39,650 nt of DNA, taken from Aquificaceae bacterium. GTDB lineage: Bacteria > Aquificota > Aquificia > Aquificales > Aquificaceae. The stretch spans positions 1-39,650 of the forward strand of contig JANWWY010000012.1 of assembly GCA_025057455.1 (NCBI GenBank). The letters are read 5' to 3'. Shown in pieces: positions 1 to 39,650 of this stretch (position 1 is its first letter; every line of letters begins with the position of its first letter). Below the pieces are notes generated by a model that saw only the letters and a program-made list of their open reading frames with translations, made no database searches and was not told the origin of the DNA. A program made the translations under genes and the position numbers.

Positions 1-197
1 AATCCCACCGCGTGGGGTTGCGACAGAAGACAATAGACGGAGAGCTATTGAAGGCGTTGCGTTTTAATCCCACCGTGTGGGGTTGCGACTCAGGGGTAGG
101 AATAGCATAGCTAAACTCATGTGTTGTTTTAATCCCACCGTGTGGGGTTGCGACTGGAACTGGAAAAGGTTGCTAATCTACCGTGTGGAGTTGAAAG
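1..197 (+). CRISPR. CRISPR array, terminal end (29-nt repeat, 36-nt spacers)
   Basis: Repeats lie at 1-24 (cut by the window edge), 61-89 and 126-154. Each full copy is 29 nt, starts GTTTTAATCCCACC and ends GGGGTTGCGAC. The two complete spacers (25-60 and 90-125) are both 36 nt and differ from each other. The repeat holds a short hairpin, CCCAC-CGT-GTGGG; the first copy has CGC in the loop. A decayed copy follows at about 175-197 (ACCGTGTGG kept, flanks changed) after a shortened spacer. Decay at this end and the GTTTT-first orientation suggest the leader lies to the left, outside the window, with transcription rightward. No cas genes are in view, so the subtype cannot be assigned. Confidence 0.93.
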
Positions 198-285
198 TCT
201 TGTGATTTGTTTATATACTGGCTTTGAAATTTGGCTTAAAATGTTTTTACTTTTCGCATAACGCGTTGCACCAGCACGGTTGCCC

Positions 286-792
286 TTACTTGTAGACTTT
301 TCTTCTAAAGAGGTCTTTGGGAGAGATTAGCCTTTCTAAAAACACTTTTCCTTCTAAGTGGTCTATTTCGTGCTGGATTACAACCGCTTCAAAGCCCTCT
401 GTTTCAAACTCCACGAAGTTACCCTTTACGTCAAAAGCCTCAACTTTAATCCAATAATGTCTTTTTACATTGCCCGTATAGTCTGGGACGCTTAAACACC
501 CTTCCCTGCATACCAACTCTCCATCCCACTGAACTATGCGTGGGTTTACGAGCACCATAAGACCGTGACTTAGCTTGTTTTCCTTGTGTTTTGAAATTGA
601 TGTATCTACCGCTATTATTCTCTTGTGTACACCCACCTGCGGTGAAGCTATACCAACACAGCCGGGTGATGTTTTCATGGTATAAACTAGGTCTTGAGCA
701 AATTCTTCTATCCACCTGTCAAAATTTACCACTTCAAGGGATGGCATCTTTAACCTTTCATCTGGGTATGTTATAACCTGTAGTTTTTTCAT
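286..792 (-). CDS. def: Peptide deformylase
   Basis: Removes the N-formyl group from nascent proteins in the cytoplasm using a catalytic metal ion. All three family motifs are present: GCVGIASPQVG at residues 44-54 (motif 1, usually G-x-G-x-AAPQ, here with Ser for one Ala), EGCLS at 97-101 with metal ligand Cys99, and QHEIDHLEG at 140-148 with His141 and His145 as ligands and Glu142 as catalytic acid/base. The 168-aa length is normal for the family. The start codon overlaps the stop of the upstream ACT-domain gene by 4 bp (ATGA), so the two are probably translationally coupled. The call is secure. Confidence 0.97.
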   Translation of the reverse strand: MKKLQVITYPDERLKMPSLEVVNFDRWIEEFAQDLVYTMKTSPGCVGIASPQVGVHKRIIAVDTSISKHKENKLSHGLMVLVNPRIVQWDGELVCREGCLSVPDYTGNVKRHYWIKVEAFDVKGNFVEFETEGFEAVVIQHEIDHLEGKVFLERLISPKDLFRRKVYK

Positions 793-1307
793 AGTCTTTC
801 TTCCTCTTCCTTTTCAAGGCTTATATCCACGCCCAGCGAGTGCTTTACCTTTTCCAGTTCTCTTGAGAGGAGCTCCTCCATATCCTCCTTTCCTTCTGCC
901 TCTATTATCATCACGTATAGGTTTCCCTTCTTTTCTGTTCTCAGGTCGCTTATGTTAAGTCCGAGTTCTGCAAGTTTTGAGGTGATGCCGTAAACTATCC
1001 CTGGCTTGTCAGAGCCAAAGACTACTATCCTGTATATTGCTTCCGCCTGTATAGGTGGAACCTCCTCCAATTCCCTGCAAACCATAAAAAGCTCAAACTC
1101 CTGACCTACATCCCTTAGGCTTTGAAGTATTTCCTCCGATGTAATAGACCTTTGAGAACCTACTATGAGCATTATGGTAAATTCACCGTCCAGCCTTGTC
1201 ATGGATGAGTCTTCTATGTTTAAGCCCAGCTCGTAGAGTGCCTTTGAAACTCCAGCCACTATGCCAGGTCTATCTTTGCCAAATATGGAAAGTATAAAAA
1301 ACTTCAT
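789..1307 (-). CDS. Double ACT-domain protein, GcvR-like
   Basis: A 172-aa protein with two tandem ACT domains, about residues 1-80 and 88-165. Each begins with a beta strand followed by the D-(R/K)-PGIV turn typical of ligand-binding ACT folds (KDRPGIVAGV near the N-terminus, SDKPGIVYGI near residue 100). The layout matches the glycine-cleavage regulator GcvR and related amino-acid-sensing proteins, which have no DNA-binding domain. The ligand cannot be read from the sequence. It is the first gene of a pair with def (4-bp overlap). It diverges from the gene at 1322 with only 14 bp between the two start codons. Confidence 0.8.
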   Translation of the reverse strand: MKFFILSIFGKDRPGIVAGVSKALYELGLNIEDSSMTRLDGEFTIMLIVGSQRSITSEEILQSLRDVGQEFELFMVCRELEEVPPIQAEAIYRIVVFGSDKPGIVYGITSKLAELGLNISDLRTEKKGNLYVMIIEAEGKEDMEELLSRELEKVKHSLGVDISLEKEEEERL

Positions 1308-1321
1308 GCTAAGATTTTAAT

Positions 1322-1633
1322 ATGGAAGATCTGGATTTTCATCTTTCTCAAATAGCAAAAATCCTCGGTCTTGCACAGCCGGTTGGCTTCATGCTTTCTT
1401 ATGAGCTGGGGGATGTATGGATAGATGTTTACCTGGAGAGGGGTTATGAGGGTTGGGCGAGAAGAACTTACACCATAAGTGTCCCCGTACAAAAGGCGGA
1501 AAAGCTAAAGGAACTCGTGGAAAGCATAGGAGGAGTGCCAGAAGATGTAATGGCGGACTCCGAAAGGGCATACTTGAGCCTTTCCTATGAGGACTGGGAG
1601 TCAGCAAGTCCGATTATAATGAGTTTACTATGA
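1322..1633 (+). CDS. Conserved hypothetical protein, 103 aa
   Basis: Family not recognised. The protein is acidic and soluble, with no signal peptide or membrane segment; predicted secondary structure is mixed, with a helix around KAEKLKELVESIGG in the middle. Its stop overlaps the start of the next gene (ATGA at 1630-1633), so it is probably co-translated with the dehydrogenase. No Shine-Dalgarno is visible; only 14 bp separate its start from the divergent ACT gene, and TAAGAT lies 6 nt before the ATG, fitting a leaderless transcript. Codon use resembles its neighbours, so I regard it as a real gene of unknown function. Confidence 0.7.
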   Translation: MEDLDFHLSQIAKILGLAQPVGFMLSYELGDVWIDVYLERGYEGWARRTYTISVPVQKAEKLKELVESIGGVPEDVMADSERAYLSLSYEDWESASPIIMSLL

Positions 1634-2508
1634 GAGTGGGCTTTATAGGTCTTGGAAGTCTTGGAAAGGCCATAAGCGGAAGGCTCCTTAGCCAGGGCGT
1701 TGACCTAATAGTGTGGAACAGAAGCAAAGAAAAGGCATTAGAGCTTGGCGTGCCAGTGGCGGATAGCCCTGCGGAGCTCATAAGGGAGGTGGACAGGGTT
1801 TTTGTTATAGTTTTTGACTCTCAGGCTTCTGAAGAGGTTATATTTGGCAAAGATGGTCTAGTTGAGGGGGGCATAGAGGGAAAAACGATTATAGACATGA
1901 CTACAAACCATTACGCTTATGCCTCCCAAGCCTACGAAGAAATAAAAAAGCTTGGTGGTTATTACCTTGATGCTCCAGTGCTTGGAAGTGTGTTACCTGC
2001 TCAAAAGGGTGAGCTTACCATCCTTGTAGGGGGTGAAAGGGAAAAGTTTGAAGAAAACAAGCCACTTTTTGAAAAGTTCTGCAAAAACATATTTTATGTA
2101 GGTAAGGCTGGGGATGCCACTAAGCTTAAGCTTATAAACAACATAGTTTTAGGCGGTTTTATGCAGGTTCTTTCTGAAGCTATAGCCATAGGTGAACTTG
2201 CGGGTTTTGGAAGGGACCTTCTCATTCAAGTGCTTGAAAGTGGTGCAGGAAAGTCTTACCTTCTTGACGTAAAGAAGAAAAAGCTTTTAGATAGGGACTA
2301 CTCGGTTCATTTTTCTGTGGACTTAATTCATAAGGACCTACACTATGCGGAGGACATGATAAAGGACCTTGGTGCCTTTAGCTTTTCCTTACAGAATGTA
2401 AAGAACGCTTATGGCTTGGCAAGGTATGTAGGATTGGGGGGCAAGGACTTTTCAGTCCTCACCGAGCTGTACAGGCTCATTACCACTCAAAATCCTTCAG
2501 ATATTTAG
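1630..2508 (+). CDS. NAD(P)-dependent beta-hydroxyacid dehydrogenase (3-hydroxyisobutyrate dehydrogenase family)
   Basis: A 292-aa member of the 6-phosphogluconate/3-hydroxyisobutyrate dehydrogenase superfamily. The N-terminal Rossmann domain has GLGSLG at residues 7-12. The substrate-side signature [17 protein letters not shown] (114-130) and the catalytic-lysine motif KLINN (Lys167, Asn170-171) are intact, so the enzyme is probably active. Members reduce or oxidise beta-hydroxyacids such as hydroxyisobutyrate, tartronate semialdehyde or succinic semialdehyde; the substrate here is not determinable. It is coupled to the upstream 103-aa gene. Its 3' end overlaps the 3' end of convergent rpoD by 29 bp. 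Confidence 0.88.
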
Positions 2509-4192
2509 ACCTTGCGGGATGTCTGAGTTTTCTTATGGCTTTTGTCTCGAGCTGTCGTATGCGTTCCCTGGTAACATTAAACATCTTACCTATCTGTTCA
2601 AGTGTATACTCTATGCCGTCAACCAAACCATAGCGATACATGAGTATCTCCCTTTCCTTCTCGCCCAGAGTGCTTAAAACCCTTATAAGCTGTTCTCTGA
2701 GAAGTTTTCTCGAAACCTGCTCTTCTGGTGATGGAACGCTTTTGTCTTCTATAAAGTCTCTAAGGTGGGTTTCCTCATCGTCTCCTATGGGTGTTTCTAA
2801 GGATACTGGTTCTTGTGATACGCGCATAACCTTCCTTGCTTTTTCTGGGGATATACCCAAGAACTTGGCAATTTCCTCAGCAGTGGGCTCTCTTCCAAGC
2901 TCTTGGAAAAGCTTTTTATGAGCCTTGGTTATATCGTTTATGGTTTCAATCATATGGACGGGTATGCGTATGGTTCTTGCTTGGTCCGCTATTGCTCTGG
3001 TAATGGCTTGACGTATCCACCATGTGGCGTAGGTGGAGAACTTATAACCCTTCCTGTAGTCGTACTTGTCCACAGCCTTCATAAGTCCTATGTTGCCTTC
3101 TTGTATGAGGTCTAAGAAATGAAGACCCCTGTTTACGTACTTTTTTGCTATGGAAACTACAAGTCTCAGGTTACACTTTACCATTACCTGCTTTGCTTGA
3201 GTTACCTTGGTTCTTCCCTCTCTTATGATGTGTATGACTCTCTGAAGCTCTTCTGGGAGTATACCCATTTCACGCTTTAGGTCCTCCACTTCTTTCTTTA
3301 GAGAAAGATACTCGTCCTTGAGTATTTGAAACCTTGCAAATCCGTAGCCTGACCTTTCCGCCTTTTTCTGAAGGTTTTGGTCTATATCGTATTTTTGAAT
3401 GAGCTCTTCCACATCGGGATGTACGCTTTCCAGCTTGTTTTTCCTTATTTCAAACTCCTTGAGCTTTCTTGTGTACTTGTTGTAAAGGTTAAGAAGCTCA
3501 TCCGCAATCCTTTCAAACTTAGAGTGTTTTAATTTCATGTCCTTTAGAATGCGGTTCATCCTTGCGTGCCTTCTTAGGTATTCCTTTTTGTATTCTGGTG
3601 TTCCGTAGCTTAAGTATTTTTCTCTCCAGAAAAGGGCTTCCTTGTATGCTTTTGCCAGATCAACACCCTTTTCTATAAAGTACCTTTCTAAGTGTTCATG
3701 ATTTTCTTCGTATTCTTCAATGGTCTTGCTTTCGTCCAAGGTATCCATCAGGTCGCTTGCCTTTAGCTTGCCGTTGCATACCTCTCCCCAGTCCCTGAGG
3801 ACTCTGTCTATGAGGAAAGAAGTTCTTAAGAGTCCCCTTCTCATAACTTTCCTTCCCGTTTCTATCTGCTTTGCATACTTTATTTCCTCCTCCCTGCTCA
3901 GAAGAGGAATCTTCCCCATATCCTTCAAGTAGAGCCTTACGGGGTCACCATCCTTACCGCTTAGAAGAAGGCTTTCTGTGGATACAGTTATGGTCTCCTC
4001 TTTCTCAAGGTCTTCCGTTGCTTCTTCTGATTCAACTATCTTAACTCCCCTTTCCTGTAGAAAGTCCATTATCTCTTCGTATAGTTCTGTGTCTACAAGT
4101 TCAGGACCAAGGAGTTCGTTGATTTCGTCGTAGGTCACATAGCCCTTTTCGCTCACATCCATAAGTTTTTTCATTAGTTGCTTGTAAATCAT
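2480..4192 (-). CDS. rpoD: Primary RNA polymerase sigma factor (RpoD/SigA)
   Basis: Housekeeping sigma-70 of 570 aa. Regions in order: 1.1 (about 1-55), 1.2 (82-115, [20 protein letters not shown]), a large non-conserved helical insert (about 120-320), region 2 (335-412, with the -10-reading segment [19 protein letters not shown]), region 3 (415-490) and region 4 (500-570) with the -35 helix-turn-helix [20 protein letters not shown]. The intact regions 1.1 and 1.2 mark it as the primary sigma rather than an alternative one. It is preceded by a strong Shine-Dalgarno, unlike many genes here. Its last codons overlap the convergent dehydrogenase gene. Confidence 0.97.
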
Positions 4193-4199
4193 ACAGACA

Positions 4200-4207
4200 A
4201 CCTCCTT
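4200..4207 (-). promoter_or_regulatory. Strong Shine-Dalgarno of rpoD
   Basis: On the minus strand AAGGAGGT lies 7 nt before the rpoD ATG (4192-4190), fixing that start. Upstream, the AT-rich stretch at about 4279-4300 (TATATT-like on the minus strand) is the likely promoter area, but no convincing -35 can be paired with it. Confidence 0.75.
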
Positions 4208-4322
4208 GAGGGGGTTTTAAAGTAAGCTTTTTTAAGGTTTTCCAACTTTTCTCTACTTTTTTTGACTATGTTAAATTCCATAACCTTTTAAAATATATTT
4301 ACCCTACCCCTAAACTGCAAGT

Positions 4323-4838
4323 TCAGATTACAGTAAATATGTCCTCAAGTTCTCTTCTTGGTGTTGGGAAGGGTTCTTCCGCAGGATAACCCACTGTAAG
4401 TATAGAAACGGGTTTCCAACTGGCTGGTACAGAAAGACAAGCCTTTAGCCCTGCCTCTTCAAAGGCACCAACCCAACACGTGCCAAGACCAAGAGCCACC
4501 GCGGAAAGTTGTGCGTAGGCGCAAGCTATTGTAGCGTCCTGAAGACAGTAAAGCTCAGCCCCCCTCTTTCCGTACTTTGAGGCACTCCTCTGTGGATTGG
4601 CAAAGAAAACAAAAACAGCGGGTGCCTCCGCTATAAACCATTGGTTTAAAGCCCATCGTGCAACTTCCGTCCTTTTGACCTCATCAAGCACAAGAACCAC
4701 CTCATAGGCTTGGAGGTTGCCTGCGGAGGGAGCACTCCTTACCGCTTCCATGATTTTTATGAGTTTTTCCCTTTCCACTGGTCTGTTATGATAGCTCCTT
4801 ACAGACCTTCTTTTTTTTAGTACCTCAAAAAACTCCAT
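4323..4838 (-). CDS. Nitroreductase-family FMN oxidoreductase
   Basis: A 171-aa protein starting MEFFEVLKKRRSVRSYHNRP, the classic N-terminus of the nitroreductase fold, with the FMN-phosphate-binding RRSVRSY and the downstream APSAGNLQ segment. The C-terminal part carries LGTCWVGAF and the SILTVGYPAEEP flavin-contact loop. The family reduces nitro compounds, quinones or flavins using NAD(P)H, normally as a homodimer; the substrate here is unknown. Its start overlaps the upstream phosphoribosyltransferase gene by 14 bp, so the two form an operon. The length is at the short end of the family, but all recognisable core segments are present. Confidence 0.88.
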   Translation of the reverse strand: MEFFEVLKKRRSVRSYHNRPVEREKLIKIMEAVRSAPSAGNLQAYEVVLVLDEVKRTEVARWALNQWFIAEAPAVFVFFANPQRSASKYGKRGAELYCLQDATIACAYAQLSAVALGLGTCWVGAFEEAGLKACLSVPASWKPVSILTVGYPAEEPFPTPRRELEDIFTVI

Positions 4839-5460
4839 CCTTCAAAAGCTCTTCTACCTCTTCATCCTCTACCTGACGAAAGTCCCTGTAAAACATACCC
4901 ACAGCAAAGCTACCAGATTCAGAGGGATGATAACAGTAGACTTGGTCTGCGTGTTGGTTAAGCCTTTTGATAGCTTCTATAGGACAGACGGGCACAGCAA
5001 CGATAACCTCCTTTGCTCCCTTTCTCTTTAGGTATTCTACGCCAGCGATAATGGTATAACCCGTGGCAACGCCATCATCCACTATGACTACCACCCTATC
5101 CTTTACATCCAGTGGCTTGCCTTTAAGGAATTTTTTTTCCCTTTCCCTTATCTTTCTAAGCTCCTCTTGTGCCACTCGGTTTATGTCTTCCTGGGACAGT
5201 CTAAAGTATTCAACAGTCTCACTGTCTAAGTACAGATGTCCGTCAGGGTCTATAGCCCCAAAGGCAAGCTCTGGGTTGGAGGGTACGCCCAGCTTTCTCA
5301 CTATTAGAAGGCTAAGAGGAGCACTTAGTATTTTGGCAACCTCCTTTGCCACCACCACGCCACCCCTTGGAATCCCCAAAAGGAGGTCTACCCTTTCCAC
5401 CTTGTCCTTGAGATACTCTCCAAGAAGCCTGCCAGCTTCTACCCTGTCAGAGAATACCAT
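4825..5460 (-). CDS. Phosphoribosyltransferase-domain protein
   Basis: A 211-aa type I phosphoribosyltransferase. The PRPP-binding loop is VVVIVDDGVATGYTI, with the acidic pair at residues 128-129, and GIPRGGVVVAKE near residue 29 is the N-terminal loop of the family. LRKLGVP-like and FGAIDPDG segments match the stand-alone domains often annotated as predicted phosphoribosyltransferase in archaea and thermophiles, whose base substrate is unknown. It is first in an operon with the nitroreductase gene. The start lies 21 bp from the divergent gene at 5482 and has no Shine-Dalgarno. Confidence 0.85.
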   Translation of the reverse strand: MVFSDRVEAGRLLGEYLKDKVERVDLLLGIPRGGVVVAKEVAKILSAPLSLLIVRKLGVPSNPELAFGAIDPDGHLYLDSETVEYFRLSQEDINRVAQEELRKIREREKKFLKGKPLDVKDRVVVIVDDGVATGYTIIAGVEYLKRKGAKEVIVAVPVCPIEAIKRLNQHADQVYCYHPSESGSFAVGMFYRDFRQVEDEEVEELLKDGVF

Positions 5461-5481
5461 TGTATAATTTTATCTCAACTT
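5461..5481. promoter_or_regulatory. Compact divergent promoter region
   Basis: Only 21 bp separate the two divergent start codons. TATAAT at 5463-5468 on the plus strand is a consensus -10 placed 13 nt before the ATG at 5482. The complementary strand is similarly AT-rich. Neither gene has a Shine-Dalgarno, so both transcripts should have very short or no leaders. Confidence 0.5.
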
Positions 5482-5766
5482 ATGAGTAAATACAGAAAAG
5501 GCAAGATTAAATTGGAACATCACCTTTTAGAGGGGTTGGAGGAATACTTAAAAAGGCTTGCAAACTTTGACTCAGTGGATTCCATAATACCTGGTAGGAT
5601 AGTGCGTCAGAATAGTGGAAGAGGTTCAAAGGGCTTATTCCTCAAGTACAGAACAAAATCTGGCTACAAGCTACTTTACAAAAATGGCAGTAGCGTGCAA
5701 GAAATTTTTGTGGTATGCAGGGACTGCGAAGCCTTTGAGAAGTCCTTTACAGACATCGTGGGCTAA
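5482..5766 (+). CDS. Small Cys-pair protein, possibly DUF2103
   Basis: A 94-aa basic protein with HH at residues 13-14, the segment IIPGRIVRQNSGRGSKGL in the middle, then GYKLLYKNGSSVQEIFVV and a C-terminal CRDC pair (Cys79, Cys82). This pattern recalls the small predicted metal-binding family DUF2103 from memory; I could not verify the match. The paired cysteines and histidines could hold a metal ion. No signal peptide is present. It is followed 17 bp later by the exported adaptor-like gene, but shared function is not evident. Confidence 0.6.
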   Translation: MSKYRKGKIKLEHHLLEGLEEYLKRLANFDSVDSIIPGRIVRQNSGRGSKGLFLKYRTKSGYKLLYKNGSSVQEIFVVCRDCEAFEKSFTDIVG

Positions 5767-5783
5767 TGGTTTAGAATTTTCTT

Positions 5784-6272
5784 ATGAAACTCCTTCTATT
5801 TCTTGCCCTTTTTACGTTATCCTTGGCTCAAGAAATTAAAGTTTCTGCCATAGTGAAAGGTAGGGTGGAAAAGCTATATGTAAAGGAAGGGCAAAGAGTA
5901 GAAAAGGGTGATGTTTTGGTTTTAATAGACCCTGCCCTCTACAAGGCTGAAAGGGATAGCCTAAAGGCAAAGCTAAACTCTCAAAGAATAACTCTTGAGA
6001 AGGTGGAAAGGGACTTTAGAAGATACGAAGAGCTTTTTAACCGTGGACTGCTTTCTAAGAGTGAATATGAAGACTGGAAGAGCAGGTATGAAAAGGAACT
6101 GGCTCAGTATGAGTCTATAAAGGCTCAGCTTCAGGGTGTAGAAAGGCTCATAGAGTACTGCACTATAAAGTCTCCTGTAAGAGGTGTGGCTAAAAAGCTG
6201 TTAGTAAGAGAAGGTATGTTTGTCAACGGCACCACGATACCCGAAGTGCTTTTAATACTTGAAGAGAAGTAG
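5784..6272 (+). CDS. Short exported HlyD/membrane-fusion-like protein
   Basis: A 162-aa protein with a cleavable signal peptide (MKLLLFLALFTLSLA, about residues 1-15). Next comes a first half lipoyl-like domain (GRVEKLYVKEGQRVEKGDVL), an alpha-helical hairpin (about 50-128) and the second lipoyl half (TIKSPVRGVAKKLLVREG). This is the core of periplasmic adaptors of RND/ABC efflux pumps, but the beta-barrel and membrane-proximal domains of full-length proteins (usually over 300 aa) are absent, and no pump gene is adjacent. It could be a minimal adaptor for a pump encoded elsewhere. It abuts the convergent gene with zero spacing. TAGAAT lies 6 nt before the ATG and there is no Shine-Dalgarno. 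Confidence 0.75.
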   Translation: MKLLLFLALFTLSLAQEIKVSAIVKGRVEKLYVKEGQRVEKGDVLVLIDPALYKAERDSLKAKLNSQRITLEKVERDFRRYEELFNRGLLSKSEYEDWKSRYEKELAQYESIKAQLQGVERLIEYCTIKSPVRGVAKKLLVREGMFVNGTTIPEVLLILEEK

Positions 6273-6932
6273 CTATTTTACCACTTCCCACTCTGTTATG
6301 AGATGGTTTCCTCTTTTAAAGTGTGCCCTTAATCTCAGATGCAGGAGGTTTTTCAGGCTTTTGAAGCCTTCACCTCCCACCAATGTGGGCACATTTTCAC
6401 CCCCCACTATAACGGGAAGATGTATAAGCCTTATTTCGTCTACATATCCCCTCTTTATAAACTCCCAGTTGATGGAGGCACCGCCCTCCACCATAAGGCT
6501 CCTTATACCTCTCTCGTAGAGAATGGGCATTAGCTTGTCAAAGTCTACTAAGTCCTCGCCCACTATGAGCACTTCAGCACCCAAGGATTTTATCTTTTCA
6601 ACCCTTTCCTGAGGTGCTCTTTTTGTGGTTACTATAATGGTGGGTGCATCCTTTGAAAAGATGTTGGCATCTAATGGCACGTTTGCGGTGGAGCATGGTA
6701 TTACGCGGGTTGGATTTTTGCCTTCCACGTATCTGACGGTAAGGCTTGGGTTATCTGTCCTGACCGTCTCACAACCTACCATTATGCCGTCTACCTTTGC
6801 CCTAACCTCATGCAGGTATCTATAGGCTTCTTGGTCCATAAGTGTCATAAGCTCTTTGCTGGAAGCCCCCCTGTAAAGGGTTAGCTTTCCATCCACGCTC
6901 ACCTCCGAAACTACTATCACATACGGTCTCAT
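6273..6932 (-). CDS. RibD C-terminal-type reductase (riboflavin pathway)
   Basis: A 219-aa stand-alone reductase of the RibD-C/dihydrofolate-reductase-like family. The N-terminus [37 protein letters not shown] and the late SLMVEGGASINWEFI segment match enzymes that reduce the ribosylamino-pyrimidine 5'-phosphate intermediate with NADPH during riboflavin synthesis. There is no deaminase domain, so it resembles the archaeal-type free reductase or the detached C-terminal half of RibD. It is the last gene of an ilvC-led operon, overlapping the CDP-alcohol transferase gene by 4 bp. Whether it acts on the deaminated or aminated substrate is not visible. Confidence 0.85.
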   Translation of the reverse strand: MRPYVIVVSEVSVDGKLTLYRGASSKELMTLMDQEAYRYLHEVRAKVDGIMVGCETVRTDNPSLTVRYVEGKNPTRVIPCSTANVPLDANIFSKDAPTIIVTTKRAPQERVEKIKSLGAEVLIVGEDLVDFDKLMPILYERGIRSLMVEGGASINWEFIKRGYVDEIRLIHLPVIVGGENVPTLVGGEGFKSLKNLLHLRLRAHFKRGNHLITEWEVVK

Positions 6933-7552
6933 TCGTACTCTCTCCCATAATGTCTGTAGAGGTAGAGAATTCTTAGGAGTAAAGAAGATAAGGTAAGGAC
7001 CGCTATTAGCTTTATGCCAAGCTCTAAGCCTAAGGGGGTGTGGAATCTTTCAAGTATTGCAAACAGTATAAGGGTAAGATGTGTCTCAGGTCTTCCAAAG
7101 AAGCCTACACCTTCCAGCGGGTCTTTTATCTTTCCTTTGCTTCTCTCTTGGTAGCCTATCTCCGCATAGACAACAGGCTTTATAAAGGAGTGTAGCATCG
7201 AGGCAGTTACCACTGTTATGGCTGTGAGCGGACCTGCGTAGGTGTAGCCAACAGCTCCCAACACAAAGCCATCTACCCATTTATCCGCAAGCCAGTCAAA
7301 TACGGCACCAAACTTAGAAGCCTTTTCAGAAAGCCTTGCCACCATGCCGTCCGCAAGGTCAAAAAGCCCAGACAGCAAAAGCAGACTGGCAGCGGTAAGA
7401 AGCTTACCGTTGTAAAAGGCATAGGCGGAAGCCATACCAAAGGCTAAGGAAAGAAGAGTTATGAAATTGGGAGGAAAATGTAATCTGTAAAGAGCTATGC
7501 CCACAGGCATGTAAACCCTTTTGAGAGCTTCTCTCCTTTTTGTGAGGTTCAT
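6929..7552 (-). CDS. CDP-alcohol phosphatidyltransferase
   Basis: A 207-aa integral membrane enzyme with several hydrophobic segments. The full catalytic signature D-x2-DG-x2-AR-x8-G-x3-D-x3-D is present at residues 65-90 (Asp65, Asp68, Gly69, Ala72, Arg73, Gly82, Asp86, Asp90). It transfers a phosphatidyl group from a CDP-lipid to an alcohol. The later segment [20 protein letters not shown] resembles archaetidyl/phosphatidyl-inositol-phosphate synthases rather than PgsA, and Aquificales do contain phosphatidylinositol, so an inositol-phosphate acceptor is my preferred but unproven reading. It is flanked by 4-bp ATGA overlaps on both sides in the ilvC operon. Confidence 0.87.
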
Positions 7553-8550
7553 TTGAGCTCCTTACCCGTTATCCAAGGCATCATCCTTCTTAGCTCTTCT
7601 CCAACTTTTTCTATAAGGTGATGTCTGTCTAACTCTAACAGCGCATTAAAGACGGGTCTTCCCGCCTGGTTTTCCAGTATCCACTCCTTTGCAAACTCGC
7701 CCTTTTGTATTTCCCTTAGTATTTCCTTCATTAGAGGTTTTACCATCTGGTAAATTCTTTCACCTCTTGTAACATCGCCATACTTTGCGGTGTCCGATAT
7801 AGAATACCTCATGCCCGCTATACCGTATTGGTATATGAGGTCTACGATGAGTTTTAGTTCGTGCAAACACTCAAAGTAGGCTACCTCTGGCTGATATCCC
7901 GCTTCCACGAGGGTTTCAAAACCTGACTTTATAAGGGCGGTCACACCACCGCAAAGAACCGCCTGTTCACCAAAAAGGTCCGTTTCTGTTTCTTCCTTGA
8001 AGGTGGTCTCTATAACTCCTGCCCTTGTGGCACCTATAGCCTTTGCGTAGGCTAAAGCCTTATCTTTGCATATGCCAGTAGCATCCTGATATATGGCTAT
8101 AAGGGCTGGGACACCCTTACCTTCTTCGTACATCCACCTTACCAAGTGACCGGGACCCTTTGGCGCCACCATAAAAACATCCACATCCCTTGGTGGTACA
8201 ATCTGCTTAAAGTGGATGTTAAACCCATGGGCAAAAGCCAAACTTTTAGAGCTATCCAGAAAGGGTTCTACGCTCTCCTTGTATATCTGAGGCTGTACAG
8301 TGTCTGGCGTGAGAAACATTATTATATCAGCCTCTTGAACTGCCCTTTCTGGTGGGAGTACTGTAAAACCGTCCGCTATCGCCTTTGTCTTTGATTTACT
8401 GCCTTCATACAGACCTATGACTACCCTTATACCGCTGTCTCTTAGGTTTAGCGCGTGCGCATGCCCTTGGCTTCCGTAGCCAAGTATTGTGACAGTTTTA
8501 CCCATAAGCGGTTCAAGGCTTGCATCCTGGTCATAGTAGATTCTTGCCAT
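7549..8550 (-). CDS. ilvC: Ketol-acid reductoisomerase
   Basis: Second common step of valine/isoleucine synthesis: isomerises and reduces acetolactate or acetohydroxybutyrate with NAD(P)H and Mg2+. The 333-aa length is that of the short class I enzyme. The N-terminal Rossmann motif GYGSQG (24-29) is followed by [21 protein letters not shown] and the knotted C-terminal domain with [13 protein letters not shown] and the E-x3-E region ([15 protein letters not shown]) hold the metal and substrate sites. It is first in the operon with the CDP-alcohol transferase and RibD-C genes. A Shine-Dalgarno (TGGAGG on the minus strand, 8558-8563) supports the start. Confidence 0.97.
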
Positions 8551-8556
8551 TCCCGT

Positions 8557-8600
8557 TCCTCCAAAAAGGAATTATACCATTATTTTTCAAACTTAAAGAA
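8557..8600 (-). promoter_or_regulatory. Predicted ilvC operon promoter and RBS
   Basis: On the minus strand TATAAT at 8576-8571 is a consensus -10 just inside the gap after the upstream gene. A weak TTCTTT -35 candidate lies 18 bp further upstream (8600-8595). The TGGAGG Shine-Dalgarno is at 8563-8558. The -10 and RBS are clear; the -35 is doubtful. Confidence 0.55.
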
Positions 8601-9038
8601 GACAGAAAGGCTATCCTTCCCTATCCTGTATCTGTTTATGAGCAGTTTATCTTTAAATTGTTTTGGTATCTTTTCGTAGGTTTCTGTAAGTATAACAATT
8701 GGCATAACATCCATACCGAGCTTTTCTCCCTCCAATGTAAAACCAGGCGTTTTTAATACCTCCTGCAGACCGTTCCTTGAGAGGATTTTAAAAAAGACCC
8801 ATTGTCGTTGACTTTCTCTCTCCTTCTTCGTAGTTGCATCACCTTCAGAAAGCCTGACCTCGGTGCTTTTGTTGAGAAAAAGCACCTTTTTCCTAACAAT
8901 TATAATAAGCAAGCTATCTTTTATCTCAAAATCAAGGCTGTTGTAGGCTCTTTTTATATCCGATGGTCTAAGCTTGAACTCTAACTCCGCATCAATAAGA
9001 TTTCCAAAGTTTAGAAGGTCTTCAATAAATATTCCCAT
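8580..9038 (-). CDS. Hypothetical protein, divergent from a diguanylate cyclase
   Basis: Family not recognised. The ATG at 9038 gives 152 aa; an in-frame TTG at 9059 would add seven residues, but it has no ribosome binding site and lies 11 bp from the divergent gene. The protein is charged, mixed alpha/beta, and lacks a signal peptide, membrane segments or Cys pairs. Recognisable stretches are alternating beta-like segments (DSLLIIIVRKKVLFLN; MDVMPIVILTE). Its position opposite a GGDEF gene and the paired palindromes between them suggest shared control, but a c-di-GMP effector role is speculation; no PilZ motif is present. Confidence 0.6.
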   Translation of the reverse strand: MGIFIEDLLNFGNLIDAELEFKLRPSDIKRAYNSLDFEIKDSLLIIIVRKKVLFLNKSTEVRLSEGDATTKKERESQRQWVFFKILSRNGLQEVLKTPGFTLEGEKLGMDVMPIVILTETYEKIPKQFKDKLLINRYRIGKDSLSVFFKFEK

Positions 9039-9062
9039 GGGTATAAAATATATTCCCAAGGG
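9030..9062. promoter_or_regulatory. Twin CCCWWGGG palindromes in a divergent promoter
   Basis: TATTCCCATGGG (9030-9041) and TATTCCCAAGGG (9051-9062) are near-identical direct repeats whose starts are 21 bp apart, about two helical turns. Each contains a CCCWWGGG inverted repeat. TATAAAATATAT lies between them and could serve as -10 on both strands. The right copy also forms part of the Shine-Dalgarno of the plus-strand gene (GGGAGG) and the left copy covers the ATG of the minus-strand gene. A dimeric regulator binding both would control both genes; this is inference. Confidence 0.45.
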
Positions 9063-9070
9063 AGGATTGC

Positions 9071-10081
9071 ATGAACAACTGTAAACTGCACTTTAAGCTT
9101 ATGAGGGGGCTACCCTTAAAGGACGAGGAAGTAAAACTTCTGGGGGATATCATAAGGGAGGAGCTTAAATTTTTGGTGAGGAACAATATATTGCCTACAC
9201 CAAAAAATTACGAAAAGTGGTTTACAGTGTTTTGTCTCGTTTTTGAAAATAAGGGCAAAATTCCAAGCGATGCGGAGCTTATAGAAATATACCAGTCCCT
9301 TCACACGGGTGAGAGAATAAGCGACATAAAGTTTGATGTGGAAATAACCCTTGAAGTTATTACCAACCTTATAAAAGATTTTCAGGTGCTGTTGAAAGAG
9401 CATAAGGAGTATGCAAGCAGGAAGGAAAGGGAGCTTTCCGATATGGAAAGTGAGCTTTCTCAGAGCGAGCTTGCTCCACTGCTTCTTGATATCCTTATGC
9501 ACATAAAGGATATAAAGGCACAGAACGAAAAGTTCCTTAAGAAAATAGAAGAACAACAACACATTATAGAAGAACTAAGAATGAGATTGGAGCAAGCGGA
9601 ATCAGAGGCAAATATAGACTATTTAACCAACACTTTTAACAGACGCTCCTTTGAAAGGGCTTTGGCTGAGGCTTTTGAAGAATACAAGAGAAGAAATGCC
9701 CTTTTCTCCTTAGTATTGATTGACCTGGACGGTTTTAAGAAAATAAACGACCTTTACGGACATTCCGTAGGTGATGTAGTGCTAAAGCGTGTGGCACATC
9801 TTTTTAGACAAAGCTTAAGGGCTAAAGATATACTCGCCAGGTGGGGTGGGGACGAGTTTGCCATACTTATGCCTGGCACAAGAAAGGAGCAAGCTAAGGG
9901 AGTTGCAGAGAGGCTGAAAAATAGCTTAGAAGAAATGGAGATAATTGTTAACGATGAAAGGCTTAGGCTGTCCTTTAGTTATGGTGTAGTTGAAGCGGAA
10001 GAAAAGTACACCAGCTTGGAAGATATGATAAAGGAAGCGGACGAACTTATGTATCAAAACAAAAGAGGCAAGAACTCATAA
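9071..10081 (+). CDS. Diguanylate cyclase (GGDEF domain)
   Basis: A 336-aa soluble c-di-GMP synthase. Residues 1-110 are a helical N-terminal domain that I do not recognise, including TPKNYEKWFTVF at 43-54. A coiled coil follows (about 105-182), then a complete GGDEF domain (183-336): DYLTNTFNRRSF, metal-binding DLDGFKKIND, and the active-site WGGDEF with GGDEF at 259-263. The inhibitory I-site RxxD is present (Arg250-Asp253, the correct spacing), so product inhibition is expected. There is no EAL domain, membrane segment or receiver domain, so the input signal is unclear. A GGGAGG Shine-Dalgarno supports the start. Its 3' end overlaps the MATE gene by 6 bp. Confidence 0.93.
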   Translation: MNNCKLHFKLMRGLPLKDEEVKLLGDIIREELKFLVRNNILPTPKNYEKWFTVFCLVFENKGKIPSDAELIEIYQSLHTGERISDIKFDVEITLEVITNLIKDFQVLLKEHKEYASRKERELSDMESELSQSELAPLLLDILMHIKDIKAQNEKFLKKIEEQQHIIEELRMRLEQAESEANIDYLTNTFNRRSFERALAEAFEEYKRRNALFSLVLIDLDGFKKINDLYGHSVGDVVLKRVAHLFRQSLRAKDILARWGGDEFAILMPGTRKEQAKGVAERLKNSLEEMEIIVNDERLRLSFSYGVVEAEEKYTSLEDMIKEADELMYQNKRGKNS

Positions 10082-11416
10082 AACCTTTTTTATTTCCTTT
10101 TTATAAGCCCGGTAGAATATAATCGCTCGTAATGTGGTTTCAAGGCTCATAAATACCCACGGCACTATGGGGTTGGGAATTAACTTTAAAACCAGCATAG
10201 AGGGTAATATCCTAAATATCCAGAAGGAAGAGAGGTTTACCACGAGGGGTATGTGGGTTTTCCCCATACCTTTTAAAGAGCCTGAAAAGATGCTTGCATA
10301 AGCCATTTGAGGCTGGGAAAGAGCCACTATTATTAGATAATAAGAAGCGTACTGTATAACTTCCTTATCCCTTGTAAATATTAGAGAAAATTGCTCAGGG
10401 AAAAGTAGCAGAAAAAAGCCTATAATGCCCATTATGAGGGCTGTGGTGTGTGCGCATAGTCTAACCCCGTAATCAAGACCTCTAAAATTTTTGGCTCCGT
10501 AGTTCTGTCCTGAAAGGGTAGTGGATGCTATCATCATACCAAAACCTATCATAAAGGAGGCGCTCTCAACCCTTAGACCAACCTGATGCGCTGCCAACAC
10601 CTTATCCCCAAACTGTGCCACAAGACCAACAAACACATTAAAGGAAAGACTTGTAAAAGCCCTTTCTAAGGCAGTAGGCAGTCCAATCCTTAGCATCTGA
10701 AGGGCTATGCTTTTGTCAAGCCTAAAACTTATAGGAAAGGGTTTTTTGTAGCGTATGTACATAAAAAGGTAAAAAAGCATGCCTGCCAACTCAGAAAGGG
10801 CTACACCCCAGCCAGCACCGGCAACCTCAAGTCTTGGAAACCCAAACTTCCCGTATATGAGAAGGTAGGCAGACCCTATGTTTACCAAGTTCATCAGAAG
10901 GGCTACCTTGAAGGGTGTTTTTGTGTCCCCGTAGCCGTTATAACCTGCATAAAGAGCATTGGTTGCAAACCCTACAGTGATAAACAAAAAGACAGGCTTT
11001 AGATATTCCCTTGCGAGCATTACTACGCTTTGAGAGGCACCGAAGTTGTGCATAAGATAGGACACCAAATCCTCTCCAAAGAAGGTTAAGGGAAGGGCTA
11101 TGAGCACCGAGAGAAGAATACCCCAAAGTAAGACTGGCGATGGGTCCTTACCAGCACCTACCCTCTGAGCTACCAAAACCGATGTGCCTGTGTAAGCAAG
11201 AGCCATAAGGGAGTAGATAAACCATAGCATGCTGGCGGAGTAGCCTACCGCCGCCACTGCGGTGGCCGAAAGCCCAGATACCAGAATTATGGAAAAGGCA
11301 CTCTCTACAGTGTAAAGAAGGTTTGAGAAAATTATGGGCATAGCCAACCTGAAAACTCTGCTTATAACCTTTAGCTTGCTTTCGGAAGGGTCCAGTATTA
11401 TTCCGTTATTGGGCAT
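10076..11416 (-). CDS. MATE-family multidrug/Na+ antiporter
   Basis: A 446-aa inner-membrane protein with about twelve hydrophobic segments in two similar halves, typical of MATE/NorM transporters, which export organic cations in exchange for Na+ or H+. Family-like stretches include VAAVGYSASMLWFIYS in the first half, the GYGDTKTPFKVALLMNLVNI loop, and VLAAHQVGLRVESASFM in the second half. The substrate is not predictable. It is the last gene of the DUF420-ispF-patatin-MATE operon. Its start overlaps the patatin gene by 11 bp and its end overlaps the convergent diguanylate cyclase gene. Confidence 0.92.
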   Translation of the reverse strand: MPNNGIILDPSESKLKVISRVFRLAMPIIFSNLLYTVESAFSIILVSGLSATAVAAVGYSASMLWFIYSLMALAYTGTSVLVAQRVGAGKDPSPVLLWGILLSVLIALPLTFFGEDLVSYLMHNFGASQSVVMLAREYLKPVFLFITVGFATNALYAGYNGYGDTKTPFKVALLMNLVNIGSAYLLIYGKFGFPRLEVAGAGWGVALSELAGMLFYLFMYIRYKKPFPISFRLDKSIALQMLRIGLPTALERAFTSLSFNVFVGLVAQFGDKVLAAHQVGLRVESASFMIGFGMMIASTTLSGQNYGAKNFRGLDYGVRLCAHTTALIMGIIGFFLLLFPEQFSLIFTRDKEVIQYASYYLIIVALSQPQMAYASIFSGSLKGMGKTHIPLVVNLSSFWIFRILPSMLVLKLIPNPIVPWVFMSLETTLRAIIFYRAYKKEIKKVL

Positions 11417-12152
11417 AGGGGCTCATAACCTTCATAGTCTTTTCGTAACCTAGTCTGTATATTTCCTCAGCCTTTAGAAGGCTTAGAGGGGAATAGCTAT
11501 AGATGCTTGGCTCTATGACCACGTGGCATAGCTCCTTTCTTTTATCCACGTTAGACCTTACAGATAATAAAAAGCTTCTTACCAGAATTTGGAATATGTT
11601 CCCTACCTTTTCCATGGAGGTGTTGGGGTTGACATCCACACCCACCAAAAGACCCTCTTGTCCCAAGAGTGGCTCCACTGGTAAGTTGTTGGTTATACCC
11701 CCATCCACCAGAAGATAGTTTCCATACTTTATAGGCTCAAAAATTCCAGGAAGGGCACAGCTTCCAAGGATAGGCGGAAAAAGGCTTCCGCTATCAAAGA
11801 ATAAGGTTTTTCCGCTCTTTATGTCCACGGCTCCGACGAAAAGCTTCCTCTTGAGGTCCTCAAACCTCTCCGCAGAGAGCATGCTTCTTAGATACTTTTC
11901 CGCATCCCTAAGAGATATAAGACCCAACCTTGGCACCGTGGGTCTTAAAAATCTAAGCCAGCTCTTTTCTTTTACCACGCGCATCATCTCCTCTGGTGTA
12001 TATCCATCGCAGTAGAAAGCTCCCACAAGGGCACCAGCACTAACGCCACTGACCGCAGAAATTTCAAAACCGAGCTCCTCTAAAGCTTTTATTACACCTA
12101 TGTGGGCTATGCCCCGGGCAGCACCCCCAGAAAGAACAAGGTTAACCTTCAT
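11406..12152 (-). CDS. Patatin-like phospholipase (RssA type)
   Basis: A 248-aa bacterial patatin-fold lipid acyl hydrolase. The oxyanion-hole loop GGAARG is at residues 9-14, the nucleophile elbow GVSAG at 36-40 (Ser38) and the catalytic aspartate in DGG (Asp150), making a complete Ser-Asp dyad. There is no signal peptide, so it acts in the cytoplasm or at the inner membrane. The substrate is unknown. It overlaps both its neighbours, ispF upstream and MATE downstream, by 11 bp each and is therefore co-transcribed and probably translationally coupled. Confidence 0.9.
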   Translation of the reverse strand: MKVNLVLSGGAARGIAHIGVIKALEELGFEISAVSGVSAGALVGAFYCDGYTPEEMMRVVKEKSWLRFLRPTVPRLGLISLRDAEKYLRSMLSAERFEDLKRKLFVGAVDIKSGKTLFFDSGSLFPPILGSCALPGIFEPIKYGNYLLVDGGITNNLPVEPLLGQEGLLVGVDVNPNTSMEKVGNIFQILVRSFLLSVRSNVDKRKELCHVVIEPSIYSYSPLSLLKAEEIYRLGYEKTMKVMSPYAQ

Positions 12153-12615
12153 AGATTAAAAGAATAGTGCATAAGCAAGCCAAACCGTCATCCATACAAA
12201 AACCTTCCCTACTTTTTCCCTTTATGGAAATGCTCTCTTGGGGAACACGCAAGAGCTCTGATAAGCTCTTCCTTATTGACTCCTTGTAGGGTGAGATTCT
12301 TGGCTGGTCTGCCACTATTACGCAGTCAAGGTTTACTATTCTATATCCCCTTTGTTCCATCCTCCTTAGGGCTTCTAAGAGAAAAACCTTTGAATCCGCA
12401 TCCTTCCACCTTGGGTCTTTGTCCGGGAAAAGCTCGCCTATGTCTGGCTCTCCAAGGGCACCCAAAAGGGCATCGGTAATAGCATGAAGTAGAGCATCTC
12501 CATCTGAATGACCCTTTAAACCCTTAGGAAATTCTATGCGAACACCCCCCAAGATAAGGGGCTTTCCTTCCTGAAATTCATGAGAATCAAACCCTATGCC
12601 TATTCTCAAGTTCAT
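12142..12615 (-). CDS. ispF: 2-C-methyl-D-erythritol 2,4-cyclodiphosphate synthase
   Basis: Fifth enzyme of the MEP isoprenoid pathway; forms the cyclic diphosphate with release of CMP. From the ATG at 12615 the protein has 157 aa, the standard length, and begins MNLRIGIGFDSHEF with the metal-binding DxH at residues 10-12; HSDGD (36-40) and His44 follow. A longer frame reaches 12675, but the internal ATG is preferred because family members begin at this point and because it overlaps the stop of the upstream DUF420 gene as ATGA (12612-12615), implying coupling. The IspF trimer is cytoplasmic. Confidence 0.95.
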   Translation of the reverse strand: MNLRIGIGFDSHEFQEGKPLILGGVRIEFPKGLKGHSDGDALLHAITDALLGALGEPDIGELFPDKDPRWKDADSKVFLLEALRRMEQRGYRIVNLDCVIVADQPRISPYKESIRKSLSELLRVPQESISIKGKSREGFCMDDGLACLCTILLIYEG

Positions 12616-13067
12616 GGGTTTAAAAACTGCATAAAGTAAAAGATAAGCCAACCAGTCACCGCCACGTATATCCAAACAAAGGCTGTAATTGGTGCTATTT
12701 TTCTGTGTTTCTCAAACATACCTTTAAAGGCATACCTGAGGGTTATCACAGCCAGAGGAAAGTTCGCTATAGCCAGTGCGGTATGAGACCAGAGTATGAA
12801 AAGAAAAAGCCCCTTGTGAGGTCCTTCGTATTTTCCAACGGGCACAAGCCCCTGAGCTTGAAGAACATTTCTTAAAACGTAGAGTAAAACGAAAACAAGA
12901 GCAAACACAGAAGCGGTTATCATAGCCTTTCTGTGGGCTTCCCTATTTCCCGCCTTTATGAAGAATATACCCAATACAATAGCTATACCGCTTATGGATA
13001 TGGCAAGCATGCTAAGTAAAGAGACTATTGTAGTAAGCATAAGTGCTATTATAAGCGAATAAAACAT
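12612..13067 (-). CDS. DUF420 membrane protein
   Basis: A 151-aa protein with four predicted membrane helices. The motif HRKAMITASVFALVFVLLY after the first helix pair, the central LWSHTALAIANFPL and the late HRKIAPITAFVWIYVAVTGW match DUF420, a family often found with cytochrome oxidase assembly genes. Conserved histidines in the helices could bind haem or copper, but that is not shown. No oxidase genes are nearby; it heads the operon with ispF, patatin and MATE. The start is the first methionine; no clear Shine-Dalgarno was seen. Confidence 0.82.
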   Translation of the reverse strand: MFYSLIIALMLTTIVSLLSMLAISISGIAIVLGIFFIKAGNREAHRKAMITASVFALVFVLLYVLRNVLQAQGLVPVGKYEGPHKGLFLFILWSHTALAIANFPLAVITLRYAFKGMFEKHRKIAPITAFVWIYVAVTGWLIFYFMQFLNP

Positions 13068-13220
13068 AGATAGTAAAGGCTAGAACAAGTTAGACATAGC
13101 AGTTGCTGATGACCCAGCTTAAACAAATGAGGAGTAATAAAATGTAAAAAGTGGAAATTGTACGGTAAACCATAGCCTATAGAAGCCTTCCTTCTTGCCT
13201 TATTTTAAAAGCAAAACCAA

Positions 13221-13229
13221 AGGAGGTGA
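13221..13229 (+). promoter_or_regulatory. Shine-Dalgarno deciding the fasciclin gene start
   Basis: AGGAGGTGA ends 5 nt before the ATG at 13235. A GTG at 13226 lies inside this ribosome binding site and cannot use it, so the ATG is the start. The gap from 13068 to here is AT-rich; I see no promoter I would defend. Confidence 0.8.
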
Positions 13230-13234
13230 GAAAC

Positions 13235-13750
13235 ATGTTTACAAAACTTTTTCTCAAAAAAGCCCTATTGGGCACCGCAGTTTTTTCCTTTGCCCTTGGG
13301 CTTGCCATAGCAGGCATGCACGAAAAGGGTGGGCAGAAGACAGGTGGCAAGCCTAACATAGTCCAAACCGCACAGCAAGCTGGTCAGTTCAAGACCCTTC
13401 TTATCGCAGTCAAAGAGGCCGGGCTGGAAGACACTTTAGCCAACAAGTGCTGCTTTACAGTTTTTGCACCTACAGATGAGGCTTTTGCAAAGATACCAAA
13501 GGATAGGCTGGATGCCCTTCTGAAGGACAAAGAGGCTCTAAGGAAGGTTTTACTCTACCATGTGGTAGAAGGTAAAGTTTATTCAAAGGACTTAAAAGAC
13601 GGACAGAAGGTTAAGACAGTTCAGGGTCAGCAAGCTACCATAACACTGAAGGGAGGTGCCAAGATAGACAACGCTAACATAGTAAAGACAGATATAGAAG
13701 CATCCAACGGTGTTATACACGTGATAGATACGGTCATTATGCCTAAGTAA
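13235..13750 (+). CDS. Secreted fasciclin (FAS1)-domain protein
   Basis: A 171-aa exported protein with a signal peptide (positive start, hydrophobic stretch [14 protein letters not shown]) followed by a single FAS1 domain. The family H1 motif is clear ([17 protein letters not shown]), as is H2/YH ([15 protein letters not shown]), ending with [14 protein letters not shown]. Bacterial FAS1 proteins are periplasmic or surface adhesion-type proteins of mostly unknown role. Two adjacent cysteines (NKCCF) sit just before the H1 strand. The strong ribosome binding site suggests good expression. It is probably monocistronic, since a GC-rich hairpin follows the stop. Confidence 0.9.
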
Positions 13751-13756
13751 TGTCTT

Positions 13757-13771
13757 GCCCCCTCTGGGGGC
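13757..13771 (+). terminator. GC-rich hairpin after the fasciclin gene
   Basis: GCCCCC-TCT-GGGGGC forms a perfect 6-bp stem with a 3-nt loop, 7 nt after the fasciclin stop. There is no T-run behind it, so it is a poor classical terminator. It may instead protect the fasciclin mRNA 3' end or separate it from the next gene, whose TATAAT (13777-13782) follows directly. Confidence 0.4.
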
Positions 13772-13780
13772 TTGCATATA

Positions 13781-14728
13781 ATGCTATATGTGAGAGAGTT
13801 CAGAAAGCCAAGGCTTGTTGTAAGTGCTTGCCTAAATCTCAAGCCCGTCAGGTATAACGGTCAAGATGTTAGGGATGAGTTCGTTTTAAAACTCTTAGGC
13901 TACTGCCAAGTCATAGAAGTTTGTCCAGAGGTTGCTATAGGCTTGGGCGTCCCAAGGGACAAGATAATTGTATACAAAAAGGATAGCCAATACGGTCTTT
14001 CGCAACCCTCTACAGGTCTTGAGCTAACGGATAGAATGCACCAGTTTGCCCAGAGCTTTATAGAGAACCTTCCCGAAGTAGACGGCTTTATCCTAAAGAG
14101 TAAGTCCCCTTCCTGCGGTGTTTCCAACACAAAGGTTTATAAAGACAAAGAAGGCAAGGAATTTTATTCAAAAGGCAAAGGGCTTTTTGCTATGAAGGTT
14201 TTGGAGGAGTTTGAATTGCTTCCCGTAGAGGACGAAGGAAGGCTAAAAAACCAAGAGCTAAGGCACCACTTTCTCGTCAGAGTCTTTGCCATCGCAGACC
14301 TGAGGGAAAGTCTTATGAGTATAAAAAAAGTCAACGAGCTTATGCTGTTCCATCAAAGGAACAAATACATGCTCATGGCACATTCTCAGGTGAAGTTAAG
14401 GGAAATGGGAAGGCTCGTAGCCAGCGCCAAAGAGGAGAATCTACCGCAAGTCTTAACTCAGTATAGGGAACTTTTTTTAAGGGCCATAAGCAGAAGACCA
14501 TCAAAGGGTCAGGAAGTAAACACCATACTTCATGCCTTTGGGCATCTCTCAAGCAAGCTAAACAGGGGAGAAAGGGAGCACTTCCTCAAGCTGGTGGAAG
14601 ACTACAAGAGAGGTGTCTTACAGCGGAGGACTCTTATGGAATTTCTAAAGGCTTATGCCTACAGATTTGAAAGCCAGTACCTTATGGAGCAAACCTTCTT
14701 AGAACCTTATCCCGAGAGCTTAAACTGA
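13781..14728 (+). CDS. DUF523/DUF1722 (YbgA-type) fusion protein
   Basis: An N-terminal DUF523 domain (LVVSACLNLKPVRYNG near residue 14, then FILKSKSPSCGVSNTKVY near 110, both with conserved cysteines) is fused to a C-terminal DUF1722/YbgA helical domain (from about residue 175, with ELMLFHQRNKYMLMAHS). This two-domain arrangement is a known family; DUF523 proteins are linked to thiol/tRNA-modification or 2-thiouracil chemistry, but the role of the fusion is unsettled. The start is uncertain: ATG 13781 is used; TTG 13772 and GTG 13790 are in frame. It ends 2 bp from convergent carB. Confidence 0.85.
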   Translation: MLYVREFRKPRLVVSACLNLKPVRYNGQDVRDEFVLKLLGYCQVIEVCPEVAIGLGVPRDKIIVYKKDSQYGLSQPSTGLELTDRMHQFAQSFIENLPEVDGFILKSKSPSCGVSNTKVYKDKEGKEFYSKGKGLFAMKVLEEFELLPVEDEGRLKNQELRHHFLVRVFAIADLRESLMSIKKVNELMLFHQRNKYMLMAHSQVKLREMGRLVASAKEENLPQVLTQYRELFLRAISRRPSKGQEVNTILHAFGHLSSKLNRGEREHFLKLVEDYKRGVLQRRTLMEFLKAYAYRFESQYLMEQTFLEPYPESLN

Positions 14729-14730
14729 GC

Positions 14731-16404
14731 CTAATCCTCATCCAGAATTTCCCCATCTTCAAGGCTATAGTAGGGTCTTTCGTAGGTTGAATAGTAATAG
14801 GGAGTGTAGGCTAAAAACTCACCCGCACAGGTATCCACACCTTTGAAGGCTGGTCTTATATTCCAACTTTGTCTGAGGTTTTGTATTTCTTCTTCTGAGA
14901 GGTTTTTTAGTTTGGCTATTTCGTAGTCTGAATAGCCCATTTCCTTGGCAACCCTTAGGATCTCTGGGGTAAGTTCTGACTCCTTTAGGACCTTTTCGTA
15001 ATCCACTATCTGTCTTATATTTTCCAAAAACCACGGGTCTATTTTGCTAAGCTCATATACCTCTTGAACTGAATAACCTTTTCTAAAGGCGGCGGATATG
15101 AACCATAGCCTGTTGGGGTTGGGCGTTCTTATGCCCCAGCGCAATTCCTCATCACTCATAGAAGACTTGTCAGGAAAGGCAAGCCCGTAGGTGTCTTGCT
15201 CTAAGCTCCTTATGGCTTTCCCAAGGGATTCCTTGAAAGTTCTCCCTATAGCCATAACCTCGCCTACAGACTTCATCATAGTTCCAAGCGTCTTCTCAGC
15301 CCTGGGAAACTTGGCAAAGTCAAACCGTGGAATCTTTACTACGACATAATCTATTGAAGGTTCAAAAGAGGCAGGGGTGTGCTTGGTAATGTCGTTTTTC
15401 AGCTCGTCAAGGGTGTAGCCTACCGCAAGCTTAGCGGCTACCTTTGCGATGGGGAAGCCAGTAGCCTTTGAGGCAAGAGCGGAAGAGCGTGACACTCTTG
15501 GGTTCATCTCTATCACATAAAAGTCTCCGTTTTCAGGGTTTACCGCAAACTGTATGTTGGAACCGCCAGTATCCACACCTATTTCCCTCATTATGGCTAT
15601 GCAGGCATCTCTCAGTATTTGATACTCTTTGTCTGTGAGCGTCTGGGCTGGTGCTACGGTGATAGAATCTCCCGTGTGCACTCCCATAGGGTCAAAGTTT
15701 TCTATACTACAGACTATTATCACATTGTCCTTTGAATCCCTTATGACTTCAAACTCAAACTCCTTCCAACCTATGAGAGACTTGTCAATTAGAACCTGAT
15801 GTATGGGTGATGTTTTTAGTGCTACTTCTACCTTTTCTTTAAACTCTTCCATGTTGTAAGCTATGGAACCACCAGAGCCACCAAGGGTAAAGGCTGGTCT
15901 AAGTATTGCGGGGAAGCCAACTTCCTTAACCTTTTCGAGGGCTTCTTGTAGGGAGGAAACTACAACGCTGGGTGGAACCTTTAGACCTATCCTCTGCATA
16001 GACCTTCTGAAAAGGTCTCTGTCCTCACCCTTCTTTATGGCTTCGTAGCTTGCACCTATTAGCCTTACATTGTACCTTTCCAGAATGCCCTCCTCGTGGA
16101 GTTTTACCGCAAGGTTGAGGGCAGTCTGACCACCAAGGGTAGGCAGAAGGGCATGGGGGCTTTCCACCCTTATGATTTCTTCTAAAACTTCAAGAGTAAG
16201 AGGCTCTACGTATGTCCTGTGGGCAAACTGAGGGTCGGTCATTATGGTGGCTGGGTTTGAGTTGACCAGAACCACCTCGTAACCTTCCTGAAGCAGTGCT
16301 TTGCAGGCTTGAGTGCCCGAGTAGTCAAACTCCGCCGCTTGACCTATTACTATGGGTCCTGAGCCTACGATGAGTATCTTTTTTATGTCGGTGCGTCTTG
16401 GCAT
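14731..16404 (-). CDS. carB: Carbamoyl-phosphate synthase large chain, N-terminal half (split CarB)
   Basis: A 557-aa protein covering only the first half of the usual ~1070-aa CarB: the carboxyphosphate ATP-grasp domain and the oligomerisation domain. The start ([19 protein letters not shown]), [10 protein letters not shown]-type and [13 protein letters not shown]-grasp segments, and [18 protein letters not shown] are intact, and it ends after [20 protein letters not shown], exactly where the second half would begin. Split CarB is known in Aquifex aeolicus and some archaea, so this is not a truncation. The partner (carbamate-phosphorylating half) and carA lie outside this window. The leader contains a terminator-like hairpin. 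Confidence 0.95.
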
Positions 16405-16468
16405 TAAAGCTTATATTTTACAACAAAACAGGCTTACAGCATCCCCTTAAAAGAGTGCAGAACCTAAT

Positions 16469-16497
16469 AAAAAAAAACAGAAGGGGCAAAAGCCCCC
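16469..16497 (-). terminator. Terminator-like hairpin with T-run in the carB leader
   Basis: On the minus strand GGGGC-TTTT-GCCCC forms a 5-bp GC stem with a tetraloop, followed after 5 nt by nine T residues. It lies 65 nt upstream of the carB start. No minus-strand gene ends here, because uvrA reads away to the right, so it most likely acts as an attenuator or stops antisense transcripts. No leader peptide of useful length was found. Confidence 0.5.
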
Positions 16498-16580
16498 AGA
16501 AGAGTTTATCGTTAGCAAAGCTTATTCAAGAATGTCTACTGCATTTTCTTTGCAGGGTGTTAATATTTTATTGTTTACCC

Positions 16581-19385
16581 ATGCAGGACAAAATAGTAAT
16601 AAGGGGTGCCCGTCAGCATAACTTGAAAAACGTAGACCTTGATATTCCCAAAAACAAACTTGTGGTAATTACGGGACCTTCTGGCTCTGGTAAATCCTCC
16701 CTTGCCTTTGACACCCTCTACGCAGAGGGTCAAAGAAGGTATGTGGAGTCTCTGTCTTCCTACGCAAGACAATTTTTGGGTGTTATGGAAAAGCCAGAGG
16801 TAGACATCATAGAGGGTCTTTCACCTGCCATAGCCATAGACCAAAAGACCACTTCAAAAAATCCAAGGTCTACCGTAGGAACGGTAACAGAAATATACGA
16901 CTACATGCGCGTGCTTTGGGCAAACATAGGAAAGCCTCACTGTCCAGAGTGCGGAAGGCTTTTGGAGGGCCTCTCCGCCCACGAGATTTTAGAAAAGGTG
17001 TGGGAAAAGTACAGAGGGAAGCGTATTGCGGTACTGTCACCCTTGGTAAGAGGGAAGAAGGGTGAGTTTAGAGAGCTCCTAAAAGACCTTGACCGTATGG
17101 GCTTTTCCCGTGTGAAAGTGGACGGTCAATACATGAGAATCCCAGAGGTGCCACCCTTGGACAAAAACAAAAAGCACCACATAGACCTCCTTGTGGACAG
17201 GTTTACCCTTGAAGAAGAGGAGAGGGCAAGACTTCTAACTGGCATAGAAAAGGCTTTGGAGCTTTCCAAAGGGCTTTTAAAGATTGAGGATGTGGAAGAC
17301 AACAGAGAAGAGATATTTAGCGAGAGGCTCACCTGCCCAGACCACGGCTTCTCCATAGCGGAACTCTCCCCTAGGCTTTTTTCCTTTAACTCTCCTTATG
17401 GAGCATGCCAGACCTGTAAGGGATTAGGTGTCAAGTGGGAAGTGGATACAAGACTTCTTATAGACGAAAAAGAGCCTGCGGTGGATGCCCTTCGCATCAC
17501 CGACTCTTCTTTCTTTGACTACTTGAGGTATCCTATAATGAACATACTGAGAAAGCTGGGCTATGACCCCCGCACACCGTGGAAGGACCTTCCCACCAGC
17601 GTGAAAAACTTTCTCCTATACGGTGGCTCTCTTGAGGGTGGGAACTTTGAGGGTATTGTAAAGCACTTAGAAAGGAGGTTTTTGGAAGAAGAGTCAGAAA
17701 AATTAAGGGAGGAGATAAGCGAATTCATAAGGGAGAAGCCTTGCCCCGATTGTGGTGGTTCAAGGCTAAAGCCCGAGGCAATGTCCGTGCTTATAAGCGG
17801 CAAAAGCATATGGGACGTGGCACTAATGCCCATTCGAGAGGCAAAGGAATTTTTTGACGGTCTTACGCACCAACTCAGGGGCAAGGAGCTCATAGTTGCG
17901 GAGAGGCTCATAAGGGAAATATCCAGCAGGCTTGGTTTTTTAATAAACGTGGGCTTAGACTACTTGGACTTGGCACGCAGTGCTACAACTCTCTCCGGCG
18001 GAGAAATGCAAAGAATAAGGCTTGCCACGCAGATAGGCTCTAAGCTTACAGGCGTACTCTACGTGTTGGACGAACCTTCCATAGGTTTACATCCCAGAGA
18101 CACAGACAAACTCATAAACACCCTCAGGGACCTCAGAGATTTGGGAAACACGGTAATAGTGGTAGAGCACGACCCAGAGACCATTTTAAGTGCGGATTGG
18201 GTAATAGACATGGGTCCTGGTGCGGGAAAGGAAGGGGGAAAGGTGGTCTTTCAAGGGACTGTGGAGGAGCTTCTTTCCGACCCTAACTCCCTCACTGGTG
18301 CTTACCTTTCTGGTAGGCTCGGCGTGCCCGTGCCTTCTATGAGAAGAAAACCAACAGATAGGTGGCTTAAGATAGTGGGTGCAAGAAAGCACAACCTTAA
18401 AAACATCACCGTGGAAATCCCATTAGGTCTTTTTGTGTGCATTACCGGCGTCTCGGGAAGTGGTAAGTCCACGCTTATATACGACATCTTATGGGAATAC
18501 GCCAGGGGCATTTTCTACGGTGGCAGTGCGGAAGCGGAGGGTTTTGACAGGATAGAGGGTCTTGAAAACCTTGACAAAGTAATAAACATAGACCAGTCCC
18601 CAATAGGTAGAACCCCCCGCTCCAACCCGGCTACTTACACTAAAGTTTTTGACCTGATACGGGACTTGTTTGCTCAAACACCGGAGGCAAAGGCGAGGGG
18701 ATACAGCCCGGGAAGGTTTTCCTTTAACGTAAAAGGCGGAAGGTGCGAAGCCTGTCAGGGTGAAGGCGTCATAAAGGTAGAGATGCACTTTTTACCACCC
18801 GTATACGTGACTTGCGATGTTTGTAAAGGTAGAAGGTATAACAGGGAAACCCTTGATGTTCTATACAAGGGGAAAAACATAGCGGATGTTTTAGACATGA
18901 CGGTGGACGAAGCCTACGAGTTTTTTGAGAACGTACCCACCATAAGGAGGAAGCTAAAGCTCCTAAAGGACATAGGGCTTGGTTATATAAGGTTGGGACA
19001 GCCAGCTACCACCCTCTCTGGAGGGGAAGCCCAGAGGATAAAACTATCAAGAGAGCTGTCAAAGAAGGAAACAGGAAGGACCCTATACCTCTTGGATGAA
19101 CCTACCACGGGTCTTCATGTGGACGATGTAAAAAAGCTTGTTGACATACTCCAAAGATTGGTAGACAAGGGCAACACCGTAGTGGTAATAGAGCATAACT
19201 TGGACGTAATAAAGTGTGCGGACTGGATAATAGACTTAGGACCAGAAGGAGGTGAAAAGGGTGGATACGTGGTTGCAGTGGGAACGCCCGAAGAGGTTGC
19301 GGAAAACCCCAAATCTTACACAGGCTACTATCTAAAAAGGGTTTTGGAGAAGGGGAAAGCCTCTTTGGTTTTTAACGCACCATGA
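16581..19385 (+). CDS. uvrA: Excinuclease ABC subunit A
   Basis: Damage-recognition ATPase of nucleotide excision repair; loads UvrB onto DNA. At 934 aa from the ATG at 16581 it has the normal length. A longer frame to 16398 adds 61 residues without family resemblance and is rejected; [17 protein letters not shown] is the typical UvrA start. It has two ABC modules with Walker A motifs (GPSGSGKS at about 32-39, GVSGSGKS at 623-630), two LSGGE signatures and zinc-finger cysteine pairs (CPECG, CQTCKG, CPDCGG, CEACQG, CDVCKG). There is no Shine-Dalgarno; an AT-rich TAATATTTTATT lies just upstream. Its end overlaps the next gene (ATGA). Confidence 0.97.
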
Positions 19386-19834
19386 TTCAAGTAGCGGTGA
19401 TAGGCTCTTCAAAAGCATTGCCAGAGGAGGAAGAATATAAGGTTGCATACCAGCTTGGCAAGGAAATTGCCAAGAGAGGATGGATTGTGGTCTGTGGTGG
19501 TCGCACTGGCATCATGGAAGCGGTATGTAAAGGTGCAAAGGAAGAAGGTGGGCTTACTGTAGGCATTTTACCCTCCTACGAAGGCACGGAAGCAAACCCT
19601 TACGTAGACATAAAAATAAAGACTGGCATGAGCCATAACAGAAACCCCTTGGTGGTGGCAAGCGGTGATGTGGTAGTAGCAATAGGTGGAAACTGGGGAA
19701 CTCTTTCAGAAATAGCCTATGCCCTCATACTGGAAAAACCCATAATAGGTTACAAAACTCATTCCGTTGAAGGACTCATTCAAGCAAGAGGTATTGACCA
19801 AATTCTTGAGTTTCTTGACACTTTTAGCCGTTGA
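19382..19834 (+). CDS. LOG/TIGR00725-like Rossmann-fold protein
   Basis: A 150-aa protein of the LOG/DprA-like superfamily. It starts [11 protein letters not shown], has [20 protein letters not shown], and ends with the nucleotide-binding signature [14 protein letters not shown]. Relatives include cytokinin-riboside-monophosphate phosphoribohydrolases (LOG; PGGxGTxxE motif), but in this subfamily the motif is altered (GGNWGTLSE), so that activity is not assured. It is coupled to uvrA by a 4-bp overlap, though a repair function is only suggested by context. Confidence 0.8.
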
Positions 19835-19875
19835 AAATGCCTATCAAGTGACGATATTTATATGGGAGGACTGCT

Positions 19876-20229
19876 ATGGGACAAGAAATCTTCTTTCTTG
19901 AGGACTTGTTATTTAGGAGCACCGCTAAGGAAATAGAGGAAAGGTACGCAGAGGTAGTGCAGATATATGCCCACGACCCCGAGGTGCTTAACATAGCCAA
20001 AAGCATAAAAGGTATGTGCGATTACATCATGCAAACCTACAGGGAAATACCTAACCCAGACAGAAAGTTGGACGAAAGCCTATACACCACCCTGTACCAT
20101 GTGTTGAAGGACCTTAGCGTAACCCTGTACGACCTTTCCATAGCGGAGGGCGAACAGCTATACTACGTGCTGTCCAGCGCATACCAAAAGCTAAACGGTG
20201 CCAATAACTTACTTGAAAGGCTGGTCTAA
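19876..20229 (+). CDS. Small all-helical hypothetical protein
   Basis: Family not recognised. 117 aa, acidic, predicted all-alpha, with no signal peptide, membrane segment or cysteine pair (a single Cys near residue 48). GGGAGG lies 6 nt before the ATG and supports the start. It follows the uvrA-LOG pair after 41 bp; TATTTATAT within the gap may be its own -10, so it may not belong to that operon. Its last 21 bp overlap the convergent yihY-like gene. Function unknown. Confidence 0.65.
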   Translation: MGQEIFFLEDLLFRSTAKEIEERYAEVVQIYAHDPEVLNIAKSIKGMCDYIMQTYREIPNPDRKLDESLYTTLYHVLKDLSVTLYDLSIAEGEQLYYVLSSAYQKLNGANNLLERLV

Positions 20230-20973
20230 CCTAAAAACAACTCGAACGCCGAAAAGCAGGCAGAAAAAAGAGTAGTATAGCCACACAAGGAAAAGGAGAG
20301 GAGAGCCTAACACGCTGTACATGGGACTGGCGCTTATCAGCTTCACCATTATTGTTGAGAAAAACTTGTTCAGTAGAAATAGCATGAGTGCTACAAGAAT
20401 AGAAGATAAGAAAACAGACCGTCTGAGGCGAAAGTAAGAACTATAAATCATTATTATCATGATTAACACAAGCAGGAAGTTAAGAAGCTCCGCAAGCCTC
20501 TGAAACATGCCACCAAAGTAGGATTTACTTAGAGTTAAGAGGGTAACCGCAAGGGAAAGAAATCCAGCGTATAGGAGTATCAGGAGTGGCATAAAAACCC
20601 AGAAGAAGATTTCCCTCTCCACAGGCTTTTTTCTGTACAGAAAGCCAAAGGCTGTGTTTAAAGACTTGGCAAAGGAAAGGGAAAAGTAATAGGCAAGTAT
20701 GAAAGACACCAAGGAGCCAGTGGCTCTTCCCTTGTACAATGGCATTAACTTTTCAAAGACTACGCTCGCATAAGAGGGAAGGATGCCTTGTAAATACTCA
20801 TAGACCCTTGAAGGCTCAAGGAAGGGCAAGTACGTGGAGGCAAAGCCAAGTAGCATAAAGAGAGAACCTATAACCGTCAAAAATTGATAAGTCAAAGAGG
20901 CACTGTGATAGCCTAAATCTTCCCTAAAGACATCAAGAAAAACGGAGAGAAAAAGCCTAAGGTGCTTCCGCAT
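20209..20973 (-). CDS. YihY/BrkB-family membrane protein
   Basis: A 254-aa inner-membrane protein with six hydrophobic segments. The start DVFREDLGYHSASLTYQFLT, the central GSLVSFILAYYFSLSFAKSL and the late SPMYSVLGSPLLFLVWLYYS are typical of the YihY (formerly ribonuclease BN-annotated) family, whose function is unknown and which is not a nuclease. It overlaps the upstream radical SAM gene by 17 bp, so it is co-transcribed with it. Confidence 0.85.
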   Translation of the reverse strand: MRKHLRLFLSVFLDVFREDLGYHSASLTYQFLTVIGSLFMLLGFASTYLPFLEPSRVYEYLQGILPSYASVVFEKLMPLYKGRATGSLVSFILAYYFSLSFAKSLNTAFGFLYRKKPVEREIFFWVFMPLLILLYAGFLSLAVTLLTLSKSYFGGMFQRLAELLNFLLVLIMIIMIYSSYFRLRRSVFLSSILVALMLFLLNKFFSTIMVKLISASPMYSVLGSPLLFLVWLYYSFFCLLFGVRVVFRLDQPFK

Positions 20974-22069
20974 CGCATATGGTGTATTCTACAAAACCGT
21001 CTAAAGGGCTTCTAAAAAGATAGGTTTGTCCCTCTCTTTTGACTATGTAATTGGGGCTTACTGGCACCTTTCCCTTTCCGCCGGGCAAGTCTACTGCGTA
21101 GGTGGGTATACCCATTCCAGAAATCTTTCCCCTTAAGTATTCCATTATCTCAAGACCCTTTTCAAGGCTCGTCCTGAAGTGCACCGCACCCTTTACCGGG
21201 TCGCAGTGAAAAAGGTAGACTGGACGCACCTTTATCCTGAGCAGTTCCCTCATGAGCTTTAACACCACCTCTGGATTGTCGTTTACGCCCTTTAAAAGCA
21301 CAGTCTGGTTGTTAACTGGCACACCGTGCCTAAGCAGACGTTCTACCGCTTCCGCAGATTCTTCGGTAATTTCCCTTGGATGGTTAAAGTGAGTGTTTAT
21401 CCAGATTGGAGAATGCCTTTCTAAGATACCTAAGAGCTCGTCGTCAAAGAACCTTTGGGGTGCAAGCACGGGAAGCCTGGTGCCTATTCTTATCACCTCC
21501 ACATGGGACACTTCCCTTATTTTTGAAAGCACATAGTTTAGCTTCTCGTTGCTCACAGACAAAGGCTCACCACCCGAAAGGAGAACCTCCCTTACCTCTT
21601 CCCGAGACTTGAGATACTCTACAAACCTATCTATTTCTTCCTTTGTCCTTGCCCTCTCTCCTTCTTGAAATATCCTCTTTCTCATACAATGCCTGCAGTA
21701 AACCGCACAAAAGGTAGTAAGGGTAAATAAAACCCTGTCGGGGTAACGGTGGGTAAGCCCCGGAATGCTCCCTTCTTCCTTAAATGGGTCTGGCTCGCCC
21801 AAAGCTTGCACCTTTTCATCTACTTCTACCGCTCTTGGCACTGCCTGTAGTCTTATTGGGTCCTGTGGGTCTTCTGGGTCTATGAGAGAGAGGTAATAGG
21901 GGGTTATAGCCATGGGATAAAGACTGTAGGTTTTATCTATACCTTCTTCTTCCTCTGGTGTTAGCCTTATGTACCTTTTGAGCTCTTCCTTTGTTTTTAT
22001 CCTATTCTGAATTTGCCAGTGATAACTACGCCAAAGTTCCGTTTTAACATCTCTAAAGAGACCCCTCAT
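20957..22069 (-). CDS. KamA-family radical SAM/PLP enzyme (lysine 2,3-aminomutase-like)
   Basis: A 370-aa radical SAM protein. The cluster motif C-x3-C-x2-C is at Cys121, Cys125 and Cys128 (TFCAVYCRHC), SAM-binding LSGGEPL follows, and the PLP lysine lies in PGGKGKVPVSPNY (Lys334). Members exchange amino and hydrogen groups on lysine or glutamate, or act on EF-P lysine (EpmB). At this length it could be either a lysine/glutamate 2,3-aminomutase or an EpmB-like enzyme; no epmA or efp gene is nearby. In thermophiles or halophiles a product such as beta-lysine could be an osmolyte, which is speculation. Followed by the yihY-like gene. Confidence 0.88.
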   Translation of the reverse strand: MRGLFRDVKTELWRSYHWQIQNRIKTKEELKRYIRLTPEEEEGIDKTYSLYPMAITPYYLSLIDPEDPQDPIRLQAVPRAVEVDEKVQALGEPDPFKEEGSIPGLTHRYPDRVLFTLTTFCAVYCRHCMRKRIFQEGERARTKEEIDRFVEYLKSREEVREVLLSGGEPLSVSNEKLNYVLSKIREVSHVEVIRIGTRLPVLAPQRFFDDELLGILERHSPIWINTHFNHPREITEESAEAVERLLRHGVPVNNQTVLLKGVNDNPEVVLKLMRELLRIKVRPVYLFHCDPVKGAVHFRTSLEKGLEIMEYLRGKISGMGIPTYAVDLPGGKGKVPVSPNYIVKREGQTYLFRSPLDGFVEYTICDAEAP

Positions 22070-22079
22070 GTCCTAATCC

Positions 22080-22085
22080 ATTATA
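22080..22085 (-). promoter_or_regulatory. Predicted -10 of the kamA-like gene
   Basis: TATAAT on the minus strand ends 10 nt before the ATG at 22069, so transcription should begin within a few nt of the start codon. No good -35 is visible and AGGA lies only 1-2 nt from the ATG, too close for a normal Shine-Dalgarno. Confidence 0.45.
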
Positions 22086-22109
22086 TGGCTTTGTCCTTTT
22101 CTGTGATAG

Positions 22110-25100
22110 CTACAACACTTCCACAATTACGCCAAATTCCTTAAGCTTATCCCTTAACCTTAGCACATCGGAGCTTAGTTTTATCCTTGGGTCTGCATGC
22201 AGCAAGGTTCTGTAGCCATTTATGCGTAGGTCAAGTATAAGCTCCTTTCCATCCTCCCTCGTGTATTGCTCTATGATGTTGCGGAGGGTTTTTATGCTTT
22301 CTTCTTCTATTTCCTTTGTGAACACAAGCCTTATGTTCCCCGTCTGTTCCTTAAAAAACTCCTCTGTTGTGTAAACTTCTCTAAGCAAGAGTTTCGTCTC
22401 TTCTGTTTCCTCGTCCACATCCAAGTCAAATTTACCCACTATTACCTGGTCTTCCTTTATCTTGTCCGCATTCTGTTCGTATATGTCGGGGAAAACTATG
22501 ACCTCTTGTATTCCTGTTTTATCTACAAGGTTAAAGACTGCCAATCTATTGCCCTTTTGTGTTTTCTTTACTTTTAGGTCCGTAATTACACCCGCAAGGG
22601 TATAAGTTCCTGATTGTGCTTCTTCTAAGAGGTCTATGGTGGAAACTTTACCCTTTAAAAGCTTTTCGTAGGGGTCAAGAGGGTGGGAGGATATGTAAAA
22701 GCCAAGAACCTCCTTCTCGTACTTGGATAAGTCTTCTTGGATGTTTTCTTCCTTCTGTCCAAATAGACCTTTCATAAAGATGGAAGAGCCATTCTCTAAT
22801 TTTTGTAGTAGACGAGAGCGGTCCTCACCCATAAAGTCAAAGGCACCAGCCTTTATTAGAGCTTCAAGGGTCTTTTTGTTGACCTTTTTAGAGTCCACGC
22901 TACGCACAAAGTCCCCGAGAGAAGTCCATGGTCTTTTTCTACTATCAATTATATGTCTTGCAGTTTCTTCTCCCACGCCTTTTATGCGAGCAAGCCCAAA
23001 CCTTATAGTTTTTTCGTCTTCAATAATAAAATCTACACCGCTTTTGTTTATGTCTGGTGGTAGGAGCCTAAAGCCCTCGTTTTTTGCATCCTTTAACAGG
23101 TTTATAAACTTCTTGTCGTTTTTTTCCGTGGAAAGCTTGACGCAGAAAAACTCCTCTGGGTAGTGAGCCTTAAGGTATGCAGTCCAATAAGACAGATAGC
23201 CGTAGGCTACCGAGTGAGACTTGTTAAAGGAGTAGCTTGCAAACTTTTCTATGTCCTCCCACAGCTCCCTTATCTTAGCTTCGTCGTAGCCTCTTTCCAC
23301 CGCACCGCTTATGAACTTTTCCTTCATTTTAGCCATAAGGTCTGCCTTCTTCTTCCCTATAGCTTTCCTAAGCGTATCTGCCTCGCCGGGTGTAAAGCCA
23401 GCAAGCACCTGAGAAGCTTTCATTATTTGCTCTTGGTATACCCACACTCCGTAAGTTTCTTTTAGTACTGGCTCAAGCTCTGGGAAGGGATACTCAACAG
23501 ATTCTTTGCCATGCTTTCTGTTTATGTAGCTGTCCACGAGACCGCTTTTTAGCGGTCCTGGTCTATAGAGGGCAAGGACTGCCACTATGTCATCAAAGCT
23601 GTCAGGCTGCAGTTTTACCAAAAGTCTTTTCATGCCTGCACTTTCCAGCTGGAAGACTCCCGTAGTGTTTCCCTCCCTCAGAAGGTTGTAAACTGCGATA
23701 TCATCCAAGGGAAGACTAAGGTAGTTTATTTCAACTCCATGTCTTTCCTTTATCAGGTTTCTGGTTTTTTGAAGTTCTGTAAGGGTCTTAAGACCCAAAA
23801 AGTCCATCTTTATAAAACCCAGCTCCTCCAACTTGACCATATCAAACTGTGTAGCTACCCCGCCGTCCTTGTCATAGTACAGAGGGAGGAGCTCTTCTAG
23901 AGCATTCGGGGCTATAACCACACCGGCAGCATGAAGAGAGGTGTGTCTGGTTAAACCTTCTAACCTAAGGGCAATCTCCACGAGTTTTTTAAGCTCTGGG
24001 TCGTTTTCGCACAGCCTTCTAAACCTTGTAGCATTTTCCTCTATATCGGTTCTGTGTTTTCCGTATTTGTTTAAAAGCTCTTCTATGGGCACCAAAAACA
24101 TTTCTTCGAGAGAAAGCCAGGTACCTTGCACATCACCCTGGGGTATGAGCTTAGCCAAGCTGTCTGCGGTTTGATATGGGATTCCCAAAGCACGGGCTAC
24201 GTCTCTTAAGGTTTGCTTTGCCTTCATTACATTGTAGGTGATTATCTGAGCTACGTTTGAAGAACCGTATTTGCCTCTTACGTACTCTATTACCTTGTCC
24301 CTATTTTCCATGCAAAAGTCCACGTCGATGTCTGGCATGCTGACCCTTTCAGGGTTTAAAAACCTCTCAAAGAGAAGACCGTGCCTAATTGGGTCCACGT
24401 CCGTTATACCCAGAGAAAAGGCAAGCAAAGAGCCTGCAGCAGAGCCTCTTCCGGGTCCTACTGGAATACCTTGGGACTTTGCCCAATTTATAAAGTCCTG
24501 GACTATGAGAAAATACCCTTCAAAGCCCATACGGGAGACCACGTCCAACTCGTAAAATAGCCTGTCCCAATACTCTTTGCTGTCCTTTGCAATACCCTGC
24601 TCTATTCTCTGCCTTAATCCTTTTATCGCCAACTCCTTCAAAAACTCCTGCAAAGGCATGCCGTCAGTGGGGAAGTGGGGCATAAGGTAGCCACCACCCT
24701 CCAGAAGGGAAAAACTACCTGCGGTCTTTTCCGCCACCTCAAGTGTATTTAAAAGTGCCCTTTCCCACCCGTCAAACTTGTCCTTGAACTTCTCCCAAAC
24801 CTCCTCAGGTCTTGCAAAATGAAGACCCTCGTTGACACACTTGAGACCTCCCCCCTGCTGCACTTCCATAAGTGTCTTTTTCATCTGTATTGCCATAAGC
24901 ACCTGATGGGCTAACCTATCCTCAGGAAGAAGGTAATGAGAGTCGTTGGTAGCTACCAGCTTAACACCTAACCTTTTAGCTATATCTATAAGGGTTCTGT
25001 TGGCAACCTCCTGCTCTGGTAGAGAGTTGGACTGAAGCTCAAGGTAAAGGTCATCTCCAAAGAGGTCTAGAAACTTTTTAACCCACTCCTCAGCTTTGCC

Positions 25101-25574
25101 CTCCTCCCCTATGCTGGCGTAGTAAGTAGGGACACCTTTAAGGCAAGCGGTTATGGCTACAAGCCCCTTGTGATACTGACTGAGAAGCTCATAGTCTATC
25201 CTCGGTTTGTAATAAAAACCCTCCTTGTAGGAGAGGGTAGAAAGCTTCATAAGGTTCCTTAACCCTTCGTCATCCTTTGCTATGAGTATAAGGTGGTGGT
25301 TTTGCTTGTCGGTTATGTTATCCTCCGAGGCCTTTCCCTTTCTGTCAAAGCGTGAGCCTGTGGTAAAGTAAGCCTCCATGCCTATTATGGGTTTTATGCC
25401 CGCAGACTTCATACTTTTGTAAAAGTCCACAATCCCAAAAAGATTTCCGTGGTCCGTAATGGCAACCGCACTGTATCCATAATCTATGGCTTTGCTTGCT
25501 AAGTCTTTGACTTTTATAGCACCGTCCAAAAGAGAGTATTGTGTGTGTAGGTGTAAGTGAACAAAATCCTTCAT
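22110..25574 (-). CDS. dnaE: DNA polymerase III subunit alpha
   Basis: Catalytic subunit of the replicative polymerase, 1154 aa, DnaE1 type. It starts with a PHP domain (FVHLHLHTQYSLLDGA; zinc-binding His/Asp residues retained, e.g. ITDHGN near 40). The C-family polymerase active site has PVGPGRGSAAGS near 371 and PDIDVDF at 414-420, with the third acidic site in FIKMDFLGLK. A helix-hairpin-helix region and a C-terminal OB domain follow (from about 990). A leaderless start is predicted: a promoter lies directly in front and there is no Shine-Dalgarno. Confidence 0.97.
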   Translation of the reverse strand: MKDFVHLHLHTQYSLLDGAIKVKDLASKAIDYGYSAVAITDHGNLFGIVDFYKSMKSAGIKPIIGMEAYFTTGSRFDRKGKASEDNITDKQNHHLILIAKDDEGLRNLMKLSTLSYKEGFYYKPRIDYELLSQYHKGLVAITACLKGVPTYYASIGEEGKAEEWVKKFLDLFGDDLYLELQSNSLPEQEVANRTLIDIAKRLGVKLVATNDSHYLLPEDRLAHQVLMAIQMKKTLMEVQQGGGLKCVNEGLHFARPEEVWEKFKDKFDGWERALLNTLEVAEKTAGSFSLLEGGGYLMPHFPTDGMPLQEFLKELAIKGLRQRIEQGIAKDSKEYWDRLFYELDVVSRMGFEGYFLIVQDFINWAKSQGIPVGPGRGSAAGSLLAFSLGITDVDPIRHGLLFERFLNPERVSMPDIDVDFCMENRDKVIEYVRGKYGSSNVAQIITYNVMKAKQTLRDVARALGIPYQTADSLAKLIPQGDVQGTWLSLEEMFLVPIEELLNKYGKHRTDIEENATRFRRLCENDPELKKLVEIALRLEGLTRHTSLHAAGVVIAPNALEELLPLYYDKDGGVATQFDMVKLEELGFIKMDFLGLKTLTELQKTRNLIKERHGVEINYLSLPLDDIAVYNLLREGNTTGVFQLESAGMKRLLVKLQPDSFDDIVAVLALYRPGPLKSGLVDSYINRKHGKESVEYPFPELEPVLKETYGVWVYQEQIMKASQVLAGFTPGEADTLRKAIGKKKADLMAKMKEKFISGAVERGYDEAKIRELWEDIEKFASYSFNKSHSVAYGYLSYWTAYLKAHYPEEFFCVKLSTEKNDKKFINLLKDAKNEGFRLLPPDINKSGVDFIIEDEKTIRFGLARIKGVGEETARHIIDSRKRPWTSLGDFVRSVDSKKVNKKTLEALIKAGAFDFMGEDRSRLLQKLENGSSIFMKGLFGQKEENIQEDLSKYEKEVLGFYISSHPLDPYEKLLKGKVSTIDLLEEAQSGTYTLAGVITDLKVKKTQKGNRLAVFNLVDKTGIQEVIVFPDIYEQNADKIKEDQVIVGKFDLDVDEETEETKLLLREVYTTEEFFKEQTGNIRLVFTKEIEEESIKTLRNIIEQYTREDGKELILDLRINGYRTLLHADPRIKLSSDVLRLRDKLKEFGVIVEVL

Positions 25575-25582
25575 GCACTCTT

Positions 25583-25611
25583 AGCATAAACTTTGTTGTA
25601 AAAGGAAGCAA
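25583..25611 (-). promoter_or_regulatory. Predicted dnaE promoter (leaderless)
   Basis: On the minus strand TTGCTT (25611-25606), a 17-bp spacer and TATGCT (25588-25583) form a good sigma-70 promoter. The -10 ends 8 nt before the dnaE ATG, so the transcript should start at or next to the start codon. No Shine-Dalgarno precedes dnaE, which fits. Confidence 0.6.
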
Positions 25612-25663
25612 ATTCCTGAATCTTTATGTATGGATGGTGGAGAACATGAGCTTCTAACTATGC

Positions 25664-26434
25664 CTATGCCTGTGCTTTTTGCTCTGTGGGTACCCTATAC
25701 ATGTCCTGCGTGAGAAGGTCTACGCCCACCTCTAAATTTTCCACCCATTCAATAAAGCGGTTTACCATGTCCTTTCCCTTGAAGATGGCACCATGCTGCG
25801 GTACTATCATTTCAATGTCTAACTGCCTTACCATGTTTGCCCAGAAACGAAGCACCTTGTTGCTTACCATATACCTTCTGTGGAATCCTTCCATGTATCT
25901 TATGTGTTTGTCAAAGTCCTCAACCACAAAGTAGTCTTGACCAAGGGAAGCACCAAGGTCACCCGAAAACAGAATTTTGGAACACGGGTCATAAACCTGG
26001 AAGTTGCCCTCAGAATGTAAAAAGTGTGCAGGTAATATATACAACTCACAATCACCCCCAAGTTTTAGCACGGTCCCGCGGTCATCTATGGGAAAAACCC
26101 TGTCCTCCAATTGAGAATCCAGTCCAAAGTGTGGTAGAAAACGCATCCAGAGCTTTGATATATAGGCAACAGCTTTTGTGGTCATGAGCCAGCCGTTTAT
26201 GGAAGCTACTATGTCTGGGTCTTGGTGGGACAAGAATATGTATTTTATCTGGTTGGGTGGTATGTATATGGATAGGTCGGAGAGAAGCTTGACTTTGTGA
26301 CCTCCTGGGTCCAAAAGCATGCCTTCACCTTTGTGTATTATAAGCACTTGGTTTGCCTGAACCGCACTAGCTGGAGTGAGTTCCTCGAAGAATACCACCT
26401 TGTGGTCTGGCGTGTTAAAAATTAAATTTTTCAT
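25664..26434 (-). CDS. MBL-fold oxygen-binding diiron protein (ODP-like)
   Basis: A 256-aa metallo-beta-lactamase-fold protein resembling the diiron domain of flavodiiron proteins but without the flavodoxin domain. The metal motif is SHQDPDIV (His70, Asp72, Asp74) instead of the hydrolase HxHxDH. ILPAHFLHSEGNFQVYD, FSGDLGASL and VPQHGAIF supply the other ligands. HQDPD is characteristic of the oxygen-binding diiron proteins described from spirochaetes and related sequences, some linked to chemotaxis or redox sensing. It is probably involved in O2 sensing or reduction in a microaerophile. A GGAGGTG Shine-Dalgarno fits the start, and an FNR-type palindrome lies in the promoter. Confidence 0.88.
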   Translation of the reverse strand: MKNLIFNTPDHKVVFFEELTPASAVQANQVLIIHKGEGMLLDPGGHKVKLLSDLSIYIPPNQIKYIFLSHQDPDIVASINGWLMTTKAVAYISKLWMRFLPHFGLDSQLEDRVFPIDDRGTVLKLGGDCELYILPAHFLHSEGNFQVYDPCSKILFSGDLGASLGQDYFVVEDFDKHIRYMEGFHRRYMVSNKVLRFWANMVRQLDIEMIVPQHGAIFKGKDMVNRFIEWVENLEVGVDLLTQDMYRVPTEQKAQA

Positions 26435-26448
26435 ACAGCACCTCCAGT

Positions 26449-26476
26449 ATGATATGTATCATGTTTAAGTATAATA
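26449..26476 (-). promoter_or_regulatory. FNR/CRP-type operator and -10 of the diiron-protein gene
   Basis: ATGATATGTATCAT (26449-26462) has perfect 6-bp arms around a 2-nt centre. Its core TGAT-N4-ATCA matches the FNR/CRP-family consensus (TTGAT-N4-ATCAA) except for the outermost bases. On the minus strand TATTATACT (26476-26468) supplies overlapping -10 candidates, so the palindrome would cover the transcription start, a repressor position. It lies between the -10 and the Shine-Dalgarno. Confidence 0.55.
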
Positions 26477-26520
26477 CAAAAATTCGCATTCTGGGTAAGA
26501 AATCAACCTTTTAAAGGCTA

Positions 26521-27185
26521 CTAATCAAACAAATCCCTAAGCTGTTCTTTGGAAAGCCTTTCAAGATATTCGTTTAGATAAAAGTAGTCTGGTTCTCCTT
26601 TGATTGCCCTCATTTTTAAAGTAAAGCTTGGGTTATCCACATCCACAACTAAGCCTATACCAAATCTGTAACATAATGACTGAATAGCTTATAGGCACAT
26701 GCCTGACCGAAAGCTGTTATAAGCTGGGAAGTGTCTGTTTTAATTTCTGCGGATATTATTTCAGGCAGTGGCTGTAGGCGGGCTATAGTAGACAGCCTGT
26801 ATATGCCAATAACGTCAGGTGTACCCCACTTGTCCCTAAACTGGTTATTGCCTAAGACCAAGGTTCTTGTGCACTCTTGGAGCTCCTCCTTCAAGTATTC
26901 TGCAAAGGGCTCGTAGAAATTGTGTTCTTTAACCTTTTTTCAGCGTCAGGAGCTTGCGTTTGATAGTATTTTTCAGGATATAGAAACCCCTATCCGGGTT
27001 AAGAACTTTTGAGTTTTCACTCATTACAGAGCGCAGTGAATGGTATTTTTGTTAATGCCTGGTAGTTTCTCGCTCAAGACCCTCACCAAATCGCTGTAGT
27101 GAACTCCTTCTTTTTTCTCCTCAAGGGTTTCCCATATCTTTTCGTGAATCTGTTCTTTTTTACTTTCCTGCCTCACCCTACCCAT
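26521..27185 (-). pseudogene. Decayed winged-helix + PD-(D/E)XK nuclease gene
   Basis: Read from an ATG at 27185, the minus strand encodes 53 codons of a helix-turn-helix-like domain (WETLEEKKEGVHYSDLVRVL) before a TAA at 27026. The reading then continues in other frames: SENSKVLNPDRGFYIL, next PEKYYQTQAPDAEK, next (after a shift at the T6/A6 tract 26935-26940) VKEHNFYEPFAEYLKEEL, running into GTPDVIGIYR and AEIKTD, a PD-(D/E)XK nuclease core, and AFGQACAYKLFSH. A further frame change near 26660 leads to FGIGLVVDVDNPSFTLK and a stop at 26521. At least four lesions, the last probably with loss of some residues, show a dead gene. The family resembles predicted restriction-type nucleases of unknown function. 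Confidence 0.75.
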
Positions 27186-27186
27186 A

Positions 27187-27198
27187 ATACAATTGTAT
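27187..27198. promoter_or_regulatory. Perfect 12-bp palindrome at the pseudogene start
   Basis: ATACAATTGTAT is a perfect inverted repeat 1 bp upstream of the pseudogene ATG. On the minus strand TATTAT, a possible -10, overlaps its edge. It could be a relic operator, perhaps for autoregulation by the helix-turn-helix domain. Confidence 0.4.
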
Positions 27199-27410
27199 GC
27201 AAACCAAACCTGTGAGTTGTTTGAGCTTTGAATGTAAATCCTTTTGTATTACCTTTCCCAAGTGTGTTATGGGCCCAAGTTTTCTATGAGTATTGGTGAG
27301 ATATGGGGGTATAAAGGGGGTGGTCATTCACTGCTTGAGGGTTTTGCTCTAAATAATAAAACCTGCATTTGGTGGGTGCAAGTTAGCCCTTGCTAAGACT
27401 TTAGTTGACG
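27199..27410. other. Intergenic stretch without recognisable gene
   Basis: About 210 bp between the decayed nuclease gene and moeB. I see no ORF with coding character, no tRNA or riboswitch I can name, and only short, weak hairpins (e.g. GGGCCC near 27266). It is the loosest spacing among the protein genes in the window and probably further debris of the decayed locus. Confidence 0.4.
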
Positions 27411-27416
27411 TATAAT
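27411..27416 (+). promoter_or_regulatory. Predicted moeB -10 (leaderless)
   Basis: Consensus TATAAT ends 9 nt before the ATG at 27426. TTGCTA at 27390-27395 is a possible -35 with a short 15-bp spacer. No Shine-Dalgarno is present, so a leaderless or nearly leaderless transcript is expected. Confidence 0.5.
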
Positions 27417-27425
27417 TTATAAACC

Positions 27426-28241
27426 ATGTTTCAGTTTACGGAAGAACAAATAAAAAGATACGCAAGGCATATAATCCTTCCAGAAGTAGGTGGAAAAGGT
27501 CAAGAAAAGCTTTTGCAGTCAAAAGTCCTCGTCATAGGTGCTGGTGGTCTTGGCTCTCCTTCCATATACTACCTTGCGGCCGCAGGCGTTGGCACCATAG
27601 GTATTGTGGACTTTGATGTGGTGGACTTTTCCAACTTGCAGAGGCAGATTCTTCATAACACGGAAAGGGTGGGCGTGCCAAAAGTAGAATCTGCCAAAAT
27701 GACCGTGGAGAAGCTAAACCCCGACGTTAAGGTTATAACGTACAACACCATGATAAACAAGTCCAATGTGATGGACATAATAAAGGATTACGATGTGGTG
27801 CTTGATGGGACTGACAACTTTCCCACAAGGTTTCTGATAAACGATGCTTGCTACTTCCTTGGTAAACCCTTGGTCTCTGCCGCCATGCTTAGGTTTGAGG
27901 GGCAAATCTCCGTCTTTGACTACAGAAACAAGGAACATTCCCCTTGCTATAGATGTCTTTATCCTGAGCCTCCACCTCCTGGGCTTGTGCCCTCCTGTCA
28001 AGAGGCTGGTATATTAGGCTCTATAGGTGGCATAATGGGGTGCATTCAGGCAACGGAGGCTATAAAGCTTCTTCTGGGCATAGGAGAGCCCCTCGTAGGC
28101 AAGCTTCTTATAATGGATGCCCTTTCTATGGACTTTAGGAAAGTAAAACTAAGGAAAGACCCAGGCTGTCCTCTATGCGGTGAAAAGCCTACCATAAAAG
28201 AGCTTATAGAATACGAGCAAGTTTGTGATGTGCATTTTTAG
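27426..28241 (+). CDS. moeB: MoeB/ThiF/HesA-family sulfur-carrier adenylyltransferase
   Basis: An E1-like enzyme of 271 aa that adenylates the C-terminal glycine of a ubiquitin-like sulfur carrier (MoaD or ThiS). It begins with the family opening RYARHIILPEVGGKGQEKL, the ATP-binding GAGGLGSP (38-45) and DFDVVDFSNLQRQ. Two zinc-binding pairs (CYRC near 178, CPLCG near 257) and the cysteine in VPSCQEAG are present. MoaD versus ThiS specificity cannot be told from the sequence alone. There is no C-terminal rhodanese domain. It is followed 9 bp later by the MetRS beta gene, so both form an operon. Confidence 0.9.
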   Translation: MFQFTEEQIKRYARHIILPEVGGKGQEKLLQSKVLVIGAGGLGSPSIYYLAAAGVGTIGIVDFDVVDFSNLQRQILHNTERVGVPKVESAKMTVEKLNPDVKVITYNTMINKSNVMDIIKDYDVVLDGTDNFPTRFLINDACYFLGKPLVSAAMLRFEGQISVFDYRNKEHSPCYRCLYPEPPPPGLVPSCQEAGILGSIGGIMGCIQATEAIKLLLGIGEPLVGKLLIMDALSMDFRKVKLRKDPGCPLCGEKPTIKELIEYEQVCDVHF

Positions 28242-28250
28242 GGGAGAAAA

Positions 28251-28577
28251 ATGGAACTCGTAGGCATAGAAGATTTTCTCAAGTTAGACATAAGGCTTGC
28301 TAAAGTGCTATCCGCAGAAAGAGTGGAAGGCTCTGAAAAGCTTCTAAAGCTCAGGGTTTCCCTTGGTGGGGAAGAGAGGACACTTATGGCGGGCATAGCC
28401 AAACATTACAGCCCAGAGGAGCTGGTAGGCAAAAAGATACTCATGCTCGCAAACCTTAAACCAAGAAAGATATTTGGGGTAGAATCTCAAGGAATGGTTT
28501 TGGCTCTGTCTGATGGGGAAAACCTATCTCTAATCGTGCCAGACAGAGATGTACAGGAAGGAGCAAAGGCAAGTTAA
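28251..28577 (+). CDS. Methionyl-tRNA synthetase beta subunit (Trbp111-type tRNA-binding protein)
   Basis: A 108-aa OB-fold tRNA-binding protein, starting MELVGIEDFLKLDIRLAKVL, with the family segments KLLKLRVSLGGEERTLMAGI and NLKPRKIFGVESQGMVLA. In most bacteria this domain is the C-terminus of MetG; in Aquifex aeolicus it is a separate beta subunit (Trbp111) that dimerises and binds the tRNA corner. The free-standing length here agrees with that arrangement; a CsaA-like role is the alternative. GGGGAGAA before the ATG serves as ribosome binding site. No metG alpha gene is in the window. Confidence 0.9.
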   Translation: MELVGIEDFLKLDIRLAKVLSAERVEGSEKLLKLRVSLGGEERTLMAGIAKHYSPEELVGKKILMLANLKPRKIFGVESQGMVLALSDGENLSLIVPDRDVQEGAKAS

Positions 28578-28729
28578 TAAAAATACCAATATACCTTAGA
28601 GTTCACATGGGTCATGAAGGGTTTGGGTATAGAATTTTGGCACGTCTTCTGAGGCTGTATTTAAAGGGACAGCAAAGAGGCAAGGCTTGAAAAATTTATG
28701 TGTCTTTGGGAGACTAACCTATCCTTGTC

Positions 28730-29075
28730 TGGTGGAGGCGGCGGGAATCGAACCCGCGTCCGAGAACCTTCGGAACCCAGAGCCTCTACAGGCTTAGCCA
28801 GTGTTTTGTTTCTGACCCTAGGGCGTCCACTGGCAAACTCCCTTAGGGTGAGCAGGACCCTGTTTTCGGTTATGGGCACGTCCCGCACTACCCATAACCT
28901 ACTCCCCTGTCTCTGAGCCCTTCCCACAACCCAGGGGTCAAGCCATGGGAGAGCCGCTGCTTTTAGTTAAGCAGCGAGAGCGAGTTCCCTTTCGGGAAGT
29001 GTTTGTTTTGGCTCTTAAGGTTGCCACCCTGCCTGCAACCCTGTCCTACAGTTCCCGTCGAACCCATTCGCCCCC
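28730..29075 (-). ncRNA. ssrA: Transfer-messenger RNA (tmRNA)
   Basis: Rescues stalled ribosomes. The minus strand begins GGGGGCGAATGGGTTCGACG at 29075 and ends CGGGTTCGATTCCCGCCGCC followed by TCCACCA at 28730, so the acceptor stem pairs GGGGGCG with CGCCTCC and the CCA is encoded. The tag reading frame ends with codons for ELALAA and a TAA at 28969-28967; the visible upstream codons read PKQTLPER. The Aquifex tag also ends in ELALAA. The exact resume codon is uncertain. The length of 346 nt is normal. One-piece, non-permuted form. Confidence 0.96.
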
Positions 29076-29090
29076 TTGCTCAGGGATTAA

Positions 29091-29119
29091 AATATAAATA
29101 GGCATGAGCAAATTGTCAA
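29091..29119 (-). promoter_or_regulatory. Consensus ssrA promoter
   Basis: On the minus strand TTGACA (29119-29114), a 17-bp spacer and TATATT (29096-29091) form a near-perfect sigma-70 promoter. The -10 lies 15 nt before the mature tmRNA 5' end, leaving a short leader for RNase P removal. The -35 sits inside the first codons of the divergent K+ channel gene. Confidence 0.8.
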
Positions 29120-30243
29120 GGTCAAAAAAGATAAAGGTTATAAGAAAAAAATTAAAGCTTAGAAAAAAGAAACAAAAACCACTCATAGAGGAATATCAAA
29201 GCAAACTAATTGAGTCTCTAAAAGAGATTAGGGTCCCCCTGATTTTACTTCATTTTTCCATGAGCATAGGCACCTTGGGATACATGCTACTATCTGGTGG
29301 TAACTTTATAGACTCCGTATACATGACTGTGATAACCATAGGTACCATAGGCTTTGGGGAGATAGTTAAAGGCTCAGAGACACCCATAGGTAGGATATTC
29401 ACCACATTTTTGGCTTTGATGGGTATAGGCGTGTTTACCACTTCCGTAACAGTTATCGTTAGGCTTTTTCTGGTGGGCGATATACTGAATCTCTTAAAAT
29501 ACATAAGGATGCTAAGGGACATAGAGAAGTTAAAGGAACATGCAATAGTGTGCGGATACAACAAAACCTCAGCATGGTTGGTGGATGCCCTACGCAGAAG
29601 AAGGATAGAATTTGTAGTCATAGACTCAAGAGAGGAAGCTTTAAAGTACGTTCAACTTCACAACATAAAGCATTACATAGCGGAAGAACCCTTCAGAAAA
29701 TCCGCCCTGATGGCTGCAGGTATAAATAAAGCAAAGTACCTTATAGCCAACATGGAAGATGAGGCAAAGAACATAGCGGTCATAGTCACAGCAAGGCTTT
29801 TGGAGCCAGACAGAGAAAAGCTCTTTATATACTCTACCGCACCTACTGACGGCATAGCACAAAAGCTGGAGGAACTCGGTGCAAACAAGGTCATAGTTCC
29901 AGACAAGCTTATAGCCAACAGAATATTTTCTTACATGCTCCACGAAGCCAGTGGTTTTGTCTCAGACCTTTTTGACCGTATAGCTTACGGTGAAGAAGCG
30001 GAGCTCGAGATAGTAGAAGTAAAGGTTAGGGAGGGTAGCACTCTTGCAAGTAAAAAGCTAAAGGACGTGGACCTACGGAGGGTTTACGGCGTTACAGTGG
30101 TAGGTATAAGAAGAGCGGATGGCTCTCTTGAGCTCACCGTATCTGGTGATACGCAAGTAGAGGAAGGCGATACGCTGCTGATTTTGGGTAGCCCATCAAA
30201 CATAAAGAAAGCTATGAGCTTTTACAGGGAGGTTATAAAATGA
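29104..30243 (+). CDS. Two-helix K+ channel with RCK (TrkA-N/TrkA-C) domains
   Basis: A 379-aa ion channel. A very basic N-terminal tail (residues 1-25) precedes two membrane helices (about 42-62 and 97-123) with a pore loop between them. The selectivity filter reads TIGTIGFGE (78-86), close to the canonical TVGYGD, with Phe for Tyr and Glu for Asp. Then comes an RCK domain (from about 146: HAIVCGYNKTSAWLV) where the usual GxGxxG is changed to GYNKTS, and a TrkA-C domain (from about 300). This is MthK-like architecture. It is coupled to the next small membrane gene by a 4-bp overlap. The start has no Shine-Dalgarno; TATAAA lies 5 nt upstream. Confidence 0.88.
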   Translation: MSKLSRSKKIKVIRKKLKLRKKKQKPLIEEYQSKLIESLKEIRVPLILLHFSMSIGTLGYMLLSGGNFIDSVYMTVITIGTIGFGEIVKGSETPIGRIFTTFLALMGIGVFTTSVTVIVRLFLVGDILNLLKYIRMLRDIEKLKEHAIVCGYNKTSAWLVDALRRRRIEFVVIDSREEALKYVQLHNIKHYIAEEPFRKSALMAAGINKAKYLIANMEDEAKNIAVIVTARLLEPDREKLFIYSTAPTDGIAQKLEELGANKVIVPDKLIANRIFSYMLHEASGFVSDLFDRIAYGEEAELEIVEVKVREGSTLASKKLKDVDLRRVYGVTVVGIRRADGSLELTVSGDTQVEEGDTLLILGSPSNIKKAMSFYREVIK

Positions 30244-30578
30244 GGCTTAAAAAGATAATGACAGACTTTTTTATCCTGATGGCTCTTACCACCAACATAA
30301 GCTTCATCTTCAGCCCCAACCCTTACGAGCTCGTTATAACGGTGATTGCCAACTTGACTGCCACAATACTAAAGCTTGGAGAGGGTAGGATACTGGCAAC
30401 GGAGATGACCGCATCAAGCTTGGTGGCAGACCTTCACCTTGTCCCAGCAGCCTTTATATACTTTCTTGGTGACATTCAAGAAGCTGTGAGCTTGGCAATA
30501 GGTGCCCTTGCAGCCAACATAATATCCATACTGCTTTCTATAGTAGAGGCTATATTTAGTTACTTATCAGAGGAATAG
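30240..30578 (+). CDS. Small membrane protein coupled to the K+ channel (DUF6394-like?)
   Basis: A 112-aa protein with about three hydrophobic segments. The pattern FFILMALTTNISFIF, NLTATILKLGEG and ASSLVADLHLVPAAFIYF recalls the uncharacterised family DUF6394, which I remember being found next to K+ channels in other bacteria; this is from memory and unverified. Its ATG overlaps the channel stop (ATGA), so the two are translated together, suggesting a shared complex or pathway. Its 3' end overlaps the convergent nucleotidyltransferase gene by 12 bp. Confidence 0.65.
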   Translation: MRLKKIMTDFFILMALTTNISFIFSPNPYELVITVIANLTATILKLGEGRILATEMTASSLVADLHLVPAAFIYFLGDIQEAVSLAIGALAANIISILLSIVEAIFSYLSEE

Positions 30579-33017
30579 GCTGTCCATTAATTTCATCTTT
30601 TCCCTTTCTATGGCTTCTCCCAGCTGTTTTCCGCTTAATCCTTCAAATTTTTTCGCATCCACCTTAACGTGCCTGAGCTTCTCCATGTAAAGCTTTACTC
30701 TTTCCTTCTGATAAAGCATGAGTAGTAGCAGGAGAGCTGTAGGCTTTTTGTTTAAAAGCACGTACACTTCAGAGTTTTTTTGAGCCTTATGCAAGGAAGA
30801 GAGCAAAGAATGAAAGTCTTTTTTGATTAGCTGGTAGGTTTCTCTTACCCACGCAGGTGCGCTGATTTCCTTTAAAAGTTTTTCACCTTCCTTTACATCC
30901 TTTATCAGCAGGAGGAAAAACACCCAGCCATAGTCAAGGCTTTCCTGAGGAAACTCTATTCTGTGCCAGCTTACTATTCCTCTTAGTTCTTCCAAAAGTG
31001 TTTCCAACTCTGGACTAAAGCGAAAGCCTTCTATGAGCTGTTCAAGTATGTGATACTTTTTGTATAGCCTCAGTATATCTAAGAGTTTTTCTTCCCGAAG
31101 GGCAAGTCTTAATTCGTTGAGTATTCTGCCTCTCGGAGACTTTTTTAAAAGCTCCAATTCTACTGCCTTTTTTAATAGTTTTTCAGTGCCTTTAGAGAGC
31201 TTGAAGCCAAACCTGCCTGCAAACCTCAGCGCCCTGAGAATCCTTACCGGGTCCTCTACAAAACTCATTGGATGCAAAACCCTCAGAATACCATCCTTAA
31301 GGTCCCTAAGCCCCCCAAAATAGTCAATTAGCGTGCCAAAATCCTCTGAGTTTATGGAAAGAGCCATGGCGTTTATGGTGAAATCCCTCCTCAGCAGGTC
31401 TTCTCTAAGAGTTGCCCATTCTACTACCGGATAGGACCCGGGATGTGGGTAAGTTTCTCTCCTTGTGGTCGCAAGCTCCACCTTATACTCTCCAATCTTC
31501 ATATGGGCTGTGCCAAACTCTGGAAAAGTGTGTGCATCCACATGCCAAACTTGGGATAGCCTTTTGGCTAATTCTATGGCATTCCCCTCCACCACAAGGT
31601 CCAAATCCCAAATCTTTTTCCTCATTAAGAGGTCTCTTACCACACCACCTACCAGATAAACCCTGTAGCCCATGGAGTTAGCTTCTTTCCCTATGCTTAG
31701 GAGGAGGGGTTTTATGTTTTCTGGCACATCCAGCTTTTTCTCAGAGGGTTTTAGAGTCTGTATGTGTTTCCTGTAAGCATGCAAGAGGTCAAGCCTTGTA
31801 ATTACTCCTACGAGGTTTCCATCCTTTACGACGGGTATGAGTTTTTCACCGTACTTAGAGAGAATCTCTTCCGCCTTCCAGAGAAAATCTTCTGGACTAA
31901 GCGTATGAAACTCATCCACCATGAAGTCCTTTACCTTGGCAAGCACGCCGTGCTTCTGAGCCTTTAGAAGGTTCTTTTTATAAACCACTCCTACAAGCTT
32001 TCCCTCTGAATTGACCACAGGTGCACCCGCAAAATTCCTCTGAGAAAGCTCAAGAAGGGCAAGACTTATATCCATGTCTTCATGAATAACAAAGGGAGGA
32101 TAGCTCATGGCCTCTTCCACTCTTAAAGGAAGGCTCTCACCTCTTAGGAGTGCTTGGAGTATCTCTTTTAACCTCTCGCTGGAGACCCCTTCTAACTTTA
32201 CTGCGCTCGCAAACTCATGCCCACCACCACCAAACCTTTGAAGCACATTAGATACGTCTAATTCACCCCTCACAGAACGCCCAAAAAGGTAGGTTTTTCC
32301 GCCAGCCTCCGCTATAACAAAAAAGGCTGAAGCATCCTTTATGTCCTTTATTTCGTACAGAAGGCTCAAAAGGTCTGGTCTGTATTCTTCCATTCTAAGT
32401 ACCGCTATGGTTATACGCTTTCCGTCAAGAAAAAGGTTTTCCAGACTTGTTAGATGTTTTGAAATAAGGTCAATCTCTTCCTTGCTTATACCACCAGAGA
32501 GAAATCTTCTGAGAAGCCTAAGGTTTAAACCCATCTTTAGAAGCCAAGAAACAGCTTCCGCATCCCTGTGGGTGGTACCCTCATAGGTAAGCATACCCGT
32601 ATCCTCGTATATGCCAAGAGCTAAGAGTGTAGCGGATTCTGGGTCTATGGGCATTTTCCGTTCAATAAGCTCCTCCACAAGGAGCGTGGTGCAACTTCCT
32701 ACCATGTCAACCTTTCCCTTAAAGCTTCTGGGCGCATTGGGGTGATGGTCGTATATGTAGACCTCTCCTATTCTTTTTCCATATCTCTGAAGGTATTCTT
32801 CGTAACCGTGAGCGTCTACTAAGACTAAATCAAAGCTATCTGGGATAGTCTCCAGCATGCGAAACTTTTCGGAGAAAAAATTCAAGACCTCGCTGGCTTT
32901 TCTGGAAAGGTAGGCAGGCTTTAGAAGATAGGCATCTTCATACAAAAGAAGCACGCCGTAGGCTGAAGAGAGGGCATCTAAATCCGCACCCTCTTCTAAG
33001 ATTATGAGCTTTTGCAT
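30567..33017 (-). CDS. tRNA nucleotidyltransferase (CCA/A-adding type) with N-terminal DHH-CBS extension
   Basis: An 816-aa fusion. Residues 1-290 form a DHH/DHHA1 phosphoesterase-like module (YDHHPNA at 89-95; RFGGGGHEFASA at 261-272), though the usual first motif HxDxDA is GADLDALS here. A CBS pair follows (303-420), then the class II nucleotidyltransferase head (LVGGVVRDLL 455-464; DLDLVVEG 471-478 with the catalytic carboxylates) and a helical body and tail. In Aquifex aeolicus, CCA is made by separate CC- and A-adding enzymes, and one of them is a large protein of this build. Which activity this one has is not decidable by eye. The start is 20 bp from a divergent gene. Confidence 0.9.
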   Translation of the reverse strand: MQKLIILEEGADLDALSSAYGVLLLYEDAYLLKPAYLSRKASEVLNFFSEKFRMLETIPDSFDLVLVDAHGYEEYLQRYGKRIGEVYIYDHHPNAPRSFKGKVDMVGSCTTLLVEELIERKMPIDPESATLLALGIYEDTGMLTYEGTTHRDAEAVSWLLKMGLNLRLLRRFLSGGISKEEIDLISKHLTSLENLFLDGKRITIAVLRMEEYRPDLLSLLYEIKDIKDASAFFVIAEAGGKTYLFGRSVRGELDVSNVLQRFGGGGHEFASAVKLEGVSSERLKEILQALLRGESLPLRVEEAMSYPPFVIHEDMDISLALLELSQRNFAGAPVVNSEGKLVGVVYKKNLLKAQKHGVLAKVKDFMVDEFHTLSPEDFLWKAEEILSKYGEKLIPVVKDGNLVGVITRLDLLHAYRKHIQTLKPSEKKLDVPENIKPLLLSIGKEANSMGYRVYLVGGVVRDLLMRKKIWDLDLVVEGNAIELAKRLSQVWHVDAHTFPEFGTAHMKIGEYKVELATTRRETYPHPGSYPVVEWATLREDLLRRDFTINAMALSINSEDFGTLIDYFGGLRDLKDGILRVLHPMSFVEDPVRILRALRFAGRFGFKLSKGTEKLLKKAVELELLKKSPRGRILNELRLALREEKLLDILRLYKKYHILEQLIEGFRFSPELETLLEELRGIVSWHRIEFPQESLDYGWVFFLLLIKDVKEGEKLLKEISAPAWVRETYQLIKKDFHSLLSSLHKAQKNSEVYVLLNKKPTALLLLLMLYQKERVKLYMEKLRHVKVDAKKFEGLSGKQLGEAIEREKMKLMDSLFL

Positions 33018-33037
33018 GAGGTTAAAATTATATTGCG

Positions 33038-33307
33038 GTGGAAAAGGTGCTTATATTTTTATCCGCTGGTCTTTTCCTCGGTGCGAGCTTCGTAGAAGCT
33101 ACCCGAAGGCTTGCAAAGGGGAGACTCCTATGGCTATACATCATTAGTCTACCCATAAAACTTACTTTGTGGGCCTTTGCCTTCTATCTTTGCTACCTTT
33201 TTGGGAGTATCCTTGGATTGTTTTCTGCCATGGGTGGATTTTTAATGGGTTTTGTTGCCATAGTGCTCCGGGAGTTTTTGAAAGATGGAAGACCTGAGAG
33301 TGCTTGA
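33038..33307 (+). CDS. Small membrane protein, unknown
   Basis: Family not recognised with confidence. 89 aa from a GTG start, with hydrophobic segments at about 4-16, 32-50 and 55-78. The length and the late segment GLFSAMGGFLMGFVAIVLRE faintly recall AtpI/AtpR-type ATP synthase accessory proteins, but no ATP synthase genes are near. TATATT (33029-33034) lies just upstream and there is no Shine-Dalgarno. The next gene starts 23 bp before this one ends. Confidence 0.6.
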   Translation: MEKVLIFLSAGLFLGASFVEATRRLAKGRLLWLYIISLPIKLTLWAFAFYLCYLFGSILGLFSAMGGFLMGFVAIVLREFLKDGRPESA

Positions 33308-33662
33308 GCCTCTTTTTAAGAACACACTCTTTCAATTTTTCCTCTATATGGCGCTCGTTCAACTATTGGCACAGGTATTTCTTGACAGAAGAGTGGCTTT
33401 CTGGATTTCCTCATTTAGCACAACCGTAATCTGGCTTAGGTACTTTGACCCCATTACACCCCTAAAGGCATGGGGGCTTATACTTCTTGTGTTTACCTTT
33501 TACCTTTTTCCCAAGGCTTTTTTCCACTTTAACCTCTTCCTTTTTCTCAAAGGAAGGAAAAGATGTCCTGAGTGCTACAGCGAGGTTCACTGGAAGGCTA
33601 AAAAGTGTCCCTTCTGCGCTCATAGTTTCAAAGGTGCGGAAAAAGCAGGTGAAGAGGAATAA
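33285..33662 (+). CDS. Membrane protein with C-terminal zinc ribbon
   Basis: A 125-aa protein with two or three hydrophobic segments (from about residue 14 and 55-90) and a C-terminal zinc-ribbon motif CPEC...CPFC in the last 30 residues, presumably facing the cytoplasm. The domain combination suggests a small scaffolding or sensing protein, but no function can be named. It overlaps the preceding membrane gene by 23 bp in a different frame, indicating co-translation. Confidence 0.65.
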   Translation: MEDLRVLEPLFKNTLFQFFLYMALVQLLAQVFLDRRVAFWISSFSTTVIWLRYFDPITPLKAWGLILLVFTFYLFPKAFFHFNLFLFLKGRKRCPECYSEVHWKAKKCPFCAHSFKGAEKAGEEE

Positions 33663-33693
33663 ATTATAATTAATTAATCACAGGGGGTATGGC

Positions 33694-33837
33694 ATGGCGA
33701 TTGTGGACCTCTATAAGTTCTTTAAGAAAGAAGCTTACAAGGTATTCACAGAAGAAAGAGAAAGAAGAAAAAGAGCTCTAAGCCTTAGGCTCCAAATGCA
33801 GAAAAAACCCTTTGACAAAGGGAAAAACATACACTAA
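33694..33837 (+). CDS. Very basic 47-aa small protein
   Basis: A 47-codon ORF starting MAIVDLYKFFKKEAY and ending in a Lys/Arg-rich stretch (ERERRKRA, then QKKPFDKGKNIH). A TATAAT at 33665-33670 lies 23 nt before the ATG and GGGGG at 33683-33687 is a possible ribosome binding site, giving it its own promoter and start signal. It is positively charged and likely amphipathic at the N-terminus, so RNA or ribosome binding is possible but unsupported. It sits 16 bp upstream of tRNA-Ala. Confidence 0.55.
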   Translation: MAIVDLYKFFKKEAYKVFTEERERRKRALSLRLQMQKKPFDKGKNIH

Positions 33838-33853
33838 AATATTAAACCTCGTA

Positions 33854-33926
33854 GGGGCGGTAGCTCAGTTGGGAGAGCGCCTGCTTGGCGTGTAGGAGGT
33901 CGGGGGTTCAAGTCCCCTCCGCTCCA
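33854..33926 (+). tRNA. tRNA-Ala (anticodon GGC)
   Basis: A full cloverleaf: acceptor GGGGCGG/CCGCTCC, D arm GCTC-AGTTGGGA-GAGC, anticodon stem CCTGC/GTAGG (one G-T pair) around TTGGCGT with anticodon GGC, and T arm GGGGG-TTCAAGT-CCCCT with a G-T closing pair. The discriminator is A (33926) and CCA is not encoded, so the nucleotidyltransferase must add it. Confidence 0.97.
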
Positions 33927-33991
33927 CTTTATATCAAATTTTGTTTAAGGTAGACAACAACCACCTTCAAGCTCAACAGTAGAGTAGCCTT

Positions 33992-35290
33992 TTATATGCC
34001 TAAGTCCTTAGCCTGCTCCTCTGTGAGATGTCTGTCCTCTTGAGATTCTCTTTGCACAGATTCGCAACGGTCCAATAGCTCTTTTAGCCTTATGGGAGCT
34101 TCTGTAAGAGGTAACGAAGAGTCGTATATTTCCCCCTTAACACCACACTCTTTAAAGGCTTCGTAAAGCATCCTCAGACCCTTTTCAGCCTCTGGTCCAT
34201 TCCTACGCACAACCCATATCCAGTTAGGGTTTAGCTTACCTTCTTTGTGCAGGTCTCTTATGGCATTAGCCACACCTTCACCCAATGTAACATCTATCCT
34301 TGTATTGTTGGCGGTTCCACCGCATACCAGCACTCCCCTTATACCTGGCTTGGAAAGGATAATGCGTGTTATCTTATACATCTTTTCCGCAGGAGGATTT
34401 CCGCCTATGTCAGTAAAGTTGGCTGGCTTTAGACCCAACGCATAGGTAGTCTCTATGGTTACCGTGGAACCACCACCTCCAAAGGTCATCATGGCTATGT
34501 CCCCATCCACTTCCACGTAAGAGCCAGCTTTTCCTCTGTGGTCATCTCTGTCTATAAGGGATGCCTGTATTTCCCTTTCTGTAGGTGGTCTTTTCATTGC
34601 GGTTCTTACACCATATATCTTGGCGGGTGGAATGCTTGCATCGTCATCTATGGTGACTACCGCATCCAACGCTAAAACCCTCTGCTTTCCACCCACATCG
34701 CATATAGCCAAGGGGTTTATTTCCAAAAGCCTTGCCTCCGCTTCCCAAAAAGCTCTCCACATGTTGGCTATAACCTCAGAGAGCTCTCTCAAAACACCCA
34801 TGTACTCCTGAGGAAAGCCTAACTCAAGTAGGTAGTTTCTTACCATATGAGGATAAAGTCCCTTAAGGGGGTCTATTACCCAGCTTTTCACCTTTTCCTG
34901 GGGCACCTCTTCTATGTCCATTCCACCCTCAAGGCTTAGGGTCACGACGGGAGACCTCACCTCCGTGGAGTAGGTTATGGAAGCGTATATCTCCTTCAAG
35001 ATGTTTGCCTTTTCTGTAACCAAAAGCCCAACTGGCATTTCACCGTATACTGGGTAATTTAAGAGAGCTTCAAAGGTCTGTATGGCTTCCTCGGGTGTTT
35101 TGCACAGCTTTACCGCACCTGCCTTTCCTCTTTTGCCTACAAGCACCTGAGACTTTATAACGCATTCACCCAATTGGTTGATAAAATTCACTATATCATC
35201 ACTCAAATGGTCACCAAACATAAACCTTGGGGTAGGTATGCCGTACTTTTTAAATATTTTTTCATAAGCTTCATACTCGTATAAGTTCAT
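33992..35290 (-). CDS. ccsA: Citryl-CoA synthetase large subunit
   Basis: First half of two-step citrate cleavage in the reductive TCA cycle of Aquificales: ATP + citrate + CoA gives citryl-CoA, later split by citryl-CoA lyase. At 432 aa it is longer than succinyl-CoA synthetase beta (about 390) and matches the CcsA layout from memory of the Hydrogenobacter thermophilus protein: N-terminal ATP-grasp (ECVIKSQVLVGKRGKAGAVK), LEINPLAICDVGGKQRVLALD, then a CoA/phosphate-facing half with MMTFGGGGSTVTIETTYALG, TDIGGNPPAEKMYKIT and VCGGTANNTRIDVTLGEG. The extra C-terminal tail ends HLTEEQAKDLGI. The small subunit (ccsB) is not in this window. A strong AGGAGGT precedes the start. Confidence 0.92.
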   Translation of the reverse strand: MNLYEYEAYEKIFKKYGIPTPRFMFGDHLSDDIVNFINQLGECVIKSQVLVGKRGKAGAVKLCKTPEEAIQTFEALLNYPVYGEMPVGLLVTEKANILKEIYASITYSTEVRSPVVTLSLEGGMDIEEVPQEKVKSWVIDPLKGLYPHMVRNYLLELGFPQEYMGVLRELSEVIANMWRAFWEAEARLLEINPLAICDVGGKQRVLALDAVVTIDDDASIPPAKIYGVRTAMKRPPTEREIQASLIDRDDHRGKAGSYVEVDGDIAMMTFGGGGSTVTIETTYALGLKPANFTDIGGNPPAEKMYKITRIILSKPGIRGVLVCGGTANNTRIDVTLGEGVANAIRDLHKEGKLNPNWIWVVRRNGPEAEKGLRMLYEAFKECGVKGEIYDSSLPLTEAPIRLKELLDRCESVQRESQEDRHLTEEQAKDLGI

Positions 35291-35295
35291 CCTCT

Positions 35296-35329
35296 ACCTC
35301 CTGTTCAAAAGAGCATGATAAAAATTATA
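35296..35329 (-). promoter_or_regulatory. Predicted ccsA promoter -10 and RBS
   Basis: On the minus strand TATAAT (35329-35324) is a consensus -10, and AGGAGGT (35302-35296) precedes the ATG at 35290. The likely -35 region (about 35347-35352, TTCTCA) is weak. Transcription should begin near 35317, leaving a leader of about 26 nt, in contrast to the leaderless genes nearby. Confidence 0.6.
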
Positions 35330-35528
35330 TCACTTAAAATGTTGGATGAGAAATTGAGAAGGTGAGAAAACCTACCGTAAAAAGTCTTCTACAACTATAG
35401 CCTTCTTCACGTATATTCAGAGAAGCAAGACAGAAAAACTTACGGGCAGAGAGCGTTTGGTTTAGGCGTTTGGTAGAGGGGGCCGAGGTTGCATGGAGAT
35501 AGAGGATACAGGAAATGTTTTTATAAGA
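35330..35528. other. Intergenic stretch, no gene recognised
   Basis: About 200 bp between ccsA and the next plus-strand gene. A long frame exists on the minus strand (35334-35654) but it runs over the start of the real plus-strand gene and has no family character, so I leave it out. No RNA gene or clear repeat is visible. Confidence 0.4.
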
Positions 35529-35541
35529 TATAATAGACATA

Positions 35542-35784
35542 GTGGAGGGTTTGAAAGAAAAGTTAAAAAGAATAGAAAAACTCTCTTTAGACCCTTTCAA
35601 GCCTGAGCTTTTGGAGGCTGAGCTTGCCAAACTTATTGAGCAAATTCCAAACATGAGCGTAGAAGAGCTTCAGGAGCTTGGCTTATTCCTTGAAAAACTA
35701 AAGCACAGGGTTGAGGAAAACTACGAAATATGCTTCGGATGGATGCAGAAAGTGTTAAAGGACGGGTTTAACGTAAAGGCATGA
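35542..35784 (+). CDS. Small helical/coiled-coil protein
   Basis: 80 aa from a GTG start. It is almost wholly alpha-helical and charged (EGLKEKLKRIEKL, ELLEAELAKLIEQI, VEELQELGLFLEKLKHRVEE), with one cysteine. Family not recognised. TATAAT (35529-35534) ends 7 nt before the GTG and there is no Shine-Dalgarno, so the mRNA is probably leaderless. Its stop overlaps the start of the NlpC/P60 gene (ATGA), so the two are co-translated. Confidence 0.65.
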   Translation: MEGLKEKLKRIEKLSLDPFKPELLEAELAKLIEQIPNMSVEELQELGLFLEKLKHRVEENYEICFGWMQKVLKDGFNVKA

Positions 35785-36911
35785 AACTACTTTTAGCATT
35801 CATCATCACGTGCTTTGCCTTTTCTATGGATGTAAAAACTATAAACCAACAATCCTATACGCTCATAGACTACATGAAAAGAGTGGAGGAATTCCCCCGT
35901 GAGATAGAGGGAAGAAGGGTAAAAGAGTGGATACTAGAAGACAAATTTCCTAGTGGTAGGCTATACATAGGCGATAGGGAGCTAAGGGAAGAGGACATAA
36001 AGGAGTTTGTAAAAGGCACAAACCTGGAAGCTCTGGGTGAAAGTGTGAAGGTTCAACATGGCTGGACCCTTAGAAGGACAAATATGCGTATGTATCCTTC
36101 GGAGGCCGTTGTACACAAGGGAAATCCAGAGATAGACTACAATCAGTATACGCTCCTTGAGCCCTTTACACCCCTTGCCATACTACACCTTTCAAGGGAT
36201 GGAGGTTGGCTGTACGTGCATGCTCCCTACATGAGAGGATGGGTAAGAAAGAGGGATGTTTACGTATCTGGCAGAGAAAAACTCTTAGAGGTGCTTCAAA
36301 AGCCCTTTTTGGTGGTAACAAAGGGAAGTATAAACATAGGTGGTTTTACCTTTGGTCTTGGGTCGAGAGTGCCATACGTGGAAAAGAGAGGAAAAGAGTA
36401 CAGGGTTTTGCTACCCAATATGAAATCCATATGGGTGCATGCATGGGATGGGCTTGAAGAAGCCTTTCCAGGTTTTAGTGAGGCTAAGGTGAAGGTTATA
36501 CTGGAAGACCTTCTTGGCACTCCTTACGATTGGGGTGGAAAGGAAGGAAGGTGGGACTGCTCCTCTCTGGTTCAGGGGCTCTATGCGGTATTCGGTTTAG
36601 AATTGCCGAGAAATTCCTCGCAACAAGCCAAGATAGGCAGGGTTGTGGCAACAGGCTTTTCCTCATACGATGAGTTTAAAAGGTTAATCCAAACACTACC
36701 GCCCTTTAGAACACTTTTGTTTATGAAGGGTCATGTTATGGTTTATGGTGGTATAGAGGAAGGTGATATAGTAATCTACCATTCGGTTCATAAATTGACC
36801 CAAGAGGATGGCACAAGATGGTACATAAAGGCTATAGCCAAGAACTACGTAGAAAGGCACAGACTAAGAAACTTATACAAGTCTATTGTAAGCGTTAATG
36901 TTCTGGATTAA
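35781..36911 (+). CDS. Exported NlpC/P60 cell-wall peptidase with SH3 domains
   Basis: A 376-aa exported protein with a signal peptide at residues 1-15. An N-terminal domain of unknown fold (about 20-90) is followed by one or two SH3-like domains (about 95-220; GGWLYVHAPYMRGWV is the SH3 signature). The C-terminal NlpC/P60 domain has the catalytic cysteine in WDCSSLVQGLY (Cys260) and histidine in KGHVMVYGG (His318). It cleaves within peptidoglycan stem peptides, most likely the gamma-D-glutamyl to diaminopimelate bond, as in related SH3-NlpC proteins. Its end overlaps the convergent MBL gene by 4 bp. Confidence 0.9.
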   Translation: MKLLLAFIITCFAFSMDVKTINQQSYTLIDYMKRVEEFPREIEGRRVKEWILEDKFPSGRLYIGDRELREEDIKEFVKGTNLEALGESVKVQHGWTLRRTNMRMYPSEAVVHKGNPEIDYNQYTLLEPFTPLAILHLSRDGGWLYVHAPYMRGWVRKRDVYVSGREKLLEVLQKPFLVVTKGSINIGGFTFGLGSRVPYVEKRGKEYRVLLPNMKSIWVHAWDGLEEAFPGFSEAKVKVILEDLLGTPYDWGGKEGRWDCSSLVQGLYAVFGLELPRNSSQQAKIGRVVATGFSSYDEFKRLIQTLPPFRTLLFMKGHVMVYGGIEEGDIVIYHSVHKLTQEDGTRWYIKAIAKNYVERHRLRNLYKSIVSVNVLD

Positions 36912-38290
36912 AGCTCAAGAATTTGACCTTCCTCTGGTATGCTACACTTCAATCCAAGCTGATTCTTTATGGCATCCGCAAAGATTTTCATCTTTTCTTC
37001 TTCACCGTGCATAAGGAAAACATTCCAGGGTTTTCCAACGTAGGATAGCCATTCCAGAAGCCCACTCTGGTCGGCGTGAGATGAAAAGCCGTTTATGGTG
37101 TAAACTTTTGCCCTTATGGCTATATCCTCGCCAAAGATTTTTACGCTTTCCGCACCGTCTATAATTTTCCTTCCCAAAGTCCCCTCAGGCTGATATCCTA
37201 CAAACACCAAGGCACACTCTTCTCTCCATAGGTTGTATTTAAGATGGTGCAAAACTCTGCCACCGTTTAACATCCCAGAACCTGCTATGATGATGGCACC
37301 AGAGCCTATAGAGTTAATAGCTTTGGATTCTTCTACCTCTTTTGTATAGTGAAGATTAGGAAGCTCAAAAGGGTTATTCTTTAAGAACACCTCGTAAGCC
37401 TCCCTGTCGTAAAACTCTGGATGGGAGCTAAAAAGCCTTGTTATGCTTATTGCCAGAGGACTATCTAAGAATATTTCACACTTTGGAAGTCTTCCCTCTT
37501 CGTGGAATTCTCTTAGCACATAGAGAATCTCCTGTGCCCTTTCAAGAGCGTAAGAAGGTATTATGACATTCCCGCCTCTTCCTATGGCATACTCTATAGC
37601 TTGAAGGAGCTCCTCTTTGGACTGTTCAAAACTTTTATGGTTTCTGTCTCCGTAAGTGCTTTCTATGAAGACGTAATCAGCAAAAGAGGGGCTTTCTGGG
37701 TCACGGACTATGGGTTTATTCTTGTTTCCCAAATCTCCAGAGAAGATAATCCTCTTTTGCTTCTTGTCTTCGTAAACCTCCATCTCTACGAAGGCTGAAC
37801 CCAGTATATGTCCGGAGTCTCTTAGTCTTATGCTTACACCCTTTGAAAGCTTGTAGTCCTCTCCGTAGGGAAGCCTAACCTTGAAAAACTCCATAGATTC
37901 CAGCACATCGTATTCTTCGTACAATGGTGGTGCTGGAGTTTTTCCAAGTCTGAGGAGTTTTCTCTGAAGGGTTTTGTAGTTTTCGTACATTACCTTGCTG
38001 GCGTCAAGAAGCATAAGCCTCGCCAGTTTTGCGGTAGGTTCTGTGGATATGATTTTGCCCCTAAAGCCCTCTTTTACCAAAAGGGGTATCCTACCGCAGT
38101 GGTCTATGTGAGCATGTGTGAGAATTAGATAGTCTATTTCCCTCGGGTTAAAGGGAAAAGGTTGATAATTCTTGTCCTCTTCTTTCCCCTGGAACATACC
38201 GCAGTCTACGAGTATTTTTACATCTCTTGCCTCTACGTAAAAACAACTACCAGTGACGGTCTTGGCTGCGCCGTAGGGTATAACCTTCAT
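36908..38290 (-). CDS. Beta-CASP metallo-beta-lactamase RNase-type protein
   Basis: A 460-aa protein with MBL motif HAHIDH (His59, His61, Asp63, His64), the later ligands in SGHILGSAF and FSGDLGNK, and a beta-CASP insert (about 200-370, with [14 protein letters not shown]), closing with the RNA-specificity region [16 protein letters not shown]. The family contains CPSF/archaeal and bacterial RNA endonucleases and exonucleases; bacterial YsdC/Ysh1-like members are probable RNases. It is co-translated with glyQ (4-bp overlap), consistent with an RNA role, but the substrate is unknown. Confidence 0.88.
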
Positions 38291-39129
38291 GCTATGGTTT
38301 TGTGGTAGAGCTTTGCCACTTGGTGAGCTAAGGCGTTCATCCTCCTTATGTATCTTGCCCTTTCTTGAACGGATATTACACCCCTTGCATCCAACAGGTT
38401 AAAAGTATGGGAACATTTCAGAAGGTAGTCGTAAGCTGGAAGGACAAGTCCTTCATCCAAAAGCCTTTTTGTTTCCCTTTCGTACATTTCATAAAGTTTA
38501 AAGAGCATCTCTTGGTCCGCCCTTTCAAAATTGTAGACGCTCCACTGGTATTCAGAAACCTTAAAGACCTCACCGTAGGTGAGCCATTGGTTCCACTTTA
38601 TGTCAAAAACGCTATCCACATCTTGGAGGTACATGGCTATCCTTTCGAGCCCGTAGGTTATCTCTACGGATATCTCCTCCAGGTCAATACCGCCCGCCTG
38701 CTGAAAGTAGGTAAACTGGGTTATCTCCATGCCATCTAACCACACCTCCCACCCAAGACCCCAAGCACCTAAGGTTGGAGATTCCCAGTCGTCCTCTACG
38801 AACCTAATGTCGTGTTCTATTGGGTTGATACCAAGTGCCTTTAGACTGTCAAGATAAATCTCCTGTGGGTTATCGGGTGCAGGCTTAAGGATAACCTGAA
38901 ACTGGAAGTAGTGCTGAAGCCTGTTGGGATTTTCTCCGTATCTGCCGTCCTTTGGTCTTCTGGAAGGCTCCACGTAGGCTACGTTCCAAGGCTTTTTACC
39001 AAGAACTTTTAGAAAGGTAGCCGGGTTCATAGTCCCCGCACCAGTCTCTATGTCGTAAGGTTGCCATATGGCACAACCCCTTTCCGCCCAGAACTTTTGC
39101 AAGGTTATTATAATGTCCTGAAAGTACAT
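38287..39129 (-). CDS. glyQ: Glycyl-tRNA synthetase alpha subunit
   Basis: Catalytic alpha subunit of the bacterial alpha2-beta2 glycyl-tRNA synthetase. The 280-aa length and the near-invariant start ([20 protein letters not shown]), [35 protein letters not shown] and [17 protein letters not shown] are complete, as is [19 protein letters not shown]. The beta subunit gene glyS is not in this window, so the two subunits are not adjacent on this side. It overlaps the beta-CASP gene downstream (ATGA) and follows the endonuclease V gene by 23 bp. Confidence 0.97.
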
Positions 39130-39152
39130 GACGGATATTTTAACTCATTAGA

Positions 39153-39650
39153 TTATAGCCGTTGTCTCCTAACTCTTTGCAAAAGGTTATGGGCAAGCCT
39201 CGTAGGTTCTGGCACTCTGTAAAGGGATGTTTTCAAAACCAGCTCTATGGCAGTCTTTAGACTTATCCTGTGTCCTACGGATACAAACATAGGCTCTGTG
39301 TGGTCTTTTGTTCTTAATACCGCTCCTACCACAGCCCCTCTGTAGGTAAGGTAGCTGTAGCTTCCCCTTTTGACTTCTGGCTCTTTGTAGTATCCAAAAA
39401 GTTTGGTCTTTGCCACGCCTACGCTCACAGAATTGGTCTCTATGCCAAAGTGAGAAGCTATACCGCAACCCCTCGGATGTGCAACCCCCTGACCGTCTAT
39501 AAAAAAAACGTCTGGCTTTAACTCCGCCTCTTCGTAGAGCTTTAGCATTAAAGGGAGCTCTCTGAAGGCAAGAAAGGTAGGAACGTAAGGAAAGTCCACT
39601 ACGCCTTCTACTACTTTATGATAGACCACCTTTAGGTCCGCAAGCCTTAC
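39153..39650 (-). CDS. nfi: Endonuclease V (deoxyinosine endonuclease), 5' end cut by window
   Basis: Removes deaminated bases: nicks DNA one base 3' of deoxyinosine. About 165 C-terminal residues are visible and the frame is open to the right edge, so the start lies outside; family members are about 220 aa. The motif [14 protein letters not shown] carries the catalytic Glu, and [19 protein letters not shown] carries the second catalytic Asp and the wedge region. The first catalytic Asp (D-x-x-Y motif) would lie in the missing part. A methionine at 39629 is internal, because upstream codons (VRLADLKV) continue the family sequence. Confidence 0.92.

Follow-up and report, generated by a model that had tools for sequence, protein, structure and literature searches.

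The palindrome ATGATATGTATCAT at positions 26449-26462 of the window, by which we mean the whole stretch of 39,650 bases that was analysed, is probably the operator of a 239-aa CRP/FNR-family protein that we call RegA (G000:C44:38197-38913). A dimer of RegA would repress the gene of an oxygen-binding diiron protein (ODP), and the same protein would govern respiratory genes, peroxide-handling genes and some genes of CO2 fixation. We infer the binding, the repression and the promoter elements from the sequence. The palindrome has 6-base arms and a 2-base centre, and it carries the TGA(N6)TCA core of FNR/CRP-family operators in the form TGAT-N4-ATCA, just as the original prediction had it. On the minus strand it reads ATGATACATATCAT, and the order upstream of the ODP start codon is TATACT-TAAAC-ATGATACATATCAT-ACT-GGAGGTG-CTGT-ATG; the span 26435-26476 contains the operator, the ribosome-binding site GGAGGTG (26439-26445, minus strand) and a putative -10 element. 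This -10 (TATACT, 26473-26468, minus strand) was read manually, with the aid of an alignment with seven congeneric promoters, and the promoter scanner returned no full sigma-70 match and no clear -35 at the ODP promoter. Counting 7 bases on from the -10 would put the transcription start at 26461 on the minus strand, within the operator, which would then, if that -10 is right, cover about -1 to +13, its centre being placed by hand at about +6.5. This layout agrees with the earlier claim that the site comes just after the -10 and lies over the transcription start.

A single palindrome of this kind could be a chance occurrence, or the hairpin of a leader RNA, and the window by itself leaves room for that: TGATN4ATCA occurs once where 0.28 is expected, and at least one such site was found in 26 of 100 shuffles. 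Statistics from the window only are too weak for a decision, and genome-wide and orthologue tests were therefore used. In its own genome the motif occurs 15 times against 3 for the reversed-pattern control, and in eight congeneric genomes RTGATN4ATCAY is found 68 times against 10. According to the ORF caller, 48 of the 68 congener sites are intergenic and 20 lie within open reading frames; for the 15 sites of the own genome the split is 8 and 7. The genome-wide search that had been proposed bears out the enrichment of the site. A 22-column matrix built from 50 other sites ranks the operator first in the window, with a score of 18.6 and a runner-up at 13.6. Its training sites were hand-picked and mostly intergenic (L110 was kept though flagged as lying in an ORF, and the intergenic L097, L098 and L108 were omitted), and ODP promoters were excluded from them. 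The enrichment and the recurrence in orthologous promoters speak against chance or a hairpin, and so do orthologues such as ATGACCTTTATCAT, which retain TGA..TCA rather than full base pairing, a pattern that suits protein binding. We consider that explanation extremely improbable, and judging from the sequence the palindrome is a genuine, non-chance FNR/CRP-family site.

Thirty ODP loci were fetched, and after L021 had been dropped for having 23 bases upstream, 29 were scored. The site is present in 13 of the 29 promoters at a score of at least 8.5, and in 17 at a score of at least 5. Of 1084 background windows, which are mostly coding and come from the loci of RegA in 30 family genomes, 2 reached either threshold, as did 1 of 125 AT-rich windows; binomial figures for the ODP promoters are overstated, because the promoters are related by descent. 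At the higher threshold the site is found in 7 of 10 promoters of the own genus, 4 of 7 in g3, 1 of 4 in g4 and 1 of 2 in g11, and in none of those in g8 (0/4), g2 (0/1) and g9 (0/1). At the lower one the counts are 8 of 10 for the own genus, 2 of 4 for g4 and 1 of 4 for g8, the single g2 promoter being a weak match. The expected conservation in orthologous promoters holds, though not throughout: 12 of the 29 score below 5, among them three of the four in g8 and the only one in g9, genera in which RegA is present, and g2, like these two, has a weak site or none.

Within the own genus the centre of the site lies 21-22 bases before the ATG in 8 of the 10 ODP promoters (score at least 5). An alignment that took in 8 of the 10 shows the site directly following a TATATT/TATACT-like -10, with diverging sequence farther upstream; in the g11 case the order is reversed, with the site ahead of the -10. 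Since the site usually follows the -10 of the ODP gene, repression by blocking the transcription start is likely: a RegA dimer would bind the ODP promoter at about -1 to +13 and keep RNA polymerase from it. The repression of the diiron protein that had been proposed is, from the position of the operator over the putative start, probable.

That the gene encodes an ODP (25664-26434, minus strand, 256 aa), as first suggested, is well borne out. The product matches PF19583 at 2.8e-74, the two nearest solved structures (6qrq and 6qnm) both carry the name oxygen-binding diiron protein, and the motifs HQDPD, PAHFLHS, FSGD and PQHGA align with those of 6qrq. Pfam finds no flavodoxin domain in it, and the ODP-type metallo-beta-lactamase domain stands alone, with the metal motifs of 6qrq. 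It belongs to the same family as the ODP of Treponema denticola (6qrq, 3.3e-70), which acts in chemotaxis (PMC7666581). Unlike that chemotaxis protein, the ODP gene here has as neighbours a DnaE-like gene, recognised by eye, and a ThiF gene. The roughly 900 bases between ODP and ThiF (26500-27400) contain small ORFs only, the sole one tested (26655-26894) gave no Pfam match, and the stretch may be a decayed gene. ARAGORN places a tmRNA gene at 28730-29075 on the minus strand, and the short ORFs over it are probably spurious. An ODP match is present in 55 of 64 family genomes; in the relative G043 (C33:20254-20685) it is split into three parts, one of which has an internal stop, and the gene may be broken there.

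The search for FNR/CRP-family regulators that had been called for yielded two CRP/FNR proteins with a Crp-type HTH in the own genome, and a third cyclic-nucleotide-binding domain in a 621-codon frame that has no Crp-type HTH match. Of 64 family genomes, 60 have a match to RegA, 59 of them at no less than 50% identity (the best match in G011 has 28%), and so do all 42 genomes with at least 90% completeness and at most 5% contamination. In its recognition helix TVETTIRVMSKW, E occupies CRP position 181 and R position 185, while position 180 is not R, in a numbering that for both CRP/FNR proteins comes from our own alignment to CRP, and the helix reads TVET(T/A)IR at 40 of 40 loci. According to PMC1274295, residue 180 of CRP/FNR proteins correlates with base 3 of the half-site and residue 181 with base 6. 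By this code V180 and E181 of RegA would fit the non-G base 3 and the A6 that are observed (A6 has a frequency of 0.98 in the site matrix), and the genome thus holds a CRP/FNR regulator with matching recognition residues. The other protein, of 207 aa (C64), also has an HTH_Crp_2 domain and could in principle bind the operator, but its recognition helix SVRVVVSR, with R180, V181 and no glutamate at 181, misfits the site by the same code. In addition, four genomes that are at least 97% complete (G038, G051, G056 and G057) have a single HTH_Crp_2 match each, at the place of RegA, and together 24 sites against 3 for the control. Compared with the residues by themselves, these genomes would be the stronger link between the motif and RegA, with the reservation that a divergent second protein may fall below the threshold, and binding by the 207-aa protein is very improbable.

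RegA shares its family and the TGAT-N4-ATCA core with FNR of Escherichia coli (TTGATN4ATCAA), which has the same VET..R recognition helix and activates or represses according to position. Unlike FNR, it lacks the set of Fe-S cysteines, and its site has A (0.91 in the matrix), not T, before TGAT. From the start codon shared by the RegA genes onward there is one cysteine, C140, at 40 of 40 loci, that of the own genome included. Ten of the 40 frames have additional Cys codons upstream of the shared start, which look like untranslated overlap with the preceding gene, and the frame of the own genome has no room for them. RegA is accordingly not a classical oxygen-sensing FNR, because it has one cysteine where the [4Fe-4S] protein requires four; the sequences exclude a four-cysteine cluster for the own genome and make it unlikely elsewhere. 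An FNR-like box is also common to RegA and the FNR relatives without Fe-S of the DNR/FixK type, but the box of RegA lacks the outer T..A of TTGATN4ATCAA. FixK is its best NCBIfam match (1.6e-19), and the name was rejected, since 70 bits do not reach the curated cut-off of 300; the structure of DNR (3dkw) is matched at 2.9e-11.

The nearest solved structures to the predicted RegA model are those of GlxR and mycobacterial CRP (3r6s, 1.8e-17), which are cAMP-bound, whereas RegA seems to lack the residues E72 and R82 of CRP. Where CRP has GELG, RegA has FGWIEWG in a manual comparison. The prediction has a mean pLDDT of 79, and the fold search confirms the CRP/FNR fold only and indicates no effector. 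Oxygen or redox state is a likely signal for RegA, a reading to which we give about even weight; NO, thiol redox and a metabolite are also possible signals.

The conserved groups of other targets were drawn from 83 sites across nine congeneric genomes, of which the own genome contributes 15 and the others 68. The site is found in six promoters of coxIII, in five each of peroxiredoxins and of the delta subunit of a 2-oxoacid:ferredoxin oxidoreductase (PF02552), and in four each of an isocitrate-dehydrogenase-family gene (icd, PF00180) and of a cytochrome c with a divergent DUF2249 gene. Two promoters each of DUF4198, rhodanese and porin-like genes have it (Porin_O_P 25.4 bits, cut-off 20.9), with one more DUF4198 promoter alike in G025, and in the own genome a di-heme cytochrome c peroxidase gene (ccp, PF03150) has it as well. 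For the peroxiredoxin, DUF2249, DUF4198, rhodanese and porin groups, the name is based on Pfam tests of one or two copies each. Delta subunits of this oxidoreductase kind occur in the five-subunit enzymes of Aquificaceae, according to PMC10052474.

Several target groups have a conserved geometry relative to the inferred start, as measured by the geometry script. Sites are centred at -42.5 in all five peroxiredoxin promoters, at -43.5 and -42.5 in the porin-like ones, at -43.5 in all three of DUF4198, at -60.5 twice and -72.5 twice for cytochrome c, at +8.5 in both rhodanese promoters and at +9.5 for ccp. CRP/FNR proteins activate from near -41.5, -61.5 and -71.5, and repress from over the -10 or the start. 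RegA would thus act as an activator at like sites that directly precede the -35 or lie farther from the start, and repress where it covers the -10 or the start of other promoters. The oxidoreductase sites (-52.5 four times, -53.5 once) and those of icd (-32.5 four times) match no standard activation position neatly. For the six coxIII promoters the script gave inconsistent choices of -10, as its rule requires a T that is missing from TATATC; by eye they read TTGACA-17-TATATC, with the -10 inside the site. With the same promoter caller, 3.4% of 1000 random stretches fell within -41.5 to -43.5 and another 5.6% within the two class I ranges; the score of 11.2 seen in four of the five peroxiredoxin promoters was attained by 1.1% of 1000 random stretches; the copies within a target group are related and not independent. 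Over the -35 of the peroxiredoxin promoters (L055, L096, L103, L112 and L118) lies a further inverted repeat of the type TTGCAAA...TTTGCAT, possibly the site of another regulator.

The targets bear on what RegA senses. It could be a DNR-type regulator that responds to NO, in which case operator and repression would be the same and the signal would be NO instead of oxygen. The core TGATN4ATCA matches the DNR/FNR box, and DUF2249 (COG4309) is tied to NO reductase, both according to PMC1274295; a DUF2249 gene adjoins the site in four genomes (one of the four copies was Pfam-tested), a DUF542/ScdA_N protein adjoins it in G025, and the ODP fold is shared with flavodiiron NO/O2 reductases. However, among the conserved targets the genes for oxidase, oxidoreductase and peroxiredoxin make up the largest groups. 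The site next to the DUF2249 gene suits the promoter of the divergently transcribed cytochrome c gene as well, and the DUF542 site falls inside an upstream reading frame. We see NO as a possible but rather unlikely signal, and prefer RegA as a probable repressor of ODP with oxygen or redox as a likely signal. If it is active at low oxygen, repression of ODP, coxIII and cytochrome c peroxidase would make sense, while activation of the peroxiredoxins fits less simply.

The enrichment of the motif is broad, but not universal. Counts in other genera, which cover 18 genomes, are for motif and control 60/5 in g4, 27/3 in g8, 22/3 in g3, 9/0 in g9, 4/1 in g11 and 3/2 in g10, and of these genomes only G025 had its sites, 23 in number, read in context. 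There is no enrichment in g2 (1/3) and g5 (18/18), although the g2 rows that were aligned share the RegA recognition helix. Repeats inflate the genome counts: in G025, seven of the 23 sites were assigned by eye to two repeat families, four to one and three to the other. These repeated intergenic elements (L183, L186, L189 and L192; L181, L199 and L200) contain the palindrome, as though the operator had been taken up or handed on by a mobile or structural repeat. Some recurring sites have no visible promoter role. In several genomes ATGATTTATATCAT or a close variant is found at the 3' end of a gene that by eye is YifB/ComM-like (L106, L115, L120, L150, L098), close to GTGTGAAATTC repeats and with no promoter in sight, and in G037 (L108) an apparent CRISPR-like array with the repeat GTTTCAACTCCACACGGTGGATTAGCAAC, recognised by eye, contains a match to the pattern.

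Members of Aquificaceae are thermophilic hydrogen oxidisers whose CO2 fixation depends on oxygen-sensitive enzymes even though they consume oxygen. A more speculative idea, which we hold to be doubtful, is that RegA is a family-wide, cluster-free FNR-like regulator which joins CO2 fixation by the reverse TCA cycle with respiration and the defence against peroxide in one regulon, and which senses either redox, through the one invariant cysteine, or a metabolite, for instance 2-oxoglutarate; such a mode of sensing would be new for this box. Among the matches listed in our literature search, which mostly did not extend to subscription literature, no publication dealt with this regulon. To the original prediction we add a probable regulator, its putative regulon at the level of the genus, and the conclusion that RegA is not a classical FNR. 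The genes worth measuring are coxIII, cytochrome c peroxidase, the peroxiredoxins, ODP, the delta subunit of the 2-oxoacid:ferredoxin oxidoreductase and the isocitrate-dehydrogenase-family gene, which together would give a CRP/FNR protein of Aquificaceae a testable regulon.
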